This document shows, in pieces, positions 1-64,000 of a stretch of 64,000 bases of DNA. The stretch lies in the NCBI RefSeq assembly GCF_018128245.1, contig NZ_CP072378.1, positions 1,302,001 to 1,366,000 on the forward strand, read 5' to 3'. Every line of letters begins with the position of its first letter. Position 1 is the stretch's first letter. The notes under the pieces were generated by a model. It had not been told where the DNA came from. It made no database searches and was given only the letters and a program-made list of their open reading frames with translations. The position numbers and the translations under genes were made by a program. Origin of the DNA: Leptotrichia sp. oral taxon 221. Its GTDB lineage: Bacteria; Fusobacteriota; Fusobacteriia; Fusobacteriales; Leptotrichiaceae.

Positions 1-229
1 CTTCAGGTGATATAGTTTCTATATTACATCCAGTAGTATTTAATATATCGTTCAAATTTTCATCAACCATATTTTCTAATTGAGATATTATTTTATTCTT
101 CTCATTTTCAGAATTAATTTTAAAATTTTTTAATAAATCTTCAATAAATTGATTTGACAAAAGTAATTTTTTGAAATTGTTTTTTGAATTATTATCTTTC
201 ATTTCCTTGTTTAAAGTATTTTTATCCAT
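1..229 (-). CDS. Partial unknown protein (N-terminal 76 residues)
   Basis: A reading frame opens at an ATG at 229 and runs off the left edge without a stop. A strong Shine-Dalgarno (AAGGGGGA) lies just upstream. The visible part starts MDKNTLNKEMKDNN, is rich in Asn, Lys and Glu, and has no signal peptide or membrane segment, so it looks cytoplasmic and helical. I do not recognise a family. A weak promoter (CATAAT or TATAAC) may lie at about 255-270. It reads away from uvrA in the same direction. Confidence 0.6.
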   Translation of the reverse strand, partial: MDKNTLNKEMKDNNSKNNFKKLLLSNQFIEDLLKNFKINSENEKNKIISQLENMVDENLNDILNTTGCNIETISPE

Positions 230-442
230 AGTAAATTCCCCCTTTTTTATATAGTTATATTATGCCATATTTTATTCTTCGTTTAATATTATTTCCCATA
301 AAAAATAATAATTTTTTTATTCTATTACATAAGAAATCAATACTTTTTATTAGAAAATAAATTTAATATACATCACTTTCTTTTGTAATTATTTCATCTA
401 AACCACAATCATTCAAAAAATATGTATCATCTTTTTTAAACA

Positions 443-3268
443 CTACAAATACTTCTTTAAAAATTTCCCAGTCCAAGACCCTTCATTCTCTGCAATTTCT
501 TCAGGAGTCCCTTCTGCAATAATCTGTCCACCTTTGTAACCACCTTCAGGCCCTATATCAATAATGTGATCCGCAACTTTAATTACATCTAAATTATGCT
601 CAATTACTAAGACTGTATTCCCTTTATCAACCAATCTGTTTAACACTTCTAATAATTTTCTGATATCTTCAAAGTGAAGTCCTGTCGTAGGTTCGTCCAA
701 AATGTAAATGGTTTTTCCTCTTGACATTTTTGATAATTCAGTTGCAAGTTTTATACGTTGAGCTTCCCCTCCTGAAAGAGTTGTCGCAGGTTGTCCTAAT
801 TGAATGTAATTCATTCCTACATCCATCAATGTTTGCAGTTTTCTCTCAAGTGACGGAATATTTTTGAAAAATTCGTATGCTTCTTCAACTGTCATTTCTA
901 GCACATCTGCTATACTTTTGCCTTTGTACTGAACTTCCAGTGTTTCTCGATTGTATCGTTTTCCTTTACAAACTTCACATTCCACATAAACATCTGGTAA
1001 GAAATTCATTTCAATTTTATTAATTCCAGCACCGCTACACGCTTCACATCGTCCACCTTTTACATTAAATGAAAATCTTCCTTTCGTGTATCCACGCACT
1101 TTCGCATCGTTTGTCTGTGCAAATAAATCACGAATATCATCAAAAATTTTCGTATATGTCGCAGTATTCGATCTCGGCGTTCTCCCAATCGGCGACTGAT
1201 CAATGTCAATCACTTTTTCCAAGTTTTCAAGCCCGTCTATTCCACCATTTTCAAGCGGATATAATTTCCCTTTATTTAGCCTGTTGTGAAGCTCTGGAAA
1301 CAATGTCTGATTAATCAATGTCGACTTCCCACTTCCTGAAACTCCTGTCACGACCGTCAAAACTTCAAGAGGAATATGTGCAGTCACATTTTTCAAATTA
1401 TTTCCTTTTGCATTTTTCAAAACAATTTCTTTAGTCGCTTTTCTTCTTTTTTCAGGAACTTCAATTTTAATTTTTCCGTTCAAATATTGCGCTGTCAATG
1501 ATTTTTTATTTCTCATAACTTGTTTTGGCGTTCCTTGTGCTACAACCTTTCCTCCATTAATTCCAGCACCTGGACCTATGTCAATCAGATAATCCGCTTC
1601 TCTCATCGTATCTTCATCATGCTCTACAACAATCAAACTATTCCCAATATCACGCAAATCTTTCAAAGTCGCAAGTAACTTGTCATTATCCCTTTGATGA
1701 AGTCCAATACTCGGCTCGTCAAGCACATAAATCACGCCAGTAAGCCTACTTCCAATTTGAGTCGCAAGTCTAATTCTTTGAGATTCTCCACCAGACAGCG
1801 TTTTCGTCATTCTCGCAAGACTCAAGTAATCAAGTCCGACATTTATCATAAATTTTAGCCGTTCTTTTATTTCCTTCAAAATTTCAGCTGCAATCTGCAT
1901 TTGTTTTTCCGTAAGTTGAATTTTTTCATAAAAATCAAGTGCATCAACAACACTCACCTCAGTCAGGTCAATAATACTCTTATCATTTACCGTTATTGCC
2001 AATACAACATCTTTAAGCCGTTTCCCGTGACAAGTTTTACAAGTTCTCTCTGTCATATATTTTGCTTCCATCTCTTCTCTTGCTGATTCAGAAGCAGTTT
2101 CCTTGTATCTTCGTTCAATTCCATGCACAATCCCTTCAAATCCTCGTTTTCCATTATAGCTAAAACTGTCTCCGCTCCAAGAAAATTTAAATTGCTTATC
2201 ACTTCCATAAAAAATCACATCTTTTTCTTTTCGAGTCAATTTAGAAACCTTTTTATCCAAGTCGATTTTATGTGCCTTTGCCATCGCTATGAATAAATCC
2301 CAGTTCCAGCCCTTTTTAGTCGTCGCTCCTGGAAAAACAATTCCACCTTCATTAATTGACAAATTCTCATCAACAATTAATTTATTCTCGTCAACTTCCA
2401 ATCTCGAACCAAGCCCATTACAAACTTCACAAGCTCCATATGGTGCATTAAACGAAAAAAGTCTTGGCACAACATCTGGAAATACAACATCTGGATGGTC
2501 TGGACAAGAAAAATTCTCACTAAATTTGTTATCTTCTCCATTAATATTCACAATTATTTTTCCATCAGAAAGCTCACTCGCAGTTTCAATCGCCTCTGTC
2601 AATCGACTCAAAAACTCCTTATTATCCGCCTTAAACACAACCCTATCAACAACAACTTCAATATGATGTCTTTTATTCTTATCCAAAACAATTTCATCAC
2701 CCAAGTCAAGAATATCGCCATTCACTCGAACTCTTTGAAACCCTCTTTTCTGCAAATTCAAAAACAAATTTTTATGAGTTCCCTTTTTATCAATCACAAC
2801 TGGCGACAAAATTATCATTTTATCCTTTTCTTTTCTAGAACTCATCAAATTATCGACAATTTCCTGAATCGACTGTTTTTCCACTTTTCTATGACAAATC
2901 GGACAATGTGCCTCTCCAATATGTGCCCACAAAAGCCGCATATAGTCATAAATTTCAGTAGTTGTACCAACAGTCGAACGAGGATTTTTCGATACACTTT
3001 TCTGTTCAATCGAAATCGCAGGAGAAAGCCCTTCAATACTATCTAATTCAGGTTTCTTCATCTGCCCAATAAACATTCTCGCATAAGCCGACAAGCTCTC
3101 AACATACCTTCTCTGCCCTTCTGAATAAATCGTATCAAACGCAAGTGAAGACTTCCCACTCCCAGAAACCCCAGTAATTACAACCAGCTCATTTTTGGGA
3201 ATCTCAATATCAATATTTTGCAAATTATGCTCTCTAGCTCCAGTAATCTTTATTTTGTTGTCTTTCAT
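443..3268 (-). CDS. uvrA: UvrABC excinuclease subunit A
   Basis: UvrA is the DNA damage-recognition ATPase of nucleotide excision repair; it loads UvrB at lesions. The 941-residue protein has the two-ABC layout: Walker A GVSGSGKSS near the N-terminus and GVSGSGKST in the second half. It has two signatures (LSGGESQRIRLA, LSGGEAQRIKLA) and Walker B motifs VLDEPSIGL and ILDEPTTGL. Zinc-binding pairs include CPICHRK, CKTCHGK, CEACSGAG and CEVCKGK. An upstream in-frame TTG at 3277 is possible, but the ATG at 3268 puts the start at the usual family position (KIKITGAREHNLQNI). The gene stands alone; uvrC is about 5 kb away on the same strand and uvrB is not in the window. Confidence 0.97.
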   Translation of the reverse strand: MKDNKIKITGAREHNLQNIDIEIPKNELVVITGVSGSGKSSLAFDTIYSEGQRRYVESLSAYARMFIGQMKKPELDSIEGLSPAISIEQKSVSKNPRSTVGTTTEIYDYMRLLWAHIGEAHCPICHRKVEKQSIQEIVDNLMSSRKEKDKMIILSPVVIDKKGTHKNLFLNLQKRGFQRVRVNGDILDLGDEIVLDKNKRHHIEVVVDRVVFKADNKEFLSRLTEAIETASELSDGKIIVNINGEDNKFSENFSCPDHPDVVFPDVVPRLFSFNAPYGACEVCNGLGSRLEVDENKLIVDENLSINEGGIVFPGATTKKGWNWDLFIAMAKAHKIDLDKKVSKLTRKEKDVIFYGSDKQFKFSWSGDSFSYNGKRGFEGIVHGIERRYKETASESAREEMEAKYMTERTCKTCHGKRLKDVVLAITVNDKSIIDLTEVSVVDALDFYEKIQLTEKQMQIAAEILKEIKERLKFMINVGLDYLSLARMTKTLSGGESQRIRLATQIGSRLTGVIYVLDEPSIGLHQRDNDKLLATLKDLRDIGNSLIVVEHDEDTMREADYLIDIGPGAGINGGKVVAQGTPKQVMRNKKSLTAQYLNGKIKIEVPEKRRKATKEIVLKNAKGNNLKNVTAHIPLEVLTVVTGVSGSGKSTLINQTLFPELHNRLNKGKLYPLENGGIDGLENLEKVIDIDQSPIGRTPRSNTATYTKIFDDIRDLFAQTNDAKVRGYTKGRFSFNVKGGRCEACSGAGINKIEMNFLPDVYVECEVCKGKRYNRETLEVQYKGKSIADVLEMTVEEAYEFFKNIPSLERKLQTLMDVGMNYIQLGQPATTLSGGEAQRIKLATELSKMSRGKTIYILDEPTTGLHFEDIRKLLEVLNRLVDKGNTVLVIEHNLDVIKVADHIIDIGPEGGYKGGQIIAEGTPEEIAENEGSWTGKFLKKYL

Positions 3269-3370
3269 TCTCTTCAATGTTCCTCTCTAATTTTTCTCCT
3301 CAATTAACTTAAATCCCTCTAAATCAGCTTTTTTAAATTCTTCAATCAATTTTTTATTTTCAAAATTTTT

Positions 3371-3424
3371 ACAAAAAAAGCCTGTTCCATAAATTATTTA
3401 ACAATCTATGAAACAGATTTTTTT
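3371..3424 (-). terminator. Terminator of the transporter-bactofilin operon (bidirectional form)
   Basis: The arms CTGTTCCATA (3382-3391) and TATGAAACAG (3407-3416) form a 10-bp stem, continuous on the minus-strand RNA with one G-U pair. A T-run follows on both strands. It lies just downstream of the bactofilin gene. Its 3' arm resembles two other terminators in the window (11.6 kb and 63.7 kb). Confidence 0.75.
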
Positions 3425-3455
3425 CAATCACAATATTTTTACTAAAATACTTTCC

Positions 3456-3908
3456 TTATAATTCTTTATCTTCTAAAACTTCTACTTTTGGCTCATCCTT
3501 AACTAAAGCGACCTTCATTTTCTTACTTCCTTCAAACATTCCACCTTCCTGAATAACTAATGTTAATGAAGTAATATTCGATCGAACTTTTCCTTTTGAA
3601 CCAATTTCAACTTTATCAGCAACTATATCTCCAGAAACTTCTCCTTCGATAAGAACTGACTTTGCTGTAATATTCCCTTTAACTCTTCCTTCTGTTCCTA
3701 CATGAACTAAACTTCCAGCTTTAATATCACCTTCTAAAACTCCTTCAATTTGAAACATTGAATTTGTCTCAATTGTTCCTTTTATTGAAGTTTCCATTGA
3801 TATTACACTCACTCCATTTAAATCATCGTCTTCTGAAGTAACAGAACTTGAAGCCATAACCTCTCCATTTCTTTCTTTCACTTTTTTTGCATTATCAAAC
3901 AATCCCAT
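3456..3908 (-). CDS. Bactofilin (polymer-forming cytoskeletal protein)
   Basis: Bactofilins polymerise without nucleotide into filaments that scaffold envelope and cell-shape enzymes. The 150-residue protein has the short right-handed beta-helix core expected of the family, from about residue 42 to 130. It shows the repeating pattern SLVHVGTEGRVKGNI, SVLIEGEVSGDIVA, VEIGSKGKVRSNI. The tails are charged and disordered, and there is no signal peptide. It begins 23 bp after an ABC permease gene and is probably co-transcribed with it. The terminator follows directly. The function is taken from the family; its partner here is unknown. Confidence 0.9.
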   Translation of the reverse strand: MGLFDNAKKVKERNGEVMASSSVTSEDDDLNGVSVISMETSIKGTIETNSMFQIEGVLEGDIKAGSLVHVGTEGRVKGNITAKSVLIEGEVSGDIVADKVEIGSKGKVRSNITSLTLVIQEGGMFEGSKKMKVALVKDEPKVEVLEDKEL

Positions 3909-3931
3909 TTCTTAACCTCTTTCCTAAAATT

Positions 3932-4807
3932 TTATTTCTCATATGGCAATCCAGATGCTTTTGGTGCTCTTGATTTTCCTACAAATCCAACCAATGCTAA
4001 CAAAGTTAAAATATATGGTATCATTGTCAAAAATTCTTGTGGTATTGGCATTCTTGTAGCTTTTGCCATATCTGCAAACACTTGTCCAAACGCAAATAAT
4101 AGACTCGCCAAAATTGCACCTAGAGGATTCCATTTTCCAAAAATCATCGCTGCCATCGCAATATATCCTCTTCCTGCCGACATATTATTTGAAAATGACG
4201 GAAGTAACACAGCTGTTAAGTAAGCTCCTCCAAGCCCACCTAATGCTCCTGATAAAAGCACACTAATGTATCTAATTTTATAAACACTTATCCCAACTGT
4301 ATCTGCTGCCAATGGATGTTCCCCAACCGAACGAATTCTCAATCCTAAAACAGTTTTATACAATAAGAAATACATTGCAATTGCAAGTCCATAAACTACA
4401 ACTATCATTAACATTTGATTAGCAAGAGATGGATCACCTTTTGCATTTACTGCATTTGGTGTGCTTCCAGCCGTTTTATAAATTGCCTTTATCAAATACG
4501 ATGTTGTCGCTGCTGCAAACAAATTAATTGCTACCCCACTTATAATTTGATTTCCTTTTAAATTAATACTAATAAACGCATGAATCAATGAAATTAAAAT
4601 TCCTACAAATATTCCAGCAATTATTCCTAAATATGGATTACTAGTGGAAATATTTACGACTGCTGTTGCAAATGCTCCACTTAACATAATTCCTTCAAGA
4701 CCAATATTAACAACTCCACTTTTTTCAGAAATACACGCTCCAACAGATGTTATTAAAATTGGAGGTGCAATAATTATCGTCTGTTTCAATAAATATAATA
4801 TATCCAT
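3932..4807 (-). CDS. Nucleoside-type ABC transporter permease 2
   Basis: This is an inner-membrane permease of the BmpB/NupQ (YufQ) type that imports nucleosides or related bases with the ATPase and permease encoded upstream. The 291-residue protein is hydrophobic throughout, with about eight to ten predicted membrane segments. It has family motifs such as SVGACISEKSGVVNIGLEGIML near the N-terminus and LRIRSVGEHPLAADTVGI in the cytoplasmic loop. It follows the first permease by 42 bp. No substrate-binding lipoprotein of the Bmp family is adjacent, so specificity is not settled. Confidence 0.9.
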   Translation of the reverse strand: MDILYLLKQTIIIAPPILITSVGACISEKSGVVNIGLEGIMLSGAFATAVVNISTSNPYLGIIAGIFVGILISLIHAFISINLKGNQIISGVAINLFAAATTSYLIKAIYKTAGSTPNAVNAKGDPSLANQMLMIVVVYGLAIAMYFLLYKTVLGLRIRSVGEHPLAADTVGISVYKIRYISVLLSGALGGLGGAYLTAVLLPSFSNNMSAGRGYIAMAAMIFGKWNPLGAILASLLFAFGQVFADMAKATRMPIPQEFLTMIPYILTLLALVGFVGKSRAPKASGLPYEK

Positions 4808-4849
4808 TCTACTTTTCCCTTTCGTTTAATTTTTATTTATTTCTTATTT

Positions 4850-5917
4850 CTATTTTTCTTTTTTCTTAACTAAGAATTTAAATAAATTTTCTGATGCTAC
4901 AAAAATAATAATCAATGCTTGTATAATCGACACAATCTCTTTATCAATTTGATATCTTTGTTGTAACATTTGTCCTCCAACTTCAAGTGCCGCATAAAAT
5001 ATTGATGCAACCAATATTCCAAATGGATTATTTTTTCCTAACAATGCAACTGCTAATCCTGTAAATCCATAGTCTCCCATAATTCTATCTGTGTAAACGA
5101 ATTGTGCTGAACCTCCTAATACTCTTTCAGCCCCTCCAAGTCCTGCACACGCTCCAGCAATACCCATTGCTAAAAACATCATATTTCTAGGATTAATTCC
5201 TGCATTTTCAGAAACTGTTTCGCTATTTCCTACAGCTTTGATTTCATATCCTTTTTTAAAATATTTAAAGAAATAGTACACTCCAACTATTGTTAAAATT
5301 GCTATTATAAAACCTAAATTCAAGTTTTGTTTTGTAATTTTAGCAAACATTAATGGCAATCTCGAACCTACAAAAACTCTTGGAGATTGTGTATTTTGTG
5401 ATGCTGGATCTTTTAATGGTCCATTCAATAAAAAGTTTTGAAATTCAAAAATTATGTAATTTAACATTATCGTACTGATTACTTCACTTACTCCAAATTT
5501 TGATCTCAAAATTCCAGCTATTCCAGCCCACAAGAAACCAGCTATTATTGCAACTATAATTACTACAACAAAGTTTCCTAAAAAATAATTTTTAAAAGTT
5601 ACTGCCCAAAATGTCGCTGCTAATCCTCCAGCAATCATTTGACCTTGAGCTCCAATATTGAATAATCCTGCTTTAAAAGCTACCATCGCAGCCAATGCTG
5701 AAAATATCAGTGGTGTCGAAGTAAATAAAGTTTTTGCTAATCCACTTAAAAATGGTGAACGTGGTGAAGCTTGATAAAATGCTGCTTTCATCATATCTCC
5801 ATAAGCAAGAAACGGATTAACTCCTCTTGTCATCATTATTATCCCACCTATAATCATCGCAATAACTACTGCTAATATCGACGGAATAAATTCTTTTAGT
5901 TTTTGTTTATTAATCAT
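4850..5917 (-). CDS. Nucleoside-type ABC transporter permease 1
   Basis: This is the 355-residue inner-membrane permease of the NupP (YufP) type, partner of the permease downstream. The N-terminus has one membrane segment followed by MTRGVNPFLAYGDMMKAAF. Family motifs FKAGLFNIGAQGQM and FKKGYEIKAVGNSETVSENAGI are present. Its start overlaps the end of the ATPase gene by 8 bp, which suggests translational coupling and fixed stoichiometry. The family imports purine and pyrimidine nucleosides; the substrate cannot be read from the sequence. Confidence 0.9.
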   Translation of the reverse strand: MINKQKLKEFIPSILAVVIAMIIGGIIMMTRGVNPFLAYGDMMKAAFYQASPRSPFLSGLAKTLFTSTPLIFSALAAMVAFKAGLFNIGAQGQMIAGGLAATFWAVTFKNYFLGNFVVVIIVAIIAGFLWAGIAGILRSKFGVSEVISTIMLNYIIFEFQNFLLNGPLKDPASQNTQSPRVFVGSRLPLMFAKITKQNLNLGFIIAILTIVGVYYFFKYFKKGYEIKAVGNSETVSENAGINPRNMMFLAMGIAGACAGLGGAERVLGGSAQFVYTDRIMGDYGFTGLAVALLGKNNPFGILVASIFYAALEVGGQMLQQRYQIDKEIVSIIQALIIIFVASENLFKFLVKKKEK

Positions 5918-7430
5918 TTAATTTTCCTCCTGCCATCAATATTCCTATTTTTTCTGTCGTTGCATCTTTTCTATCCAAAATTCCTACAATTTTTCCAGAA
6001 TACATAACTGCTATTCTATCACTCAATGCCATAATTTCCGAAAGTTCAGCTGACACTACCATAATTGCCTTTTTCTTAGTTTTCTCATGCAAAATAGTAT
6101 TATGAATCATCTCAATAGCTCCTATATCAACTCCTCTAGTTGGCTGAGCTGCAATAATAAATTTATTTTCTCTCTCAAGTTCTCTCGCAACCACAACTTT
6201 TTGTTGGTTACCACCCGATAATCCACCAAATTTTATTTTTCCATCTTGTGGTCTAATATCGTATTTATCTATATATTCCTTTGTTTTTTTCTCAATCAAT
6301 CCATAATCCAATAAAGCCCCTTTAGAATACTGATCTTGTAATCCTAATGCCATATTTTCTTCCACAGTAAAATCATCGATTGTAGCTCTTTTATGTCTAT
6401 TTTCAGGAATATGAGCCAACCCTTTCTCTTTAACAATTTTCGGTGTTCTATTCTCTAATTCCTGTCCTGCAATTTCATACGTCCCACTTTCAACTTTCAT
6501 TAATCCAGCAAGTGCCTCAATCAACTCAGTTTGTCCATTACCTTCTACCCCAGCGATTCCCAACACTTCTCCTTCTCGAATCTCAAATGAAACTCCTTTA
6601 ACTTTCTCAATATTACTCTCATTTTTTACAACTAAATCTTTAACTTTTACAACAGGTTCTCCTAATTTCACATCAGGTCTCTCAACTTCAAATAATACAA
6701 CTCTTCCAACCATCAAGTTAGCAATTTTCTCTTTAGTCGCTTCTGAAGTTTTCAAATTCCCAACATCTTTTCCTCTTCTAATAACAGTAATATTATCTGA
6801 CAAGTCCAATACTTCCTGCAATTTATGTGATATGAATACAATTGTTTTCCCTTCTTTTATAAGGTTTCTCATAATTTCATATAATTCTTTTACTTCTTGA
6901 GGTGTCAAAACTGCACTTGGTTCATCAAATATCAATAATTCCGCACCTTTAAATAATATTTTTAAAATTTCAATTCTTTGTTGAATCCCAACTGATAAAT
7001 CTGAAACTTTCGCATCTGGATCAATATTCAATCCATATCTTTCTGAAACTTCTTTTACCTTTTTTCTAGCAGTTTTCAAATCAAAGAAAACCCCACATTG
7101 TCTAGGTTCAAACCCTAACACCATATTTTCCGCTACAGTCAATGTGTCCACCAACATAAAATGCTGATAAACCATTCCTATCCCAAGGTTTGCAGCTACT
7201 GTAGGTGTCGATATTGTCGTTTTTTCACCTTTATAGAAAATTTCTCCTGATGTTGGTGAATAAAGACCGTTTAGTATTTTCATCAGTGTAGATTTTCCTG
7301 CACCATTTTCTCCAACAATTGCATGGATCTCACCCTTTTTTATCTTCAGAGTAATATCATCATTCGCAACTATTTTCCCACCTAAAAACTCTTTCCTTAT
7401 ATTTTTCATCTCTAAAATATAGTCACTCAT
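5910..7430 (-). CDS. Nucleoside-type ABC transporter ATPase (double cassette)
   Basis: This 506-residue protein of the NupO (YufO) type energises the two permeases downstream. It has two ABC cassettes: Walker A GENGAGKST near residue 40, Walker B LLIFDEPSAVLTP near 165, and a degenerate second Walker A (GVEGNGQTE) with LSGGNQQKVVVARE in the C-terminal half, as is usual for sugar/nucleoside importers. The ATG at 7430 gives the family N-terminus but has only a weak nearby Shine-Dalgarno. A strong AAAGGAG lies at 7483-7489, separated from the start by a hairpin that would bring it to about 10 nt (see the separate entry). First gene of the transporter-bactofilin cluster. Confidence 0.93.
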   Translation of the reverse strand: MSDYILEMKNIRKEFLGGKIVANDDITLKIKKGEIHAIVGENGAGKSTLMKILNGLYSPTSGEIFYKGEKTTISTPTVAANLGIGMVYQHFMLVDTLTVAENMVLGFEPRQCGVFFDLKTARKKVKEVSERYGLNIDPDAKVSDLSVGIQQRIEILKILFKGAELLIFDEPSAVLTPQEVKELYEIMRNLIKEGKTIVFISHKLQEVLDLSDNITVIRRGKDVGNLKTSEATKEKIANLMVGRVVLFEVERPDVKLGEPVVKVKDLVVKNESNIEKVKGVSFEIREGEVLGIAGVEGNGQTELIEALAGLMKVESGTYEIAGQELENRTPKIVKEKGLAHIPENRHKRATIDDFTVEENMALGLQDQYSKGALLDYGLIEKKTKEYIDKYDIRPQDGKIKFGGLSGGNQQKVVVARELERENKFIIAAQPTRGVDIGAIEMIHNTILHEKTKKKAIMVVSAELSEIMALSDRIAVMYSGKIVGILDRKDATTEKIGILMAGGKLND

Positions 7431-7438
7431 ATTTTCTT

Positions 7439-7489
7439 GCTACTTAAATATATATTTTCGAATTACTAATTTACAGTAGCTTCTCCTTT
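7439..7489 (-). promoter_or_regulatory. Hairpin between a strong Shine-Dalgarno and the ATPase start
   Basis: On the mRNA the sequence AAAGGAG (7489-7483) is followed by a stem of GCTACT plus TAAAT (80-69 side) pairing with ATTTA plus AGTAGC (49-39 side). The stem has 11 bp, one bulged G and a 19-nt loop. Eight more bases lead to the ATG at 7430. Folded, GGAG sits about 10 nt from the ATG; unfolded, it is about 52 nt away. No start codon lies at a normal distance after AAAGGAG otherwise. Confidence 0.45.
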
Positions 7490-7548
7490 CTTTAAATTTA
7501 TCTAATTTAAAAGATTTATTTAACTAATTTTTTTTATGCAAATATTTC

Positions 7549-8565
7549 TTAAAAGAAATCTGATACATAATAGTTTGAACTGGTTCTTAATAAATCTAAA
7601 ATATTAGTTTCTAACATAACCACATCAATTTGATAATCTTTGTAATAATATTTCGGCTTTTCTCCATTTACAAAAACAACCGTATTATTTTCATTATATG
7701 TATAACCATGATACTCACTATTTTCTAAGACAAGCACTCTTCTTTTCAATTTCAATTTATTCTTCGCCAAACCTTCAATAATATCTTTTGGAAACCCAGT
7801 TATATAAAGATTATTGCTTACATCTGGAAAAATCGCTTGTTCTTCAATATTCTTTGAAATTACAATATCTTTGTCAAATTTATAAACTGAATCATCTTTA
7901 TACGTATCCAATCCCGCATCTTCATAAGTTTCTTTTATAAAATACTCCAACCGTTTTTTCTCAAAATTTTCCACAACTTCTTTTCTTCTAGTTTTTAATT
8001 CCGCAATCAAAAATTCTTTATCTAATTCGGAATAAACCAAATTCGCATCAAATCCTTTTCTATCCAGCAACTGATACAATACATAAATTTGTCTATTTAA
8101 ATATTCTTGGTCAGTCCCTGCGTATTGTGTCATCGTTACAGCTTTTGACATCCCAACTAATTGTTGACGATAATATTCATCCAACGATGAAGCTGGCATT
8201 TCCAAGATTTTTTCTTCTTCTGACAATTGATCATCCTTCAAATCCTGCATTTCATCATAAAACCTTTTTTCCAACAATAAAGAATATTTTTTATTGTTGT
8301 TAACTGTTTTCAAAAATTTATTAAAATCGTTATAAAATTTATTTTTTCCAAATAAATCTGTCGGATAATGAATTTGAAATATTTTTATCAAATATTTCCC
8401 AGGTATAACTTTTTTGTATTTTTCTTCACCTTTTATCGTTACTTTTATATCGTTAAACGAAGGTTTTTCCTCTTCTTTCCATCTTATCTCTTTTTTTATC
8501 TTGTCAAATAATGCAAAGTTTATCACACTTACACATATCATTAACAATAGAATTACTTTTTTCAC
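7549..8565 (-). CDS. Exported protein of unknown function
   Basis: The 338-residue protein starts at GTG (8565) behind GGGAGGAAAT. Its N-terminus, MKKVILLLMICVSVINFALF, is a signal peptide or a single anchor. The rest is soluble, charged and Lys/Glu/Tyr rich, with a helical middle (KRFYDEMQDLKDDQLSEEEK). No cysteine motif, lipobox or catalytic signature is apparent and I do not recognise a family. It lies between uvrC and the transporter ATPase on the same strand, 118 bp before the ATPase, and could be co-transcribed with either. Location in the periplasm or at the outer surface of the inner membrane is inferred from the signal. Confidence 0.7.
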   Translation of the reverse strand: MKKVILLLMICVSVINFALFDKIKKEIRWKEEEKPSFNDIKVTIKGEEKYKKVIPGKYLIKIFQIHYPTDLFGKNKFYNDFNKFLKTVNNNKKYSLLLEKRFYDEMQDLKDDQLSEEEKILEMPASSLDEYYRQQLVGMSKAVTMTQYAGTDQEYLNRQIYVLYQLLDRKGFDANLVYSELDKEFLIAELKTRRKEVVENFEKKRLEYFIKETYEDAGLDTYKDDSVYKFDKDIVISKNIEEQAIFPDVSNNLYITGFPKDIIEGLAKNKLKLKRRVLVLENSEYHGYTYNENNTVVFVNGEKPKYYYKDYQIDVVMLETNILDLLRTSSNYYVSDFF

Positions 8566-8667
8566 ATTTCCTCCCTTTTGCCTTTTTCAAAAGTTTTTTC
8601 AACATTTTATCTTAAAAATATAATAACATTAATCACATTCAAAGTAAAGTTAAAATCTAAAATTTTT

Positions 8668-10452
8668 TTAAAGTTCTTCTTTTATTGCAATCGCAATATT
8701 TTCTGGAACGACCTCCATTAATTCCTCTAATTCAGCTTCTCTAATTCTTTTTACAGTTCCAAATTTTTTAATTAATTCTTTTTTTCGTTTAGGTCCTATA
8801 CCATTTATGTCGTCTAATGCACTTTTAATATTTCTCTTACTTCGTAATTTTCTGTGATGTGTTATTCCAAATCTATGTGCTTCGTCCCTCAACCTTTGCA
8901 AAATTTTCAAGGTTTCATCCTTTTTATCAAAAATATATGGCTCACTTTCGTAGCTTTTAAATATTTCTTCCTCTCTTTTCGCAATTCCAATAATATCTGT
9001 ATACTCGATTTTTCCTAAATTTTCTAAAACATCAACTGCCACACCTAGCTGACCTTTTCCACCATCAATCAAAATCAAATTTGGCAATTCTTTAATTGAT
9101 AATTTTGAATATCGTCGTGTTAATGCTTCTCTCATCATCAAAAAATCATCTGGCGTATCTTTTACTGTAATTTTAAAATGTCTATACTCCTTAGGCGTGA
9201 TTTCTCCATCAATTGCAACAGTCATTGCCGCAACCGCATCCTTTCCTTGAATATTCGAAATATCAAAACACTCAATCCTATAAGGCAAACTTTTCAATCT
9301 CAATTCTTTTCTCAAATTCCGTAATCCTTCTTGAATATTTCTCTTTCTTCGATAAAATTTCTCAACTTCCTCACGTAAATTCAAGTATCCCATCTCTAAA
9401 AGTTTTTCTCTACGACTTTGAATCTTCGGAAAATGAAATTTTATTTCCTTATGTTTCTCTAATTTTGCCCATTCCTTCAACAATTCCTGATTTTTCTCAA
9501 ACCTCACATCACAAATTATATTTTTAGGAATATTTCTTTTCTCATAATACAACGTCATCAATCTCTCGAATAAATTTTCCTCATGACCTCTTTCCATCGA
9601 AATTATAAGATGATTTTTATTTATAACCTTACCTTCTCTAATGTTCAAAACACATAAAAACACATTTTCTCTCTTCTCTTCAAATACAAACACATCCTCA
9701 TCAATTTCCTTACTATACTCAATAATTTGTGTTTCCAACATTCTTTTCAGTGATGACAATTTTTCTCTCTCAATGATTGCCCTCTCGAATTCCATTTCTT
9801 CACTAAACTTTTTCATTCTATTTTCCAATACTTCTAAAACTTCTGAAGAATGTCCCTTTAAAAAATTCTTAAAATTATTAACATTAATCATATATTCCTC
9901 TGAAATATCCTTATACATACAAGGTCCTGGACATGTTTTCATATGATATTTTAAGCAAGGTTTAGTTACCTTTTCCATATTTCTATTACAATCTCTCACT
10001 GGAAATATTTTCAAAAGTGATTTCATTGCGAAAAAAATTCCCATCGGATAAGGTCCAAAATACTCTGCATTTTCATTCAATCTCTTCGTACTTCGCACTA
10101 TTTCCACTTTTGGAAACATCTCCTTCGTAAATTTAATATACGGATACGTTTTTTCATCCTTCAACAAAATATTATATTTAGGTTTATACTTTTTTATTAA
10201 ATTATTTTCTAAAATTAATGCTTCAACTTCTGTTTTACAAATAAAAAACTCAATATCCCTTATATTTTTTACCAATTCTAAAGTTTTTGAATTATGTGAT
10301 TTTATATTTGAAAAATATGAAGAAACTCTATTTCGAAGATTTTTAGCCTTTCCAACATAAATTATTTTATTTCGCTCATTTTTCATCAAATATACGCCTG
10401 GATCAATTGGTATGTCATGATTTTTTATGGGTGATTTTATTTCTTCCATCAT
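8668..10452 (-). CDS. uvrC: UvrABC excinuclease subunit C
   Basis: UvrC makes the 3' and 5' incisions in nucleotide excision repair. The 594-residue protein has the expected domains. First is a GIY-YIG nuclease (PGVYLMKNERNKIIYVGKAK, residues about 18-37), then a Cys-rich CLKYHMKTCPGPC and a UVR motif near residue 220 (EMEFERAIIEREKLSSLKRM). An RNase H-like endonuclease part (CFDISNIQGKDAVAAM, LILIDGGKGQL) and a C-terminal helix-hairpin-helix (INGIGPKRKKELIKKFG) complete it. Two ATGs in tandem open the gene behind AAAAGGA. It follows rapZ by 21 bp and shares its promoter. Confidence 0.97.
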   Translation of the reverse strand: MMEEIKSPIKNHDIPIDPGVYLMKNERNKIIYVGKAKNLRNRVSSYFSNIKSHNSKTLELVKNIRDIEFFICKTEVEALILENNLIKKYKPKYNILLKDEKTYPYIKFTKEMFPKVEIVRSTKRLNENAEYFGPYPMGIFFAMKSLLKIFPVRDCNRNMEKVTKPCLKYHMKTCPGPCMYKDISEEYMINVNNFKNFLKGHSSEVLEVLENRMKKFSEEMEFERAIIEREKLSSLKRMLETQIIEYSKEIDEDVFVFEEKRENVFLCVLNIREGKVINKNHLIISMERGHEENLFERLMTLYYEKRNIPKNIICDVRFEKNQELLKEWAKLEKHKEIKFHFPKIQSRREKLLEMGYLNLREEVEKFYRRKRNIQEGLRNLRKELRLKSLPYRIECFDISNIQGKDAVAAMTVAIDGEITPKEYRHFKITVKDTPDDFLMMREALTRRYSKLSIKELPNLILIDGGKGQLGVAVDVLENLGKIEYTDIIGIAKREEEIFKSYESEPYIFDKKDETLKILQRLRDEAHRFGITHHRKLRSKRNIKSALDDINGIGPKRKKELIKKFGTVKRIREAELEELMEVVPENIAIAIKEEL

Positions 10453-10473
10453 TTTTTCCTTTTAATTTTCAAA

Positions 10474-11361
10474 TTATATTTCTGTTTTCGCTCCAACTTC
10501 TCTATGATATTTTCCAACATTATATGTCACTTTTTTCGACAAATCTTCATATAATTTATTCACAAAAGTTACCGATCTATGTTGTCCTCCAGAACATCCA
10601 ATTCCTATTCTTAAATGAGATTTTCCCTCTTTTTCATATTTTGGAATCAAATACATTAACATTTCCAACAACATTTTATAAAAATCTTGACTTTCAGGCA
10701 TTCCCATAACGTAATCGCTAACATCTTTATGATTACCAGTCTTTTTTTTCAAACTTTCAATATAATATGGATTCGGCAAAAATCTCAAATCAAACATCAA
10801 ATGTAAATCCAACGGAATTCCATACTTGAAACCAAATGAACTTATACTAACATTCATTTTTTTATTCCCAGAAAAAAATTCTTTTTCTAATAATGCTTGT
10901 AATTCCTTCACAGAAAGCGTACTCGTATCAATTACTAAATCTGCTTTTACCATAAAGTTTTCCATTATTTTTCTTTCAGCTTCAATATTTGAAATCAAAG
11001 TATCATACATGTTTAGTGGATGCTTTCTTCTAGAAAGCTCATATCTGCTAAGTAAAACTTCTGTTCGTGCATCCAAATAAATTATTTTGTAGTCTATGCC
11101 CTTTTGTTCCAATATTTTCAATTTCTCATTCAATTGTTTAATAAACTGTTCATTTCTAACATCTATCGCAATTGCAATTTTCTCTTGCTTTCTACTATTC
11201 AAAAATATTTCATCTAAATATTGAAACAAATTTATTGGAAAATTATCAATACAAAAATAATCTCTATCTTCAAAACAATTCATTGCTTCTGACTTTCCAG
11301 CTCCACTCATTCCAGTAACTATAACAAGTTCTTTTTCTGTTCTATTTTCTTTTGCTTCCAT
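10474..11361 (-). CDS. rapZ: RapZ/YvcJ family nucleotide-binding protein
   Basis: RapZ-type P-loop proteins bind nucleotides and, in E. coli, act as RNase adaptors for small-RNA turnover in amino-sugar control; the role in this lineage is not established. Visible features are Walker A (GMSGAGKS, near residue 17) and the conserved C-terminal GIGCSGGQHRSVTFV. The length of 295 residues is normal. A GTG at 11373 could extend the frame by four codons, but it lies inside the Shine-Dalgarno AAGGTGAG that serves the ATG at 11361. The gene is followed by uvrC in an operon, with a TTGAAA-16-TATAAT promoter upstream. Confidence 0.9.
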   Translation of the reverse strand: MEAKENRTEKELVIVTGMSGAGKSEAMNCFEDRDYFCIDNFPINLFQYLDEIFLNSRKQEKIAIAIDVRNEQFIKQLNEKLKILEQKGIDYKIIYLDARTEVLLSRYELSRRKHPLNMYDTLISNIEAERKIMENFMVKADLVIDTSTLSVKELQALLEKEFFSGNKKMNVSISSFGFKYGIPLDLHLMFDLRFLPNPYYIESLKKKTGNHKDVSDYVMGMPESQDFYKMLLEMLMYLIPKYEKEGKSHLRIGIGCSGGQHRSVTFVNKLYEDLSKKVTYNVGKYHREVGAKTEI

Positions 11362-11433
11362 TTCTTTTCTCACCTTCGCTATTTAAGATTATTTTTTGTT
11401 TTTATATTTTAAATACATATATCTCTCTGTTAA

Positions 11434-11461
11434 ATTATAACATTTTTAACTTCTTTTTCAA
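11434..11461 (-). promoter_or_regulatory. Promoter of rapZ-uvrC
   Basis: TTGAAA (11456-11461) and TATAAT (11434-11439) are separated by 16 bp. This places the start of transcription about 65 bases before the rapZ ATG. Confidence 0.65.
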
Positions 11462-11602
11462 AATTTTTTCTTTTCAATTTTTATAAAAAATACTCATAAT
11501 TTTTTATAAATCCATAAATAAAACCAATAAATTCTGACTTCTACTTTATTTTATAAAATTTATATTAAATTTTCAAAAATTTAAAATTTTTAACTATAAT
11601 AT

Positions 11603-11692
11603 AAAAGAAAAAAGAACTGTTCCATAAGCAAATCCAATTCTATTTATAAATCTTACAATTCAAAATAACTTTTTTACTTATGTCACAGCTCT
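11603..11692 (-). terminator. Long terminator hairpin after the pyrC-pyrE-reductase cluster
   Basis: The arms AGAACTGTTCCATAAG (11613-11628) and CTTATGTCACAGCTCT (11677-11692) pair over 16 positions with one G-U and a two-base internal loop. They enclose about 48 bases. An A-rich run on the plus strand gives a U-run on the minus-strand transcript. It lies about 60 bases downstream of the reductase gene. Apart from this hairpin and the rapZ promoter, the 392-bp gap 11362-11753 shows nothing else I can name. Confidence 0.65.
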
Positions 11693-11753
11693 TTACTTTT
11701 TATATTTTTTAATGAACTATTTTCAATAAATTTATTAAAGTTTATAAAAATTT

Positions 11754-12737
11754 TTAATATTCTGTTATCAAATAATTGAATGCTCCTAAAGCTGCTTTTG
11801 CACCTTCACCCATTGCAATTATAATTTGTTTTTGTTTGATATTAGTAACATCTCCTGCTGCAAAAATTCCTTTTACTGATGTTGAATTGTTTTCAGGGTT
11901 TATTACAACTTCTCCAGCTCTATTAAGTTCTGCAATTCCTTTTAACAATTCACTGCTTGGTGCCAACCCAACTTCAACAAACATCCCATCTACTTTCAAT
12001 GTTTTTTCTTCATTTTCATCTCTATTTTTATAATTAATACTTTCTACAAATTCCGAACCTTGAACGCTAGTTGTCGCTGTATTTAAAATTACATCAATGT
12101 TATCTCTTTCAGTTAATTTATCTTGCAACACTTTATCGGCTTTTAATTCAGGCATAAACTCGATTAAAGTTACATGATTAGCAATTCCAGACATATCTAA
12201 AGCTGCTTCCACTCCAGAATTTCCTCCTCCAACAACTGCTACATTTAACCCCTTATAAAAAGGCCCATCACAAGTCGAACAATAATGCACTCCTTTTCCA
12301 ACATACTCAGCTTCTCCAGGAATATTCAATGCTCTAGGTTTAGCTCCAGTTGCCAAAACAATTGTTTTTGTTTTATAACTTTTTCCATCATCAGTTACTA
12401 AAACTTTATCTTTTCCATCTTCTTTAATTTCTTTTACAACGTGCCCTTCCTTAAATGCAACTTCATTATCTTTCAAATGAGCTTCCAAAGATTCAGCAAA
12501 TTTTGCTCCAGTAGTCGATTTTGTTCCGATAATATTTTCAATTTCATTAGTATCTAAAACTTGTCCTCCAATTTTTACTCCAATCATCGCTACATTAAGC
12601 CCTTTTCTAGCTGAATAAATAGCCGCTGAAACAGCTGCTGGACCTGCTCCAATCACTGTAACATCATACAATTTATTTTCATCTATTTTTTGTAATTTTC
12701 CTTCATCTAATGCACCTAAATTTAAACTAAAATCCAT
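11754..12737 (-). CDS. AhpF-like FAD/NAD(P)H disulfide reductase (thioredoxin reductase family)
   Basis: This flavoprotein passes electrons from NAD(P)H through FAD to a redox-active CxxC and on to a thioredoxin-like partner. The 327-residue protein has the FAD motif VIGAGPAAVSAA (near 29), the active-site CSTC at Cys153/Cys156, the NAD(P)H motif VVGGGNSGVEAA (near 168) and the final FAD motif FAAGDV. Recalled similarity is closer to the C-terminal reductase part of AhpF (LYDVTVIGAGPAA, CDGPFYKG, KQIIIAMGEGAKAAL) than to TrxB. The two N-terminal thioredoxin folds of AhpF are absent. It lies 30 bp after pyrE, probably in the same transcript. A common annotation would be thioredoxin reductase; the natural partner is unknown. 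Confidence 0.85.
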   Translation of the reverse strand: MDFSLNLGALDEGKLQKIDENKLYDVTVIGAGPAAVSAAIYSARKGLNVAMIGVKIGGQVLDTNEIENIIGTKSTTGAKFAESLEAHLKDNEVAFKEGHVVKEIKEDGKDKVLVTDDGKSYKTKTIVLATGAKPRALNIPGEAEYVGKGVHYCSTCDGPFYKGLNVAVVGGGNSGVEAALDMSGIANHVTLIEFMPELKADKVLQDKLTERDNIDVILNTATTSVQGSEFVESINYKNRDENEEKTLKVDGMFVEVGLAPSSELLKGIAELNRAGEVVINPENNSTSVKGIFAAGDVTNIKQKQIIIAMGEGAKAALGAFNYLITEY

Positions 12738-12767
12738 TCTCTTACCTCCTAAATCTGTCTATAAAAA

Positions 12768-13400
12768 TTATCTTCCCCAAGTTTCTGGACTTTTACTCCA
12801 TTCTAAAGCAATTTTTGCTTCTTCATCTGTTAAATAATCAGTATTCGCCAATAAATTGATTAAAACATCAAAATTAGAAAGCGAACTAAATTTGCAATTA
12901 AATTTATCATAATTTTCTTTTGCTGAAGCAAATCCATATGTGAAAATCGATTTAACTTCCATGTCAGAAACACCTTCTTTTTGTAACACATCTACTGCTA
13001 TCAAGCTACTTTTTCCAGTCGTAATCAGATCTTCAATTACAACAACTTTTTTCCCTTGAACTTCTGCTCCTTCGATTTGTTTTCCAGCTCCATGATCTTT
13101 TGGTTTATTTCTAACATACGCCAACGGTTTTTGCATTCTATCCGCAATAAACGCCGCCCAAGGAATACCAGCAGTCGCAACTCCCACAATTACATCCACA
13201 TCTTTATCAATCGCTTCCACAAATCCTTCAACAATCGCATCTCTTTCTTCAGCAAATCCCAATACGAATCTATTATCACAATAAATTGGACTTTTAATCC
13301 CTGATGCAAATGTAAATGGTTCATTTACATTAATTTTTACTGCTTTCACATCAAATAATGCTTTTGCAACTTTTTCTTCCAAACTTAGATTATTACTCAT
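12768..13400 (-). CDS. pyrE: Orotate phosphoribosyltransferase
   Basis: PyrE converts orotate and PRPP to orotidine monophosphate, the fifth step of UMP synthesis. The 210-residue protein has the PRPP-binding loop VVVIEDLITTGKSSL (near 120) and the N-terminal pattern FTFASGIKSPIYCDNR. The catalytic flexible loop carries RNKPKDHGAGKQIEG. Its start lies inside the end of pyrC (8-bp overlap), so the two are probably translationally coupled. The AhpF-like reductase follows. Confidence 0.97.
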   Translation of the reverse strand: MSNNLSLEEKVAKALFDVKAVKINVNEPFTFASGIKSPIYCDNRFVLGFAEERDAIVEGFVEAIDKDVDVIVGVATAGIPWAAFIADRMQKPLAYVRNKPKDHGAGKQIEGAEVQGKKVVVIEDLITTGKSSLIAVDVLQKEGVSDMEVKSIFTYGFASAKENYDKFNCKFSSLSNFDVLINLLANTDYLTDEEAKIALEWSKSPETWGR

Positions 13401-14661
13401 AAAATTCTACTTCCTTTCCGTTTTCTAAATTATCATTAAACTTATTATTTTGATAAACAACTTTACCATTTACTATTGTTAAAACATTTTTCCCCTTTAA
13501 TTTCCAATTTTCATACGGTGTCCATCCACATTTTGACTCAATCGTATCATCCACACCAACTGTCCATTCTTTATCCAAATCAACAGCAATTACATCCGCA
13601 TAATATCCTTCTTCCAATTTCCCTCTTTTTGAGATTTTCATTATTTTTGCAGGATTTTCTGCCATCAATTTTTGAATCATTTCCAATTTAACTTTCCCTT
13701 CATTATATGCATTCAACATCAACGCCAATGAAGTTTCAACTCCAGGCATCCCAAAAGTAATTTTTTCTAGTTTTTCACTAATCAAATGCGGTGCATGGTC
13801 TGTTCCAATCGTGTCAACTTCCCCATTATTCAACGCTTCCCACAAAAATTCATTATCTTTTTTCGTTCTCAATTCAGGTTTCATTCTCAAAAGCATTTTA
13901 TTTCTATCAGTACTCTCTCTAATTTCCTCATTCAAAAACAAATGATGTGGAGTAACTTCTGCATAAACTGGATGTTTTTCTGTATTTAATTCAGAATTTT
14001 TCTTTGCTTCCAATACTTTCTTCAATTCTTCTTTAGACGGAATATGACAAACATAAAGTCCATTTCCATAATTTTTATTATATTCCACCGCCTTATCAAT
14101 CATCTCATTTTCCGCATGAACCAACACAAGTTTAGAATTTTTAAATACATTTTTCAATATATCTTCATCTTCAATCAACATTTCCCCTGTTGTTACATTC
14201 ATAAAGATCTTTACTGTATTTGCTTTCTTCGCTTCAAGCACTTTTTTTATCTCATCAATATTATTATTTCTGCTTCCACCAAAATGAAAACCATAATTTA
14301 CAATTGATTTTTCACTCGCTAATTTTTTCTTATCTTTCAACGCTTCCAATGTCGTAGTTGTCGGAATAGTGTTTGGCATATCATAAAATGTTGTAACACC
14401 TGCTTTTGCACAAGCTCTACTTCCTGTCGCAAAATCCTCTTTTGCCGTAATTCCAGGCTCTCTCATATGAGTATGAACATCTATCACACCTGGCATAACA
14501 GTTTTACCTTTTAAATCAATAATCTCTAATTTCTCATTTTTTCCAATATTTTTAATTTCTTCTTCTGAAAAACCTTCACTAATTTTATCAATTTTATCAT
14601 CCAAAATCAACAATTCAATTTTATTTCCGTGAACATCTTCCCCATCTTTTAAATAGAGCAT
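13393..14661 (-). CDS. pyrC: Dihydroorotase (class I)
   Basis: PyrC cyclises carbamoyl-aspartate to dihydroorotate, the third step of UMP synthesis. The 422-residue amidohydrolase has the metal-binding HxH (GVIDVHTHMREPG, near residue 62). Further metal and substrate signatures are FMNVTTGEM, LVHAEN, VTPHHLFL and TDHAPH. The length fits class I. The ATG is preceded by AAAGGGGAG. A terminator stands between this gene and the exported-protein gene upstream, so pyrC, pyrE and the reductase need their own promoter. A weak TTAATT-17-TATAAA in the gap is the only candidate I see. Confidence 0.96.
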   Translation of the reverse strand: MLYLKDGEDVHGNKIELLILDDKIDKISEGFSEEEIKNIGKNEKLEIIDLKGKTVMPGVIDVHTHMREPGITAKEDFATGSRACAKAGVTTFYDMPNTIPTTTTLEALKDKKKLASEKSIVNYGFHFGGSRNNNIDEIKKVLEAKKANTVKIFMNVTTGEMLIEDEDILKNVFKNSKLVLVHAENEMIDKAVEYNKNYGNGLYVCHIPSKEELKKVLEAKKNSELNTEKHPVYAEVTPHHLFLNEEIRESTDRNKMLLRMKPELRTKKDNEFLWEALNNGEVDTIGTDHAPHLISEKLEKITFGMPGVETSLALMLNAYNEGKVKLEMIQKLMAENPAKIMKISKRGKLEEGYYADVIAVDLDKEWTVGVDDTIESKCGWTPYENWKLKGKNVLTIVNGKVVYQNNKFNDNLENGKEVEFYE

Positions 14662-14742
14662 TTTCTCCCCTTTCTTTAACTTTTTCCTTAAAACTATTTA
14701 TAAAAACATAAAAATAACAAATTAATAAATTATTTCGCATTT

Positions 14743-14798
14743 TAAAAAAATCTCTAAAAAATATTATCACTTACCAGCATATTAATTAGAGATTTTAT
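14743..14798 (-). terminator. Terminator of the small exported-protein gene
   Basis: The perfect 10-bp arms AAATCTCTAA (14748-14757) and TTAGAGATTT (14786-14795) enclose a 28-base loop. On the minus strand the hairpin is followed by a run of T. It separates the exported-protein gene from pyrC. Confidence 0.75.
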
Positions 14799-14805
14799 TA
14801 TCTTT

Positions 14806-15255
14806 TTATCTTCCTTCTAATTTATCCAACAATCTTTCCATTCTTTCAACTTGTTGTGATTGCAATTGTAATTTTTCATCTAATGTAAGTTTTTTTGCTT
14901 TTTCTTTTCTAGGTTTTACAGTTGTTTTCGTTAAACTAGTTGTTTTTGGTTGTATTCTTTCAACTGGTGCTATTACTGGAGTTGTTACTTCAACTGTTCC
15001 ATCATTAACTTCTTGAGACTCAGTATTTTGAGATACTGGTGCTTCTTCTTGTGTTTGAACTGGTGCTACAACTTCTGCTTTAGTTGCCTCTATATTTTTT
15101 TGATCTCCATCATTTACAAAATTACTAAATGATAATTGTGAAGCACCTTCATATGCTCCATAGATATCTCTATATTTATCATCATTTACAAGATTACTAA
15201 ACGATAATTGTGAAACTAACACACCCATCGCCAAAATTATTACTCTTTTTTTCAT
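14806..15255 (-). CDS. Small exported protein with a duplicated SQLSFSN-VND segment
   Basis: The 149-residue protein has an N-terminal signal (MKKRVIILAMGVLVSQLSFS). The segment SQLSFSNLVND (residues 15-25) recurs almost unchanged as SQLSFSNFVND (39-49); the copies are also similar at DNA level with a 72-bp spacing. The middle is rich in Thr, Val, Pro and Glu and probably extended. The last 25 residues (TLDEKLQLQSQQVERMERLL) form a likely coiled coil. The gene sits between pyrF and pyrC but has its own promoter and terminator, so it is probably not part of pyrimidine synthesis. I do not recognise a family. Confidence 0.7.
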   Translation of the reverse strand: MKKRVIILAMGVLVSQLSFSNLVNDDKYRDIYGAYEGASQLSFSNFVNDGDQKNIEATKAEVVAPVQTQEEAPVSQNTESQEVNDGTVEVTTPVIAPVERIQPKTTSLTKTTVKPRKEKAKKLTLDEKLQLQSQQVERMERLLDKLEGR

Positions 15256-15315
15256 AATTTACTCCTTTATTTTTTATTTTTTTGTTTTGACAAATAATTT
15301 TCATTCTGTCTACTC

Positions 15316-15344
15316 ATTATAACATAAAAATATTATTTTTTAAA
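15316..15344 (-). promoter_or_regulatory. Promoter of the small exported-protein gene
   Basis: TATAAT (15316-15321) lies 17 bp from a poor -35 element, TTTAAA (15339-15344), in the gap after pyrF. Confidence 0.5.
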
Positions 15345-15386
15345 CTACAGTTTTCCCTATTTTTACATTATAAAAAACAAAGAATT

Positions 15387-16127
15387 TTACAATGCTTCAG
15401 AAATTTCTTCTAATATTTTTTGAGCTGCTTCAGCTGGATTTTCAGCCTTTGTAATTGGTCTTCCGACAACCAAGAAATCTACATTGTTCTTTATTGCATC
15501 ATATGGTGTCATAATTCTATTTTGATCATCGTTACTTTTTCCATCAGCATTTAACGTAAATTTAGGTCTCACTCCAGGACAAACTGTTACAAAATCTTGA
15601 CCCAATTTTTCTTTGATTTTTGCAGATTCTAAAGGTGAGCACACAATTCCGTGCATATTGCTATTTTTCGCAACTGTAGCCATATTTATTACCATTTCTT
15701 CTAAATTCATGCTACTTTTAAACATTTCATTAATATCTTCTTCTGATAAATTTGTAAGCACTGTTACTCCGATTAACAAACTGTCTGAACCGCTTTCTTT
15801 CACTAATTGAGCAACTTCCCTCATTGTTTTGCTTCCATTTGAGCAGTGAATGTTAAACATAAACACATTTTTCTTAATAGCGTTTGCACAAGCCATTTTA
15901 ACTGTATTCGTAATATCATGAAATTTCAAGTCTAAAAACACTTTTTTCCCTTTTTCATGCAAGTACTCAACCAATTTTCCATCAGTACTCAAGTAGCTTT
16001 CCAATCCAACTTTATACATTGAAATATTATCGCCTAATTTCTCCACCAAATTTTTTGCATCTTCAAAATTATTGTAATCCAATGCTACAAATATTTTTTC
16101 TTTCGCTTTTTCATTTATTTTACTCAT
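15387..16127 (-). CDS. pyrF: Orotidine 5'-phosphate decarboxylase
   Basis: PyrF decarboxylates OMP to UMP, the last step of the pathway. The 246-residue TIM-barrel protein has the catalytic DLKFHDITNTV motif (Asp-Lys-His-Asp, near residue 67), ALDYNNFEDAKNLVEKLG at the N-terminus and FLVVGRPIT at the phosphate site near the C-terminus. It is last in the pyrB-pyrI-pyrK-pyrD-pyrF run, 28 bp after pyrD. I see no strong terminator after it. Confidence 0.96.
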   Translation of the reverse strand: MSKINEKAKEKIFVALDYNNFEDAKNLVEKLGDNISMYKVGLESYLSTDGKLVEYLHEKGKKVFLDLKFHDITNTVKMACANAIKKNVFMFNIHCSNGSKTMREVAQLVKESGSDSLLIGVTVLTNLSEEDINEMFKSSMNLEEMVINMATVAKNSNMHGIVCSPLESAKIKEKLGQDFVTVCPGVRPKFTLNADGKSNDDQNRIMTPYDAIKNNVDFLVVGRPITKAENPAEAAQKILEEISEAL

Positions 16128-16155
16128 GCTTTTCTCCCTCTCAAAATTTAATTAA

Positions 16156-17124
16156 TTATTTTCTATTTTCCAATCTTTTTCTGTATGCAACACCATCATC
16201 TGAATGTGCAAACCCAACAATTTCTGAAATATTTGATAAATTTCTCTCTTCACAATATTTTTGTAATCCTTCTTTTACTTCCAAAGCCACTAATGGATTT
16301 GGAAAAAATGCTGTTCCAAGCGAAATTACAGACGCTCCCGCCAAGAAAAATTCAATCGCATCTTGTGCACTGCTAATTCCACCCATTCCCAAAATCGGAA
16401 TTGACACTGCTTGTGATACTTGATGAATCATTCTCAATGCAATTGGTTTTACAGCTGGACCAGACATTCCACCATAAATATTCCCTAAAATCGGCTTTCC
16501 AGTGTTTATATCAATCGCCATTCCAAGTAAAGTATTTATCATCGAAATCGCATCTGCACCTTCCTCTTCCACAATTTTAGCAATTTCCACGATATTTGTA
16601 ACATTTGGAGACAATTTTACTAATAACGGTTTTTTCGTAACTTTTCGCACTTCTCTAGTTACAAGCCTTGCCATTTCAGGATTTGCACCAAAAGCCATTC
16701 CACCATCTTTTACATTTGGACAAGAAATATTTAATTCCAGCATTTTTATTTCGTCAAGTTTATCCAATCTTTTTGTTAATTCAACATATTGTTCCAACAC
16801 GCTTCCATTAATATTTGCAACAATCGGTACGTTTATATATTTTTTTATTTCCTTCAAAGTATGTTTTTCAAAATAGTCAATTCCAGGATTTTCAAGCCCT
16901 ACACTATTCAACATTCCTGCTGGAGTTTCTGCTATTCTCGATCCCTTATTCCCTGGACGAGGCTCCATAGTAAGCCCTTTTATCACAATCGCTCCCAATT
17001 CATTTGGATCAAAATATTCTTTGTACTCTGTCCCAAATGCAAAACATCCACTCCCTGTAAAAATCGGATTTTCTAAATCTATTCCCAAAAAATTCGTTGC
17101 AAGTCTATTTTTTCTATCTTCCAC
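16156..17124 (-). CDS. pyrD: Dihydroorotate dehydrogenase, class 1B catalytic subunit
   Basis: PyrD oxidises dihydroorotate to orotate with FMN; the 1B form passes electrons through PyrK to NAD+. The 322-residue barrel has the catalytic Cys loop ELNISCPNVKDGG; Cys rather than Ser is the class 1 hallmark. FMN and phosphate signatures include GSGCFAFGTEY, LVKLSPNVT and ILGMGGISSAQDA. It opens with GTG at 17124 inside the end of pyrK, behind AGAGGTGAG. The overlap supports tight coupling of the two subunits. Confidence 0.96.
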   Translation of the reverse strand: MEDRKNRLATNFLGIDLENPIFTGSGCFAFGTEYKEYFDPNELGAIVIKGLTMEPRPGNKGSRIAETPAGMLNSVGLENPGIDYFEKHTLKEIKKYINVPIVANINGSVLEQYVELTKRLDKLDEIKMLELNISCPNVKDGGMAFGANPEMARLVTREVRKVTKKPLLVKLSPNVTNIVEIAKIVEEEGADAISMINTLLGMAIDINTGKPILGNIYGGMSGPAVKPIALRMIHQVSQAVSIPILGMGGISSAQDAIEFFLAGASVISLGTAFFPNPLVALEVKEGLQKYCEERNLSNISEIVGFAHSDDGVAYRKRLENRK

Positions 17125-17950
17125 TCAACTCACCTCTATTCTCATCAAAAATTTCAGCATAAAATACTGGTCCACTCTGACAAACTTTTTTCATTCCATC
17201 TTCAGTCGGTATTGAACATCCTACACAAGCTCCAACACCACAAGCCATTCTCTCTTCCATCGAAACCTGCGAAACAATCCCATTCTCATTTGAAATTTTA
17301 GTAATCAATTCCAACACTTTATGAGGTCCACAAGAATAAATCATATCAATTTTTTCACCTGATGAAATCTCATTTTTCAACAATTCTATCACATTTGCCT
17401 TTTCTCCAACAGTCCCGTCATCGCTACAAATCTTTACTTCAATTCTTTTATCACTTAAATCAAAATTATCTAACATTTTTAATGTTTCTCTATCTCTTCC
17501 ACCTGCAATGAAAATAATTCTCTTATTCTCTTTTTTCTCCAATAATTCCTTCAAAAGTTGCTTCAATGGAGCCAATCCAATTCCACCACCAACAACGACA
17601 ATTTTATCTGAATTTTGAGTCACTGCAAATCCATTTCCTAACGGACCTTGAATATTTATAACATCTCCCAAAGCATAAGTCGTCAATTCTCTAGTTCCTC
17701 TTCCCAAAACTTTATAAAGAAATTCCAATTCCCCAGTCTCATGATCCACACTATGCAAGCTAATTGGTCTTCTCAAAGTCATAATCTCATTCTTCAATTT
17801 CAACATATAAAACTGCCCAGCTTTAGGAACAATCTTACTATCTTGAGTATTTTTCGATTTAACTTTCATCAAAAAATTATCTCCACCAACATATCTATTT
17901 TCTAAAATTTCCACATCTTCCAAAAAATTTGTTTTATGATTATTTTCCAA
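17114..17950 (-). CDS. pyrK: Dihydroorotate dehydrogenase electron-transfer subunit
   Basis: PyrK is the FAD and [2Fe-2S] subunit that links PyrD to NAD+. Visible motifs are the FAD-binding LRRPISLHSV, the NAD-binding VVGGGIGLAPLKQLL and the cluster ligands in ACGVGACVGCSIP plus a later Cys (KKVCQSG). The frame is open further upstream to a TTG at 18019, but that adds about 23 residues that the family lacks. The TTG at 17950 follows AAAGGAAA at good distance and gives the usual N-terminus (NFLEDVEILENR). I therefore prefer a 278-residue product; a TTG at 17968 is also possible. Confidence 0.92.
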   Translation of the reverse strand: MENNHKTNFLEDVEILENRYVGGDNFLMKVKSKNTQDSKIVPKAGQFYMLKLKNEIMTLRRPISLHSVDHETGELEFLYKVLGRGTRELTTYALGDVINIQGPLGNGFAVTQNSDKIVVVGGGIGLAPLKQLLKELLEKKENKRIIFIAGGRDRETLKMLDNFDLSDKRIEVKICSDDGTVGEKANVIELLKNEISSGEKIDMIYSCGPHKVLELITKISNENGIVSQVSMEERMACGVGACVGCSIPTEDGMKKVCQSGPVFYAEIFDENRGELSGR

Positions 17951-18064
17951 TTTTCGTTTCCTTTCCAAATAAATATTTTTCTCTCCTAAAAATTTACTTT
18001 CTTTTATCAAAAATATCAACTAACATTTTCGATTCTCATTTTTTCATTCAAAATTTATCAAAAC

Positions 18065-18535
18065 CTATTTTGTTTTCAACTTAATTTCTTCTTCTGAAAT
18101 TATTCTTTCACAATAATAACACTTATATTTCGTCGTTTCGCTATCCTTCACTCGATTAAATTTCGTATCAATCGCCTCATGATTTGAAATACACTTCAAA
18201 TTATCACATTTCATAAGCCCTATAATTTCATCCAATTTTTCCAATTTCATTTTTTTCACAACTTTATAATTTTCAATAATATTTATTGTCACATTTGGTG
18301 CTACTAAAGAAATCTTGTCAAGCTCACTTTTATCTAACACTTTTTCCTCAATTTTAATAATTCCTTTTCTCCCAAGCGAACTGCTGTGCATATTAGCCGC
18401 CACAGTTATGACTTCGCTATATTCCTTCAAATCCAATATTTCCACTATCGCAAACACTTTTTTTGCTGGAATGTGATCAATTACAATCCCATTTTTTATC
18501 GCTGTTATCTGCAATTCTCTTACATTTTCAGTCAT
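18065..18535 (-). CDS. pyrI: Aspartate carbamoyltransferase regulatory subunit
   Basis: PyrI binds nucleotide effectors and makes the PyrB catalytic trimers allosteric. The product has 156 residues. The N-terminal nucleotide-binding domain begins ELQITAIKNGIVIDHIPA. The C-terminal zinc domain has all four Cys ligands (CDNLKC and CYYC). The ATG at 18535 is preceded by AAGGAG with 6-nt spacing; an in-frame TTG at 18556 lies upstream of that site and is not needed. It follows pyrB by 81 bp, the E. coli pyrBI order, which is relevant to the attenuator upstream of pyrB. Confidence 0.95.
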   Translation of the reverse strand: MTENVRELQITAIKNGIVIDHIPAKKVFAIVEILDLKEYSEVITVAANMHSSSLGRKGIIKIEEKVLDKSELDKISLVAPNVTINIIENYKVVKKMKLEKLDEIIGLMKCDNLKCISNHEAIDTKFNRVKDSETTKYKCYYCERIISEEEIKLKTK

Positions 18536-18616
18536 TTTTTTCTCCTTCAATTCCAAAGACTCATTAATCTATAAAAAAATCAAAATCAATAAATTTACAT
18601 CAATAAAATAAATTTT

Positions 18617-19543
18617 CTAAAAAAATTCTTTTACCTTTCCAAGCACAGTCATCATCATCGCTTGTCTCACAGGTATACCATTTCTAGCCTGTTTGAAGTA
18701 CAACGCATGTTTCGTATCATCCAAATCAGTCGAAATTTCGTCCACTCTAGGCAAAGGATGTAAAATTATCATATCGTCTTTGCATTTTCCTAAAATATTT
18801 TCCTTATTAATAACATAAATTCCCTTCACTTGCTCATAATCCTCAATATCAGGAAATCTTTCTTTCTGAATCCTTGTCATATAAAAAACATCAATTTTAT
18901 CAAGACAATCTCTAAAATCTTCTAAAACCTCATATTTGATATTATTTTTATCCAATTCATCCAATAAATATTGTGGCATTTGTAAAATTTGTGGTGCAAT
19001 AAAATAAATTTTTGGATTAAAGTGAGTCAGTGCTTTTACCAATGAATGAACTGTTCTCCCATATTTCAAATCCCCAACAAATGCAATCTCTAAATTTTCC
19101 AAACTACCTTTTTCTTCCAAAATTGTATATAAATCAAGTAAAGTCTGACTTGGATGTTGATTTGAACCGTCTCCTGCATTAATTATCGCCCTTTTAGAAG
19201 TTTCATCAGCCAATCTAGCCGCACCATCTAAAGGATGTCTCACAACAATCAAATCTGAATAAGCTTCAACCATTTTTATCGTATCCCTAAATGATTCCCC
19301 CTTTTTCAACGACGACTGTTCCACTGGAGGCAATTGCAACACCTGAGCTCCCAATCTTTGAGCAGCTGATTCAAACGACATTTTTGTTCTTGTACTAGGC
19401 TCAAAAAACAATGTCGCTATAATTTTTCCATACAAAAATTTCAATTTCTCATCATCAGGTGTTTCATCGATTTTTCTCGCCAATTCCAAAATATTCAATA
19501 TTTCTTCCTTGCTCATGTCATTCATAGAAATAATACTTTCCAT
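18617..19543 (-). CDS. pyrB: Aspartate carbamoyltransferase catalytic subunit
   Basis: PyrB makes carbamoyl-aspartate from carbamoyl phosphate and aspartate, the committed step. The 308-residue protein has the carbamoyl-phosphate loop FEPSTRTKMSFESAAQRLG (near 52), the 80s-loop signature QSSLKKGESFRDT, the HPSQTLLDLYTI motif and HPLPRVDEI near the C-terminus. The ATG at 19543 is preceded by AGAGAGGAAA. A TTG at 19564 overlaps the end of the terminator-like run and is unlikely. It is the first structural gene after the attenuator. Confidence 0.97.
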   Translation of the reverse strand: MESIISMNDMSKEEILNILELARKIDETPDDEKLKFLYGKIIATLFFEPSTRTKMSFESAAQRLGAQVLQLPPVEQSSLKKGESFRDTIKMVEAYSDLIVVRHPLDGAARLADETSKRAIINAGDGSNQHPSQTLLDLYTILEEKGSLENLEIAFVGDLKYGRTVHSLVKALTHFNPKIYFIAPQILQMPQYLLDELDKNNIKYEVLEDFRDCLDKIDVFYMTRIQKERFPDIEDYEQVKGIYVINKENILGKCKDDMIILHPLPRVDEISTDLDDTKHALYFKQARNGIPVRQAMMMTVLGKVKEFF

Positions 19544-19562
19544 CGTTTTTTCCTCTCTTTCC

Positions 19563-19606
19563 AAAAAAAAAGGATAATAAATGTTAATCCTTTATTACTC
19601 CTTTTT
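19563..19606 (-). terminator. Attenuator hairpin before pyrB
   Basis: The RNA segment GGAGTAATAAA pairs with TTTATTATCC (one bulged G), with a 9-base loop, and nine U follow at 19571-19563. The flanking A-run can also pair with the U-run. It starts 5 bases after the stop codon of the leader ORF and ends about 20 bases before the pyrB ATG. This is the layout of a transcription attenuator. Confidence 0.8.
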
Positions 19607-19711
19607 TCATATATAATAACCTTTTTTATTTATAAAATAATCACAAAAAATAGAATTTTTCAACGAAAAAATAATCGTTAGGAATATCTTCATTTTTTCT
19701 ATTTCAATCAT
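19607..19711 (-). CDS. Leader peptide of the pyrB attenuator
   Basis: A 34-codon ORF runs from ATG 19711 to TGA 19607, with GGAG nine bases upstream; another in-frame ATG lies at 19720. The peptide begins MIEIEKMKIFLTIIFSLK and ends NKKGYYI. The second half of the message is very U-rich, with many UUU, AUU and UAU codons. The stop codon is 5 bases from the attenuator stem, so a ribosome ending here would cover its 5' arm. This matches the E. coli pyrBI leader in arrangement, though I claim no sequence homology. Confidence 0.7.
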   Translation of the reverse strand: MIEIEKMKIFLTIIFSLKNSIFCDYFINKKGYYI

Positions 19712-19753
19712 TTTTTCCATCTCCAATCTCTATCCAAAATCTAAATCTGTAAT

Positions 19754-19782
19754 ATGATACCAAATTTTTCTGTTTTTTTCAA
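19754..19782 (-). promoter_or_regulatory. Promoter of the pyrB operon
   Basis: TTGAAA (19777-19782) and TATCAT (19754-19759) have a spacer of exactly 17 bp. The expected transcript starts near 19748, about 37 bases before the leader ATG. It lies immediately past the tdk stop codon. Confidence 0.7.
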
Positions 19783-19792
19783 GAAAAATATA

Positions 19793-20869
19793 TCAAATAA
19801 TTTCATATTTTAATTTCGTTATCTCTTTTATTCTTTCAATGACCTCTTTATTTTCCTTTTCCTCGCTACTATTTTTATAAACCAATTTTTTTAAATTCAA
19901 GTCAACTTTTTTAATCAAATCAACCATCAGCAATATCTGATTAAGCGAACCCTTTTTATTTTTAGAAACAATAATCACTTCTGAATCTTTCCGATATTCA
20001 CACATAAAATCCAACACACTATAATTTCCCTCTATCGGCAAAAGCAACCCACCAGTTATCCTAATAAACACAAAATCATTCTTTAGTAAAGACTTATTAA
20101 CTTTCTCTCTCAATTCAGCCAATTTATCAATTTTCTCTTCAGCATTATCAGAAATATTTGTTTTAATAACAATCGTTGTATATTTCGCTTTCTCAGAAAT
20201 TTCTTTTGAATACATATCTTCCACAATCTTTTTACCAACATTTATTTCTGTACCCGCAATAAAACAAATTTTCCCACGCTTATTTTCACGATAACGAACG
20301 ATATGATGTCTTCTACATCTTGCTTCATAATTTTCTGTAGCTCCTACCATCACAAGCGGATCATCATAATATGCTGGTTTCCCATCTATCAATCTCTGAC
20401 TCGCATAAGCAGGTTTCCCACAAACCATACAAATCGCATGTAATTTATCCACTTGATCAGAAATACTCATTAATTCTGGCATCGGATGATAAGGTTCCGC
20501 ACGAAAACTCATATCCAATCCTGCTACAATAACCCTTTTCCCATATTCAACATACTTTTTACAAAAATTCACAACCTCTTGCCCAAAAAACTGAACTTCA
20601 TCAATCCCAATAACTTCTGCATCAATGTTTTTCTCCATAATCTTATCCATTTCCTCAACAGATGCTACAGGATAAGCCTCCAAACTATCTTTCCCATGTG
20701 AGAAAATCCCATCTTCACCATATCTATTATCAATTCCATGCTTAAAAACAACAATTTTCTGTTTCGCATATTTTGCTCTTCTCAATCGTCTTATCAATTC
20801 CTCACTTTTCCCAGAAAACATGCTTCCTGTCACTACTTCAAGCGATCCCAATCTATTTACTTGCTCCAT
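19793..20869 (-). CDS. tdk: Thymidine kinase fused to a BioD-like P-loop domain
   Basis: Residues 1 to about 190 are a type II thymidine kinase, phosphorylating thymidine in the salvage pathway. It has Walker A GSMFSGKSEELIRR, the FGIDEVQFF-type site (VIGIDEVQFF), and zinc ligands CMVC and CRRHH. Type II kinases normally end here. About 165 more residues follow. They resemble dethiobiotin synthetase (BioD): ICFIAGTEINVGKK, then FIRITGGLLLPIEGNYSVLD, then VIIVSKNKKGSLNQILLMVD. The BioD-like P-loop has Lys where Thr is usual (GKK), and the middle is short, so catalysis by it is doubtful. The ATG at 20869 follows AAAGGA; a TTG at 20884 lies upstream of that site. Confidence 0.9.
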   Translation of the reverse strand: MEQVNRLGSLEVVTGSMFSGKSEELIRRLRRAKYAKQKIVVFKHGIDNRYGEDGIFSHGKDSLEAYPVASVEEMDKIMEKNIDAEVIGIDEVQFFGQEVVNFCKKYVEYGKRVIVAGLDMSFRAEPYHPMPELMSISDQVDKLHAICMVCGKPAYASQRLIDGKPAYYDDPLVMVGATENYEARCRRHHIVRYRENKRGKICFIAGTEINVGKKIVEDMYSKEISEKAKYTTIVIKTNISDNAEEKIDKLAELREKVNKSLLKNDFVFIRITGGLLLPIEGNYSVLDFMCEYRKDSEVIIVSKNKKGSLNQILLMVDLIKKVDLNLKKLVYKNSSEEKENKEVIERIKEITKLKYEII

Positions 20870-20950
20870 TTCATTTCCTTTCAAAAAAATTTCACTTTAT
20901 AAAATACATCAAAAATTTTAATAAAAAACTTACCCTAAAAAAAATTACAT

Positions 20951-20981
20951 TGACAAAAAGAAGAGAGCTACTTGGCTCTCC
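20951..20981 (-). terminator. Terminator of serA-thrB
   Basis: The 6-bp GC-rich arms GAGAGC (20963-20968) and GCTCTC (20975-20980) have a 6-base loop. They are followed on the minus strand by TTCTTTTTG. The hairpin sits about 40 bases after the thrB stop codon. Confidence 0.7.
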
Positions 20982-21020
20982 CTAAAAAATCTTAATTTTC
21001 TATCATTATCAAAGCAAATC

Positions 21021-21929
21021 TTAAATTTCTTCGATATCGTAAACTTCTGCACCTTTTTTATTAATTGTTTTCTTTTCAATTGACCATTTGTCAGAAAGTG
21101 TCGCAAGATCCTTTTTCATAGCTTCCAAAAATTCATCATTATCATAATTCAATGAAATCAAAGTAGGCCCCGCACCACTTATATACTCACCTAACGCATT
21201 ATGTTTTTTAGAAAAATCAAATATTTTATCAGAATCATTTATTAATGAAAATCTATAAGGCTGATGAATTTTATCTCCCAATAAAAATCTCAAACTATCA
21301 TATTTTCCTTTGATAAATGAATCTACCAATAATCCTAATTTTGCAATATTGTTAACAGCATCATGTGCCGAATATGCTTTTGGCAACACGCTTCTTGATT
21401 TTTCAGTTGACAATTTAAAATTCGGAATCATCACATAAAAACACAAATTATCTGCTGTTGGCAATATGCTATAAACTGTTTCCCCCTCATCACACGCAGT
21501 CAACACCATTCCACCAAAAATTGCTGGCATAACATTATCTGGATGTCCTTCCATCTCAATCGCAATATCCGCAATTTTATCAATATCCAATTCATTTTTT
21601 GCAAAAGTATTCGCAATCAATATTCCCGCAACAATCGCACTCGAACTGCTTCCCAATCCTCTCGAAAGCGGAATGCTATTCTTCGTAATATTCACTCTGC
21701 AATTAGGAATATCACTACTCAAATATTTTTTTGTATGATTAATCGCTTCATTAATAAAATTATCTTTTATCGGTATTGAAAATGGCTCTCCATTTTCAAA
21801 AAATTCTGTTTTTTCACTCTCTTCAACTTCCAATTCCAACGCATAATCTAATGCCACACCCAAGCAATCATACCCAACTCCGATATTTGCTGATGTTCCT
21901 GGCACTTTCACCTTAAATTTTAAACTCAT
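21021..21929 (-). CDS. thrB: Homoserine kinase
   Basis: ThrB phosphorylates homoserine on the way to threonine. The 302-residue GHMP kinase has the ATP-binding motif PLSRGLGSSSSAIVAGI (near residue 87), VKVPGTSANIGVGYDCLG at the N-terminus and ISGAGPTLISL near the C-terminus. The ATG at 21929 is preceded by AAGGGAGA; the 18 extra upstream codons from 21983 do not fit the family. It lies 102 bp downstream of serA from this start and shares its transcript. No other threonine genes are in the window. Confidence 0.95.
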   Translation of the reverse strand: MSLKFKVKVPGTSANIGVGYDCLGVALDYALELEVEESEKTEFFENGEPFSIPIKDNFINEAINHTKKYLSSDIPNCRVNITKNSIPLSRGLGSSSSAIVAGILIANTFAKNELDIDKIADIAIEMEGHPDNVMPAIFGGMVLTACDEGETVYSILPTADNLCFYVMIPNFKLSTEKSRSVLPKAYSAHDAVNNIAKLGLLVDSFIKGKYDSLRFLLGDKIHQPYRFSLINDSDKIFDFSKKHNALGEYISGAGPTLISLNYDNDEFLEAMKKDLATLSDKWSIEKKTINKKGAEVYDIEEI

Positions 21930-22031
21930 TTCTCTCCCTTCTTGTTTTTCTTTTTCATTATCATAAAAAATATTCAAAACCAAAATAATTTATTACAATC
22001 ATTAAAAAATCCAATTTCCCCAAATATCAAA

Positions 22032-23627
22032 CTAAACGCTCAAATCCAAATAATATGCCCAATTTATTTGATCTAAAGCTCTTAATTTCTTCAATGATCC
22101 TTTTTCAACTTCACTATCTACTGTCAACAACATTATCGCATTTTCATTTTCTTTTCTTCCAACATTCATCGTAGCAATATTAATATTTTCTTTCCCTAAA
22201 ATTGCTCCAACAGCTCCAATAACCCCTGGAACATCATTATTGCTCAAATAAATCATATTATCAGCAATTACAATATCAACATCATGATCTTTTATTGAAA
22301 CAATTCTTTCATCATTATTCAATCCAACTGTCCCAACCACTTGAATTTTCTTACCTTCATCACTAATCACGACAATTTCCAACGCTGAAGAATAATTTTT
22401 ATATTTTTCATCTTTTTTATTAACTGTAATATCAATTCCTCTTTTTTCAGCTAACGATCTAGAATTAATATAGTTAACTTCCTCTTTTAATACAGGTTCC
22501 AACAATCCTTTTAATGTAGTTGCATCAACCAAAGCTGTTTCTTGCTCAGCAATTTCACCATAATAATTTATCGTAACATTTGAAATCGCATCTTTACTAA
22601 TTTGGAAATAAATTTTCCCCAATCTTTCTGCTAAAGTAATATATGGTTTTACAATCGCATACTCTTCCCTTCCAATTGATGGTAAATTTACCGCTGTCTC
22701 AACAATTTCTCCTCTTAAACCATTTAAAACTTGTTTAACAACTTGTGTTCCAACATTTCTTTGTGCCTCATAAGTAGTCGCTCCAATATGTGGCGTAGTA
22801 ATCGCATTTTCAAATTCATACAACACACATTCACTTCTAGGCTCAACAGTATGCACATCATAACCAAAACTAGCTATTTTACCACTTCTAAGACCTTCTG
22901 CAACCGCTTCCTCATTAAATAATCCTCCACGTGCAGCATTTACCAATCTTACACCATCTTTTAATTTAGAAACATTATCTTTATTAATCATGTCAATAGT
23001 TTCAGAAGTTTTTGGAGTATGAATAGTTATAACATCTGATGCTTCAAGCAACTCATCCAATGTTTCAACCTTTTTACAACCATTTCTCTTGAATATTTCA
23101 TCAGAAATATACGGATCATACGCAATTAAATTCATTCCAAATGCTTTCATTCTTTTTGCCATCAAACTTCCAATTCTTCCCAATCCAATAATTCCCAATG
23201 TTTTTTCAAATAATTCATTTCCAACAAAAATTTCTCTTTCCCATTTTCCTGATTTTATAAAATTATTTGCTGCCACAATATTTCTAGCACTTGCCAACAT
23301 CAATCCAATCGCAATTTCACAAGCCGAAACTGTATTACTATCAGGTGTATTCGCTACAATTACACCATGTGCAGTCGCTTCAGGTATATCAATATTATCT
23401 GTTCCATTCCCTGCACGTCCAACTATTTTCAACTTTTTAGCCTTATCCAACAACTCTCTATTAACTTTAATAACACTTCTAACAATCAAAGCATCATACT
23501 CATGAATTGTATTCAAAAGTTCTTCTCTCGAAATTCCAACTTTAATATCTACTTTAACATCTTTTTGACTAGTCAATCCAGCTATTGCATGGTCGTCAAT
23601 ATATTCTCCAACTAAAACTCTAAACAT
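22032..23627 (-). CDS. serA: D-3-phosphoglycerate dehydrogenase
   Basis: SerA oxidises 3-phosphoglycerate with NAD+ to start serine synthesis. The 531-residue protein is the long form. It has a substrate domain, an NAD-binding domain with GLGRIGSLMAKRM (near 147), catalytic Arg in NAARGGLFNEEA and His in TPHIGATTYEAQ. An intervening domain follows at about 320-450, and a C-terminal ACT domain (LSNNDVPGVIGAVGAILG) typical of serine feedback. The ATG is preceded by AGGGAG. It heads the serA-thrB operon behind a TTGTAT-17-TACAAT promoter. Confidence 0.96.
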   Translation of the reverse strand: MFRVLVGEYIDDHAIAGLTSQKDVKVDIKVGISREELLNTIHEYDALIVRSVIKVNRELLDKAKKLKIVGRAGNGTDNIDIPEATAHGVIVANTPDSNTVSACEIAIGLMLASARNIVAANNFIKSGKWEREIFVGNELFEKTLGIIGLGRIGSLMAKRMKAFGMNLIAYDPYISDEIFKRNGCKKVETLDELLEASDVITIHTPKTSETIDMINKDNVSKLKDGVRLVNAARGGLFNEEAVAEGLRSGKIASFGYDVHTVEPRSECVLYEFENAITTPHIGATTYEAQRNVGTQVVKQVLNGLRGEIVETAVNLPSIGREEYAIVKPYITLAERLGKIYFQISKDAISNVTINYYGEIAEQETALVDATTLKGLLEPVLKEEVNYINSRSLAEKRGIDITVNKKDEKYKNYSSALEIVVISDEGKKIQVVGTVGLNNDERIVSIKDHDVDIVIADNMIYLSNNDVPGVIGAVGAILGKENINIATMNVGRKENENAIMLLTVDSEVEKGSLKKLRALDQINWAYYLDLSV

Positions 23628-23709
23628 AAAAACACTCCCTTATTTCAATACTGATATCATTTTTCCATTAATAATTTTCATCTTAACAAAAAATATTTAT
23701 TTATGTTTT

Positions 23710-23738
23710 ATTGTATCATTATTTTCAATAATATACAA
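23710..23738 (-). promoter_or_regulatory. Promoter of serA-thrB
   Basis: TTGTAT (23733-23738) and TACAAT (23710-23715) are separated by 17 bp, giving a leader of about 75 bases. The spacer contains a small palindrome, ATTATT-GAA-AATAAT. I see no T-box or riboswitch in the leader. Confidence 0.55.
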
Positions 23739-23904
23739 GAATTATTGATTTTTCACAAAACAAAAATAAAAATGATTTTTAAGCAAGAATAAACTCTTCT
23801 TTTTTTGTTATTCAAAAAAAAATCAAAAATCTATAATTTATATAGAATTATTATATAAATATATATATTATGAATTTTATTTTTTCTCTTTGATTTATTA
23901 TTCT

Positions 23905-23935
23905 TCTAGAAGTATTATTTTTATTGACTTCTAGA
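23905..23935. repeat. Inverted repeat between serA and the NlpC/P60 gene
   Basis: The perfect 9-bp arms TCTAGAAGT (23905-23913) and ACTTCTAGA (23927-23935) flank a 13-bp AT loop in the 458-bp divergent gap 23628-24085. No U-run follows directly on either strand, so it is not an obvious terminator. The rest of the gap is AT-rich and holds the two promoters; nothing else was recognised. Confidence 0.4.
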
Positions 23936-24022
23936 CTATTACTAAAAAATATATTTTTTTCAATTTTTCCTCATTTTTCTCTTTTTTCGCATATATTTTC
24001 TTAATTAAGCAATTTTTCTAAG

Positions 24023-24049
24023 TTGTTTCACAGTATAGTTTGCTATAAT
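24023..24049 (+). promoter_or_regulatory. Promoter of the NlpC/P60 gene
   Basis: TATAAT at 24044-24049 is preceded by TGC, forming an extended -10. A possible -35, TTGTTT at 24023-24028, has a short 15-bp spacer. Confidence 0.5.
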
Positions 24050-24085
24050 AAGTTTACCAAAGTTCAAAGGTAGATTGGAGGTTAC

Positions 24086-24643
24086 ATGAAAAAAATATTG
24101 ATAATGGCTGGTGCTTTAGTACTTTCAACAACAGCATTTGCTGATTTAAAAAGTACAATTACAAATCAATACAAAAATAATGAATTGACAATTAATATTG
24201 CTAGCGCATTAAATAAGAGAACATCAACTACAAGTGAGGTGGCTCCAACTGACAACGCAGCTGCTTCAGTAAGAGATAGAATTATTACATTCGCTCAAAC
24301 AAAATTAGGTTCTCCATATGTTTGGGGTGCTACAGGGCCTAACAGTTTCGATTGTTCAGGTTTCGTTGGTTATGTTTTCAAAAATGCAGCAAATGTTAAT
24401 TTACCTAGAGTATCTAGTTCACAAGCAACATTTAGACCAAGAATTTCATCAATGAATATGAAAAAAGGTGACTTACTATTTTTTGAAACAACTGGAAAAG
24501 GTCGTATTTCTCACGTAGGTATCTATATGGGTAATGGACAATTTATTCACGCTTCTTCAGGAAGTAAGAGAGTAACTGTTTCTAGTTTAGATAGTAATTT
24601 TTACAGCAAGACATTCAGATGGGCTATAAATCCATTTAGTTAA
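24086..24643 (+). CDS. NlpC/P60 family peptidoglycan endopeptidase
   Basis: Enzymes of this family cut peptide bonds in peptidoglycan stems. The 185-residue protein has a signal peptide (MKKILIMAGALVLSTTAFA), a linker of about 50 residues and a C-terminal NlpC/P60 domain. The nucleophile Cys is in NSFDCSGFVGYVF and the catalytic His is in RISHVGIYMGNGQFIHASSG. There is no SH3 or LysM domain to direct binding, so it is a minimal periplasmic enzyme. It starts at ATG behind TTGGAGG, stands alone on the plus strand with its own promoter and terminator, and is divergent from serA. Confidence 0.92.
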   Translation: MKKILIMAGALVLSTTAFADLKSTITNQYKNNELTINIASALNKRTSTTSEVAPTDNAAASVRDRIITFAQTKLGSPYVWGATGPNSFDCSGFVGYVFKNAANVNLPRVSSSQATFRPRISSMNMKKGDLLFFETTGKGRISHVGIYMGNGQFIHASSGSKRVTVSSLDSNFYSKTFRWAINPFS

Positions 24644-24713
24644 TTTATATTATTTAGAAATCAAACAGTACATACAAAAATTAAATATAATAAAAATATA
24701 AGTAGCTTTGGAT

Positions 24714-24770
24714 AAGGAGTAAATTCAAGAAAATATTATTATTTTCTGTTCGGGGATTTGCTCCTTTTTA
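24714..24770 (+). terminator. Terminator of the NlpC/P60 gene
   Basis: AAGGAGTAAAT (24714-24724) pairs with ATTTGCTCCTT (24756-24766), with one mismatch. TTTTATTTTAT follows. It lies about 70 bases after the stop codon. Confidence 0.75.
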
Positions 24771-24856
24771 TTTTATCTTTTTAATTTTGTTATATTATAA
24801 AATAAAACTACCACTAGATTTTTACAATACAAATTTATCACATTCTCTAAAAATTT

Positions 24857-24899
24857 AAAAAAAGACTATTTTGTAAATTTAACACCTTACAAAATAGTC
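24857..24899 (-). terminator. Terminator of the PHP phosphatase gene
   Basis: The perfect 13-bp arms GACTATTTTGTAA (24864-24876) and TTACAAAATAGTC (24887-24899) are followed on the minus strand by seven T. With the plus-strand terminator beside it, this accounts for most of the 306-bp convergent gap 24644-24949. Confidence 0.85.
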
Positions 24900-24949
24900 C
24901 CTATTCTCAATAATAAAATTCCATTATCACTATCAAAAATTCCTCAAAA

Positions 24950-25807
24950 TTATCCAATTTCTACAAATTTTCTTTTTCTTTTATCAAACATTACAGATTC
25001 ATTAATTCCAAATGATTTAGCATATTCCCCAGCTTCCTTTATTTTATATCCCACATGTTCTGGATAATGTGCGTCACTTGACAAAATAACTGGTATATCG
25101 TACTTTTTAACCATTTCCATAAAATCAGGATATGGAGTTATTTCTTTTATTGGATATCTATGCTCTGTTCCTGTATTTATATCGACAACCATATTATTTG
25201 CCTTCAATACTTTTGCTGTATTTTCCAAAATTTCTTGAACATCAGCTTTTTCAGGAATATTTTTAAATAATCTCAAATTAAACGGATGTCCTAAAATATC
25301 ATATTTCCCTGTATTTGCAATCAATTCTATTTCTTTTGCATAGTCTTTCCAAATTTCCTTCAACGGTTTATCATCAAAATGATGCTTCAATTTACTAAAA
25401 TCAAATCCCCAACCGTTTATAAAATGTACAGAAGTAATCAAATAATCCCATTCATAATTTGAAAGCAACTCTGCCACTTTCTCCTGATTTCTAAAATTAC
25501 AAACTTCTAGTCCCATTTTAACTGGATATCCTTTAGATTTTAACATATTTATAAAATCTCTATACTCATCTAACGTATGACAAAATTTAGTTTTTTGCTC
25601 AAGCCATTGTTTTTGAAACTCACCTATTTCCGAATCATCTAAAATTAATTCATCATAATACAAATCCTTAAATTCCTTAAATCCATGCGTATGCTCAGTT
25701 ATCCCAATCTCCTTTAATCCCATTTTTTTAGCCTGTTCGAAAAATAATTTTACCCACTCTTCATCATATTGTCCAAACTCAAAATGCATATGATAATCCA
25801 TCAACAT
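24950..25807 (-). CDS. PHP-domain histidinol-phosphatase family protein
   Basis: PHP-family phosphoesterases of this size (285 residues) are usually histidinol-phosphatases of the HisJ/HisK type, acting in histidine synthesis. The metal-binding motifs are visible: DYHMHFEFG at the N-terminus, GITEHTH near residue 37, LITSVHFINGWGF in the middle, ILGHPFNL near 170 and ILSSDAHYPEHVG near the C-terminus. No other histidine genes are nearby, so the substrate is inferred and a general phosphoesterase is possible. The ATG at 25807 follows AGGAGGAAAA. Confidence 0.83.
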   Translation of the reverse strand: MLMDYHMHFEFGQYDEEWVKLFFEQAKKMGLKEIGITEHTHGFKEFKDLYYDELILDDSEIGEFQKQWLEQKTKFCHTLDEYRDFINMLKSKGYPVKMGLEVCNFRNQEKVAELLSNYEWDYLITSVHFINGWGFDFSKLKHHFDDKPLKEIWKDYAKEIELIANTGKYDILGHPFNLRLFKNIPEKADVQEILENTAKVLKANNMVVDINTGTEHRYPIKEITPYPDFMEMVKKYDIPVILSSDAHYPEHVGYKIKEAGEYAKSFGINESVMFDKRKRKFVEIG

Positions 25808-25841
25808 ACCATTTTCCTCCTAATAATTATTCTATTTTTAA

Positions 25842-25892
25842 TAAAAAGAAGGCTATCCCTTTAAAAATCACTTTTCATTTTAAGATAGCCTT
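25842..25892 (-). terminator. Terminator of the exported-protein gene at 26 kb
   Basis: AAGGCTATC (25849-25857) and GATAGCCTT (25884-25892) form a perfect 9-bp stem. An inner TTAAAA/TTTTAA extends it. T-rich runs occur on both strands. Confidence 0.75.
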
Positions 25893-25898
25893 TTTCTT

Positions 25899-26480
25899 CT
25901 ATTTTTTTTCTTGAATTACTTTCCATTGATTATTTTCTTTTTTGAAATTAACAGTCGAAGTAGCCAAATTTATTTTAGGTGTTGTTTTTAAATAATTATA
26001 TTCTATTCTAATATATTCGTCTATATCTACATCTACTTCATCTTTATCTTTGTTAACTGTAGCATATTTGCTTGTGTTGTCTGTTAAATATTTATTCAAC
26101 GCATCTTCATCATATCCTTTTATTAAGAACACGATTTGTCCTGTATCTCCATTTTCTTTTACTTCATAAACGCTAACTTCAAATTGCTCAATTAACATAT
26201 TATTAACTTCATTCCATTGTTTTGCTAACTTTGGATCTTCAATTTTTTTTATATATTCATCTACATCTTTATTAACTGTTTGCAACATTTCTCTCGAACC
26301 AAAATTCGCAACTTCAGCCATTGCTTTTGCATATTCCGCTCCAGCATCTTTCAATGAACTAAATTTCTTAACTTCTACTTGTTGCGCAACTTTTTCCTCT
26401 GGTGTCATTTTTTTTGTCGCACCTTCTGCTATAACTGATAATTGTCCCAACACTAATATTGCTAGTAATAATTTTTTCAT
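25899..26480 (-). CDS. Exported protein of unknown function
   Basis: The 193-residue protein has a typical signal peptide (MKKLLLAILVLGQLSVIAEG) and no lipobox Cys. The mature part is a small alpha/beta domain with charged helices (EVNNMLIEQFEVSVYEVKEN) and a C-terminal pair of strands (INLATSTVNFKKENNQWKVI). This pattern resembles small exported NTF2-like or DUF-type proteins that end in a W-K-V strand, but I cannot assign one. It stands alone with its own promoter and terminator. Confidence 0.72.
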   Translation of the reverse strand: MKKLLLAILVLGQLSVIAEGATKKMTPEEKVAQQVEVKKFSSLKDAGAEYAKAMAEVANFGSREMLQTVNKDVDEYIKKIEDPKLAKQWNEVNNMLIEQFEVSVYEVKENGDTGQIVFLIKGYDEDALNKYLTDNTSKYATVNKDKDEVDVDIDEYIRIEYNYLKTTPKINLATSTVNFKKENNQWKVIQEKK

Positions 26481-26560
26481 CTTTCCTCCTTTATTTTTTC
26501 AAAAAACTTTTTACACTTTCTTTACCCCTAACTGACAAAACTAAGTCAAATATATTTCTT

Positions 26561-26590
26561 ATTATACCATAAAATACGACAATTATTCAA
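26561..26590 (-). promoter_or_regulatory. Promoter of the exported-protein gene at 26 kb
   Basis: TATAAT (26561-26566), preceded by TGG as an extended -10, lies 18 bp from TTGAAT (26585-26590). Confidence 0.6.
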
Positions 26591-26612
26591 ATTTATTTTT
26601 TTTGACTAAATT

Positions 26613-26659
26613 AAAAACGCCATTTTTCCTGTATTTAAAGATACAAAAGCTATGGCGTT
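26613..26659 (-). terminator. Terminator of the nitroreductase gene
   Basis: The arms AACGCCAT (26616-26623) and ATGGCGTT (26652-26659) form an 8-bp stem, with an inner TGTAT/ATACA. TTTTTAATTT follows on the minus strand. Confidence 0.8.
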
Positions 26660-26686
26660 ATTTAATAAAAATCTATTTATAATTTT

Positions 26687-27442
26687 TTATTCATTTGGAT
26701 TGTCTGTAAATTCAAATCCTTGTTTTTCTAAATGTTTTTTAGTTTCTAAATGTGATTGTCCGTAAATTCTATCAATCATTTCTTTATATGTTGGTAATTG
26801 AGAAGTACCGTCTTCTTCTCTCCATTTAATTGTTTCTTTTTCATGAATTTCTACACCTTCTTCAACTTTTTCACCATCATATTTATCAAAGAATGCAAAA
26901 GATTCAAAAGGAACTCTTGGTTTCAATGTTTTATGAGGATTTTCTCCTGGAACTCCTAATGTTGTCCCTAAAATAGGAAATACTCCTTGTGGTAATTCAA
27001 ATAAATCAATTAATGCTTGAGGATCTCTTCTTAATGCTCCAATAGTAGTTGCTCCATATCCTAATGACTCTGCAGCAGCTTGAATTGATGTCAACATTAT
27101 CCCTGCATCAATTGCTCCAACCAATATTCCATCAGCAGTGTGTGCAGCAACATTCGGTCTATTAATAGATTTCGAAGCATATTGTCCTCTGTGATAATCA
27201 ATTAAAATAGTTATAAACACATCTGAATTTGCAATATGTCCTTGCCCACCACATATTTCAGCAATTTTTTTTAATTTCTCTTTATCTCTAGTCACTATTA
27301 ATGAAATTTGTTGTCCATTTACAGAACTTGGCGCTCTTTGAGCTGTTCTCAATATCAACTCTAAATCTTCATCTTTAACTTTTTCTCCAGTAAAATTTCT
27401 TACTGATCTTCTATTTTGTAATTGTTCTATTACTTTATTCAT
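26687..27442 (-). CDS. Nitroreductase family NAD(P)H:FMN oxidoreductase
   Basis: This 251-residue flavoprotein belongs to the NfsA/FRP-like nitroreductases, which reduce nitro compounds, quinones or flavins with NADPH. FMN-binding features are QNRRSVRNFTGEKV at the N-terminus (RRSVR), QRAPSSVNGQQ near residue 35 and GYGATTIGALRRDPQ in the C-terminal half. The product is cytoplasmic. It has its own TTGACA-17-TAAAAT promoter with a palindrome filling the spacer, which suggests control by a redox or substrate-sensing repressor. The physiological substrate is unknown. Confidence 0.92.
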   Translation of the reverse strand: MNKVIEQLQNRRSVRNFTGEKVKDEDLELILRTAQRAPSSVNGQQISLIVTRDKEKLKKIAEICGGQGHIANSDVFITILIDYHRGQYASKSINRPNVAAHTADGILVGAIDAGIMLTSIQAAAESLGYGATTIGALRRDPQALIDLFELPQGVFPILGTTLGVPGENPHKTLKPRVPFESFAFFDKYDGEKVEEGVEIHEKETIKWREEDGTSQLPTYKEMIDRIYGQSHLETKKHLEKQGFEFTDNPNE

Positions 27443-27477
27443 ATTTTGACCTCCTACCTTTTTCTACTCTATAAATA

Positions 27478-27506
27478 ATTTTATCATACAACATTTGTAT
27501 TGTCAA
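27478..27506 (-). promoter_or_regulatory. Nitroreductase promoter
   Basis: A consensus TTGACA (27501-27506) lies 17 bp from TAAAAT (27478-27483). The transcript would begin about 30 bases before the ATG. Confidence 0.75.
27486..27500. promoter_or_regulatory. Candidate operator in the nitroreductase promoter spacer
   Basis: A perfect palindrome, ATACAA-CAT-TTGTAT, takes up 15 of the 17 bases between -35 and -10. Repressors of the MarR/OhrR kind bind sites of this size and form. No such regulator gene is in the window. Confidence 0.55.
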
Positions 27507-27516
27507 ATGTTATTTT

Positions 27517-27557
27517 AAAAAAAAGACTATTTCTAAATTATATTAGAAATAGCCTTT
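27517..27557 (-). terminator. Terminator of glgP
   Basis: On the minus strand GGCTATTTCTAA pairs with TTAGAAATAGTC (27525-27536 and 27543-27554 on the plus strand), with one G-U. Eight T follow. Confidence 0.8.
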
Positions 27558-27644
27558 CAAACAAATTTTTCTCAATATTAAAATCCATCAATTTAAGAAA
27601 AATTCCTTATTATTTAATTCTTTTTCATTTGTAGTTAACAAAAA

Positions 27645-30113
27645 TTAGTCTTCTATAAAATCAATAACTTCAGTTGGTTCGATATTCCAAATTTCTCTAG
27701 CATATTCCATGATTGTTCTATCAGAACTGAATTTACCAGCATTTGCAATATTAATTAATGCTTTTCTAGCCCAATCTCTTTTATTTTTATAAGCATTGTC
27801 AATTCTTGTTTGAGCTTCTCTGTATGAATCAAAATCTCTTAATAAGAAGTAAACATCTGGTCTAGATCCGTCAACTCCGTATAATAATGAAGTTTGTAAT
27901 TCTCTAAAGATACCTTTATGGTCGTCATCAAATGTTCCATCACCTAATTGATCTACAACTTTTTTCAATCCTTCTACTTTGTTGTAGTCATCAAAAGGAT
28001 TATATTGTCCATTTCTTTGGAATTCTTCAACTTCAGCTGCACTTAATCCGAAAATAAATTCGTTTTCTAATCCTGCTTCTTCAACGATTTCAACATTAGC
28101 TCCATCCATTGTTCCTAAAGTTAATGCTCCATTTAACATGAATTTCATATTACCTGTTCCTGAAGCTTCTTTACTTGCTGTTGAAATTTGTTCAGAGATA
28201 TCAGCTGCTGGGAATATTTTTTCAGCAAGAGATACTCTATAGTTTTCTAAGAATACAACTTTAATTTTTCCATTAATATCAGCATCGTTATTAATTCTTT
28301 CAGCAAGAGTATTGATTAATTTAATAATACTTTTAGCTCTTCTATAACCTGACGCTGCTTTTGCTCCAAAAATAAATGTTCTTGGTTCAATATCTAATAA
28401 TGGATTTTCTTTCAATCTATTATACAAGTCCATAATATGTAAAACATTTAATAATTGTCTTTTATATTCGTGTAATCTTTTTACTTGAATATCAAAAATT
28501 GAATGAGGATTTACTTCAATTCCTGTAGTTTCTTTAATGTAGTTTGCTAATCTTTCTTTATTGTGAAGTTTAATTTCATCAACTCTATTTAAAACATTTT
28601 CATCATCTAAATATTTTTCTAATTCTTTTAATTTGTATAAATCAGTAGTCCATCCGTCACCGATTAATTCTGTAATTAAACTAGATAATTCTGGGTTTGC
28701 TTTCAATAACCATCTTCTTTGAGTAATTCCATTTGTTTTGTTTAAGAATTTTTCTGGATATAAATCATACCAGTCTTTCAATTCAGAATTTTTCAAGATT
28801 TCAGTATGCAATGCAGCAACTCCATTTACTTTATGAGAACCTACAATTGCTAACCAAGCCATTCTTACTTGACTATTTCCAATGATTGACATATATTGAA
28901 TTTTTCCAAAATCTCCAGGATATTTTTGATGTAATTCTTCAACAAATCTTCTGTTAATTTCTTCAATAATTTGATAAATTCTTGGTAATAATGGTTGGAA
29001 TAAAGCGATATCCCATTTTTCCAATGCTTCTGATAAAATTGTATGGTTAGTATAAGCAAATACTTTTTTACAAATACTCCAAGCTTCATCCCATAATAAT
29101 TTTTCAGAATCCAAGAAAATTCTCATTAATTCAGGTATTGCAACTACTGGGTGAGTATCATTTAATTGAATTGCAACTTTTTCAGCAAATTTAGAGAAAT
29201 CATTTCCATAAGTTCCTTTATATCTTCTAACAATATCTTGTAATGATGCTGATGTAAAGAAGAATTGTTGTTTCAATCTTAATAATTTACCATCTTTTTC
29301 TGTATCATTTGGATATAATACTCTTGAAATATCTTGAGCTTCTACAGCTTTTGCTGATGCTTGTAAATAAGTTTGATCATTGAATAATTTTAAGTCAAAT
29401 CCTTCAGGAGATCTAGCTTCCCACAATCTCAATGTATTGATAGTATCATTTCCATATCCAACAACTGGAACATCATAAGCTACTGCTAACACATTTTCTG
29501 TATTTACTCTTTTGAAATATTCTTTTCCAACTTCATCTTTATGAACTTCGATTTGTCCACCAAATTTTACTTCGTATACTCTATCCATTCTTACAATAGA
29601 CCAAGGGTCACCATATCTAGTCCAATCATCAGGATATTCTACTTGGTATCCGTTTTCGATTTTTTGTTCAAACATTCCATATTTATATCTTAATCCATAT
29701 CCATGTCCTGGTAATTTACAAGTAGCCATTGAATCTAAGAAACATGCTGCTAATCTTCCTAATCCACCATTTCCTAATCCTGTATCGAATTCTTGATCTT
29801 CAACTTTGTTAATGTCAACACCTAATTCTTCCAATGTTTCTTTTACTGCTTCATTTATTTTCAAGTTGATTAAGTTATTTCCTAAATATCTACCCATTAA
29901 AAACTCAGCTGAGAAATAGTACGCTTGTTTAACTTGTTTTACTGCATAAGTTTTTTTAGTGTTATACCATTTTTCTACTATGTAATCCATAGCTGCTCTC
30001 GAAACTGCATAATACAATTCGTAATCATGAGCTTCTTCTAAAGTTTTTCCAAAATCCCTTCTTAGCTCTTTAACAATACTTGCCTTTAAATCAGCTTTGT
30101 TAATATTTTTCAT
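27645..30113 (-). CDS. glgP: Glycogen/starch/maltodextrin phosphorylase
   Basis: This pyridoxal-phosphate enzyme releases glucose-1-phosphate from alpha-1,4-glucans in the cytoplasm. The 822-residue length is normal for the family. Family regions include GNGGLGRLAACFLDS near residue 115, NGITQRRWL, FDIQVKRLHEYKRQLLN and the PLP-lysine segment EASGTGNMKFMLNGALTLGT. The ATG follows TAGGAGG. No glgA, glgB or glgC is nearby, so whether the substrate is stored glycogen or imported maltodextrin is open. It is a single-gene unit. Confidence 0.95.
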   Translation of the reverse strand: MKNINKADLKASIVKELRRDFGKTLEEAHDYELYYAVSRAAMDYIVEKWYNTKKTYAVKQVKQAYYFSAEFLMGRYLGNNLINLKINEAVKETLEELGVDINKVEDQEFDTGLGNGGLGRLAACFLDSMATCKLPGHGYGLRYKYGMFEQKIENGYQVEYPDDWTRYGDPWSIVRMDRVYEVKFGGQIEVHKDEVGKEYFKRVNTENVLAVAYDVPVVGYGNDTINTLRLWEARSPEGFDLKLFNDQTYLQASAKAVEAQDISRVLYPNDTEKDGKLLRLKQQFFFTSASLQDIVRRYKGTYGNDFSKFAEKVAIQLNDTHPVVAIPELMRIFLDSEKLLWDEAWSICKKVFAYTNHTILSEALEKWDIALFQPLLPRIYQIIEEINRRFVEELHQKYPGDFGKIQYMSIIGNSQVRMAWLAIVGSHKVNGVAALHTEILKNSELKDWYDLYPEKFLNKTNGITQRRWLLKANPELSSLITELIGDGWTTDLYKLKELEKYLDDENVLNRVDEIKLHNKERLANYIKETTGIEVNPHSIFDIQVKRLHEYKRQLLNVLHIMDLYNRLKENPLLDIEPRTFIFGAKAASGYRRAKSIIKLINTLAERINNDADINGKIKVVFLENYRVSLAEKIFPAADISEQISTASKEASGTGNMKFMLNGALTLGTMDGANVEIVEEAGLENEFIFGLSAAEVEEFQRNGQYNPFDDYNKVEGLKKVVDQLGDGTFDDDHKGIFRELQTSLLYGVDGSRPDVYFLLRDFDSYREAQTRIDNAYKNKRDWARKALINIANAGKFSSDRTIMEYAREIWNIEPTEVIDFIED

Positions 30114-30578
30114 TTTTCCTCCTATAAAACTTTTATAATTGAACTTTTTGTTACACTACACATAAAGTTATTAATTAATATTATTTTTTATATCTAATTT
30201 ATCTTACTCACTATGGTTATTATACACATTTTTTTGAAAAATTTCTAGTTTTTTTTCAAATTTTGAGATTTTTTTTAAAATTATTTTATATTTTTTTTAA
30301 ATAATTACAAGGTTTATATAAATAATAAAAAAATATAGACCTATTTCAAAATATTATTTTTACTTTATTTTCTACATCTCTTTTTTTTAGTATTATACAT
30401 TTATACCTATAAACATAAAAAAATTTGTTAAATAGATTTTTTAGTTTAATTTCCAATCTATTCGAACAAGTTTCTTCATTTTTGATATTGAAATTAGTTA
30501 TAAAATACTTTCAATATAATCAAATTTGTATTAAAATATGATTTTTTATGCTAATTAAATTTTTTTATACATTTAAAA
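30114..30578. other. AT-rich gap between secA and glgP
   Basis: This 465-bp gap must hold the glgP promoter, in the part near 30114-30240. There TATAAT at about 30212 has no convincing -35. The secA-side terminator is at 30413-30473. Long T and A runs fill the rest. I see no gene or RNA element. Confidence 0.5.
30413..30473 (-). terminator. Terminator of the secA operon
   Basis: AATCTATT plus AACAA on one arm (30454-30473) pairs with TTGTT plus AATAGATT on the other (30421-30438), interrupted by a small bulge. A run of seven T follows on the minus strand. Confidence 0.7.
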
Positions 30579-33233
30579 TTATTTCTTCTTTTTATTTTTT
30601 CTTTCTAATTCTTTTCTTTCTCTTCTTGAAAGAGGTTTTACTGGTTCTTTTTCTTCAGTTCCATCTTCATCTGTGTAATCATATGAAATATTCGAAACTT
30701 CCTCATGTTCTAAATTACTTGTTTCTTCTTCAGGATTTTTGATCTTTAATTTCATAATGAATGAACTTGTTTCTCTTTTTATCGCATCAATCATTTCATT
30801 ATAAATATCAAATCCAACAATTTTATAGTCATGAATAGGATTTCTTTGACCATATGATCTCAATCTGATTCCTTCTCTCAATTCAGTTAAATCTTTAAGA
30901 TGTTGTCTCCATTTTGTATCTAATACTTCAAGCATAATGTATCTTTCAATATTTCTGAAAGTTTCTTCTCCAACGTAACTTTCTTTATTATCATATTCTC
31001 TAACTAAATCGTTGTAAACTGTTTCAATAATAGTTTCATTATCTTTATTCAATAAATCATCACTAATTTCATAATCAAAAATTTCATTTAACTTATCACC
31101 TAATAAGTTAGCATCTCTTTCACCTTCATTATTTCCTTTATAAGCATTGTTAACAGTATCTTCGATAGTTTCTCTCATCATATCTAAAATTAACTCTTTC
31201 AAGTTTTCATTTTTCAATATAGCATCCCTTTGAGCGTAAATAACTTCCCTTTGCATATTGTTAACATCATCATATTCAATCAAGCTCTTTCTTGAAGAAA
31301 AGTTTCTACTTTCAATTCTTTTTTGTGCATTTTCTACACCTTTTGTTATTTGTCTATGTCTAATTTCTTCATCTTCATCAATTTTCAACATTTTCATCAT
31401 GTTTTTTAGTTTATCTCCACCGAATAATCTCATCAAATCATCATCAAGTGACAAATAAAATTCTGAAACTCCAGGATCTCCTTGTCTTCCCGCACGTCCT
31501 CTTAACTGATTATCAATACGACGAGATTCGTGTCTTTCTGTACCCAAAATAAATAATCCACCAGCTTCAATAACTTTTTTCTTGTTTTCTTCACATTCTC
31601 TAACATATGTATTGTAAACATCATCATAACCGTCAGCACCTTTAGGAACTATTTTCGTAGCAAACGCTTCAGCATCTCCTCCTAATTTAATATCCGTTCC
31701 CCTACCAGCCATATTTGTTGCAATAGTAACTGTTTTGTATCTTCCTGCTTGTGCAATAATTTCCGCTTCTCTTTCGTGATGTTTTGCATTCAAGATTTCA
31801 TGAGGAATTCTAGCTTGTTTTAACAACGCTGAAACTTCTTCTGAATGTTGAATCGAAGCTGTACCAACTAGAACTGGCTGTCCTTTTGTATATAATTCTA
31901 CAATCTTTTTAGTAATTGCTTTATATTTAGCTTTTTGATTCATGTAAATTACATCTGGTAAATCAACTCTTGCTACTGGTTTATTCGTAGGAACAACAAT
32001 AACTTTTAAACTATAAATTTGTTTAAATTCTTCCTCCTCAGTTTTGGCTGTACCAGTCATTCCTGAAAGTTTATTATACATTCTAAAATAATTTTGTAAT
32101 GTAATAGTCGCTAATGTTTGGTTTTCTCCAGCAACTTCTAAATGTTCTTTTGCCTCAATCGCTTGGTGTAATCCATCAGAATATCTTCTACCTTCCATCA
32201 ATCTTCCAGTAAATTCATCTACGATAATAACTTCTCCATCAGCATTAATAATATAATCTCTATCAAGTTTAAACAACTCTTTCGCTTTCAATGCTTGTGT
32301 TAAAAAGTGAGTCAATTCAACATATTCAGGCGAATACAAATTATCTATTTTTAAGATTCTTTCTACATTTTTAATACCTTTATCTGTAATTGTTACTGTA
32401 TGAGATTTTTCATCTACTTCATAATCTTCCCAATCTTCATCAGGAATAACAGTATTCTTTTTATCTTTAATTTCCTCTGTTTTATAACTTCTTTTTAATT
32501 TTTTGGCAACATCTGCAAAAGTGTTATACCATTCCGTAGTTTCTTCAGCAGCACCAGAAATAATCAACGGCGTTCTAGCTTCATCAATTAAAATCGAGTC
32601 AATTTCATCGACTATTACATAATTGTGTCCTCTTTGCACTTTTTCACTCAAATCTCCAACCATGTTGTCTCTCAAATAATCAAATCCGAATTCATTGTTT
32701 GTACCATAAGTAATATCTGCATTATATGCGGCTTTTCTTTGCTCATTAGTTATATTCCCAACAACTACATCAGAAGTCAATCCTAAAAAGCTATATAACT
32801 CAGCCATTATATCTCTATCCCGTTTTGCCAAATAGTCATTAACTGTTACGACATGCACACCTTTTCCAGTCAACGCATTCAAGTAAATAGGAAGTGTCGC
32901 CATCAACGTTTTCCCTTCCCCAGTTTTCATTTCAGCAATACTTCCATTATGCAAAATCATACCACCTATCATTTGCACATCATAGTGTCTCATTCCCATT
33001 AATCTTTTAGAAGCCTCTCTCACTGTCGCAAACGCTTCAACTAAAATATCGTCTAATGTCTCTGATTTTTCCAATCTTTCTTTAAATTCCACAGTTTTAT
33101 GTTGTAGTTCTTCATCAGTTAATTTTTCAAATTCTGGTTCAATTGCATTTATTTTTTCCACAACTTTTCTCATTTTTTTTATTTCACGCTCATCAGCTGT
33201 TCCAAATACTTTTGTTACTATATTTTTTAACAT
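30579..33233 (-). CDS. secA: Preprotein translocase ATPase SecA
   Basis: SecA drives precursor proteins through SecYEG with ATP. The 884-residue protein has Walker [15 protein letters not shown] (near 100), [19 protein letters not shown] (Walker B and preprotein cross-link start), [38 protein letters not shown] and [11 protein letters not shown]. The C-terminus is a Lys/Glu-rich tail ending in KNKKKK, without the Cys-rich zinc motif that binds SecB in many species. It is preceded by a small exported-protein gene (64 bp) and a strong promoter. SecD and SecF are elsewhere in the window. Confidence 0.97.
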
Positions 33234-33297
33234 TTAATCTACCTCTCCATAATTTTTTTGTTTTGTAATTTTTTATGTATTTCGTTCAGTAAAATTT

Positions 33298-33696
33298 CTA
33301 TTCTCTTATTCTTAAATTATTTTCCAATCCTTTTTTTATCTTAATATCCAATAAATTCACATTTTTTTGACGAATATTAAGAATATTTGAATAAAATTCT
33401 ATATTCTGTTCATTAAAAAAAATACTGAAAGGATTAAAAATTGTTTTCTTTTCCTGTTCTTTTTCTTTTTTCTTTTTAATTTTTTTTAGTTCTTCTGCAA
33501 GTGTTTTATTGCTCGAACTATCTCCCATTTTATTTATTTCATTAATTAGATGCTCGATATCTTGATGACTTAAATTATTTTCATTAACAAATGTGTTTAA
33601 TCTTTGGTTAAAACTCGATGTTCCAAGTAAACTTGAATAAGACATCATGAAAACAAAACACATCATAATCAATATAATTGTTTTTCTTTTTTTCAT
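33298..33696 (-). CDS. Small exported or membrane-anchored protein
   Basis: The 132-residue protein begins MKKRKTIILIMMCFVFMMSY, a signal peptide or anchor. The rest is hydrophilic, with a helical segment (HQDIEHLINEINKMGDSSSN) and a Lys-rich coiled stretch (LAEELKKIKKKKEKEQEKK). I do not recognise it. It lies 64 bp upstream of secA under the same promoter, which hints at an export or envelope role but proves nothing. The ribosome site is weak (GGAG about 14 bases before the ATG). Confidence 0.6.
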   Translation of the reverse strand: MKKRKTIILIMMCFVFMMSYSSLLGTSSFNQRLNTFVNENNLSHQDIEHLINEINKMGDSSSNKTLAEELKKIKKKKEKEQEKKTIFNPFSIFFNEQNIEFYSNILNIRQKNVNLLDIKIKKGLENNLRIRE

Positions 33697-33859
33697 TTAT
33701 TTCTTCATTTCTCCGTATAATAAATTTTTAATTTTTTGTCTAAACTAGTATTATTATTGTAAAAATTATCCTTTTGAGTTATTTTCGTTATTTTTTAACA
33801 AAATATCTCTTTAATACAACATTTATATTTTTACAATTATTTGTTAATTCATAAAATTT

Positions 33860-33888
33860 ATTATATCATTTTTTATACATTTTGTCTA
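33860..33888 (-). promoter_or_regulatory. Promoter of the secA operon
   Basis: TAGACA (33883-33888) and TATAAT (33860-33865) are 17 bp apart. A leader of about 160 bases precedes the small exported-protein gene. The gap 33697-34011 also carries the divergent tRNA promoter. Confidence 0.65.
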
Positions 33889-33971
33889 TTTTTAAAAAAG
33901 TATTAATATCCCCCATTTTTATTGATTTTCGCAAAAAATTTTTCAAAAAATAAAAAAAAATTAAAAAAAAG

Positions 33972-34000
33972 TTGACAAAACAATACATCTATGATATATT
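33972..34000 (+). promoter_or_regulatory. Promoter of tRNA-Cys
   Basis: A consensus TTGACA (33972-33977) lies 17 bp from TATATT (33995-34000). It ends 11 bases before the tRNA. Confidence 0.8.
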
Positions 34001-34011
34001 ATTTAAGTAAT

Positions 34012-34086
34012 GGCGACATGGTCGAGTGGCTTAGGCAGCGGTCTGCAAAACCGTTTACACCAGTTCGAATCTGGTTGTCGCCTCCA
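34012..34086 (+). tRNA. tRNA-Cys (anticodon GCA)
   Basis: All four arms fold. The acceptor is GGCGACA with TGTCGCC, the anticodon stem CGGT/ACCG holds the loop CTGCAAA (anticodon GCA), and the T arm is ACCAG-TTCGAAT-CTGGT. The discriminator is U, as expected for Cys, and CCA is encoded (34084-34086). It is a single-gene unit with its own promoter and terminator. Confidence 0.97.
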
Positions 34087-34101
34087 TATTAATTTTTAAG
34101 T

Positions 34102-34128
34102 AGTTACTTTTTGGAGTAGCTTTTTTTA
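34102..34128 (+). terminator. Terminator of tRNA-Cys
   Basis: AGTTACT (34102-34108) pairs with AGTAGCT (34115-34121), with one G-U, and seven T follow. Confidence 0.75.
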
Positions 34129-34228
34129 TTTATAAAAATAATTTCATAGAATCTTATTTTTTATTTTACACTTCTTTTAAATATTAATTCGAAAACTAAA
34201 AATTTATAGTTATAAAATTTTAAATTTA

Positions 34229-34237
34229 TGATATAAT
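34229..34237 (+). promoter_or_regulatory. Extended -10 promoter of the PLD-like lipoprotein gene
   Basis: TGATATAAT forms an extended -10 about 70 bases before the ATG. No good -35 is seen. Confidence 0.45.
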
Positions 34238-34305
34238 AAGTTTGGCAATAAAATATTTTGTCAAAAATATAAAATAATAATAAAACTAAAATAAGGGGAT
34301 ATTAT

Positions 34306-35727
34306 ATGAGAAATTTGAAATTTATTCTATTATCAACTTTTATCGTTGGAACTTTATTTTCGTGTGGATCCTTGCCAAAAGGACTGGCGACTAAAACACC
34401 GATATATAATGCCGATAATGTTGATTTTTATTATGATTTAACTTATAAAAAAGATGGCGAAACTCATTATGAGAGGCAAATTTGGGATCAAGCGTATGAT
34501 ATTTTAGATAATGCTCACGATTTTTTTCTGATGGATATTTTTGTATTTAATGATTTTGTTGGAAAAGGTGTTAAAGAAAAGTTACAGCCTTTACCACTTG
34601 CTGAAGAATTTGCAGAAAAAATTTTAGAAAAAAGAAAAAAAGATCCTAATGTGCGAATTTATTTAATTTTAGATGAAAGTAATACATTTTATGGGGCTTA
34701 TGACAACAAAACTCATAAGAAATTAGAAGAAGCTGGAGTAAAAATTGGGTATGTTGATTTGGCGAAATTAAGGGATCCGATGTTGGTTTATTCAGTGCCT
34801 TGGAGACTTTTTATAAGACCTTTTGGGAATCCTAAAAATGTTGGTAAAACAAAAAATCCAATTTATGAAGAAACTGATCCTGTGACAATTCGTAGCATTT
34901 TACGTGCTTTGAATGCAAAAGCGGATCACCGAAAATTGATTATGAATGAAAAAACTGCAATGTTAACTTCTGCAAATCCACATGCTGAAGGTTCTAAACA
35001 TTCAAATGTTGCGTTTAAATTTTCATCACCAATAATAAAAGATATTTATAATGCCGAAAAGCCTGTTGCTAAAATTACTAAAAAAGATGGTAGTTTAAAA
35101 CAATCTCTACCATATCAAAAATTTGATATCGAGCCTTCTAATAATAATAAAATAAAATTACAATATTTTACTGAAGGACAGACTGGTATTGACATCACAA
35201 AAGAGTTAAAAAATACTCAACCTGGCGACAGAGTATTTATCGCTCAATTTTTCTTAGCTGACAGACAAGTAATCAATGATATAAGAAAAGCGGCAAGAAG
35301 AGGTGTTAAATTCGAAATTTTATTAAATAATTCAACAGCTGGATTGCCAAATAAAGCATCTGCTGGAGAGCTTATGAAATATGCACGAAAACATGGTTAT
35401 GATATTACAATTAAATTTTATAATAAAGGTGAAGAAATGTATCATGTAAAAATGATGTCTATTTTTAAAAAAGATTATATGATAACGTATGGTGGATCAA
35501 CTAATTTTACACGAAGAAACATGAGAAATTTCAATTTAGAAAACGAATTAAAAATAATTTCTACTTATGACCAAAAAGTCTCACAACAAATTTCTGATTA
35601 TTACGACAGACTTTGGACAAATCGTGATGGAGATTTCACTCTTCCATACGATAGTGAAAAAAATGAAAAAGTCACAAATGATTTGTTGTTTAGATTTTTG
35701 GAAATGAATGGAATGGGTGCTTTTTAA
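34306..35727 (+). CDS. Phospholipase D-like lipoprotein
   Basis: The 473-residue protein has a lipoprotein signal with lipobox LFSC (Cys near residue 20), so it is membrane-anchored outside the cytoplasm. The body is a double PLD fold like cardiolipin synthases and related phosphatidyltransferases. The two active-site segments are ADHRKLIMNEKTAMLTSANP and YHVKMMSIF followed by GGSTNFTRRN. Both His and Lys are present, but the Asp of HxKxxxxD is Glu in the first and Phe in the second. Activity on phospholipids is therefore plausible but not certain. It is followed by a hemolysin III gene after 33 bp, probably in one transcript. Confidence 0.85.
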   Translation: MRNLKFILLSTFIVGTLFSCGSLPKGLATKTPIYNADNVDFYYDLTYKKDGETHYERQIWDQAYDILDNAHDFFLMDIFVFNDFVGKGVKEKLQPLPLAEEFAEKILEKRKKDPNVRIYLILDESNTFYGAYDNKTHKKLEEAGVKIGYVDLAKLRDPMLVYSVPWRLFIRPFGNPKNVGKTKNPIYEETDPVTIRSILRALNAKADHRKLIMNEKTAMLTSANPHAEGSKHSNVAFKFSSPIIKDIYNAEKPVAKITKKDGSLKQSLPYQKFDIEPSNNNKIKLQYFTEGQTGIDITKELKNTQPGDRVFIAQFFLADRQVINDIRKAARRGVKFEILLNNSTAGLPNKASAGELMKYARKHGYDITIKFYNKGEEMYHVKMMSIFKKDYMITYGGSTNFTRRNMRNFNLENELKIISTYDQKVSQQISDYYDRLWTNRDGDFTLPYDSEKNEKVTNDLLFRFLEMNGMGAF

Positions 35728-35760
35728 TCATTTATAAAAAACACCAGAAAGGATAATATT

Positions 35761-36411
35761 ATGGAAATAAAAAAGAAGAAAAAACATATTGAGGAAACTT
35801 TTGGTGAAGAAATAGCAAACTTTGCAAGTCACACTGCTGGTGCTGGATTATCAATTATTGCTCTTGTTATTTTAACAATTAGAGCTAGTTGGGCAAGAAA
35901 TCCTGCTGCAATTTTTTCATTTATTGTGTTTAGTGTTGGTTTAATTATTTTATATACAATGTCTTCAATTTATCACGGTTTAAAGCCTGGTACAGCTAAA
36001 AATGTATTTGAAATTTTAGATCACTCAGCTATTTATATTTTAATTGCTGCTTCATATACTCCATTTTTGCTACTAGTTGTTTCAGAACCAATGAATGTTA
36101 TTATTTGCTGGCTTCAATGGATTATTTGTGTGGCAGGTATTGTTTTTAAAGCATTTTTTACAGGTAGATTTAAAATATTTTCAACTTTGCTTTATTTGAT
36201 GATGGGTTGGATGATTGTATTTGCTTGGAATGATTTAGTTTCTAATATAAATACTGTTTCATTTGTATTTTTAGTTATGGGAGGAATTCTTTACTCACTT
36301 GGAACAATTTTTTATACTTGGAAAATGTTTAAATTCAATCATATGATTTGGCATATTTTTGTAATATTGGGAAGTGCTGCACATGTTGTTTCAGTTTACT
36401 TTTTAGTGTAG
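35761..36411 (+). CDS. Hemolysin III / PAQR family membrane protein
   Basis: The 216-residue inner-membrane protein has about seven membrane segments and the PAQR motifs ASHTAGAGLSIIAL near the N-terminus, YHGLKPG near residue 75, LDHSAIYILIAASYTPF near 95 and IWHIFVILGSAAHVVSVYF at the end. Conserved His and Asp residues form the zinc site of the family. Bacterial members affect membrane homeostasis; the hemolysin name is historical. It lies directly after the PLD-like gene, a combination consistent with lipid metabolism. Confidence 0.92.
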   Translation: MEIKKKKKHIEETFGEEIANFASHTAGAGLSIIALVILTIRASWARNPAAIFSFIVFSVGLIILYTMSSIYHGLKPGTAKNVFEILDHSAIYILIAASYTPFLLLVVSEPMNVIICWLQWIICVAGIVFKAFFTGRFKIFSTLLYLMMGWMIVFAWNDLVSNINTVSFVFLVMGGILYSLGTIFYTWKMFKFNHMIWHIFVILGSAAHVVSVYFLV

Positions 36412-36540
36412 TATATAATATTATTATACTTGAAATATAAAAAAATAAATTTACATAATTTTAAATAGTTTTAAGTATAAATTTTAACATTGAATGAAAC
36501 ATTCTTTTAAATTTTCTTAAATTTAATTTCATATCAAAAT

Positions 36541-36589
36541 AAAAAATAGAGAATAAATAAACCGCTAATTTCTAAATTCTCTATTTTTT
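36541..36589. terminator. Bidirectional terminator between hemolysin III and cyclophilin genes
   Basis: AAAAAATAGAGAAT (36541-36554) and ATTCTCTATTTTTT (36576-36589) form a perfect 14-bp stem that serves both converging genes. Confidence 0.85.
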
Positions 36590-36609
36590 ATTTAATTTTT
36601 TATCGAATA

Positions 36610-37128
36610 CTAAAATAATTCAGGAAATTTTACTTTCAAAATTTCATTCCATTCAGCTACTCTATCCTTATTTTCTTCCAATAATTTCTCGATATCATCA
36701 CCTTCAACAGTAACTTTTTCCATTACATCATTTCCAGTTAACGCTTTTACAACATCTAAATCAGCATCAGAAACCACTTCTCCAAAAATTGTATGATTTC
36801 CATTTAGCCATTCAGTTGGAACAGTTGTAATGAAAAATTGACTTCCATTAGTTCTTGGTCCAGCATTTGCCATTGCCAATTTACCTGGAATTGAAAAATC
36901 TAATCCATTATCTACTTCATCTTCAAATTTATATCCAGGTCCACCCATACCAGTTCCTGTTGGATCTCCACCTTGTGCCATAAAATCTTCAATTACTCTA
37001 TGAAAAGTCAATCCATCATAGTATCCATGTTTCACTAAATTTACAAAACTCGCTACTGTAATTGGTGATTTTTCTGGAAATAAATTAATATTTATTTCAC
37101 CTTTATTTGTTTTAAAATTTACTTTCAT
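36610..37128 (-). CDS. Cyclophilin-type peptidyl-prolyl isomerase
   Basis: Cyclophilins catalyse cis-trans isomerisation at proline during folding. The 172-residue protein consists of one domain with no signal peptide, so it is cytoplasmic. Key segments are [19 protein letters not shown] (catalytic Arg and Gln), [20 protein letters not shown] and HTIFGEVV. It follows a small exported-protein gene by 24 bp and is last in the accD-accA group. Confidence 0.95.
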
Positions 37129-37152
37129 CTTTCTCCTTTATCATTAATTTTT

Positions 37153-37590
37153 CTATTTTCCAGAATCTTTTTTATTAGTATCTACTTTTTTTGCATCGAA
37201 AATTGCTTTTGGGTATGCTTTTGAATTATCCCAGTACCAACCTCCGTTATACATGAAACTATTTTCTTTCGAATTATAAGTCAAATTTTTACCTTCTTGG
37301 AAATGAACAAATTTGTATTTTTTAATATAATTTTTCACTTTTTCTGTATCTTGAACTAAAATTCCAACTTTTGGATTATTAAAAGTTTCTCCATCAAAAA
37401 CACAACTTTCAAAATTAATTTCCACTTTGTAATCTTTGTCATTAATCTTTTTAAATTCCCCGTATTCTCCAGGTACTGTACAATAAGAATCTTTTTCTAT
37501 TTTTGCAGTTCCGTCCTTTCTTTCATTGGCAACTCCATTTACAAAAACTGACATTCCAACTAAAAATAACGCTAATAAATTTTTTTTCAT
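37153..37590 (-). CDS. Small exported protein of unknown function
   Basis: The 145-residue protein has a signal peptide (MKKNLLALFLVGMSVFVNGV) and a mature part of about 120 residues with two Cys (DSYCTVPGEYGE, FESCVFDGE) that may form a disulfide. Aromatic-rich strands follow (YNGGWYWDNSKAYP). I do not recognise the family. It follows accA by 64 bp with AGGAGG before its ATG, and precedes the cyclophilin, so the three are probably one transcript. Confidence 0.7.
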   Translation of the reverse strand: MKKNLLALFLVGMSVFVNGVANERKDGTAKIEKDSYCTVPGEYGEFKKINDKDYKVEINFESCVFDGETFNNPKVGILVQDTEKVKNYIKKYKFVHFQEGKNLTYNSKENSFMYNGGWYWDNSKAYPKAIFDAKKVDTNKKDSGK

Positions 37591-37654
37591 CTTTCTTGCC
37601 TCCTAATTTTTTATTTTTACTAATTTTACTTCTCTCAAATAAATTAGCAATTTA

Positions 37655-38632
37655 CTATTTTGATTCTTCTTCTTGTTCTTCCAATATATTTTCTGAAAAT
37701 TCTCCTATTTGTCTATATTTTTCATATCTTCTTTCAAGCAATTCTTTTAATGACCATTTATCAATCTTCTTAAATTCTTTTAAAACTGCTTCCTTCAAGT
37801 TTTTAGCCACTTCTGAAAGATTTCTATGAGCTCCTCCCAAAGGTTCTTCAATTATTTCATCAATTACTCCTAAATTTTTCAAGCTAATTGCATCCATTTT
37901 TAAATTTTTAGCAGCTTCTGGTGCTTTAGAAGCATCATTATATAAAATTGAAGCACATCCTTCTGGAGAAATTACCGAGTAAACACTATTTTCAAGCATC
38001 AAAATTGAGTCTGTTACACCAATTCCTAATGCTCCTCCACTTCCTCCTTCTCCAATTACTACTGAAACTATCGGAACTTTTAATCCAAACATTTCAGATA
38101 AATTTTTAGCTATTGCTTCTCCTTGACCTTTTTCTTCTGCTTCAATTCCTGGATAAGCTCCAGCTGTATCAATTAAAGTTAAAATTGGTAACTTAAATCT
38201 TTCAGCCATACGCATCAATCTCAACGCTTTTCTATATCCTTCTGGACTCGCCATACCAAAATTTCTGTAAATATTTTCTTCTATATCTCTTCCCTTTTGA
38301 TGTCCGATTATCATAATTTTATAATCATCAACCGTAGCTAATCCTCCAACAATCGCATTATCATCTTTAGACAATCTATCTCCATGCAATTCAACAAAAT
38401 CTTGTGTTAATTCATTGATATAATCTAATGTATAAGGTCTTTTTGGATCTCTGGAAATTTGTATTCTAGACCATGAATCCATTTCATTTTCTTCAAAACT
38501 CTTATACTTTTCCTCTAATTCTTTCTCTAACGCTGAAATTTGAACTGAAAAATCCATATTTTTTTCTTTAGAAAAAATTTTCAATTCTTCAATATTATTT
38601 TCTAATTCTTTTATTTCATCTTTTAAGCTCAT
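37655..38632 (-). CDS. accA: Acetyl-CoA carboxylase carboxyltransferase subunit alpha
   Basis: With AccD it moves the carboxyl group from biotin to acetyl-CoA to make malonyl-CoA for fatty acid synthesis. The 325-residue protein has a helical N-terminus (KDEIKELENNIEELKIFSKE) and a crotonase-like core with RDPKRPYTLDYI, PILTLIDTAGAYPGIEAEE and VIGEGGSGGALGIG. It follows accD by 33 bp. The biotin carboxylase and carrier genes (accC, accB) are not in the window. Confidence 0.96.
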   Translation of the reverse strand: MSLKDEIKELENNIEELKIFSKEKNMDFSVQISALEKELEEKYKSFEENEMDSWSRIQISRDPKRPYTLDYINELTQDFVELHGDRLSKDDNAIVGGLATVDDYKIMIIGHQKGRDIEENIYRNFGMASPEGYRKALRLMRMAERFKLPILTLIDTAGAYPGIEAEEKGQGEAIAKNLSEMFGLKVPIVSVVIGEGGSGGALGIGVTDSILMLENSVYSVISPEGCASILYNDASKAPEAAKNLKMDAISLKNLGVIDEIIEEPLGGAHRNLSEVAKNLKEAVLKEFKKIDKWSLKELLERRYEKYRQIGEFSENILEEQEEESK

Positions 38633-38665
38633 TCTCTTCCCTCTTTCTTTAGCAAACTTTATTAA

Positions 38666-39514
38666 CTATACTAATTTTTCAATTATACGATAAATCGTTG
38701 TTTTCAAATCTTTTCTTTCAGATATAACATCTATCATACCGTGTTCTAATAAAAATTCTGCTCTTTGAAATCCTTTAGGCAATTTTTGATTAACTGTTTG
38801 TTCAATAACTCTTGGTCCTGCAAATGCTATTAATGCATTAGGCTCTGTAACGATTACGTCTCCCAACATTGCAAATGAAGCTGTCACTCCTCCTGTAGTT
38901 GGATCAACTGGAACTGAAATAAATGGTATACCTGCTTCATTTAATCTTTTTATCGCTCCAGAAGTTTTCGCCATTTGCATAAGTGATAAAATTCCCTCTT
39001 GCATTCTCGCTCCACCAGAACTAGAAACTATAATTACTGGTATTTTCTTTTCTAATCCTCTTTCCAAAGCTCTCGTAACTTTTTCTCCTACAACAGAACC
39101 CATACTTCCTCCCATAAAGCTAAAGTCCATTGCTGCAATACTTACTTCCATTCCATTCATTTTTCCAATTCCACTAATTACTCCATCAACCATTCTACTT
39201 TTTTCTCTTGCAATTTCGATTTTTTCATCATATCCAGGAAAATTTAAAATATTTTTTGAACTTAAAGTAATATCTTCTTCTAAAAATGTTCCTTCATCAA
39301 TTAACAGCTCAATTCTTTCAAATGCTGTCAATCTAAAATAATTTCCACATTTTGGACATATATTCAAATTATTTTTTAAATCTTCATTATATATTATTTC
39401 ATTACATCTATTACATTTTTTCCATTTATTATCATCCACAACATCAATCGTTAATTTAGATTTTGATGTTAATGTCACATATTTTTTTTTCGCTTTTTTT
39501 GAAAATAATCCCAT
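38666..39514 (-). CDS. accD: Acetyl-CoA carboxylase carboxyltransferase subunit beta
   Basis: This is the zinc-containing half of the carboxyltransferase. The 282-residue protein has the N-terminal four-Cys finger (CNRC and CPKC, near residues 35-60), then crotonase-like motifs MDFSFMGGSMGSVVGEK and VSSSGGARMQEG, and TGGVTASFAMLGD for CoA binding. The ATG at 39514 follows AGAGAGGTGA; an in-frame start at 39553 would add 13 residues not seen in the family. It heads the accD-accA transcript, behind an extended -10 and a perfect palindrome. Confidence 0.96.
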   Translation of the reverse strand: MGLFSKKAKKKYVTLTSKSKLTIDVVDDNKWKKCNRCNEIIYNEDLKNNLNICPKCGNYFRLTAFERIELLIDEGTFLEEDITLSSKNILNFPGYDEKIEIAREKSRMVDGVISGIGKMNGMEVSIAAMDFSFMGGSMGSVVGEKVTRALERGLEKKIPVIIVSSSGGARMQEGILSLMQMAKTSGAIKRLNEAGIPFISVPVDPTTGGVTASFAMLGDVIVTEPNALIAFAGPRVIEQTVNQKLPKGFQRAEFLLEHGMIDVISERKDLKTTIYRIIEKLV

Positions 39515-39539
39515 CTTTTTCACCTCTCTAAAATTTGTT

Positions 39540-39567
39540 TTTATAAATAACAAGTGTTATTTATAAA
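39540..39567. repeat. Perfect 12-bp palindrome in the accD leader
   Basis: The arms TTTATAAATAAC (39540-39551) and GTTATTTATAAA (39556-39567) enclose AAGT. No U-run follows on either strand. It lies between the accD promoter and its ribosome site. Confidence 0.55.
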
Positions 39568-39612
39568 TTTATAAAACTCATACAGAAAATAAATTTATTA
39601 TTTTCTGGTTAC

Positions 39613-39621
39613 ATTATACCA
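39613..39621 (-). promoter_or_regulatory. Extended -10 promoter of accD-accA
   Basis: TGGTATAAT lies just past the end of the pseudouridine synthase gene. The -35 region is poor. The transcript would begin near 39606, ahead of the palindrome. Confidence 0.5.
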
Positions 39622-39625
39622 CACT

Positions 39626-40537
39626 TTAAAGCAAAATATCATTTTTTATTGAAAAAATATATTTATCAAAGGAAATTTGATAACAGTATAAATGAAATCG
39701 ATCGCTATTATCTTTTATTCCATATTTAGAATCTCCTACAATTGGATATCCAATATTCGCTAATTGTGCTCTTATCTGATGTTTTCTTCCTGTTACCAAA
39801 TCAATATCCAACACTGAAATATTTTTATCTCTAGTTTTTATTTTATTTCTTAATTTTAAAAATTCCTTTTCAGATATTTTTTTAAAATTTGTAATGCTTT
39901 CTTTAGAATCTTTTGAAATTTTTTCTTTAGAAACTGTAACTCCATTTTCTTGAGTCGTTAAATAATTTTTTATCGTAAATTTTTCATTTTTTACATTTCC
40001 ATGGACTACTGCAATATATTTCTTTTCAACCTCATTTTTCCTAATTTTTTCAGAAATATATCGTAAAAATTTCAAATTTTTACATCCGATAACTAATCCC
40101 GAAGTTTCATAATCTAATCTATTCGCAAAATTTATATTCTCATTGTCATAAATTTGCTTAAATACTTCAGAAATTCCATAATTATGACCTGTCCCCTTAT
40201 GCATCGGAACTCTTTCCTTCTTGTTCACAATAAAAAAATCTTCATTCTCAAAAATTATCATTTCTCTATATTTTTTCTCATCAAAAGAAAATTTATTTTT
40301 AGGAGAATTTGTTTTTTTTGATGGAGTTTTACCATTTCCTAAATATTTTATTGTTATTTTGTCTTCTAAAGAAAGTCTATAATTTTCTTTAACCTTTTTA
40401 TCGTTGACTCTGACATCGCCTTTTCGTAATGCTTGAAATATCTTGCTTAGAGGTTCATCTGGATAATTTTTTTTTAGATATCTATCCATTCTCATATTCT
40501 CTGTTTCGCTATCAACTTTATATTCGAAAATTTCCAT
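39626..40537 (-). CDS. Pseudouridine synthase, RluA/RluC/RluD family
   Basis: These enzymes convert specific uridines of 23S rRNA or tRNA to pseudouridine. The 303-residue protein has an N-terminal S4 RNA-binding domain (RMDRYLKKNYPDEPLSKIFQ, KGDVRVNDKKVKENY) and a catalytic domain with Asp in FANRLDYETSGLVIGCKN. LVTGRKHQIRAQLANIGYPI follows. Its start is one base after the rodA stop codon. It is the last gene of the long mutS-to-here run. The exact target cannot be told. Confidence 0.92.
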   Translation of the reverse strand: MEIFEYKVDSETENMRMDRYLKKNYPDEPLSKIFQALRKGDVRVNDKKVKENYRLSLEDKITIKYLGNGKTPSKKTNSPKNKFSFDEKKYREMIIFENEDFFIVNKKERVPMHKGTGHNYGISEVFKQIYDNENINFANRLDYETSGLVIGCKNLKFLRYISEKIRKNEVEKKYIAVVHGNVKNEKFTIKNYLTTQENGVTVSKEKISKDSKESITNFKKISEKEFLKLRNKIKTRDKNISVLDIDLVTGRKHQIRAQLANIGYPIVGDSKYGIKDNSDRFHLYCYQISFDKYIFSIKNDILL

Positions 40538-40538
40538 T

Positions 40539-41654
40539 TTATCCCTCTTCTGAATGAATTCTTATACTTTGAGCAAGTCCAATCATAATAAATGATGACA
40601 GGAATGAACTTCCCCCATAACTCATGAATAATAGTGGTTTCCCTGTAACTGGAACTAGACCTATTGTCATTCCTACATTTACAATAACATGCATGAAGAA
40701 AATTCCACAAATTCCAGAAATAATCAGCTTCCCAAACTGATTAGATATAAATCGGGTTATCCGCATGAGGTTGAAAATTAGCAAGAAATAAAGTAATAAT
40801 ACCATTGTTGAACCTACAAATCCCATTTCTTCTGAAATTACTGAAAAAATAAAATCTGTTTGTGCTTCTGGTAAAAATTCCAATCTACTTTGGCTTCCTT
40901 GTAAAACTCCTTTCCCTGTGATTCCTCCAGCTCCTACTGAAATTTTTGATTGAGTTACATGCCATCCACTTCCTCTTAAATCTTTTTCAGGATTCAGGAA
41001 GTTTTCCACCCTCGTTCTCTGATAGTCCTTCAGGACATATTTATACACAGGATAAACTGACAGTAAAATTACAAATCCTATAATCCATATAGGCTTCATA
41101 TTTGCACCATACAGAAATATCATGAATACAAATGATGTCACTGTAATTAATGTCGTCCCTAAATCTGGTTGTAGTAAAATCAATAAAATTAAAGGTCCAA
41201 CAGGCAAAATTGCTCCAACAATATCTGCCAAATTGTTAATTCCTTTTTGATATCTATTTACAATCCACCAAGCAATTATAATAACAATCGCTATTTTTAC
41301 AAATTCTGACGGTTGCAATTGGAATGGTCCTATTTTTAGCCATCTTTGAGCTCCTAATGTCTTTTTCCCAGCGAATCTTACTAACAATAGTATTACAACA
41401 CACACACCGTACATTTTTTTTATATGCGGTTTAAAATCCAATTGTCTATAATCAAAAAGCGATAATAAAATTATTAAAAAAGTTCCTACTGCTATCCATA
41501 CTAAATTTTGGATAACAAATTTTGGATCTCTTGTAGCGCTATACACAAAAATCGTACTTATTGTTACAAGAAGATATGTACACAACAGAACCATTTTATC
41601 CATACGATAGAAATTTTCTTTTAAATTTTCGATCAATCTACCACTATTAATCAT
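40539..41654 (-). CDS. rodA: Rod-shape peptidoglycan polymerase RodA (SEDS family)
   Basis: RodA polymerises glycan strands of the lateral wall from lipid II. The 371-residue protein has about ten membrane segments and SEDS signatures: LGAQRWLKIGPFQLQPSEF (near 105), LLQPDLGTTLI, GSGWHVTQSKISVGAGGITG and FIFSVISEEMGFVG. The C-terminal PVTGKPLLFMSYGGSS is also a family hallmark. The N-terminal MDKMVLLCTYLLV..YSATR is RodA-like rather than FtsW-like. It overlaps the M16 peptidase gene by 8 bp. No mreBCD is seen here. Confidence 0.92.
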   Translation of the reverse strand: MINSGRLIENLKENFYRMDKMVLLCTYLLVTISTIFVYSATRDPKFVIQNLVWIAVGTFLIILLSLFDYRQLDFKPHIKKMYGVCVVILLLVRFAGKKTLGAQRWLKIGPFQLQPSEFVKIAIVIIIAWWIVNRYQKGINNLADIVGAILPVGPLILLILLQPDLGTTLITVTSFVFMIFLYGANMKPIWIIGFVILLSVYPVYKYVLKDYQRTRVENFLNPEKDLRGSGWHVTQSKISVGAGGITGKGVLQGSQSRLEFLPEAQTDFIFSVISEEMGFVGSTMVLLLYFLLIFNLMRITRFISNQFGKLIISGICGIFFMHVIVNVGMTIGLVPVTGKPLLFMSYGGSSFLSSFIMIGLAQSIRIHSEEG

Positions 41655-42879
41655 TTTTTCCTCCTTCTATATTTCCTAAAATTGTAATATTTTTCTCTGT
41701 ATATCGTGTTTTTAAAAACTCATTTATATCTTCTAATTTTGTTTCTTTCACTTCTTTTTTCAAATTCTCAATATCTAAAATCTCATTTTTTCTAGTATAA
41801 TAATTTCCTAAAATACTCATTCTAGATCGAGGATTTTCCATTGAAAACGCAATTCTACTTAAATATTTGTTTTTAGCCTTTTGTAATTCAACTTCTGTAA
41901 TTCCATTTTTTCTCAATTTTTCAAATTCATCTAATGTAAGTTTTATTGCCTTTTCATAGTTTTCGATATTTGTTCCTATGTAAGTTGAAACAATTCCACC
42001 TTCTTGATAATACTGATTATAAGTGTATACAGAATATGCCAATCCATTTTTTTCTCTAATCTCTTGAAAAAGTCTAGAACTCATAGACCCTCCCATTATG
42101 CTCGATGAAATATCATTATAAATCTTCGTTTTACTATTATATTTTTCCCCCTCAAAAGAAATACAAATATTAACTTGATTTATCTCTTTTACTTCTTTTC
42201 TCTCACCAACGACAAATGAAAAATCAATTTCTTCTCTTCTATTTACTTTTTTATCTCTCAATTTATCAAAATATTCGTCTACTTTACTTATAATTTCATC
42301 TTCATTAAAATTCCCAGAAACAACTATCACAATATTATCTTTCGTATATCTTTCTTTATAATATTTTTTTATTTCTTCTGAAGTAAATCCTTTCACACTT
42401 TTTTCTGTCCCAATAATCGGTTTACTATACTGACCCTTTATACAATCTCCATAATTCAATTCAAACACCAAATCATCAGGAGAATCTTTATACATCTTAA
42501 TCTCTTCAACTATAACATCTTTTTCTTTTTCTAATTCTTCACTGTCAATCAAAGAATTTGTTACAATATCAAATAAAATATCAACTGATTTTCCTAAAAA
42601 TTCTGTCAATGCATTAATGTAAAATACTGTTTCCTCTTTAGTTGTATGTGCATTTACACTTGCTCCCAAATAATCCACTTCTTCTGATATTTGAAAATAG
42701 TTTCTTTTTTTCGTTCCTTTAAAAATCATATGTTCCAAAACATGTGAAATTCCTTCTTCTGAGTCACTTTCATCTTTTGACCCTGTTTTTACAAACACTC
42801 CAACTGAACAAGTCGAAATATTTTCTAATTTATCGAAAATAATTTCAATTCCTGACGTTGTTTTTACTTTTTTTATCAT
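41647..42879 (-). CDS. M16 family zinc peptidase
   Basis: This 410-residue cytoplasmic metallopeptidase resembles the mitochondrial processing peptidase family (YmxG/PqqL type). The inverted zinc motif is in HVLEHMIFKGTKK (near residue 46), with the downstream Glu ligand in DVIVEEIKMYKDSPDD. The C-terminal half carries REKNGLAYSVYTYNQYY and the arginine/tyrosine pair. Substrates are unknown. It lies 121 bp after lptG and overlaps rodA. Confidence 0.93.
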   Translation of the reverse strand: MIKKVKTTSGIEIIFDKLENISTCSVGVFVKTGSKDESDSEEGISHVLEHMIFKGTKKRNYFQISEEVDYLGASVNAHTTKEETVFYINALTEFLGKSVDILFDIVTNSLIDSEELEKEKDVIVEEIKMYKDSPDDLVFELNYGDCIKGQYSKPIIGTEKSVKGFTSEEIKKYYKERYTKDNIVIVVSGNFNEDEIISKVDEYFDKLRDKKVNRREEIDFSFVVGERKEVKEINQVNICISFEGEKYNSKTKIYNDISSSIMGGSMSSRLFQEIREKNGLAYSVYTYNQYYQEGGIVSTYIGTNIENYEKAIKLTLDEFEKLRKNGITEVELQKAKNKYLSRIAFSMENPRSRMSILGNYYTRKNEILDIENLKKEVKETKLEDINEFLKTRYTEKNITILGNIEGGKND

Positions 42880-43000
42880 ATTACTCCCCTTTCATAAATT
42901 TTACTTTTTATAAATAATTTTCAATATTTATAAATCTTCGATTTTATCATTCTTACGAATTTTTCATTTTCCGATAATATTATTTATTTTACTAAATGTA

Positions 43001-44077
43001 CTAATATTCAGAATCTTTAAATAATTTAACTCCTATTGCAAAAAATGCAATTAATGGTAAGAAACACGCTAAATATATAGGTATTGCTCCTGAAGTTGCG
43101 ACTGATTTTAAAATCGTACTAACTCCATAATATGAATAACCAATAATTACTGATAAACCTATATTTACTGCAGCTCCTCCCCTTACATATCTACTTCCCA
43201 ATGACAATCCAATCAAACACATTACAAACGAAGAAAGTGCAAACGATATTCTATAATAAAAATCTATTCTCAAATTCAAAGAATCTGCTCCAACCCTTGT
43301 AAAATAAACAATTTTTTCTCTTAATTCTGGCATTGTTAAATTTTTAGCTTCTACTGGACTCGCTAAAACATCATCCATTGAGGCAACAAAATTAAAAGTT
43401 TTCGTATCTATTGGAACTGAAACATTTGTCTTTAAGTTTCTTTCTTTTAGATCTTTAAATGTCCATCTTTTTGTTTTAAAATCTATCTTTCCTGAAGAAG
43501 CTGTATAAAGTTTTTCAATCTTTTTAAAATCTTTCGAAACTTTTAGTATCTCAACATATTGTAACGTTCCTTCTTTCTTACTGGCATGTCCACTATAAAG
43601 TATCGTATCTTTATCAATTTTTACAAGTACAAAATCCTTTTCTGCTCTCACTGGATCTTTATTTTCAACTTTTCTTTCTTTTAAACTTTCCTTTTTTGCA
43701 TTCCATTTCCCTAAAGTATCGTAATTTATCCATAGTACTAACATGCTTATTAAAAATGAAAAAATCATTGGAAACAGTGCTATTCTAGAAAAGCTAATTC
43801 CACTTGTCTTCATTGCAGCTATTTCCAGTTGCTTTGCCATTTTACTTATACACAAAAGACTTCCTAACAGCACACCTAGAGGTGCCGTATTAGTCATAAT
43901 TTCTGGAATCCCATAACCTAAATATTTAAAAGCATCATGAAGCTTAAATTTCCCATCCATAATCCAACCTGTTAAATTCAAACTTTCTGCTAGTAAAAAT
44001 ATCGAGAAAAACATCATCATACCCAGAAAAAAACTTTTTATATAATTCACAATTATATATTTATCTAACTTATTCAT
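43001..44077 (-). CDS. lptG: LPS export permease LptG-like (YjgQ family)
   Basis: With LptF and LptB it extracts LPS from the inner membrane. The 358-residue protein has two blocks of three membrane segments flanking a periplasmic beta domain (about residues 130-255), the YjgP/YjgQ layout. It begins MNKLDKYIIVNYIKSFFLG and ends with a cluster of membrane helices. The ATG immediately follows the TAG of the preceding gene, with AGGAG inside that gene. LptF and LptG are hard to tell apart by eye, so the letter is by order only. Confidence 0.85.
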   Translation of the reverse strand: MNKLDKYIIVNYIKSFFLGMMMFFSIFLLAESLNLTGWIMDGKFKLHDAFKYLGYGIPEIMTNTAPLGVLLGSLLCISKMAKQLEIAAMKTSGISFSRIALFPMIFSFLISMLVLWINYDTLGKWNAKKESLKERKVENKDPVRAEKDFVLVKIDKDTILYSGHASKKEGTLQYVEILKVSKDFKKIEKLYTASSGKIDFKTKRWTFKDLKERNLKTNVSVPIDTKTFNFVASMDDVLASPVEAKNLTMPELREKIVYFTRVGADSLNLRIDFYYRISFALSSFVMCLIGLSLGSRYVRGGAAVNIGLSVIIGYSYYGVSTILKSVATSGAIPIYLACFLPLIAFFAIGVKLFKDSEY

Positions 44078-45178
44078 CTAATTTCTCCTATATTTTTTGA
44101 TTGAAAAATACACACATAATACAAATAAAATGAAATTTGGTATCCACATAGCAATATTAGCAGGAACATTTTTTTTCAGGACCATAATTTTTGCATAGTT
44201 TACCACCGCAATATATCCAAATATTACTATCAAACTTACACCAAAACTTATACCCTTTCCACTTCTTCTGTGACCTACCGACAACAACACTCCCAACCAA
44301 CACAAAAATGTACTCGCTAAAGGCCCTATCAATCTTTGATAAATTTCAACCAAAGCTTTTAATGCTGCTTCTTTTTCTTCTGGTTTGTTTTTATTTTCTT
44401 TATAAAACTGCTTCAATTCCTTTAAATTCATTTCTTTACGACTTTTTTTATATTCTTTGTTTTTATCTTCCTTAAAAAAAGTAGAAAGTGGAACATCTTG
44501 ATTTTTATATGATGCTTCTACTTGACTATTTCCATTTTTATCAAATGAATACCCTTTCACATTCTGCATTTTTATAATTCCTGGATCAAATGTCGCTTTT
44601 TCTGCTAAAAACACTATTGGATAAGGATTATTCCCTTGTCTATTCAAAATCAAAAAATTATTTGCAGTTGCTTTTTTATTATCAACTTTATCAATATAAA
44701 ATCCAAATCCTTTTTCCTCATTTGTCAAAAATATTTTTTCTTCTGTCAATGAGCTAGGCTTTGTCGCTAAAACTTGTTTCGTTTGTGCATTTATATTAGC
44801 CAAAGCTTTTGGGTTTACATAAACTTCCAACCCTAATCCTATTAATGTCAAAACTACTCCAAAAACAAATGCTGGTTTTATTATTCTGAAAAGTCCTATT
44901 CCAGAACCTTCCATTGCGATAATCTCATTTGTTTCTGAAAGTCCACCGTAAACCAGCATCACACCTAAAAATGCTCCCATTGGTATTGTCTGAACCAACA
45001 CACCTGGTGTAGCATAAAAGAAATAATCAATTATCGAAATAAATGGTAAATCACTAGCAAATAATCGTTCCATTACTTCCATAACTACATTTAACATTAA
45101 AATAAATGTGAATATACTAATACCAAACAATGATGGCAAAATCAGTGAACTATAAATATATCTATCTATTATTTTCAT
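44078..45178 (-). CDS. lptF: LPS export permease LptF-like (YjgP family)
   Basis: This is the partner of the gene downstream in the LptB2FG transporter. The 366-residue protein has the same layout: MKIIDRYIYSSLILPSLFGI, three N-terminal membrane segments, a periplasmic domain of about 130 residues with a Lys/Glu-rich insert (KEDKNKEYKKSRKEMNLKEL), and three C-terminal segments. Its start overlaps the CvpA-like gene by 17 bp. The ATPase (lptB) and the LptC/LptA-like protein are about 8 kb upstream in the same run. Confidence 0.86.
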   Translation of the reverse strand: MKIIDRYIYSSLILPSLFGISIFTFILMLNVVMEVMERLFASDLPFISIIDYFFYATPGVLVQTIPMGAFLGVMLVYGGLSETNEIIAMEGSGIGLFRIIKPAFVFGVVLTLIGLGLEVYVNPKALANINAQTKQVLATKPSSLTEEKIFLTNEEKGFGFYIDKVDNKKATANNFLILNRQGNNPYPIVFLAEKATFDPGIIKMQNVKGYSFDKNGNSQVEASYKNQDVPLSTFFKEDKNKEYKKSRKEMNLKELKQFYKENKNKPEEKEAALKALVEIYQRLIGPLASTFLCWLGVLLSVGHRRSGKGISFGVSLIVIFGYIAVVNYAKIMVLKKNVPANIAMWIPNFILFVLCVYFSIKKYRRN

Positions 45179-45758
45179 TATTCCCTAGTCCTTTACTTAT
45201 TTTTTTTCTTTTAGGATTTTTTAGTTCGTCTAAAACTTCCTTTTCTATGCTCTTTTCTAGTTTTTTTCTCCTATAAATATCTAACCTTTTTTGAATAAAA
45301 TCTGGAAAAACTTCAGAATAAACTAACATATATTTTGTATTAAGTTGCACAACTATACTTTTTTCCCTAATTTCTTTAATTTTTTTATTACTCGAAGTAA
45401 ATGATTCCAATAATACAACTACGTATATAATAAAAACTATAAATGTAACTTTTATTATCGAAAAAACGATTCCCAAAAAACTGTCCCATTTTTTGAGTTT
45501 CATATTTTGAAAAAATTTTCTATGAAAAAATAAAAAAGTAGAAAACAGAATATACTGAATCACAATTATAATAATATAAATTTTCAATTGTTCTTTTAAA
45601 TTTTTATTATTGATTTTTATAATTTCGTATATAAGTCTTGTAATATAAATTATTAGAATATATTTAAATAAATGAATAAATTCCAATACAAATCCTCTTT
45701 TTCTACCTATTAACACATATATAATCAATAATATTATAATTATAATATCTAATATCAT
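45162..45758 (-). CDS. CvpA-like membrane protein
   Basis: The 198-residue protein has four predicted membrane segments in the first 130 residues (IIIIILLIIYVLIGRKRGFV at the start), then a charged cytoplasmic tail (RRKKLEKSIEKEVLDELKN). The N-terminal DIIIIILLIIYVLIGRKRGF pattern is typical of CvpA-family proteins, which are linked to envelope stress and toxin import. The composition is strongly Ile/Lys biased, so the assignment rests on topology and the N-terminus. It overlaps lptF and follows alr by 20 bp. Confidence 0.72.
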   Translation of the reverse strand: MILDIIIIILLIIYVLIGRKRGFVLEFIHLFKYILIIYITRLIYEIIKINNKNLKEQLKIYIIIIVIQYILFSTFLFFHRKFFQNMKLKKWDSFLGIVFSIIKVTFIVFIIYVVVLLESFTSSNKKIKEIREKSIVVQLNTKYMLVYSEVFPDFIQKRLDIYRRKKLEKSIEKEVLDELKNPKRKKISKGLGNNENNR

Positions 45759-45778
45759 TTCTCTCTCCTACTTTTACA

Positions 45779-46858
45779 TTATTTATATATTCTCGGAACC
45801 CTTTGACTTATTCCGCACAATATTTCATACGATATCGTATTACACAAATCGGCAACTTCCACAACACTAATATTTTCTCCAAAAAATTCTACTGTATCTC
45901 CTTTTTTCGCTTCACCAACTAATTCTTTTGGCAACGCTATTATAAGCTGATCCATACAAACTCTACCTACAATATTACATCTATAACCTTTATAATACAC
46001 ATATCCTTTATTTGATAAATCTCTTCTCACTCCATCGGCATATCCTATCGAAACAGTCGCATAAGTTTCGCCAGCTTTACCCAAATATGTATTTCCGTAA
46101 CTTATATAGCTATCTCTATACAATGTTTTTATATAACTTATTTTAGCAAATAACGACATTACAGGTTTGAATTTATATGGTTTTGTTTCTTCTTCTGTCA
46201 CACCACCATATGCGATTATTCCTACTCTTACAAAATCATATCCATCATTTTTCAATTTTATAGTACCAAAACTGTTAAGTAAGTGTTTATACTTAACAGC
46301 TGGTATTTTAGAAGTTATTTTATCACAAATTTCTTTAAAGTTATCTTCTTGAAATTTAGTGTATTTTTCATCTGTGTCAGATGAAGAAAAATGAGAAAAT
46401 ATCCCAATTGGATTTACATATTTGCAATTTTCTAATTTAGAAATTAATTTATCAATTTCCTCTTTTTGAAAACCGACTCTTCCCATTCCTGTATCTACTG
46501 TTATAAATACATTTGTCTTAGTTTTTGAATTTTCCAAATACTCAATTTCTTCAAAATCAGTTACCATGAAATAAATGTTTTTTTCTGAAATTTTATCCAT
46601 ATACGCATATTCTATAGGTCCTAGAATAAGAATCTCAACATTTTCATCAACTTCCTTTATTTTCAATGCTTCTTCAGCTGTTGCAACCGCAAAAAATTTT
46701 ATACCTTTTTTTATCAATGACTCACATATCTTTAACATCCCATGACCATAAGCATCTGCTTTAATTACAGCTATTATCTTTTCTTTCGGTGCAACCTTTT
46801 CAATCTCATCTATATTCGCATATAAATTATTTATGTTTATTTCTGCCCAACAACGCAT
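45779..46858 (-). CDS. alr: Alanine racemase
   Basis: Alr interconverts L- and D-alanine to supply peptidoglycan. The 359-residue PLP enzyme has the PLP lysine in IAVIKADAYGHG (near residue 33), VDTGMGRVGFQ in the middle, and SYGNTYLGKAGETYATVSIGYADG with the second catalytic Tyr. CMDQLIIAL follows. It starts 33 bp after secF. The clustering with rodA and mutS-linked envelope genes fits wall synthesis. Confidence 0.95.
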   Translation of the reverse strand: MRCWAEININNLYANIDEIEKVAPKEKIIAVIKADAYGHGMLKICESLIKKGIKFFAVATAEEALKIKEVDENVEILILGPIEYAYMDKISEKNIYFMVTDFEEIEYLENSKTKTNVFITVDTGMGRVGFQKEEIDKLISKLENCKYVNPIGIFSHFSSSDTDEKYTKFQEDNFKEICDKITSKIPAVKYKHLLNSFGTIKLKNDGYDFVRVGIIAYGGVTEEETKPYKFKPVMSLFAKISYIKTLYRDSYISYGNTYLGKAGETYATVSIGYADGVRRDLSNKGYVYYKGYRCNIVGRVCMDQLIIALPKELVGEAKKGDTVEFFGENISVVEVADLCNTISYEILCGISQRVPRIYK

Positions 46859-46891
46859 TTTTACTTCACCTTCTAAAATTTTATTAATAAA

Positions 46892-47854
46892 TTAAACTAA
46901 TACTTTATCGCTTTCATCATATCCATTAACTGATTTACCAGTTTTTCTCTTGTTACTATCTTTATTTTTATCCTCTTTTTTAAATCTTCTTAACAAGTAA
47001 ACTATTGGACTCGCAATAAAGATTGATGAGTATGTACCAAAAGTTATACCAATAAACAATGTCATACTAAATGTTTTTAATGTACTTCCACCAAAGATTA
47101 ATAATACTATTACTGAAAATAATGTTGTTAATGAAGTATATAACGATCTTGCGAATACTTGATTTATACTATGATCAATAACTTCTGCAAAAGGTTTTTG
47201 GTGTTTACTTTTTTTATTTTCTTTATCATTTTCTCTTATTCTGTCAAAAATAACGATTGTATCATTAATCGAATATCCTAAAATTGTCAAAATAGCCGCA
47301 ATAAATGGTGTATCTGCTTCATATCTCAATAATGCTATTAAACCAATTGTTATAACAATATCATGCAATAACGCCAATATTCCTGCAATCGCATAAATCC
47401 ACTCAAATCTAACTGTAATATAAATTACAATCAAAATACTTCCAATTATCAAAGCACTTACCGCATTTGAAGTCAATTCCTTACCTATTGTCGCTCCAAC
47501 TGTATCATATTTTACCAAATCATATTTTCCTGTTTTTTCTTTCAATGTATTTAATACTTTTGTTTTTTCTGTATTAGTTAATTGTTCAGTTTTTACAATT
47601 ACTGTATTGTCTTCAGAAAATTGGATTCTTTGTCCTCTCAATTTAGGAACTTCTGAAACTAAATCTGTTAACGTCTTATCTACCAACGCTTTATCCATTG
47701 TTTTTTCATATTTTATTTGAAATAAATCTCCACCTTTAAAATCTACTCCCAAATTTAATTTTATGGCAAATATACTAATTATTGAAATTATTGTCAAAAT
47801 TAGTGAGAACCCTAAAAAATATTTTTGGTTTTTAATTATTTTCAAGTTCAGCAT
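46892..47854 (-). CDS. secF: Protein-export membrane protein SecF
   Basis: SecF works with SecD to use proton motive force in late steps of translocation. The 320-residue protein has six membrane segments: one at the N-terminus, a periplasmic domain with NLGVDFKGGDLFQI, and five C-terminal. RND-type motifs include YSINDTIVIFDRIREN. A charged tail ends in YDESDKVLV. It overlaps secD by 23 bp, which suggests coupled translation. Confidence 0.95.
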   Translation of the reverse strand: MLNLKIIKNQKYFLGFSLILTIISIISIFAIKLNLGVDFKGGDLFQIKYEKTMDKALVDKTLTDLVSEVPKLRGQRIQFSEDNTVIVKTEQLTNTEKTKVLNTLKEKTGKYDLVKYDTVGATIGKELTSNAVSALIIGSILIVIYITVRFEWIYAIAGILALLHDIVITIGLIALLRYEADTPFIAAILTILGYSINDTIVIFDRIRENDKENKKSKHQKPFAEVIDHSINQVFARSLYTSLTTLFSVIVLLIFGGSTLKTFSMTLFIGITFGTYSSIFIASPIVYLLRRFKKEDKNKDSNKRKTGKSVNGYDESDKVLV

Positions 47855-49067
47855 TTTTTACTCCTTTCCAAAATAATTTTTCTTTTTCTATTTTAAAAGT
47901 CGATAAAACGAATTTTAAAATAACTTTTGTAACGAAAACTGCTGTAAATATTGTTACAAAAACCCCAAGTGATAATGTAACTGCAAATCCTTTTATTGGT
48001 CCTGTTCCTAAGAAAAATAATACTCCTGCAATTAATAATGTTGTTATATTCCCATCGATTATCGCTGGTAATGCATGTTTAAATCCTTTTTCAACAGAAT
48101 CTTGTAAGGAATATCCTCTCGCCAATTCTTCTTTTACTCTCTCAAAAGTAATTACATTCGCATCAACTGCCATTCCTAATGTCAATATAAATCCTGCAAT
48201 CCCTGGCAAAGTTAACACCGCACCTACAACGCTTAATAAAGTCATTACAAGTAATCCGTTTATCAATAAAGCTATATCTGCAACAATTCCTGGTATTTTA
48301 TAAATTGCTATCATAAATACTGATATTACAACTACAGCTATAACTCCTGCAATTTTTGTTTGATCAATTGATTCACTTCCTAAAGTAGCTCCAACTGTTC
48401 TTGACTCCAAAATTTTAATATTTACTGGTAAAGCTCCTGATTTTAATAAGTTAGATAAATTTGTTGCTTCTTCGTAAGCATCTTTACTTCCACCTAAACT
48501 AATTTGCCCTTTTCCACCAGCGATTTCAGTTTGAATTGTTGGTGCTGATTGCTCTTTACCATCTAACATAATCGCCAATTGTTTACCAATATTTTCTCTA
48601 GTTATCTTAGCAAAAACATCTGCTCCCTTTGTATTCAACTCAAAACTTACAACTGGTCTTCCTACTTGGTCTCTATCTACAACGGCATTTTTTATTGCTG
48701 AACCTTCTAATAATGTTGGTCCATAAGTACCATTTGCTTCTTTTATTTTAAATTCCAATTTAGCTGTTGTCCCGATTAAACTTTTCGCTTTTTCAGGATC
48801 TTTTACTCCAGCTAATTCTACTATTAATTTATCATTTCCACTTAACTGAATTACTGGTTCGGATACTCCTAAACTGTTAATTCTTCTTTCGATAATGTCT
48901 CTTACCTTTTCCATCGTATCATTTTCAATTTTACCTTGCGCTTGTAAAACTATCGAAGTCCCACCTCTCAAGTCCAATCCTAATTTTATCTTGTTATAAT
49001 AAAGTACTAATACCGATAAAATTACTAATCCAAAAAGCCAAATATAATGTCTTTTCTTATTTTCCAT
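47832..49067 (-). CDS. secD: Protein-export membrane protein SecD
   Basis: SecD is the partner of SecF. The 411-residue protein has one N-terminal membrane segment, a periplasmic P1 domain (KLGLDLRGGTSIVLQAQ, then RRINSLGVSEPVIQLSG), and five C-terminal segments with GMAVDANVITFERVKEELARG. The P1 domain is short compared with E. coli, as in Gram-positive-like forms. It follows ruvX by 57 bp. No yajC is found next to it. Confidence 0.95.
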   Translation of the reverse strand: MENKKRHYIWLFGLVILSVLVLYYNKIKLGLDLRGGTSIVLQAQGKIENDTMEKVRDIIERRINSLGVSEPVIQLSGNDKLIVELAGVKDPEKAKSLIGTTAKLEFKIKEANGTYGPTLLEGSAIKNAVVDRDQVGRPVVSFELNTKGADVFAKITRENIGKQLAIMLDGKEQSAPTIQTEIAGGKGQISLGGSKDAYEEATNLSNLLKSGALPVNIKILESRTVGATLGSESIDQTKIAGVIAVVVISVFMIAIYKIPGIVADIALLINGLLVMTLLSVVGAVLTLPGIAGFILTLGMAVDANVITFERVKEELARGYSLQDSVEKGFKHALPAIIDGNITTLLIAGVLFFLGTGPIKGFAVTLSLGVFVTIFTAVFVTKVILKFVLSTFKIEKEKLFWKGVKNAELENN

Positions 49068-49124
49068 TTTCTCCCTTTCCCAAATTTTTAATTTGTAATA
49101 TCTATTAAATTTTTTTAAATAAAA

Positions 49125-49541
49125 TTACTTTGTCATATCCAAATAATTTTGTAAAATTATCGTTGCAGCAACCATATCCACAACTTTCCTTCGTTCTTTC
49201 CCATTCTTTTTAGAATAATTTTTCAAATAATGTTCCGCTTCTGTCGTCGTGTAACGCTCATCTACAAAGAAAATTTGAATATTTGGAATATTTTTTTTCA
49301 ATTCTTCCACAAATTCTTCCACTTTTTCAACTTGACGTTTTTTTGAACCATCAAGACTTTTCGGCATTCCTACGACAATTTTTTTCGTACCTTCATCATC
49401 TAAAATCTCTTTTATTCTTGCAATCGGATCTATTTTCGTCCTATCAATCACTTCAAGAGCAGTCGCAAGAATTCCCAAAGGATCGCATTTTGCAACCCCA
49501 ATTCTCACATCTCCGACATCAAGTCCAATAAATTTTCTCAT
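49125..49541 (-). CDS. ruvX: Holliday junction resolvase-like RuvX/YqgF
   Basis: YqgF-family RNase H-fold nucleases process RNA, including 16S rRNA 5' ends in E. coli, and have been linked to junction resolution. The 138-residue protein has the family motifs FIGLDVGDVRIGVA at the N-terminus, VVGMPKSLDG in the middle, and FVDERYTTTEAE near the C-terminus. A GC-rich hairpin lies between it and alaS. Confidence 0.93.
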   Translation of the reverse strand: MRKFIGLDVGDVRIGVAKCDPLGILATALEVIDRTKIDPIARIKEILDDEGTKKIVVGMPKSLDGSKKRQVEKVEEFVEELKKNIPNIQIFFVDERYTTTEAEHYLKNYSKKNGKERRKVVDMVAATIILQNYLDMTK

Positions 49542-49592
49542 CTTTTTCTCATTTCTAAATTTTATTATTCAAATTATGAATTAATTTTTCGA

Positions 49593-49611
49593 CAAGGGGA
49601 TAAACCCCTTG
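49593..49611. repeat. GC-rich hairpin between alaS and ruvX
   Basis: CAAGGGG (49593-49599) and CCCCTTG (49605-49611) form a perfect 7-bp stem with loop ATAAA. Neither side has a U-run, so it is not a classical terminator. It lies 29 bp beyond the alaS stop codon in a 98-bp gap. Confidence 0.5.
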
Positions 49612-49639
49612 CTAATTGGCATTTATTCAATTATATAAA

Positions 49640-52255
49640 TTATAATTTTTCATTTACAAACTCAAATGCTTTATCAACAGCTTCTTTTACAGCATTTCCA
49701 TCTTTTCCACCAGCTTGTGCAAAATCAGGTCTTCCTCCACCGTTTCCGCCAGCAACTTGAGCTGCAACTTTTACGATTTCTCCAGCTTTTACTTTTGAAA
49801 TCAAGTCTTTTGTAACTCCAACTACGAAAATCGCTTTTCCGCCATTATTTGTTCCCAAAATAATAATTCCAGATTGAAGTTTTTCTTTTCCTCTATCTAC
49901 GATTTCTTTTAATTCATTTACATCTTTATTTGCAAATGCAGCTTTTAATACTTTTACTCCATTTATTTCATCTACATTTTCAAGTAATTCATTGATTTCA
50001 TATTTTACTAATTTAGTTTGTAATTGCTCATATTCTTTTACGATATTTTTAGCTTCTGCGATATATTTCTCTACAACATCAACCACATTTTTTCCATCAG
50101 TTTTCAACATTCCAGCAACTTTACTTAATTTTTCTTCAAGTTTATTAACATATTTCAAACTTGCATGTCCTGTTGTTGCTGTAATTCTACGAGTTCCTGA
50201 GGCGATTCCACTTTCAGATTCAATATTGAATAATCCGATTTCTCCAGTAGATTTAACGTGTGCACCTCCACAAAGCTCGATTGAATATCCGTCAATTTCA
50301 ACGACACGAACTACATCTCCATATTTATCAGAGAAAAGTGCCATCGCTCCTCTTTTTTTCGCATCTTCAATATTTTCAAAATCAATTTTAACTTTCAAGT
50401 TAGACAAAATAATGTCATTTACAGATTTTTCGATTTTTTCAATCATTTCTGGCTCAATTGCTTCATAATGTGAAAAGTCAAATCTCAATTTTTCATCATC
50501 CACAAGCGAACCAGATTGCTCAACGTGAGTCCCTAAGTTTTCTCTTAAAACTTTATGTAAAATATGTGTTGCAGTATGGTTTCTTTGAATATCTTTTCTA
50601 CGATCCGCATCAATTTTCATTTTTACTTCTGCACCAACTGCTGGAGCAATTCCTTTTACAATCTCTACTTGATGAATAAACACATCATGTTTTTTCACAA
50701 CATTTACAACTTTTCCTTCAAATTCTCCAGAAGTAATAATTCCAGTATCAGCAACTTGTCCTCCTGATTCCGCATAAAATGGCGTTCTATCAAAAATTAC
50801 TTCATACCCTGAAATTCCTTCACTTTTAGCAATATGCAAAATCTTTCCTTCATCTTCAAATTTTTCATATCCTGTAAATTCAGTTTTTCCGTGTTCTTCA
50901 AAGAATTTATCAATAAAGTCATCTTTTATCATATCTGAAACCGTAACTCTACTATTTTTTGATCTTTTTACTTGTTCTTCTAATTTTTGATTAAATTCTT
51001 CTTCAGAAACTTCATACCCTTGGTTTTCCAAAATTAATTCTGTCAATTCAAATGGAAGTCCAAATGTATCATATAATTTAAACGAAGCATCTGCTGAAAG
51101 TTTTTTAATTCCTTCTTTATCCATTTTTTCAATTTCTTCAGTTAGCATTTCAATTCCATTTTTCAATGTCAACGCAAATCTTTCTTGCTCAAGTTTTAAA
51201 ACTTTTTCAATGTATTCTTGTTTTTCAACTAATTCTGGATATGCCTCTTTCATATTTTCCACAACATAAGGTACTAATTTATACAAGAACAAATCATCTT
51301 TCGTAATGTCCAATTTTTGTTTTGCAACGATTCCCGCACCAAATGCTCTTCTTATAATCTTTCTTAAAATATATCCACGACCTTCATTTGATGGCAAAAC
51401 TCCATCCGCTATCAAAAATACTGACGCTCTAATATGATCCGCAATAACTTTTACAGTAATTTCAAATTCTTCTTTTTTAATATCTAAAACTTTTTCAATG
51501 CCTTTTATTATCGGCATAAATATATCAGTTTCAAAGTTATTATCTTTTTTTTGCACAACTGAAGCTATTCTTTCAAGTCCTGCTCCTGTATCAATATTTT
51601 TTTCTGGAAGTGGCACAAGTGAACCGTCTTCAAGTCTATTCCATTCAGTAAACACAAGATTCCAAATTTCTAAAAATCTATCTCCTTCATCTCCTGGCTT
51701 ACAGTTAATTTCCTCATTATTTTTCCCCATATTTTGTGTATCATAATAAATTTCACTACAAGGCCCACAAGAACCTACAGGTCCAGCTGCCCACCAGTTA
51801 TCTTCTTCTCCAAGTCTAACAATTCTATCTTCAGGCACTCCAATTTCCTTATTCCAAATTTCATAAGCCTCATCGTCTGTTTTATAAACAGAAACATAAA
51901 GTCTTTCTGGATCTAATTTCAAAACTTTTGTTATATATTCCCAAGACCATTCAATCGCTTCCTTTTTAAAGTAATCCCCAAACGAAAAATTCCCCAGCAT
52001 TTCAAAAAATGTATGGTGTCTAGGCGTTCTTCCTACATTTTCCAAATCGTTAGTTCTTATACATTTTTGATAAGTCGTAATTCTTGGAAACGGAGCTTCC
52101 TTCTCTCCCAAGAAAAATGGCTTAAACGGCACCATCCCAGCAACCGTCAACAACAAACTTTTATCATCTGGTATTAACGAAGCACTTTCAAAATGTTTAT
52201 GCTCCTTTGATTTAAAAAAATCTACAAAACTTTTTCTTATTTCATTTCCTGTCAT
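49640..52255 (-). CDS. alaS: Alanyl-tRNA synthetase
   Basis: AlaS charges tRNA-Ala and edits mischarged Ser and Gly. The 871-residue protein has the class II core (SFVDFFKSKEHKHFESASLI, PFKPFFLGE near residue 45, FFEMLGNFSFGDYFK). The editing domain zinc site is HTATH and CGGAH. The C-terminal DHHA1 domain ends VAGGNGGGRPDFAQAGGKDG. The length is normal. It follows the PepE-like gene by 51 bp. Confidence 0.97.
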   Translation of the reverse strand: MTGNEIRKSFVDFFKSKEHKHFESASLIPDDKSLLLTVAGMVPFKPFFLGEKEAPFPRITTYQKCIRTNDLENVGRTPRHHTFFEMLGNFSFGDYFKKEAIEWSWEYITKVLKLDPERLYVSVYKTDDEAYEIWNKEIGVPEDRIVRLGEEDNWWAAGPVGSCGPCSEIYYDTQNMGKNNEEINCKPGDEGDRFLEIWNLVFTEWNRLEDGSLVPLPEKNIDTGAGLERIASVVQKKDNNFETDIFMPIIKGIEKVLDIKKEEFEITVKVIADHIRASVFLIADGVLPSNEGRGYILRKIIRRAFGAGIVAKQKLDITKDDLFLYKLVPYVVENMKEAYPELVEKQEYIEKVLKLEQERFALTLKNGIEMLTEEIEKMDKEGIKKLSADASFKLYDTFGLPFELTELILENQGYEVSEEEFNQKLEEQVKRSKNSRVTVSDMIKDDFIDKFFEEHGKTEFTGYEKFEDEGKILHIAKSEGISGYEVIFDRTPFYAESGGQVADTGIITSGEFEGKVVNVVKKHDVFIHQVEIVKGIAPAVGAEVKMKIDADRRKDIQRNHTATHILHKVLRENLGTHVEQSGSLVDDEKLRFDFSHYEAIEPEMIEKIEKSVNDIILSNLKVKIDFENIEDAKKRGAMALFSDKYGDVVRVVEIDGYSIELCGGAHVKSTGEIGLFNIESESGIASGTRRITATTGHASLKYVNKLEEKLSKVAGMLKTDGKNVVDVVEKYIAEAKNIVKEYEQLQTKLVKYEINELLENVDEINGVKVLKAAFANKDVNELKEIVDRGKEKLQSGIIILGTNNGGKAIFVVGVTKDLISKVKAGEIVKVAAQVAGGNGGGRPDFAQAGGKDGNAVKEAVDKAFEFVNEKL

Positions 52256-52306
52256 TATTTATCTGAGATTGTAAAAACAACCTCTCTCCTTTCTTAATTT
52301 ATCTTC

Positions 52307-52927
52307 TTATTTATTTTTTAATATTTTAAAATCATTATTTTTAATTAATATCGCTTCTTTATTATTTATTAATTCCAAATCTAATTTATCCTTATACAAT
52401 TCAACTATTTTTTCAGAACTTTCTGCAAACGGTTCTTCGCCAAAATGAGGAACTATATAAAAATCTATCAAATTCATTCCCGTGTAATCACTCAGTTCCT
52501 TTGCCAATGTTTTATCATCTGCAAGAGAAGCATATTCGATATTAGGACCTGTTATTACAGACCCTGCCGATTCTCCGATATAAAGCAATCCATTTTCTAT
52601 TCTTTCCTTCAAATAAGAAATTAAATTTTTTCTTTTCAATTCTTGTAATAAATAAAATGTATTTCCACCAGAAATAAAGATTATCTCTGCCTTCGATAAT
52701 TTCTCCTTCACAGTTTTTTCTGAAAAAACAGAAATATCAAAATTATCCACTGCATATCCAATATCCTCAAAAGCCTTCTCTGTAAGATACATATAATTCT
52801 TATATTCTTCCACATTAGCTGCTGTCGGAATAAATAATATTTTTTTACTTTTAGCATTTTTATCCAAAAATTCTTTTACAAATCCTATACTTTCGTATAA
52901 AGATGATGTCAAAATCATATTTTTCAA
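52307..52927 (-). CDS. Peptidase E-like (S51 family) serine peptidase
   Basis: Family S51 enzymes cleave N-terminal Asp dipeptides or cyanophycin. The product has about 206 residues: KKILFIPTAANVEEYKNYMY, IIFISGGNTFYLLQELKR, and the nucleophile elbow LYIGESAGSVITGPNI (Ser in GESAG). PHFGEEPF holds the later acidic/His region. The best start is TTG at 52927, nine bases after AGGAGG; ATG 52918 is an alternative. The reading frame continues upstream into lptB, but that part is the shadow of lptB. A role in peptide recycling is inferred. Confidence 0.87.
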   Translation of the reverse strand: MKNMILTSSLYESIGFVKEFLDKNAKSKKILFIPTAANVEEYKNYMYLTEKAFEDIGYAVDNFDISVFSEKTVKEKLSKAEIIFISGGNTFYLLQELKRKNLISYLKERIENGLLYIGESAGSVITGPNIEYASLADDKTLAKELSDYTGMNLIDFYIVPHFGEEPFAESSEKIVELYKDKLDLELINNKEAILIKNNDFKILKNK

Positions 52928-52940
52928 AAAAATCAACCTC

Positions 52941-53675
52941 CTAATCCAACTTGAAGTTATCTCCAAGGTAAACTCTTCTGGCAGTTTCATCATTCGCAAT
53001 TTGCTCACCAGTTCCAGAAATCAAGATTGTCCCTTCAGCCATTATATATGCTCTTTCAGTAATTCTCAATGTTTCACGCACATTATGGTCTGTAATTAAA
53101 ACTCCTAATCCTCTTTCTTTTAATTGGATAATTATATTTTGAATGTCTTCTACTGCAATAGGGTCAACTCCTGCAAAAGGCTCATCCAGCAAAATAAAAT
53201 CTGGATTTGTAGAAATCGTTCGAGCAATTTCCACACGTCTTCGTTCCCCTCCTGAAAGTGCATACCCTAAACTTTTTGCAACATGTGAAAGTTTAAATTC
53301 TTCAATCAAACTTTGCATTGTAGCAATACGTTCTTTTTTAGGAACTCCACGCATTTCCAAAACTGAAACTATATTTTCTTCCACAGTCAAATTTCTAAAA
53401 ACGGATGCCTCTTGTGGCAAATATCCAAGCCCTAGCCTAGCCCTTTTGTACATCGGAAAATCAGTTATATCTTCTCCATTGTACATTACACGCCCACTAT
53501 TCGGCTTAACGATTCCTGTTATCATATAGAATGTTGTCGTCTTACCAGCTCCATTTGGTCCCAAAAGTCCGACGACTTCTCCCTTTTCCATACCTAAACT
53601 AACACTTTTTACAACTTCTCTATTTTTATAGATTTTCTTTAAACTGTCAGCCTCTATACTAATTTTTCTAGACAT
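52941..53675 (-). CDS. lptB: LPS export ABC transporter ATPase LptB
   Basis: LptB powers LPS extraction and transport with LptF and LptG. The 244-residue ATPase has Walker [19 protein letters not shown] (near 36), the Q-loop [20 protein letters not shown], signature [15 protein letters not shown] and Walker [20 protein letters not shown], closely matching the LptB family. It follows the LptC/LptA-like gene by 90 bp, including a palindrome. The order LptC/A then lptB matches many diderms. Confidence 0.95.
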
Positions 53676-53710
53676 AACATCTCCTAATTTTTAATTTTTA
53701 TGATACTATG

Positions 53711-53754
53711 GATAATCGTCTAAACAGTTAAAGTTAACTAATTAAACGATTATC
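53711..53754. repeat. Hairpin between the LptC/LptA-like gene and lptB
   Basis: GATAATCGT (53711-53719) and ACGATTATC (53746-53754) form a perfect 9-bp outer stem, extended on the mRNA by one G-U and three A-U pairs. An inner AGTT/AACT may also pair. There is no U-run. It may shield or process the mRNA between the two genes. Confidence 0.45.
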
Positions 53755-53765
53755 ATTATTTTTAC

Positions 53766-56312
53766 CTAAAATCTTTTTGAGTATTCTACTCCATTATATC
53801 TCAATGTAGCAGTTCCTCCCTTACCACTTTCACTTCCAGCACTCCATGATATTGGAATATCAATCGCTTTTTTATGAACATTTATTCTTACTGAACTTGG
53901 CAATTTCCCACCATTTTCTGGATAATAAATGTTACTTGCAGCTCTAGCAAGCATTTCTCTAGTACTTTCTGTTGGAACTTTTACATCAAATGATTTATCC
54001 GAAGAATCTGTACCTGCTCTTGCAGTTGCAGTCATTTTTACATCCTTATCTTTACCACCGTAAAATTGTTTATTAACTTTTCCACTTGGAGATAAAATAG
54101 TTGAATTTGATGATTTCCATTTAACATTAACTGGTACTCCATTATCAGCTGTTTCTGTTCGTGGCAATACAATTTTACCTTTTTCATTAGCATTTTCTAT
54201 CGTTAATTTCCCAATAACATTTTGTACAGCTTCCTTATTTTTTGGATCTGATTTACTTTGTTCAACAGTTCCGTTATTAACTTCATATTGCATTTTAATA
54301 TTTCCAGAATTTTCCAATATTCTTCTATCCATATCGTATATTGCTCTATCTGAAGAAATTTGAGTTTTCCCTTGATATGTTTTAACATGACCATTCAACC
54401 CAATTTTCTTAGTTTTCAAATATATTATTGCACTATCAGCACTTGTATTTATATTTTTAAATTGTGGTAGAGTACTTATAATTTTAACGCTTTTCTCAGC
54501 ATGACCTTCTCCTTTATTCATGTCAAACCAAACAAAATTAGCAGTTAATTTCGTATGATTTTTCAAGTCAATCATAACTTTATCTCTAGCTAATATTGTA
54601 TTTTTAGCAATGTCAATTTCATTATATTGAGAATCCATGATTACGTCTTTATAAGTCATGTGAACATTATTTTTTATTTCCCCTCTTGTGATACTCATAT
54701 TTTTAGAATTTTGAGAAATAAAATATAATTTTGCAGTTTCTCCTGTAAAGTTAACTGCTTCTGCTTCCACAAGTGGCGTAGGATCTGTCATAAAGTTCTT
54801 AGTGTTTCCACGGATTTTACCTTTTACATGTCCATCAAATTTAAATTCCTTCTTCTCAAAACTTCCTTGACCTATATCAGAAGTAACTCTATCTCCTTGC
54901 ACACTCGTCAACACCATTTTATTAGCGAATATATCCTTAACGATCGTATTCATTCTACCATTATCTCCGCTAACAGTAAAGTTTTGTTTAGTAACCGAGA
55001 ATTTATTATTAAATGTCGCATCACCTGTTTTAAACAAATATACTAATCCAGTCCCTTTCATATGGTAATCTTGATAATTCATCGTATAATCTTGATTTGT
55101 TGTCAAAACTTGATTTCCCATATCGTAAACTGCCGATTGGTAAGTTCCTGTTGTTTTTTGTGCAAAATGTTCAAAAGTACCATTTCCATCTCCAGTAACA
55201 ATCTTCTTATTTTCATCATAAAAAACATGCTGACCAGTAACTCTCATTTCTCTACCAGTATACTGAACATTTCCTAAAGCATCAACCTGTTTTTTCTTTA
55301 AGAAATACGAACCTCTATCAGCAACAATATGACTCTCTTTACCCATATAAATCACATGTCCAGCAGCGTCTATTCTTTCTTCCTTCATAAAATAATTAGC
55401 TGTATCAGCTGTAATTGTATTTTCTGGATCTTTATACTTAACATTTCCAACTGCATTACCTATTTTATTAATATCGTCATATCTCATAGAATCTGCACTC
55501 AACGTTTTATTAGCCTTCAAATCACGATAAATAGCATGTCCTTGTGCATCAGTAATTTTATTAATATCATCGTGATGCATTCTATCAGATTGAAATTCTC
55601 TTTGATTACTAATTTCCTTATAGAATACATGTCCTTCTGCATCCAAAATTTTATGAACTTCATCATATCTCATTTTATCAGCTTTTACTTCTTTTGACTT
55701 TTGTGGATCTAGTTCTTTATAAACCACATGTCCTTCTGCATCTAAAACCTTATTCGTACTATTATAAATTGCCTTATCAGCTCTCATATCTTTCTTTTGC
55801 TTATGATCTTGATAAATAACATTTCCTGAACCTACAATAGTCTCAAATTTCGTTGTTGTCTCAATTTTATTAGCTTCCAACTGAGTCTTATCAACATTAT
55901 TAAGAACTTTCGTTCTTGTATTTGAAATTATCAAATCTCCCTGTTTCTTGTAATCAACCTGTTCCGTATACAAATTCCACTTATTATCCTTCGATGTTCC
56001 AAAAACCTTTCCTTTCAAAGTAACATCAAGCGTCTCTGTATTCAATTCACCTTCTTTTGATTTTACAATCATATTTTTTTTCAGCATATCAATTACAACA
56101 TTTTTAAATTTTACAATTTTATCTTTATCCGTCCCACCAACTTGCTCATCAGCGTAAACAATTACTTCATCTCTCAATTTATAGACAACTTTTTTCATTT
56201 TCATTTCTTTTTGTAATTGCTCAACTGGCGAACCAATTTTTTTATAAAATACAGCATATATAAAATATATCAGTATCAGCAGCAATCCTGCATACGTTAT
56301 TTTTTTCCACAT
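53766..56312 (-). CDS. Giant LptC/LptA-like (OstA repeat) protein with Ig-like C-terminus
   Basis: The 848-residue protein has a single N-terminal membrane anchor (residues about 5-23), then an LptC-like region. At about 160-375 come seven tandem units of the form DAxGHVxYK with spaced Asp/Tyr (VLDAEGHVVYKE, ILDAEGHVFYKE, ITDAQGHAIYRD, RIDAAGHVIYMG and variants). More OstA/LptA-like strands follow to about 690. The last 150 residues include a probable bacterial Ig-like domain (VKWKSSNSTILSPSGKV) and a second half-domain. LptA-type beta-jellyrolls stack into the periplasmic LPS bridge, so one chain may form much of it. It starts as TAATG with mutS and precedes lptB. No separate lptA is present. 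Confidence 0.85.
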   Translation of the reverse strand: MWKKITYAGLLLILIYFIYAVFYKKIGSPVEQLQKEMKMKKVVYKLRDEVIVYADEQVGGTDKDKIVKFKNVVIDMLKKNMIVKSKEGELNTETLDVTLKGKVFGTSKDNKWNLYTEQVDYKKQGDLIISNTRTKVLNNVDKTQLEANKIETTTKFETIVGSGNVIYQDHKQKKDMRADKAIYNSTNKVLDAEGHVVYKELDPQKSKEVKADKMRYDEVHKILDAEGHVFYKEISNQREFQSDRMHHDDINKITDAQGHAIYRDLKANKTLSADSMRYDDINKIGNAVGNVKYKDPENTITADTANYFMKEERIDAAGHVIYMGKESHIVADRGSYFLKKKQVDALGNVQYTGREMRVTGQHVFYDENKKIVTGDGNGTFEHFAQKTTGTYQSAVYDMGNQVLTTNQDYTMNYQDYHMKGTGLVYLFKTGDATFNNKFSVTKQNFTVSGDNGRMNTIVKDIFANKMVLTSVQGDRVTSDIGQGSFEKKEFKFDGHVKGKIRGNTKNFMTDPTPLVEAEAVNFTGETAKLYFISQNSKNMSITRGEIKNNVHMTYKDVIMDSQYNEIDIAKNTILARDKVMIDLKNHTKLTANFVWFDMNKGEGHAEKSVKIISTLPQFKNINTSADSAIIYLKTKKIGLNGHVKTYQGKTQISSDRAIYDMDRRILENSGNIKMQYEVNNGTVEQSKSDPKNKEAVQNVIGKLTIENANEKGKIVLPRTETADNGVPVNVKWKSSNSTILSPSGKVNKQFYGGKDKDVKMTATARAGTDSSDKSFDVKVPTESTREMLARAASNIYYPENGGKLPSSVRINVHKKAIDIPISWSAGSESGKGGTATLRYNGVEYSKRF

Positions 56313-58939
56313 TATTTTTTCTCCTCTAATTTAGCCTTTAATTCAGATAAAAATTTTAATGCTTCCATAGGCGTAATATTATTTATATCTTTTTCTTCAA
56401 TTTCATCAATAATATCGCTCATTACTTCCATTTTCTCATCTGCTTCTTTTTTCTTTTCATCTTCGTCATCATCAAATCCTAGATTTTCTCCAAAAAGCGA
56501 CAATTGATGAACATTTACCGTTTTCTCAATAAGCTCTTTTTTCTGCTCCAATCTCTTCAAAATCTTCTTACTTTCCTTCAAAATCTCCTTCGGTAAACCC
56601 GCCAATTTAGCAACTTCAATACCATAAGATTTATCCGCTCCACCTTTTACAATATTTCTTAAAAATATCACTTTTCCATCTTTTTCATTGACTTCAATTC
56701 TATAATTAACAATATCATCAAATTTATTTTCTAAATCTGTCAATTCATGATAATGCGTCGCAAATATCGTTTTTGCTTTAATTTCATTGTGAATATAAAT
56801 TGAAATCGCCGTTGCAATCGAAACTCCATCAAACGTCGATGTCCCTCTCCCAACTTCATCCAAAATAATCAAACTTTTTTCAGTCGCATTATTTAAAATG
56901 TTAGAAACCTCGCTCATTTCAACCATAAATGTACTTTGTCCTGACAAAATATCATCTGAAGCACCTATTCTCGTCAAATATTTATCCACTATCGACAATT
57001 TAGCCTCTTTTGCTGGAACATATGAACCAACCTGTGCCATAATTGATATTAAAGCCACTTGCTTCATGTAGGTTGATTTTCCAGACATATTCGGACCTGT
57101 CAATACTACAAATCGCTCTTTCTCTTTTAATTTCGTACTATTCGCTATAAAGTCAGACCTTCCAATCAATTTTTCTACAACAGGATGTCTCCCTTCCACA
57201 ATTTCCAGAATATCACTATTTTCCAACATTTCCGGTTTTACATAATCATTTTCAATAGCTATTGTCGCAAATGAGACAATTACATCTAAATACGCCAATT
57301 TTTCAGCTAAATTAGTCAAAATATTTCTTTCATCCTTAACTTGCGCACTAATCTCTTTAAATAAATAATACTCCAAATCAGAAATTTTTGCCTTAGAATT
57401 TATTATCGTATCCTCATATTTTTTCAATTCTGGAGTTATGAATCTTTCAGCATTTGCAAGAGTTTGTTTTCTTGTGTAAGTCTCTGGCACTAAATCTAAA
57501 TTAGATTTTGTAACTTCTATAAAATATCCGAAAACCTTGTTATACTTGATTTTCATATTTTTAATTCCCGTAGCTTCTTTTTCCCTTTGCTCAATTTTTA
57601 GCAAAAAGTCCTTTCCAGAATTCATTATTTGATGAATTTCATCTAATTCCTGATTGTATCCCCTTTTTATCATGCCACCTTCTCTTACTGTAAAAGGTGC
57701 ATCCTCATCAATGCTCTCATCAATCAAGACATATACATCATACAATTTTTTCACATTAATCTCTTCAAAAAAATTAGTTTCTTTTAAAATATTCATGATT
57801 TCAATCGAAGATTTTAAAGTATTTTTCAATGCTAGCAAATCTTTCCCATTTTCATTTCCAAAAATTATTTTTCCTAGCAATCTTTCTAAATCATATACAT
57901 TATCTAATTTTTCTTTCAAATCTTCTCGAATTAAAATATTATCAATAAAATATTGAACATCTTTTTGTCTTTTTTCTATCTCTTTCACATTTAACAACGG
58001 ATTATTTATATATCTTTTCAAAAGCCGTGTCCCCATAGAAGTCTTACATCTATCTAAAACCCACAAAAGCGACCCATAAACCGTCTTTTCTCTCTGATTT
58101 TTTGTCAATTCCAAATTTTTTCTCGTAATCGAATTTATTTCCGCATAATTAGAAGTATTTAAAAACTCGATTTTTTCAACAGTCAATTCATTTTCAAGTT
58201 GCATAGTTTGTGCATAATCTAACGCCATAGCTGCTGCTCCAATAACAGCCTTTTTATCTTTTATTCCATAACTTTCCAAAGAGATTACACCAAAATAATC
58301 CATTAAGAATTTATTACCATCACGTGTTTTCCCGACTATACTTACACTAGCTTGATTTTTCTGAACGTAATCGTCTATTTGCTCTCTCACATCTTCATAA
58401 AATGAATCTAACAGCAAAATCTCTTTAGGCTCTATCTTATTCAATTCATTAAATAATTTTGAATAATCTTTTTCCTTCTCAATTTCTGTTACCTTAAATT
58501 CTCCAGTCGTAATATCAATGTACGCAATCCCTATTTTTCCATCAGCTTCTCTTATACTAAGCAAATAGTTATTACTTTTAGAGTCCAACGAATCCACATC
58601 AACAACCGTCCCAGGTGTAACAACCTTCACAACTTCCCTTTTCACAATGCCTTTAGCCGATTTTGGGTCCTCTACTTGCTCACAAATCGCTACTTTATAG
58701 CCTTTTGAAACCAATTTCGTTATATATGAACTCGCCGAGTGATACGGAACTCCTGCCAAAGGAACATTTGCATCCTTTTCCTTATTTCTAGATGTCAAAG
58801 TAAGTCCTAACTCTTTTGAAGCCTTCACTGCATCTTCAAAAAACATTTCATAGAAATCACCTAATCTAAAAAATAATATCGAATCTTCATAATCTTTTTT
58901 TATCTCATTATACTGCTTCATCAATGGTGTACTTGCCAT
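56312..58939 (-). CDS. mutS: DNA mismatch repair ATPase MutS
   Basis: MutS recognises base mismatches. The 875-residue protein has the mismatch-binding N-terminus (MKQYNEIKKDYEDSILFFRLGDFYEMFFEDA with the Phe-x-Glu stacking residues, GDFYEMF). It also has Walker A VLTGPNMSGKSTYMKQV, Walker B LIILDEVGRGTSTFDG and a C-terminal helix-turn-helix region ending ELKAKLEEKK. It overlaps the LptC/LptA-like gene by one base. It heads the long envelope run under a strong promoter. No mutL is seen. Confidence 0.97.
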   Translation of the reverse strand: MASTPLMKQYNEIKKDYEDSILFFRLGDFYEMFFEDAVKASKELGLTLTSRNKEKDANVPLAGVPYHSASSYITKLVSKGYKVAICEQVEDPKSAKGIVKREVVKVVTPGTVVDVDSLDSKSNNYLLSIREADGKIGIAYIDITTGEFKVTEIEKEKDYSKLFNELNKIEPKEILLLDSFYEDVREQIDDYVQKNQASVSIVGKTRDGNKFLMDYFGVISLESYGIKDKKAVIGAAAMALDYAQTMQLENELTVEKIEFLNTSNYAEINSITRKNLELTKNQREKTVYGSLLWVLDRCKTSMGTRLLKRYINNPLLNVKEIEKRQKDVQYFIDNILIREDLKEKLDNVYDLERLLGKIIFGNENGKDLLALKNTLKSSIEIMNILKETNFFEEINVKKLYDVYVLIDESIDEDAPFTVREGGMIKRGYNQELDEIHQIMNSGKDFLLKIEQREKEATGIKNMKIKYNKVFGYFIEVTKSNLDLVPETYTRKQTLANAERFITPELKKYEDTIINSKAKISDLEYYLFKEISAQVKDERNILTNLAEKLAYLDVIVSFATIAIENDYVKPEMLENSDILEIVEGRHPVVEKLIGRSDFIANSTKLKEKERFVVLTGPNMSGKSTYMKQVALISIMAQVGSYVPAKEAKLSIVDKYLTRIGASDDILSGQSTFMVEMSEVSNILNNATEKSLIILDEVGRGTSTFDGVSIATAISIYIHNEIKAKTIFATHYHELTDLENKFDDIVNYRIEVNEKDGKVIFLRNIVKGGADKSYGIEVAKLAGLPKEILKESKKILKRLEQKKELIEKTVNVHQLSLFGENLGFDDDEDEKKKEADEKMEVMSDIIDEIEEKDINNITPMEALKFLSELKAKLEEKK

Positions 58940-58977
58940 TTTTTTACCTCTGTTTCATTATTAATATTTTACAGATT

Positions 58978-59006
58978 AGTATAGCATAATTTAACGGTTT
59001 TTTCAA
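58978..59006 (-). promoter_or_regulatory. Promoter of mutS and the downstream run
   Basis: TTGAAA (59001-59006) and TATACT (58978-58983) are 17 bp apart, and TGC before the -10 makes it extended. Confidence 0.75.
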
Positions 59007-59039
59007 TTTTATAAAGCGTTTCGCTAACAAATATTACAG

Positions 59040-59062
59040 AAAAAGACTACCTAAGTAGCCTC
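59040..59062 (-). terminator. Terminator of carA-carB
   Basis: On the minus strand AGGCTAC pairs with GTAGTCT (one G-U) around TTAG. TTTTTCT follows. It ends just before the mutS promoter. Confidence 0.7.
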
Positions 59063-59083
59063 TTCCCCTAAATTTATTCATTT

Positions 59084-62000
59084 TTATATCGCTGTTACAT
59101 TAAATGAAATTGATTCTAACACTCTTAATAACGCACTTGTTGTGTCCAATGATGTTAAACAAGCAATTCCTTGCTCACTTGCAGCTCTTCTAATTTTAAA
59201 TCCGTCATTTGTCGCACTTTTTTTCTTAGCCGCTGTATTTATAACCATATCTACATAACCTTTGTAAATAACATCTAACACGCTATATCCATAATGAGTT
59301 TCATCAATTTTACCAACAACTTCAACTCTACTCAAACCATGTTCTTTGAAAAATTCCGCCGTTCCTTCTGTCGCAAGAATGCTGTATCCCAACTCATAGA
59401 ATCTTTTAGCCAATTTAAACGCCTCTTCTTTAGCCGCTCCACTTATTGTAAACAACACACTTCCTTGATCCTTAACTTTAATTCCAGCCGAAATTAATCC
59501 TTTATACAATGATTTTTCTAAAGTACTGTCACTTCCCATTACTTCCCCAGTTGATTTCATTTCAGGTCCTAATGTCGTATCTACATCTTTCAATTTTTGG
59601 AAACTGAACACTGGAACTTTTGTATGAATTGTATCTCCAGAAGGAATTAATCCTGTTTTATATCCTTTACTTACCAATGTTTCTCCCAAAATTCCTTTCA
59701 TAGCCAAATTTGCCATTGGAACTTTTGTGATTTTACTTAAGAATGGAACTGTTCTCGAACTTCTTGGGTTAACTTCAAGTACAAATACTTCACCTTTACT
59801 AATTACATACTGAATATTCAACAATCCAATAATATTCAATCCTTTAGCCAATCTAACTGTATACTCAACTAATGTGTCAATTTGTTCTTGTGTCAAACTT
59901 TGTGGAGGATAAACTGCTATTGAATCTCCAGAGTGAACCCCAGCTCTTTCAATATGCTCCATAATTCCAGGAATTACAACTGTTTCCCCATCACAAATCG
60001 CATCCACTTCTATTTCTTTACCAACCAAGTATCTATCTGTCAACACTGGATGATCAGGCGATACTTTTACTGCATTTTCCATATAATGTCTTAATTCTTC
60101 TTCTCTATACACGATTTCCATCGCACGACCACCTAAAACATAAGAAGGTCTAACCAATACTGGATATCCAATTTCAGCAGCATTTTTTACAGCTGTTTCT
60201 GTATCAAATGCAGTTTTTCCTAATGGTTGAGGAATATTCAATTTATGAAGCAACTCTTCAAATTTATCTCTATTTTCAGCATTATCAATTTCTTCTAACG
60301 CTGTTCCAAGTATTTTAACACCATGTTTAGCTAATTTTTCTGCCAAGTTAATCGCTGTTTGTCCACCAAATTGAACTACAACTCCTTCTGGTTTTTCCAA
60401 TTCAATTATCGCCATAACATCTTCTTCAGTTAGTGGTTCAAAATAAAGTTTGTCAGAAATTGAGAAATCTGTCGATACAGTTTCTGGATTATTATTTATA
60501 ATAATTGCCTCATATCCAAATTCTTTAATCGCTTTTACCGCATGAACTGTCGCATAGTCGAATTCCACTCCTTGCCCAATTCTAATCGGTCCTGAACCTA
60601 ATACAACAATTTTTTTCTTATCAGTTCTAACTGACTCATTTTCTTGCTCATAAGAAGAATAAAAATAAGGTGTTTCAGATTTAAATTCTGCCGCACAAGT
60701 ATCGACCATTTTAAATACTGGTTTAATATTGTTTTCATGTCTTAACTTATAAATTTCTTCTTCAGTCGTATTCCATCTATGAGCAATTACTTTATCAGAG
60801 AATCCATATTTTTTAGCATAAAGCAACACATCTACATTTCCAACATTGTTTTTCAATTCTTTTTCAATATCTATAATATTTTGCATTTTATCCAAGAAGA
60901 ACATATCGATTTTCGTAACTTCATGAATGTTTCCAGGTGTTACTCCTCTTCTCAAAGCCTCACCAATAAAGAACAATCTTTCATCTCCAGCCTTCTTAAT
61001 TCTTCTCATAATATAATCCAATTTAAATTCCTCACCATTTGGTAATCCTAAATGATGAACACCATATTCCAATGAACGAATAGCCTTCAATAAACTTTCT
61101 TCATACGTTCTACCCATTGCCATTACTTCCCCAGTTGCTTTCATCTGAGTTCCCAAATGTCTATCTGCTTTTTCAAATTTATCAAATGGGAATCTAGGAA
61201 TTTTACTTACAACATAATCTAATGAAGGTTCAAAACATGCATAAGAATTTTTCGTTACAGGATTTATAATTTCATCTAATGTTAATCCTACTGCAATTTT
61301 AGCTGCAATTTTAGCTATTGGATATCCTGTCGCCTTTGAGGCCAATGCCGAAGAACGAGAAACTCTTGGATTTACTTCAATAATATAATATTTAAATGAA
61401 TTTGGATCCAAAGCTAATTGAACATTACATCCACCTTCAATTTTCAATGCTCTAATTATTCTCAATGAAACATCTCTCAACAAATGATACTCTCTATCAG
61501 TCAATGTTTGCGAAGGTGCAACTACAATCGAATCTCCAGTATGAATCCCAACTGGATCAATATTTTCCATATTACATACTACAATCGCAGTATCATTACT
61601 ATCACGCATTACTTCATACTCAATTTCTTTATACCCAGCAATTGATTTTTCCAATAAACATTGAGTTACTGGCGAATAGTGAAGTCCGTTAGTTACAATT
61701 TCATCTAATTCTTTTGGATTATGACAAATTCCTCCTCCAGTTCCTCCCATCGTAAACGCAGGTCTTACAATTACTGGATAACCTATTTTTGCTACAAAAT
61801 CTTTCGCTTCTTGTAAATTATGAATTATTTCTGATTCAGGAACTGGTTCTCCCAATTCATTCATTAAATCTCTAAACAATTCTCTATCTTCTGCTTGTTT
61901 TATAGAATCTAGTTTTGTCCCTAATAACTCAACTCCACATTCTTTTAAAACACCTGATTCATGCAACTCAACCGCTAAATTCAATCCTACTTGACCTCCC

Positions 62001-62269
62001 AATGTTGGAAGCAAAGCATCTGGTCTTTCTTTTCTAATTATTTTTGAAACAAATTCCAAAGTCAACGGTTCAATGTACACTTTATCGGCTATTTCTTTAT
62101 CTGTCATTATCGTTGCAGGATTTGAATTTACTAAAATTACTTTGTATCCTTCTTCTCTAAGTGATAGACACGCTTGCGTTCCAGCATAATCAAATTCTGC
62201 CGCTTGTCCTATAATTATTGGTCCCGATCCTATTACTAAAATAGTTTCTATATCTTTTCGTTTTGGCAT
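59084..62269 (-). CDS. carB: Carbamoyl-phosphate synthase large subunit
   Basis: CarB makes carbamoyl phosphate from ammonia, bicarbonate and two ATP. The 1061-residue protein has the two homologous ATP-grasp halves: [20 protein letters not shown] at the start and [20 protein letters not shown] near residue 560. The C-terminal MGS-like domain ([20 protein letters not shown]) is the allosteric region for UMP or ornithine. It follows carA by 67 bp. The product feeds PyrB. No arginine genes are seen nearby. Confidence 0.97.
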
Positions 62270-62336
62270 TTTTATCTCTCCTTAATTTATTTTTCTAAAT
62301 TTATTACGTTTTTGTTTATGATTTCGCATATTTTAA

Positions 62337-63434
62337 TTAATAAATGCTTTTTTTCGTACTATTTTTTTTCATATTTTCTATAAATTCATCAAATAAATAA
62401 TTTGGATCATGTGGTCCTGGTGAAGCTTCTGGGTGATATTGCACTGAAAATACTGGATATTTCTTATGTCTTACCCCTTCACAAGTTTTATCATTTACCG
62501 CAATGTGCGTCAATTCCAATTCTGTATCCTTCAAAGAATCTATATCAACTGCATAACCATGATTTTGTGCAGTAATATCCACTTTTCCTGTCAATAAGTT
62601 CAATACTGGTTGATTCGCTCCACGATGTCCAAATGGCAATTTATATGTCTTAGCACCACACGCCAATGAAATCAATTGGTGTCCCATACAAATTCCAAAA
62701 ATTGGTACTTTTCCAATAAGTTCTCTTATTATTGCAATAGTTTCTGGCACATCTATTGGATCTCCAGGTCCATTACTAAGCATTATTCCATCTGGTTTTT
62801 GTCTCAATATTTCTTTTGCTGGAGTATCATGTGGCATTACAACAACATCACAATCTCTCGAATTTAATTCTCTTAAAATTCCTGATTTCATTCCTAAATC
62901 TAATAATACAACTCTCATTCCTCTACCTGAAGAAAGAAAAGCTTTTTTTGTTGAAACCTGCTCGATTTGATTAGTCGGTAAAGAATTGTTTTTTAAATAG
63001 TCAACAACTTCTTGAGGATCTTTATCTGCGCTAACGATAATCCCTTTAATTGTTCCATGCTCTCTAATTTTTTTTGTCAAACTACGTGTATCAACACCTG
63101 AAATTCCTGGTATATTTAAGTCTTTCAAAATCTCATCTAATGTAAATTCATTTCTGAAATTAGAAGGTTTTTTACATATTTCACGAGTTATAATACCTTT
63201 TATGCTAGGATTAATAGTTTCATAATCATCTCTATTTATCCCATAATTCCCTATTAATGGATATGTAAATGTAATAATCTGTCCATTATATGAAGGATCT
63301 GAAATTGTTTCTTGATAACCAGTCATCGCAGTATTAAAAACTACTTCACCAGCCATTTCTACATCTGCTCCAAACCCGTATCCTTTGTATACACTACCAT
63401 CTTCTAAAACTAACTGTTTATCCAATGAGTACAT
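62337..63434 (-). CDS. carA: Carbamoyl-phosphate synthase small subunit
   Basis: CarA is the glutaminase that supplies ammonia to CarB. The 365-residue protein has an N-terminal domain (LVLEDGSVYKGYGFGA, FNTAMTGYQETISDPSY) and a class I glutamine amidotransferase domain with the nucleophile Cys in FGICMGHQLISLACG and His in VQYHPEASPGPHD. The ATG follows AGAGGAGG. Its 175-base leader carries a promoter and several short hairpins (see findings). Confidence 0.97.
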   Translation of the reverse strand: MYSLDKQLVLEDGSVYKGYGFGADVEMAGEVVFNTAMTGYQETISDPSYNGQIITFTYPLIGNYGINRDDYETINPSIKGIITREICKKPSNFRNEFTLDEILKDLNIPGISGVDTRSLTKKIREHGTIKGIIVSADKDPQEVVDYLKNNSLPTNQIEQVSTKKAFLSSGRGMRVVLLDLGMKSGILRELNSRDCDVVVMPHDTPAKEILRQKPDGIMLSNGPGDPIDVPETIAIIRELIGKVPIFGICMGHQLISLACGAKTYKLPFGHRGANQPVLNLLTGKVDITAQNHGYAVDIDSLKDTELELTHIAVNDKTCEGVRHKKYPVFSVQYHPEASPGPHDPNYLFDEFIENMKKNSTKKSIY

Positions 63435-63617
63435 AATAATTTACCTCCTCTATTTTTGTAATGCATTTTTATCTAAAATTTAAAAATTTTATCTCATTTT
63501 TATATCCAATTTTACCAAAAATATTGTTATTTCCGAAAAAATTGTAAAATTTTTTTACTAAAAAATATTTCTATTCTTTAGTAATTTTTTTTTTTTATCA
63601 TTCTCTTAAATCTTCTA

Positions 63618-63646
63618 ATTATACCCTTTTTAAAAAATTTTTTCAA
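63618..63646 (-). promoter_or_regulatory. Promoter of carA-carB
   Basis: TTGAAA (63641-63646) and a perfect TATAAT (63618-63623) are separated by 17 bp. The leader to the carA ATG is about 175 bases. Confidence 0.8.
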
Positions 63647-63694
63647 GTCCAAATCTCAAAAAACACATTAATTTTTTATTAAATATAAATTTTA

Positions 63695-63797
63695 CAAAAA
63701 AAACTGTTTCATAAAAATCACATCATTCGTTCTAAAATCAATTTTCATCAATCTGAAAATTCTTTCTAATAAATGATATCAAATTCATAAAACAGTT
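63695..63797 (-). terminator. Large terminator-like hairpin after the thioredoxin-fold gene
   Basis: AACTGTTT (63702-63709) pairs with AAACAGTT (63790-63797), and further imperfect pairing extends the stem. An inner hairpin (AATTTTCA/TGAAAATT) lies in the loop. Eight T follow on the minus strand. It resembles the terminators at 3.4 and 11.6 kb. Together with the carA promoter and leader it fills most of the 440-bp gap 63435-63874. Confidence 0.55.
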
Positions 63798-63874
63798 ATC
63801 TTAAATACCAGAATTTTCTAATATTCAATTCATACTCTATATCAATATTTCATATCAAGAAAATCCCATTTCTA

Positions 63875-64000
63875 TTATGCTTCTGTAACAATATTTATCA
63901 ATTCTTCTATAGTTTTTTCTCCAACAGACGCCTTTTCTCCATTGATGTAAACTACTGGTACACCTTGAATATTTTTTTCAGAAACTTCTTGCGTATAAAC
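63875..64000 (-). CDS. Partial thioredoxin-fold protein (C-terminal 41 residues)
   Basis: The frame enters from the right edge and ends at TAA 63875-63877. The visible end, NIQGVPVVYINGEKASVGEK followed by a helix TIEELINIV, is the cis-Pro and last strand-helix of a thioredoxin or glutaredoxin fold. The spacing recalls the second thioredoxin fold in the N-terminal part of AhpF (NIMAVPTIFLNGE in E. coli, from memory). Its catalytic CxxC, if any, lies outside the window. Confidence 0.7.
   Translation of the reverse strand, partial: VYTQEVSEKNIQGVPVVYINGEKASVGEKTIEELINIVTEA

What the first reader, a model, noticed from the sequence alone, without database searches (positions are those of the whole stretch)
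19563..19782. pyrBI-style UTP-sensing attenuator with a leader peptide upstream of pyrB
The 230 bases before pyrB hold, in order, a TTGAAA-17-TATCAT promoter, a GGAG site, and a 34-codon ORF with a very U-rich second half. A TGA follows 5 bases before a terminator stem with nine U, then the pyrB ribosome site. In E. coli pyrBI, UTP shortage makes RNA polymerase pause in a U-rich leader so that the translating ribosome catches up and blocks the hairpin. Here the same geometry appears in front of pyrB-pyrI-pyrK-pyrD-pyrF in a distant phylum. I see no PyrR-type anti-antiterminator motif and no pyrR in the window. The leader sequence itself is not known to me.
Basis: partly seen in the sequence, partly recalled or inferred. 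Interest (0 to 1): 0.8.

Follow-up and report, generated by a model that had tools for sequence, protein, structure and literature searches.

The report
Pyrimidine operon leader switch of Fusobacteria
A short throw-away gene and an RNA stop signal sit in front of the pyrimidine-making genes in most of the related bacteria examined, and they look like a switch that lets the genes be read only when the building block UTP runs low.

Summary
Before pyrB (minus strand) lie a promoter-like site, a ribosome site, a 34-codon ORF with a U-rich second half, and a hairpin with nine U. Of 79 Fusobacteriota pyrB upstream regions, 48 carry such a leader at pyrB; in 13 more the operon begins with carA and the leader precedes carA; 18 have none (13 are one genus). 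It also precedes 33 of 40 other carA genes fetched, and pyrK in four genomes of one genus. Across genera the peptide is not kept; the open frame, U-richness, hairpin and stop position are. The stop lies inside the hairpin in 74 of 87 scored leaders. None of 220 other ORFs used as controls meets all criteria. No antiterminator signal; PyrR in 3 of 98 genomes. PyrB of spirochaete genomes nests inside Fusobacteriota and 24 of 24 carry a similar leader, suggesting transfer, though most of those genomes also hold PyrR. UTP sensing is inferred, not shown. Eight open-access library searches (capped listings) showed no report of it. New variant of a known kind.

The parts
19777..19782 (-). -35-like hexamer TTGAAA
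   Evidence: position fits, match alone not above chance
19754..19759 (-). -10-like hexamer TATCAT, 17-base spacer
19721..19724 (-). GGAG ribosome site of the leader ORF
19607..19711 (-). leader ORF, 34 codons plus TGA (an in-frame ATG at 19720 would add 3 codons)
   Evidence: architecture recurs in relatives
19607..19674 (-). U-rich part of the leader, proposed UTP-sensitive pause zone (U 0.49 in the 45 nt before the stem)
19568..19605 (-). terminator hairpin (loop 19584-19589)
19563..19571 (-). run of nine U, terminator tract
18617..19543 (-). pyrB, aspartate carbamoyltransferase catalytic chain
   Evidence: TIGR00670, 389.5 bits
18065..18556 (-). pyrI, regulatory chain
17114..18019 (-). pyrK
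16156..17124 (-). pyrD
15387..16127 (-). pyrF
13393..14661 (-). pyrC
12768..13400 (-). pyrE

Best explanation
A translation-coupled transcription attenuator that works like E. coli pyrBI. RNA polymerase starts at the leader promoter and a ribosome loads on the leader ORF. With enough UTP, polymerase runs through the U-rich half ahead of the ribosome, the hairpin and U-run form, and transcription stops before pyrB. With little UTP, polymerase slows in the U-rich half, the ribosome catches up and reaches the stop codon just before or inside the hairpin, the 5' arm is masked, and the whole pyr operon is read. Shown by sequence: ORF, U-rich half, hairpin, stop position, link to heads of pyrimidine operons. 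Inferred: that the terminator is used, that the ORF is translated, that UTP is the signal.
For: Recurs at heads of pyrimidine operons: pyrB 48 of 79, carA in all 13 operons that I saw to begin carA-carB-pyrB, 33 of 40 further carA genes fetched, pyrK in 4 genomes. In 87 script-scored leaders: stop inside the hairpin in 74, before it in 8, after it in 5; hairpin z below -2 in 87 of 87; no antiterminator (5' arm against upstream leader, mean z +0.14, 2 of 87 below -2); mean U rises from 0.33 in the first 45 nt to 0.56 in the last 45; 77 of 87 reach U 0.45 in those 45 nt. Synonymous choice leans to U in the last 60 nt against the first 45: Ser TCT 76 of 127 against 32 of 83, Val GTT 37 of 54 against 14 of 41. 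Hairpin arms covary: 21 two-sided cells, 0 of 500 shuffles as high. Controls at U 0.45 or more: 0 of 112 other ORFs and 0 of 108.
Against: No transcript, reporter or UTP data. Genus g3 (13 genomes), g18 (3) and two genomes with diverged pyrB lack it. G001 has hairpin and ORF but no U-rich half (U 0.16). Of 63 permease-family matches in 16 genomes I examined 30: 4 have a hairpin plus ORF, none with U 0.45, so it is not a general pyrimidine regulon. Start-to-stem length differs by non-multiples of three in some groups (stem ends are set by the script). In the spirochaete copies the frame relative to the hairpin is not fixed, and 22 of 26 of those genomes also carry PyrR. In the covariation test two of five measures do not beat shuffles (pairs with two-sided change 78 of 500 as high; further pair types 495 of 500). 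My thresholds were set after looking at sequences.
Confidence: 0.75

Rival explanations
1. Amino-acid (trp-type) attenuator in which ribosome stalling on Phe, Ile or Asn codons selects an antiterminator.
For: Phe is 22%, Ile 16%, Asn 15% of the last 15 codons before the stem.
Against: No antiterminator pairing above shuffles. A ribosome stalled in the U-rich half would leave the hairpin free. The regulated genes are pyrimidine genes. Synonymous choice also leans to U.
Confidence: 0.06
2. Translation-coupled attenuator that senses general ribosome supply or translation rate, or a pause helped by a factor such as NusG, rather than UTP.
For: Stop-in-hairpin geometry alone makes read-through depend on translation. 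Terminators a few bases past a stop codon are silenced by the ribosome (PMC4824070, passages seen).
Against: Not seen before the other genes examined. The NusG-type motif TTNTTT (motif recalled) is not enriched: 1.90 per leader against 3.05 in codon permutations. U bias at synonymous sites.
Confidence: 0.15
3. PyrR-dependent attenuation or another protein or ligand binding the leader RNA.
For: PyrR controls pyr operons in many bacteria (recalled); in G045 of genus g19 pyrR with a PyrR element stands before pyrB.
Against: PyrR over cut-off in 3 of 98 genomes, all g19. No Rfam family in the window but a tRNA, none in seven leader-bearing loci or five spirochaete ones.
Confidence: 0.02
4. Ordinary terminator and a chance ORF, or a small membrane protein gene.
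For: Peptides are hydrophobic in the second half; in g18 the hairpin simply follows the end of a larger upstream gene.
Against: 0 of 276 shuffles; frame kept among close relatives while peptide sequence is not kept across genera; the element stands before carA when carA heads the operon.
Confidence: 0.02

Closest known systems
E. coli pyrBI attenuator with leader peptide PyrL (PF08052)
   Same: Leader ORF, terminator within its reach, U-containing stretch before the stem, pyrB next; the same detector finds it, start-to-stem 88 nt, hairpin -15.3 kcal/mol.
   Different: Not a relative by sequence: PF08052 matches E. coli PyrL (117 bits) and none of the ten leaders tried. E. coli stop lies 24 nt after the hairpin; here inside it in 74 of 87. 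U in the 45 nt before the stem is 0.31 in E. coli, mean 0.56 here. Here carA and pyrK operons have it too.
E. coli rph-pyrE attenuator (recalled)
   Same: Translation up to a terminator decides read-through by UTP-sensitive coupling.
   Different: There the translated ORF is a real gene, here a short leader.
PyrR / PyrR-element attenuation (RF00515)
   Same: Transcription attenuation of pyr operons by uridine nucleotides (recalled).
   Different: Needs PyrR and its RNA element; PyrR over cut-off only in genus g19 among 98 Fusobacteriota.

Membership tests
pyrBI-type UTP-sensitive attenuator | translatable leader ORF between promoter and first gene | tested here: met
   ORF with ribosome site; frame kept among close relatives. 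Translation itself not shown.
pyrBI-type UTP-sensitive attenuator | intrinsic terminator before the first gene | tested here: met
   hairpin plus U-run, z below -2 in 87 of 87, covariation. Termination itself not shown.
pyrBI-type UTP-sensitive attenuator | ribosome can reach and mask the terminator | tested here: met
   stop inside (74), before (8) or after (5) the hairpin, of 87; the detector itself allowed only about 15 nt before to 60 nt after
pyrBI-type UTP-sensitive attenuator | U-rich stretch ahead of the terminator | tested here: met
   window 0.49, 77 of 87 at 0.45 or more
pyrBI-type UTP-sensitive attenuator | no antiterminator needed | tested here: met
pyrBI-type UTP-sensitive attenuator | UTP-dependent pausing and read-through | not testable with these tools
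   needs in vitro transcription or reporters
PyrL leader peptide family PF08052 | sequence match | tested here: not met
   (ten leaders); NCBIfam (three leaders); E. coli PyrL as positive control
PyrR-dependent attenuator | pyrR gene in the genome | tested here: not met
   3 of 98 genomes over cut-off, not G000
PyrR-dependent attenuator | PyrR RNA element RF00515 before pyrB | tested here: not met
   window; seven loci; seen only before pyrR of G045 (51.5 bits, cut-off 54)
trp-type amino-acid attenuator | antiterminator competing with terminator | tested here: not met

The most novel reading that the evidence does not exclude
A separately evolved, transferable class of nucleotide-sensing attenuators, the main control of de novo pyrimidine genes in Fusobacteriota, in which the leader stop codon is built into the terminator hairpin so that a coupled ribosome masks it fully while the terminated RNA still carries a stop. 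It serves pyrB, carA and pyrK operons together, was handed to spirochaetes with pyrB, and was displaced by PyrR in one genus.
Probability: 0.45. Interest if true: 0.75.

Novelty: new variant of a known kind. Interest (0 to 1): 0.62.

Why it matters
It would explain how bacteria without PyrR control pyrimidine synthesis in most of a phylum, would put pyrBI-type attenuation far outside the gammaproteobacteria, and would imply tight transcription-translation coupling in Fusobacteriota, which could then be tested with a natural reporter.

Tried and rejected
Considered and rejected: PyrR control, trp-type attenuation, riboswitch, chance ORF, membrane microprotein (see rivals). NusG-type TTNTTT enrichment: not found. 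Permease-family genes as further members: of 30 loci examined (of 63 matches) four have a hairpin plus ORF, none with U 0.45. Structure in the leader ahead of the terminator: weak (mean z -0.97, 16 of 87 below -2), perhaps from an A-rich first half facing a U-rich second half. The first terminator scripts took some far hairpins and ends of upstream genes for leaders. Of the 48 pyrB hits, five (L002, L005, L010, L019, L045) were dropped by hand as ends of upstream genes, leaving 43; five that the script missed (L016, L061-L064) were added by eye, giving 48 again; two carA ones (L115, L116) were also added by eye to 31. The 87 scored leaders are 43 pyrB, 13 carA-first and 31 carA, without those added by eye. 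One of the 40 carA genes counted as separate (G093, L114) probably heads a carAB-pyrB operon split over contigs. Promoter scan of the 87: 81 reach 9 of 12, but so do 230 of 435 shuffles, so this is weak evidence.

Full report
Observation. The feature lies on the minus strand between a thymidine kinase gene and pyrB. The hairpin region has z -3.1 but is A+U-rich; the leader as a whole does not fold better than shuffles. The operon is pyrB-pyrI-pyrK-pyrD-pyrF-ORF149-pyrC-pyrE.

Relatives. PyrB was found at E 1e-60 or better in 80 of 98 Fusobacteriota genomes. Upstream DNA could be read for 79. By a fixed detector plus the corrections by eye named in Tried and rejected, 48 have a leader ORF plus hairpin in front of pyrB. 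In 13 others, picked because the end of carB stands before pyrB, the operon begins carA-carB-pyrB and the same element sits in front of carA; one of these, G001, lacks the U-rich half (U 0.16). The remaining 18 are the 13 genomes of genus g3, three of g18 (whose hairpin follows a larger upstream gene) and two with diverged pyrB. In G020 the leader stands directly before pyrB, while its relatives G016 and G009 have carAB between a similar leader and pyrB: the element stays at the head of the operon when genes are inserted or lost.

Second and third operons. CarA matched in 77 of 98 genomes at E 1e-80. I fetched the upstream DNA of 40 further carA genes; 33 have the element, 31 by script and 2 by eye. 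The seven without it are the window's own genome, G029, G017 and G010 of its family, G034, and G087 and G044 of g18. The f1 carA genes without it are only about 44% identical to the query and may not be the same kind of carA. A control run meant to measure background instead found the element before pyrK in three g27 genomes, and a fourth was seen later.

Anatomy. In the 87 leaders scored by script the ORF has a median of 43 codons (25-71), the start is a median 121 nt from the stem (74-214), and the hairpin ends a median 33 nt before the gene (16-130). The stop codon is in the 5' arm in 32, the loop in 27, the 3' arm in 15, before the stem in 8 and after it in 5. So a terminated RNA would keep the stop in 82 of 87, unlike E. 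coli, where the stop lies 24 nt past the hairpin. Mean U rises from 0.33 to 0.56 between the first and last 45 nt and G falls from 0.14 to 0.05; 77 of 87 reach U 0.45. Serine, valine, isoleucine and leucine codons lean to U in the last 60 nt against the first 45 (Fisher p 0.003, 0.002, 0.003, 7e-6; threonine and glycine do not). This speaks for U as such rather than for an amino acid, with the caveat that leaders share ancestry.

Coding and structure. Within 14 groups of close leaders 27 of 28 pairwise gaps are multiples of three, and second codon positions change least (274 against 435 and 461). These are pairwise counts, not independent events. Start-to-stem length, with stem ends set by the script, does differ by non-multiples of three in some groups. 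For covariation I took 15 distinct hairpins out of 24 listed, from pyrB leaders of family f4 that looked alignable. The helix keeps 91.9% of cells paired; on paired cells, two-sided cells (21) and covariation score no shuffle of 500 does as well, while pairs with two-sided change (78 of 500 as high) and further pair types (495 of 500) do not beat shuffles.

Controls. In the window and the long loci 19 of 129 ORFs have hairpin plus leader ORF. Seventeen of these are heads of pyrimidine operons (window pyrB, 13 carA, 3 pyrK), 15 of them with U 0.45 or more; the two others have U 0.36 and 0.44. So 0 of 112 other ORFs, which include the window's own carA and G045 pyrR, meet all criteria. Among 108 ORFs of further loci 9 have hairpin plus ORF and 0 meet all criteria. 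Dinucleotide shuffles: 0 of 276 even without the U criterion. Of 76 pyrB genes outside Fusobacteriota (from the best 80 of a capped scan), 7 have hairpin plus ORF and none reaches U 0.45; one of the 7, L142 from a record titled uncultured Spirochaetes bacterium (U 0.44), looked genuine.

Transfer. In the genome of L142 and its relatives, 24 pyrB genes at 72% identity or more were found; all 24 have hairpin plus open leader, 23 by a relaxed script without a ribosome-site demand and L237 by eye. In a tree of 40 PyrB rows (15 Fusobacteriota, 7 of these 24, 18 others) they form one clade inside the Fusobacteriota rows, grouped with Cetobacterium sp. 2A and three unnamed f4 genomes (support 100/100), so a transfer of pyrB, probably with its leader, is the simplest reading. 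Against a simple story, 22 of 26 of these genomes also hold PyrR, in G114 about 0.7 million bases from pyrB, and the leader frame is not fixed relative to the hairpin. No Rfam family reached its cut-off at five of these loci.

PyrR. Over the family cut-off it occurs in 3 of 98 Fusobacteriota, all genus g19, none of which has a pyrB match at E 1e-60. In G045 it lies beside a diverged pyrB (38% identity) and behind a PyrR element (51.5 bits, cut-off 54, E 1.1e-5). I looked at this context in G045 only. It looks like a replacement of the leader by PyrR.

Mechanism. The geometry matches what was measured in E. coli: moving a stop codon from 28 to 5 bases before a terminator lowered termination from about 90% to under 10%, and terminators in the first 100 bases of an ORF escape the ribosome unless pausing couples it (PMC4824070, passages). 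That tight coupling across pyrL is needed to prevent its terminator is stated in PMC5021804 (passages). UTP sensing in Fusobacteriota is inferred from the U-rich half, its bias at synonymous sites and the link to pyrimidine operons among the genes examined.

Literature. Eight completed searches of an open-access library listed no paper on such an attenuator in Fusobacteria or Brachyspira. Several listings were capped (for example 12 of 106 and 8 of 136). I read listings, and passages of PMC8632094, PMC6245113, PMC4833913, PMC5021804 and PMC4824070. The review of Turnbough and Switzer (recalled id) was not held, so subscription literature is unchecked.

Names.

Noticed in passing
L087-L093 and L114 (carA leaders), L287, L089, L090 (pyrK leaders): In genus g27 the carA and pyrK leaders share an internal stretch GATGTTCC.TAT....GGA, read as DVPY(I/V), although the rest has diverged; it could be a small pause hairpin or a stalling peptide.
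   Followed up: partly
L098 (G045): PyrR element and pyrR beside a diverged pyrB in genus g19, in place of the leader peptide system.
   Followed up: partly
L038, L045, L057: In genus g18 the gene upstream of pyrB ends 4-6 nt before a hairpin with U-run, reminiscent of E. coli rph-pyrE (recalled); not U-rich.
   Followed up: no
L016, L061, L115, L116: Leader ORF runs through the whole hairpin and its stop overlaps or touches the start codon of pyrB or carA, which could couple translation (read by eye).
   Followed up: no
L221-L238: In the spirochaete leaders a nucleotide stretch near TTTGGAATTTTTTAAAA is kept in many while being read in different frames, so it seems conserved as RNA or DNA, not as peptide (by eye).
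   Followed up: no
L245 (G153): A more distant genome from the spirochaete search also shows a short ORF and hairpin with U-run before pyrB by eye; the script found a hairpin but no ORF.
   Followed up: no
window 14806-15255: 149-aa ORF with a signal-peptide-like start and a repeated QLSFSN, no Pfam match, inside the pyr operon between pyrF and pyrC.
   Followed up: no
window 19793-20884: Thymidine kinase with a second, AAA_26-like domain at its C-terminus just upstream of the leader.
   Followed up: no
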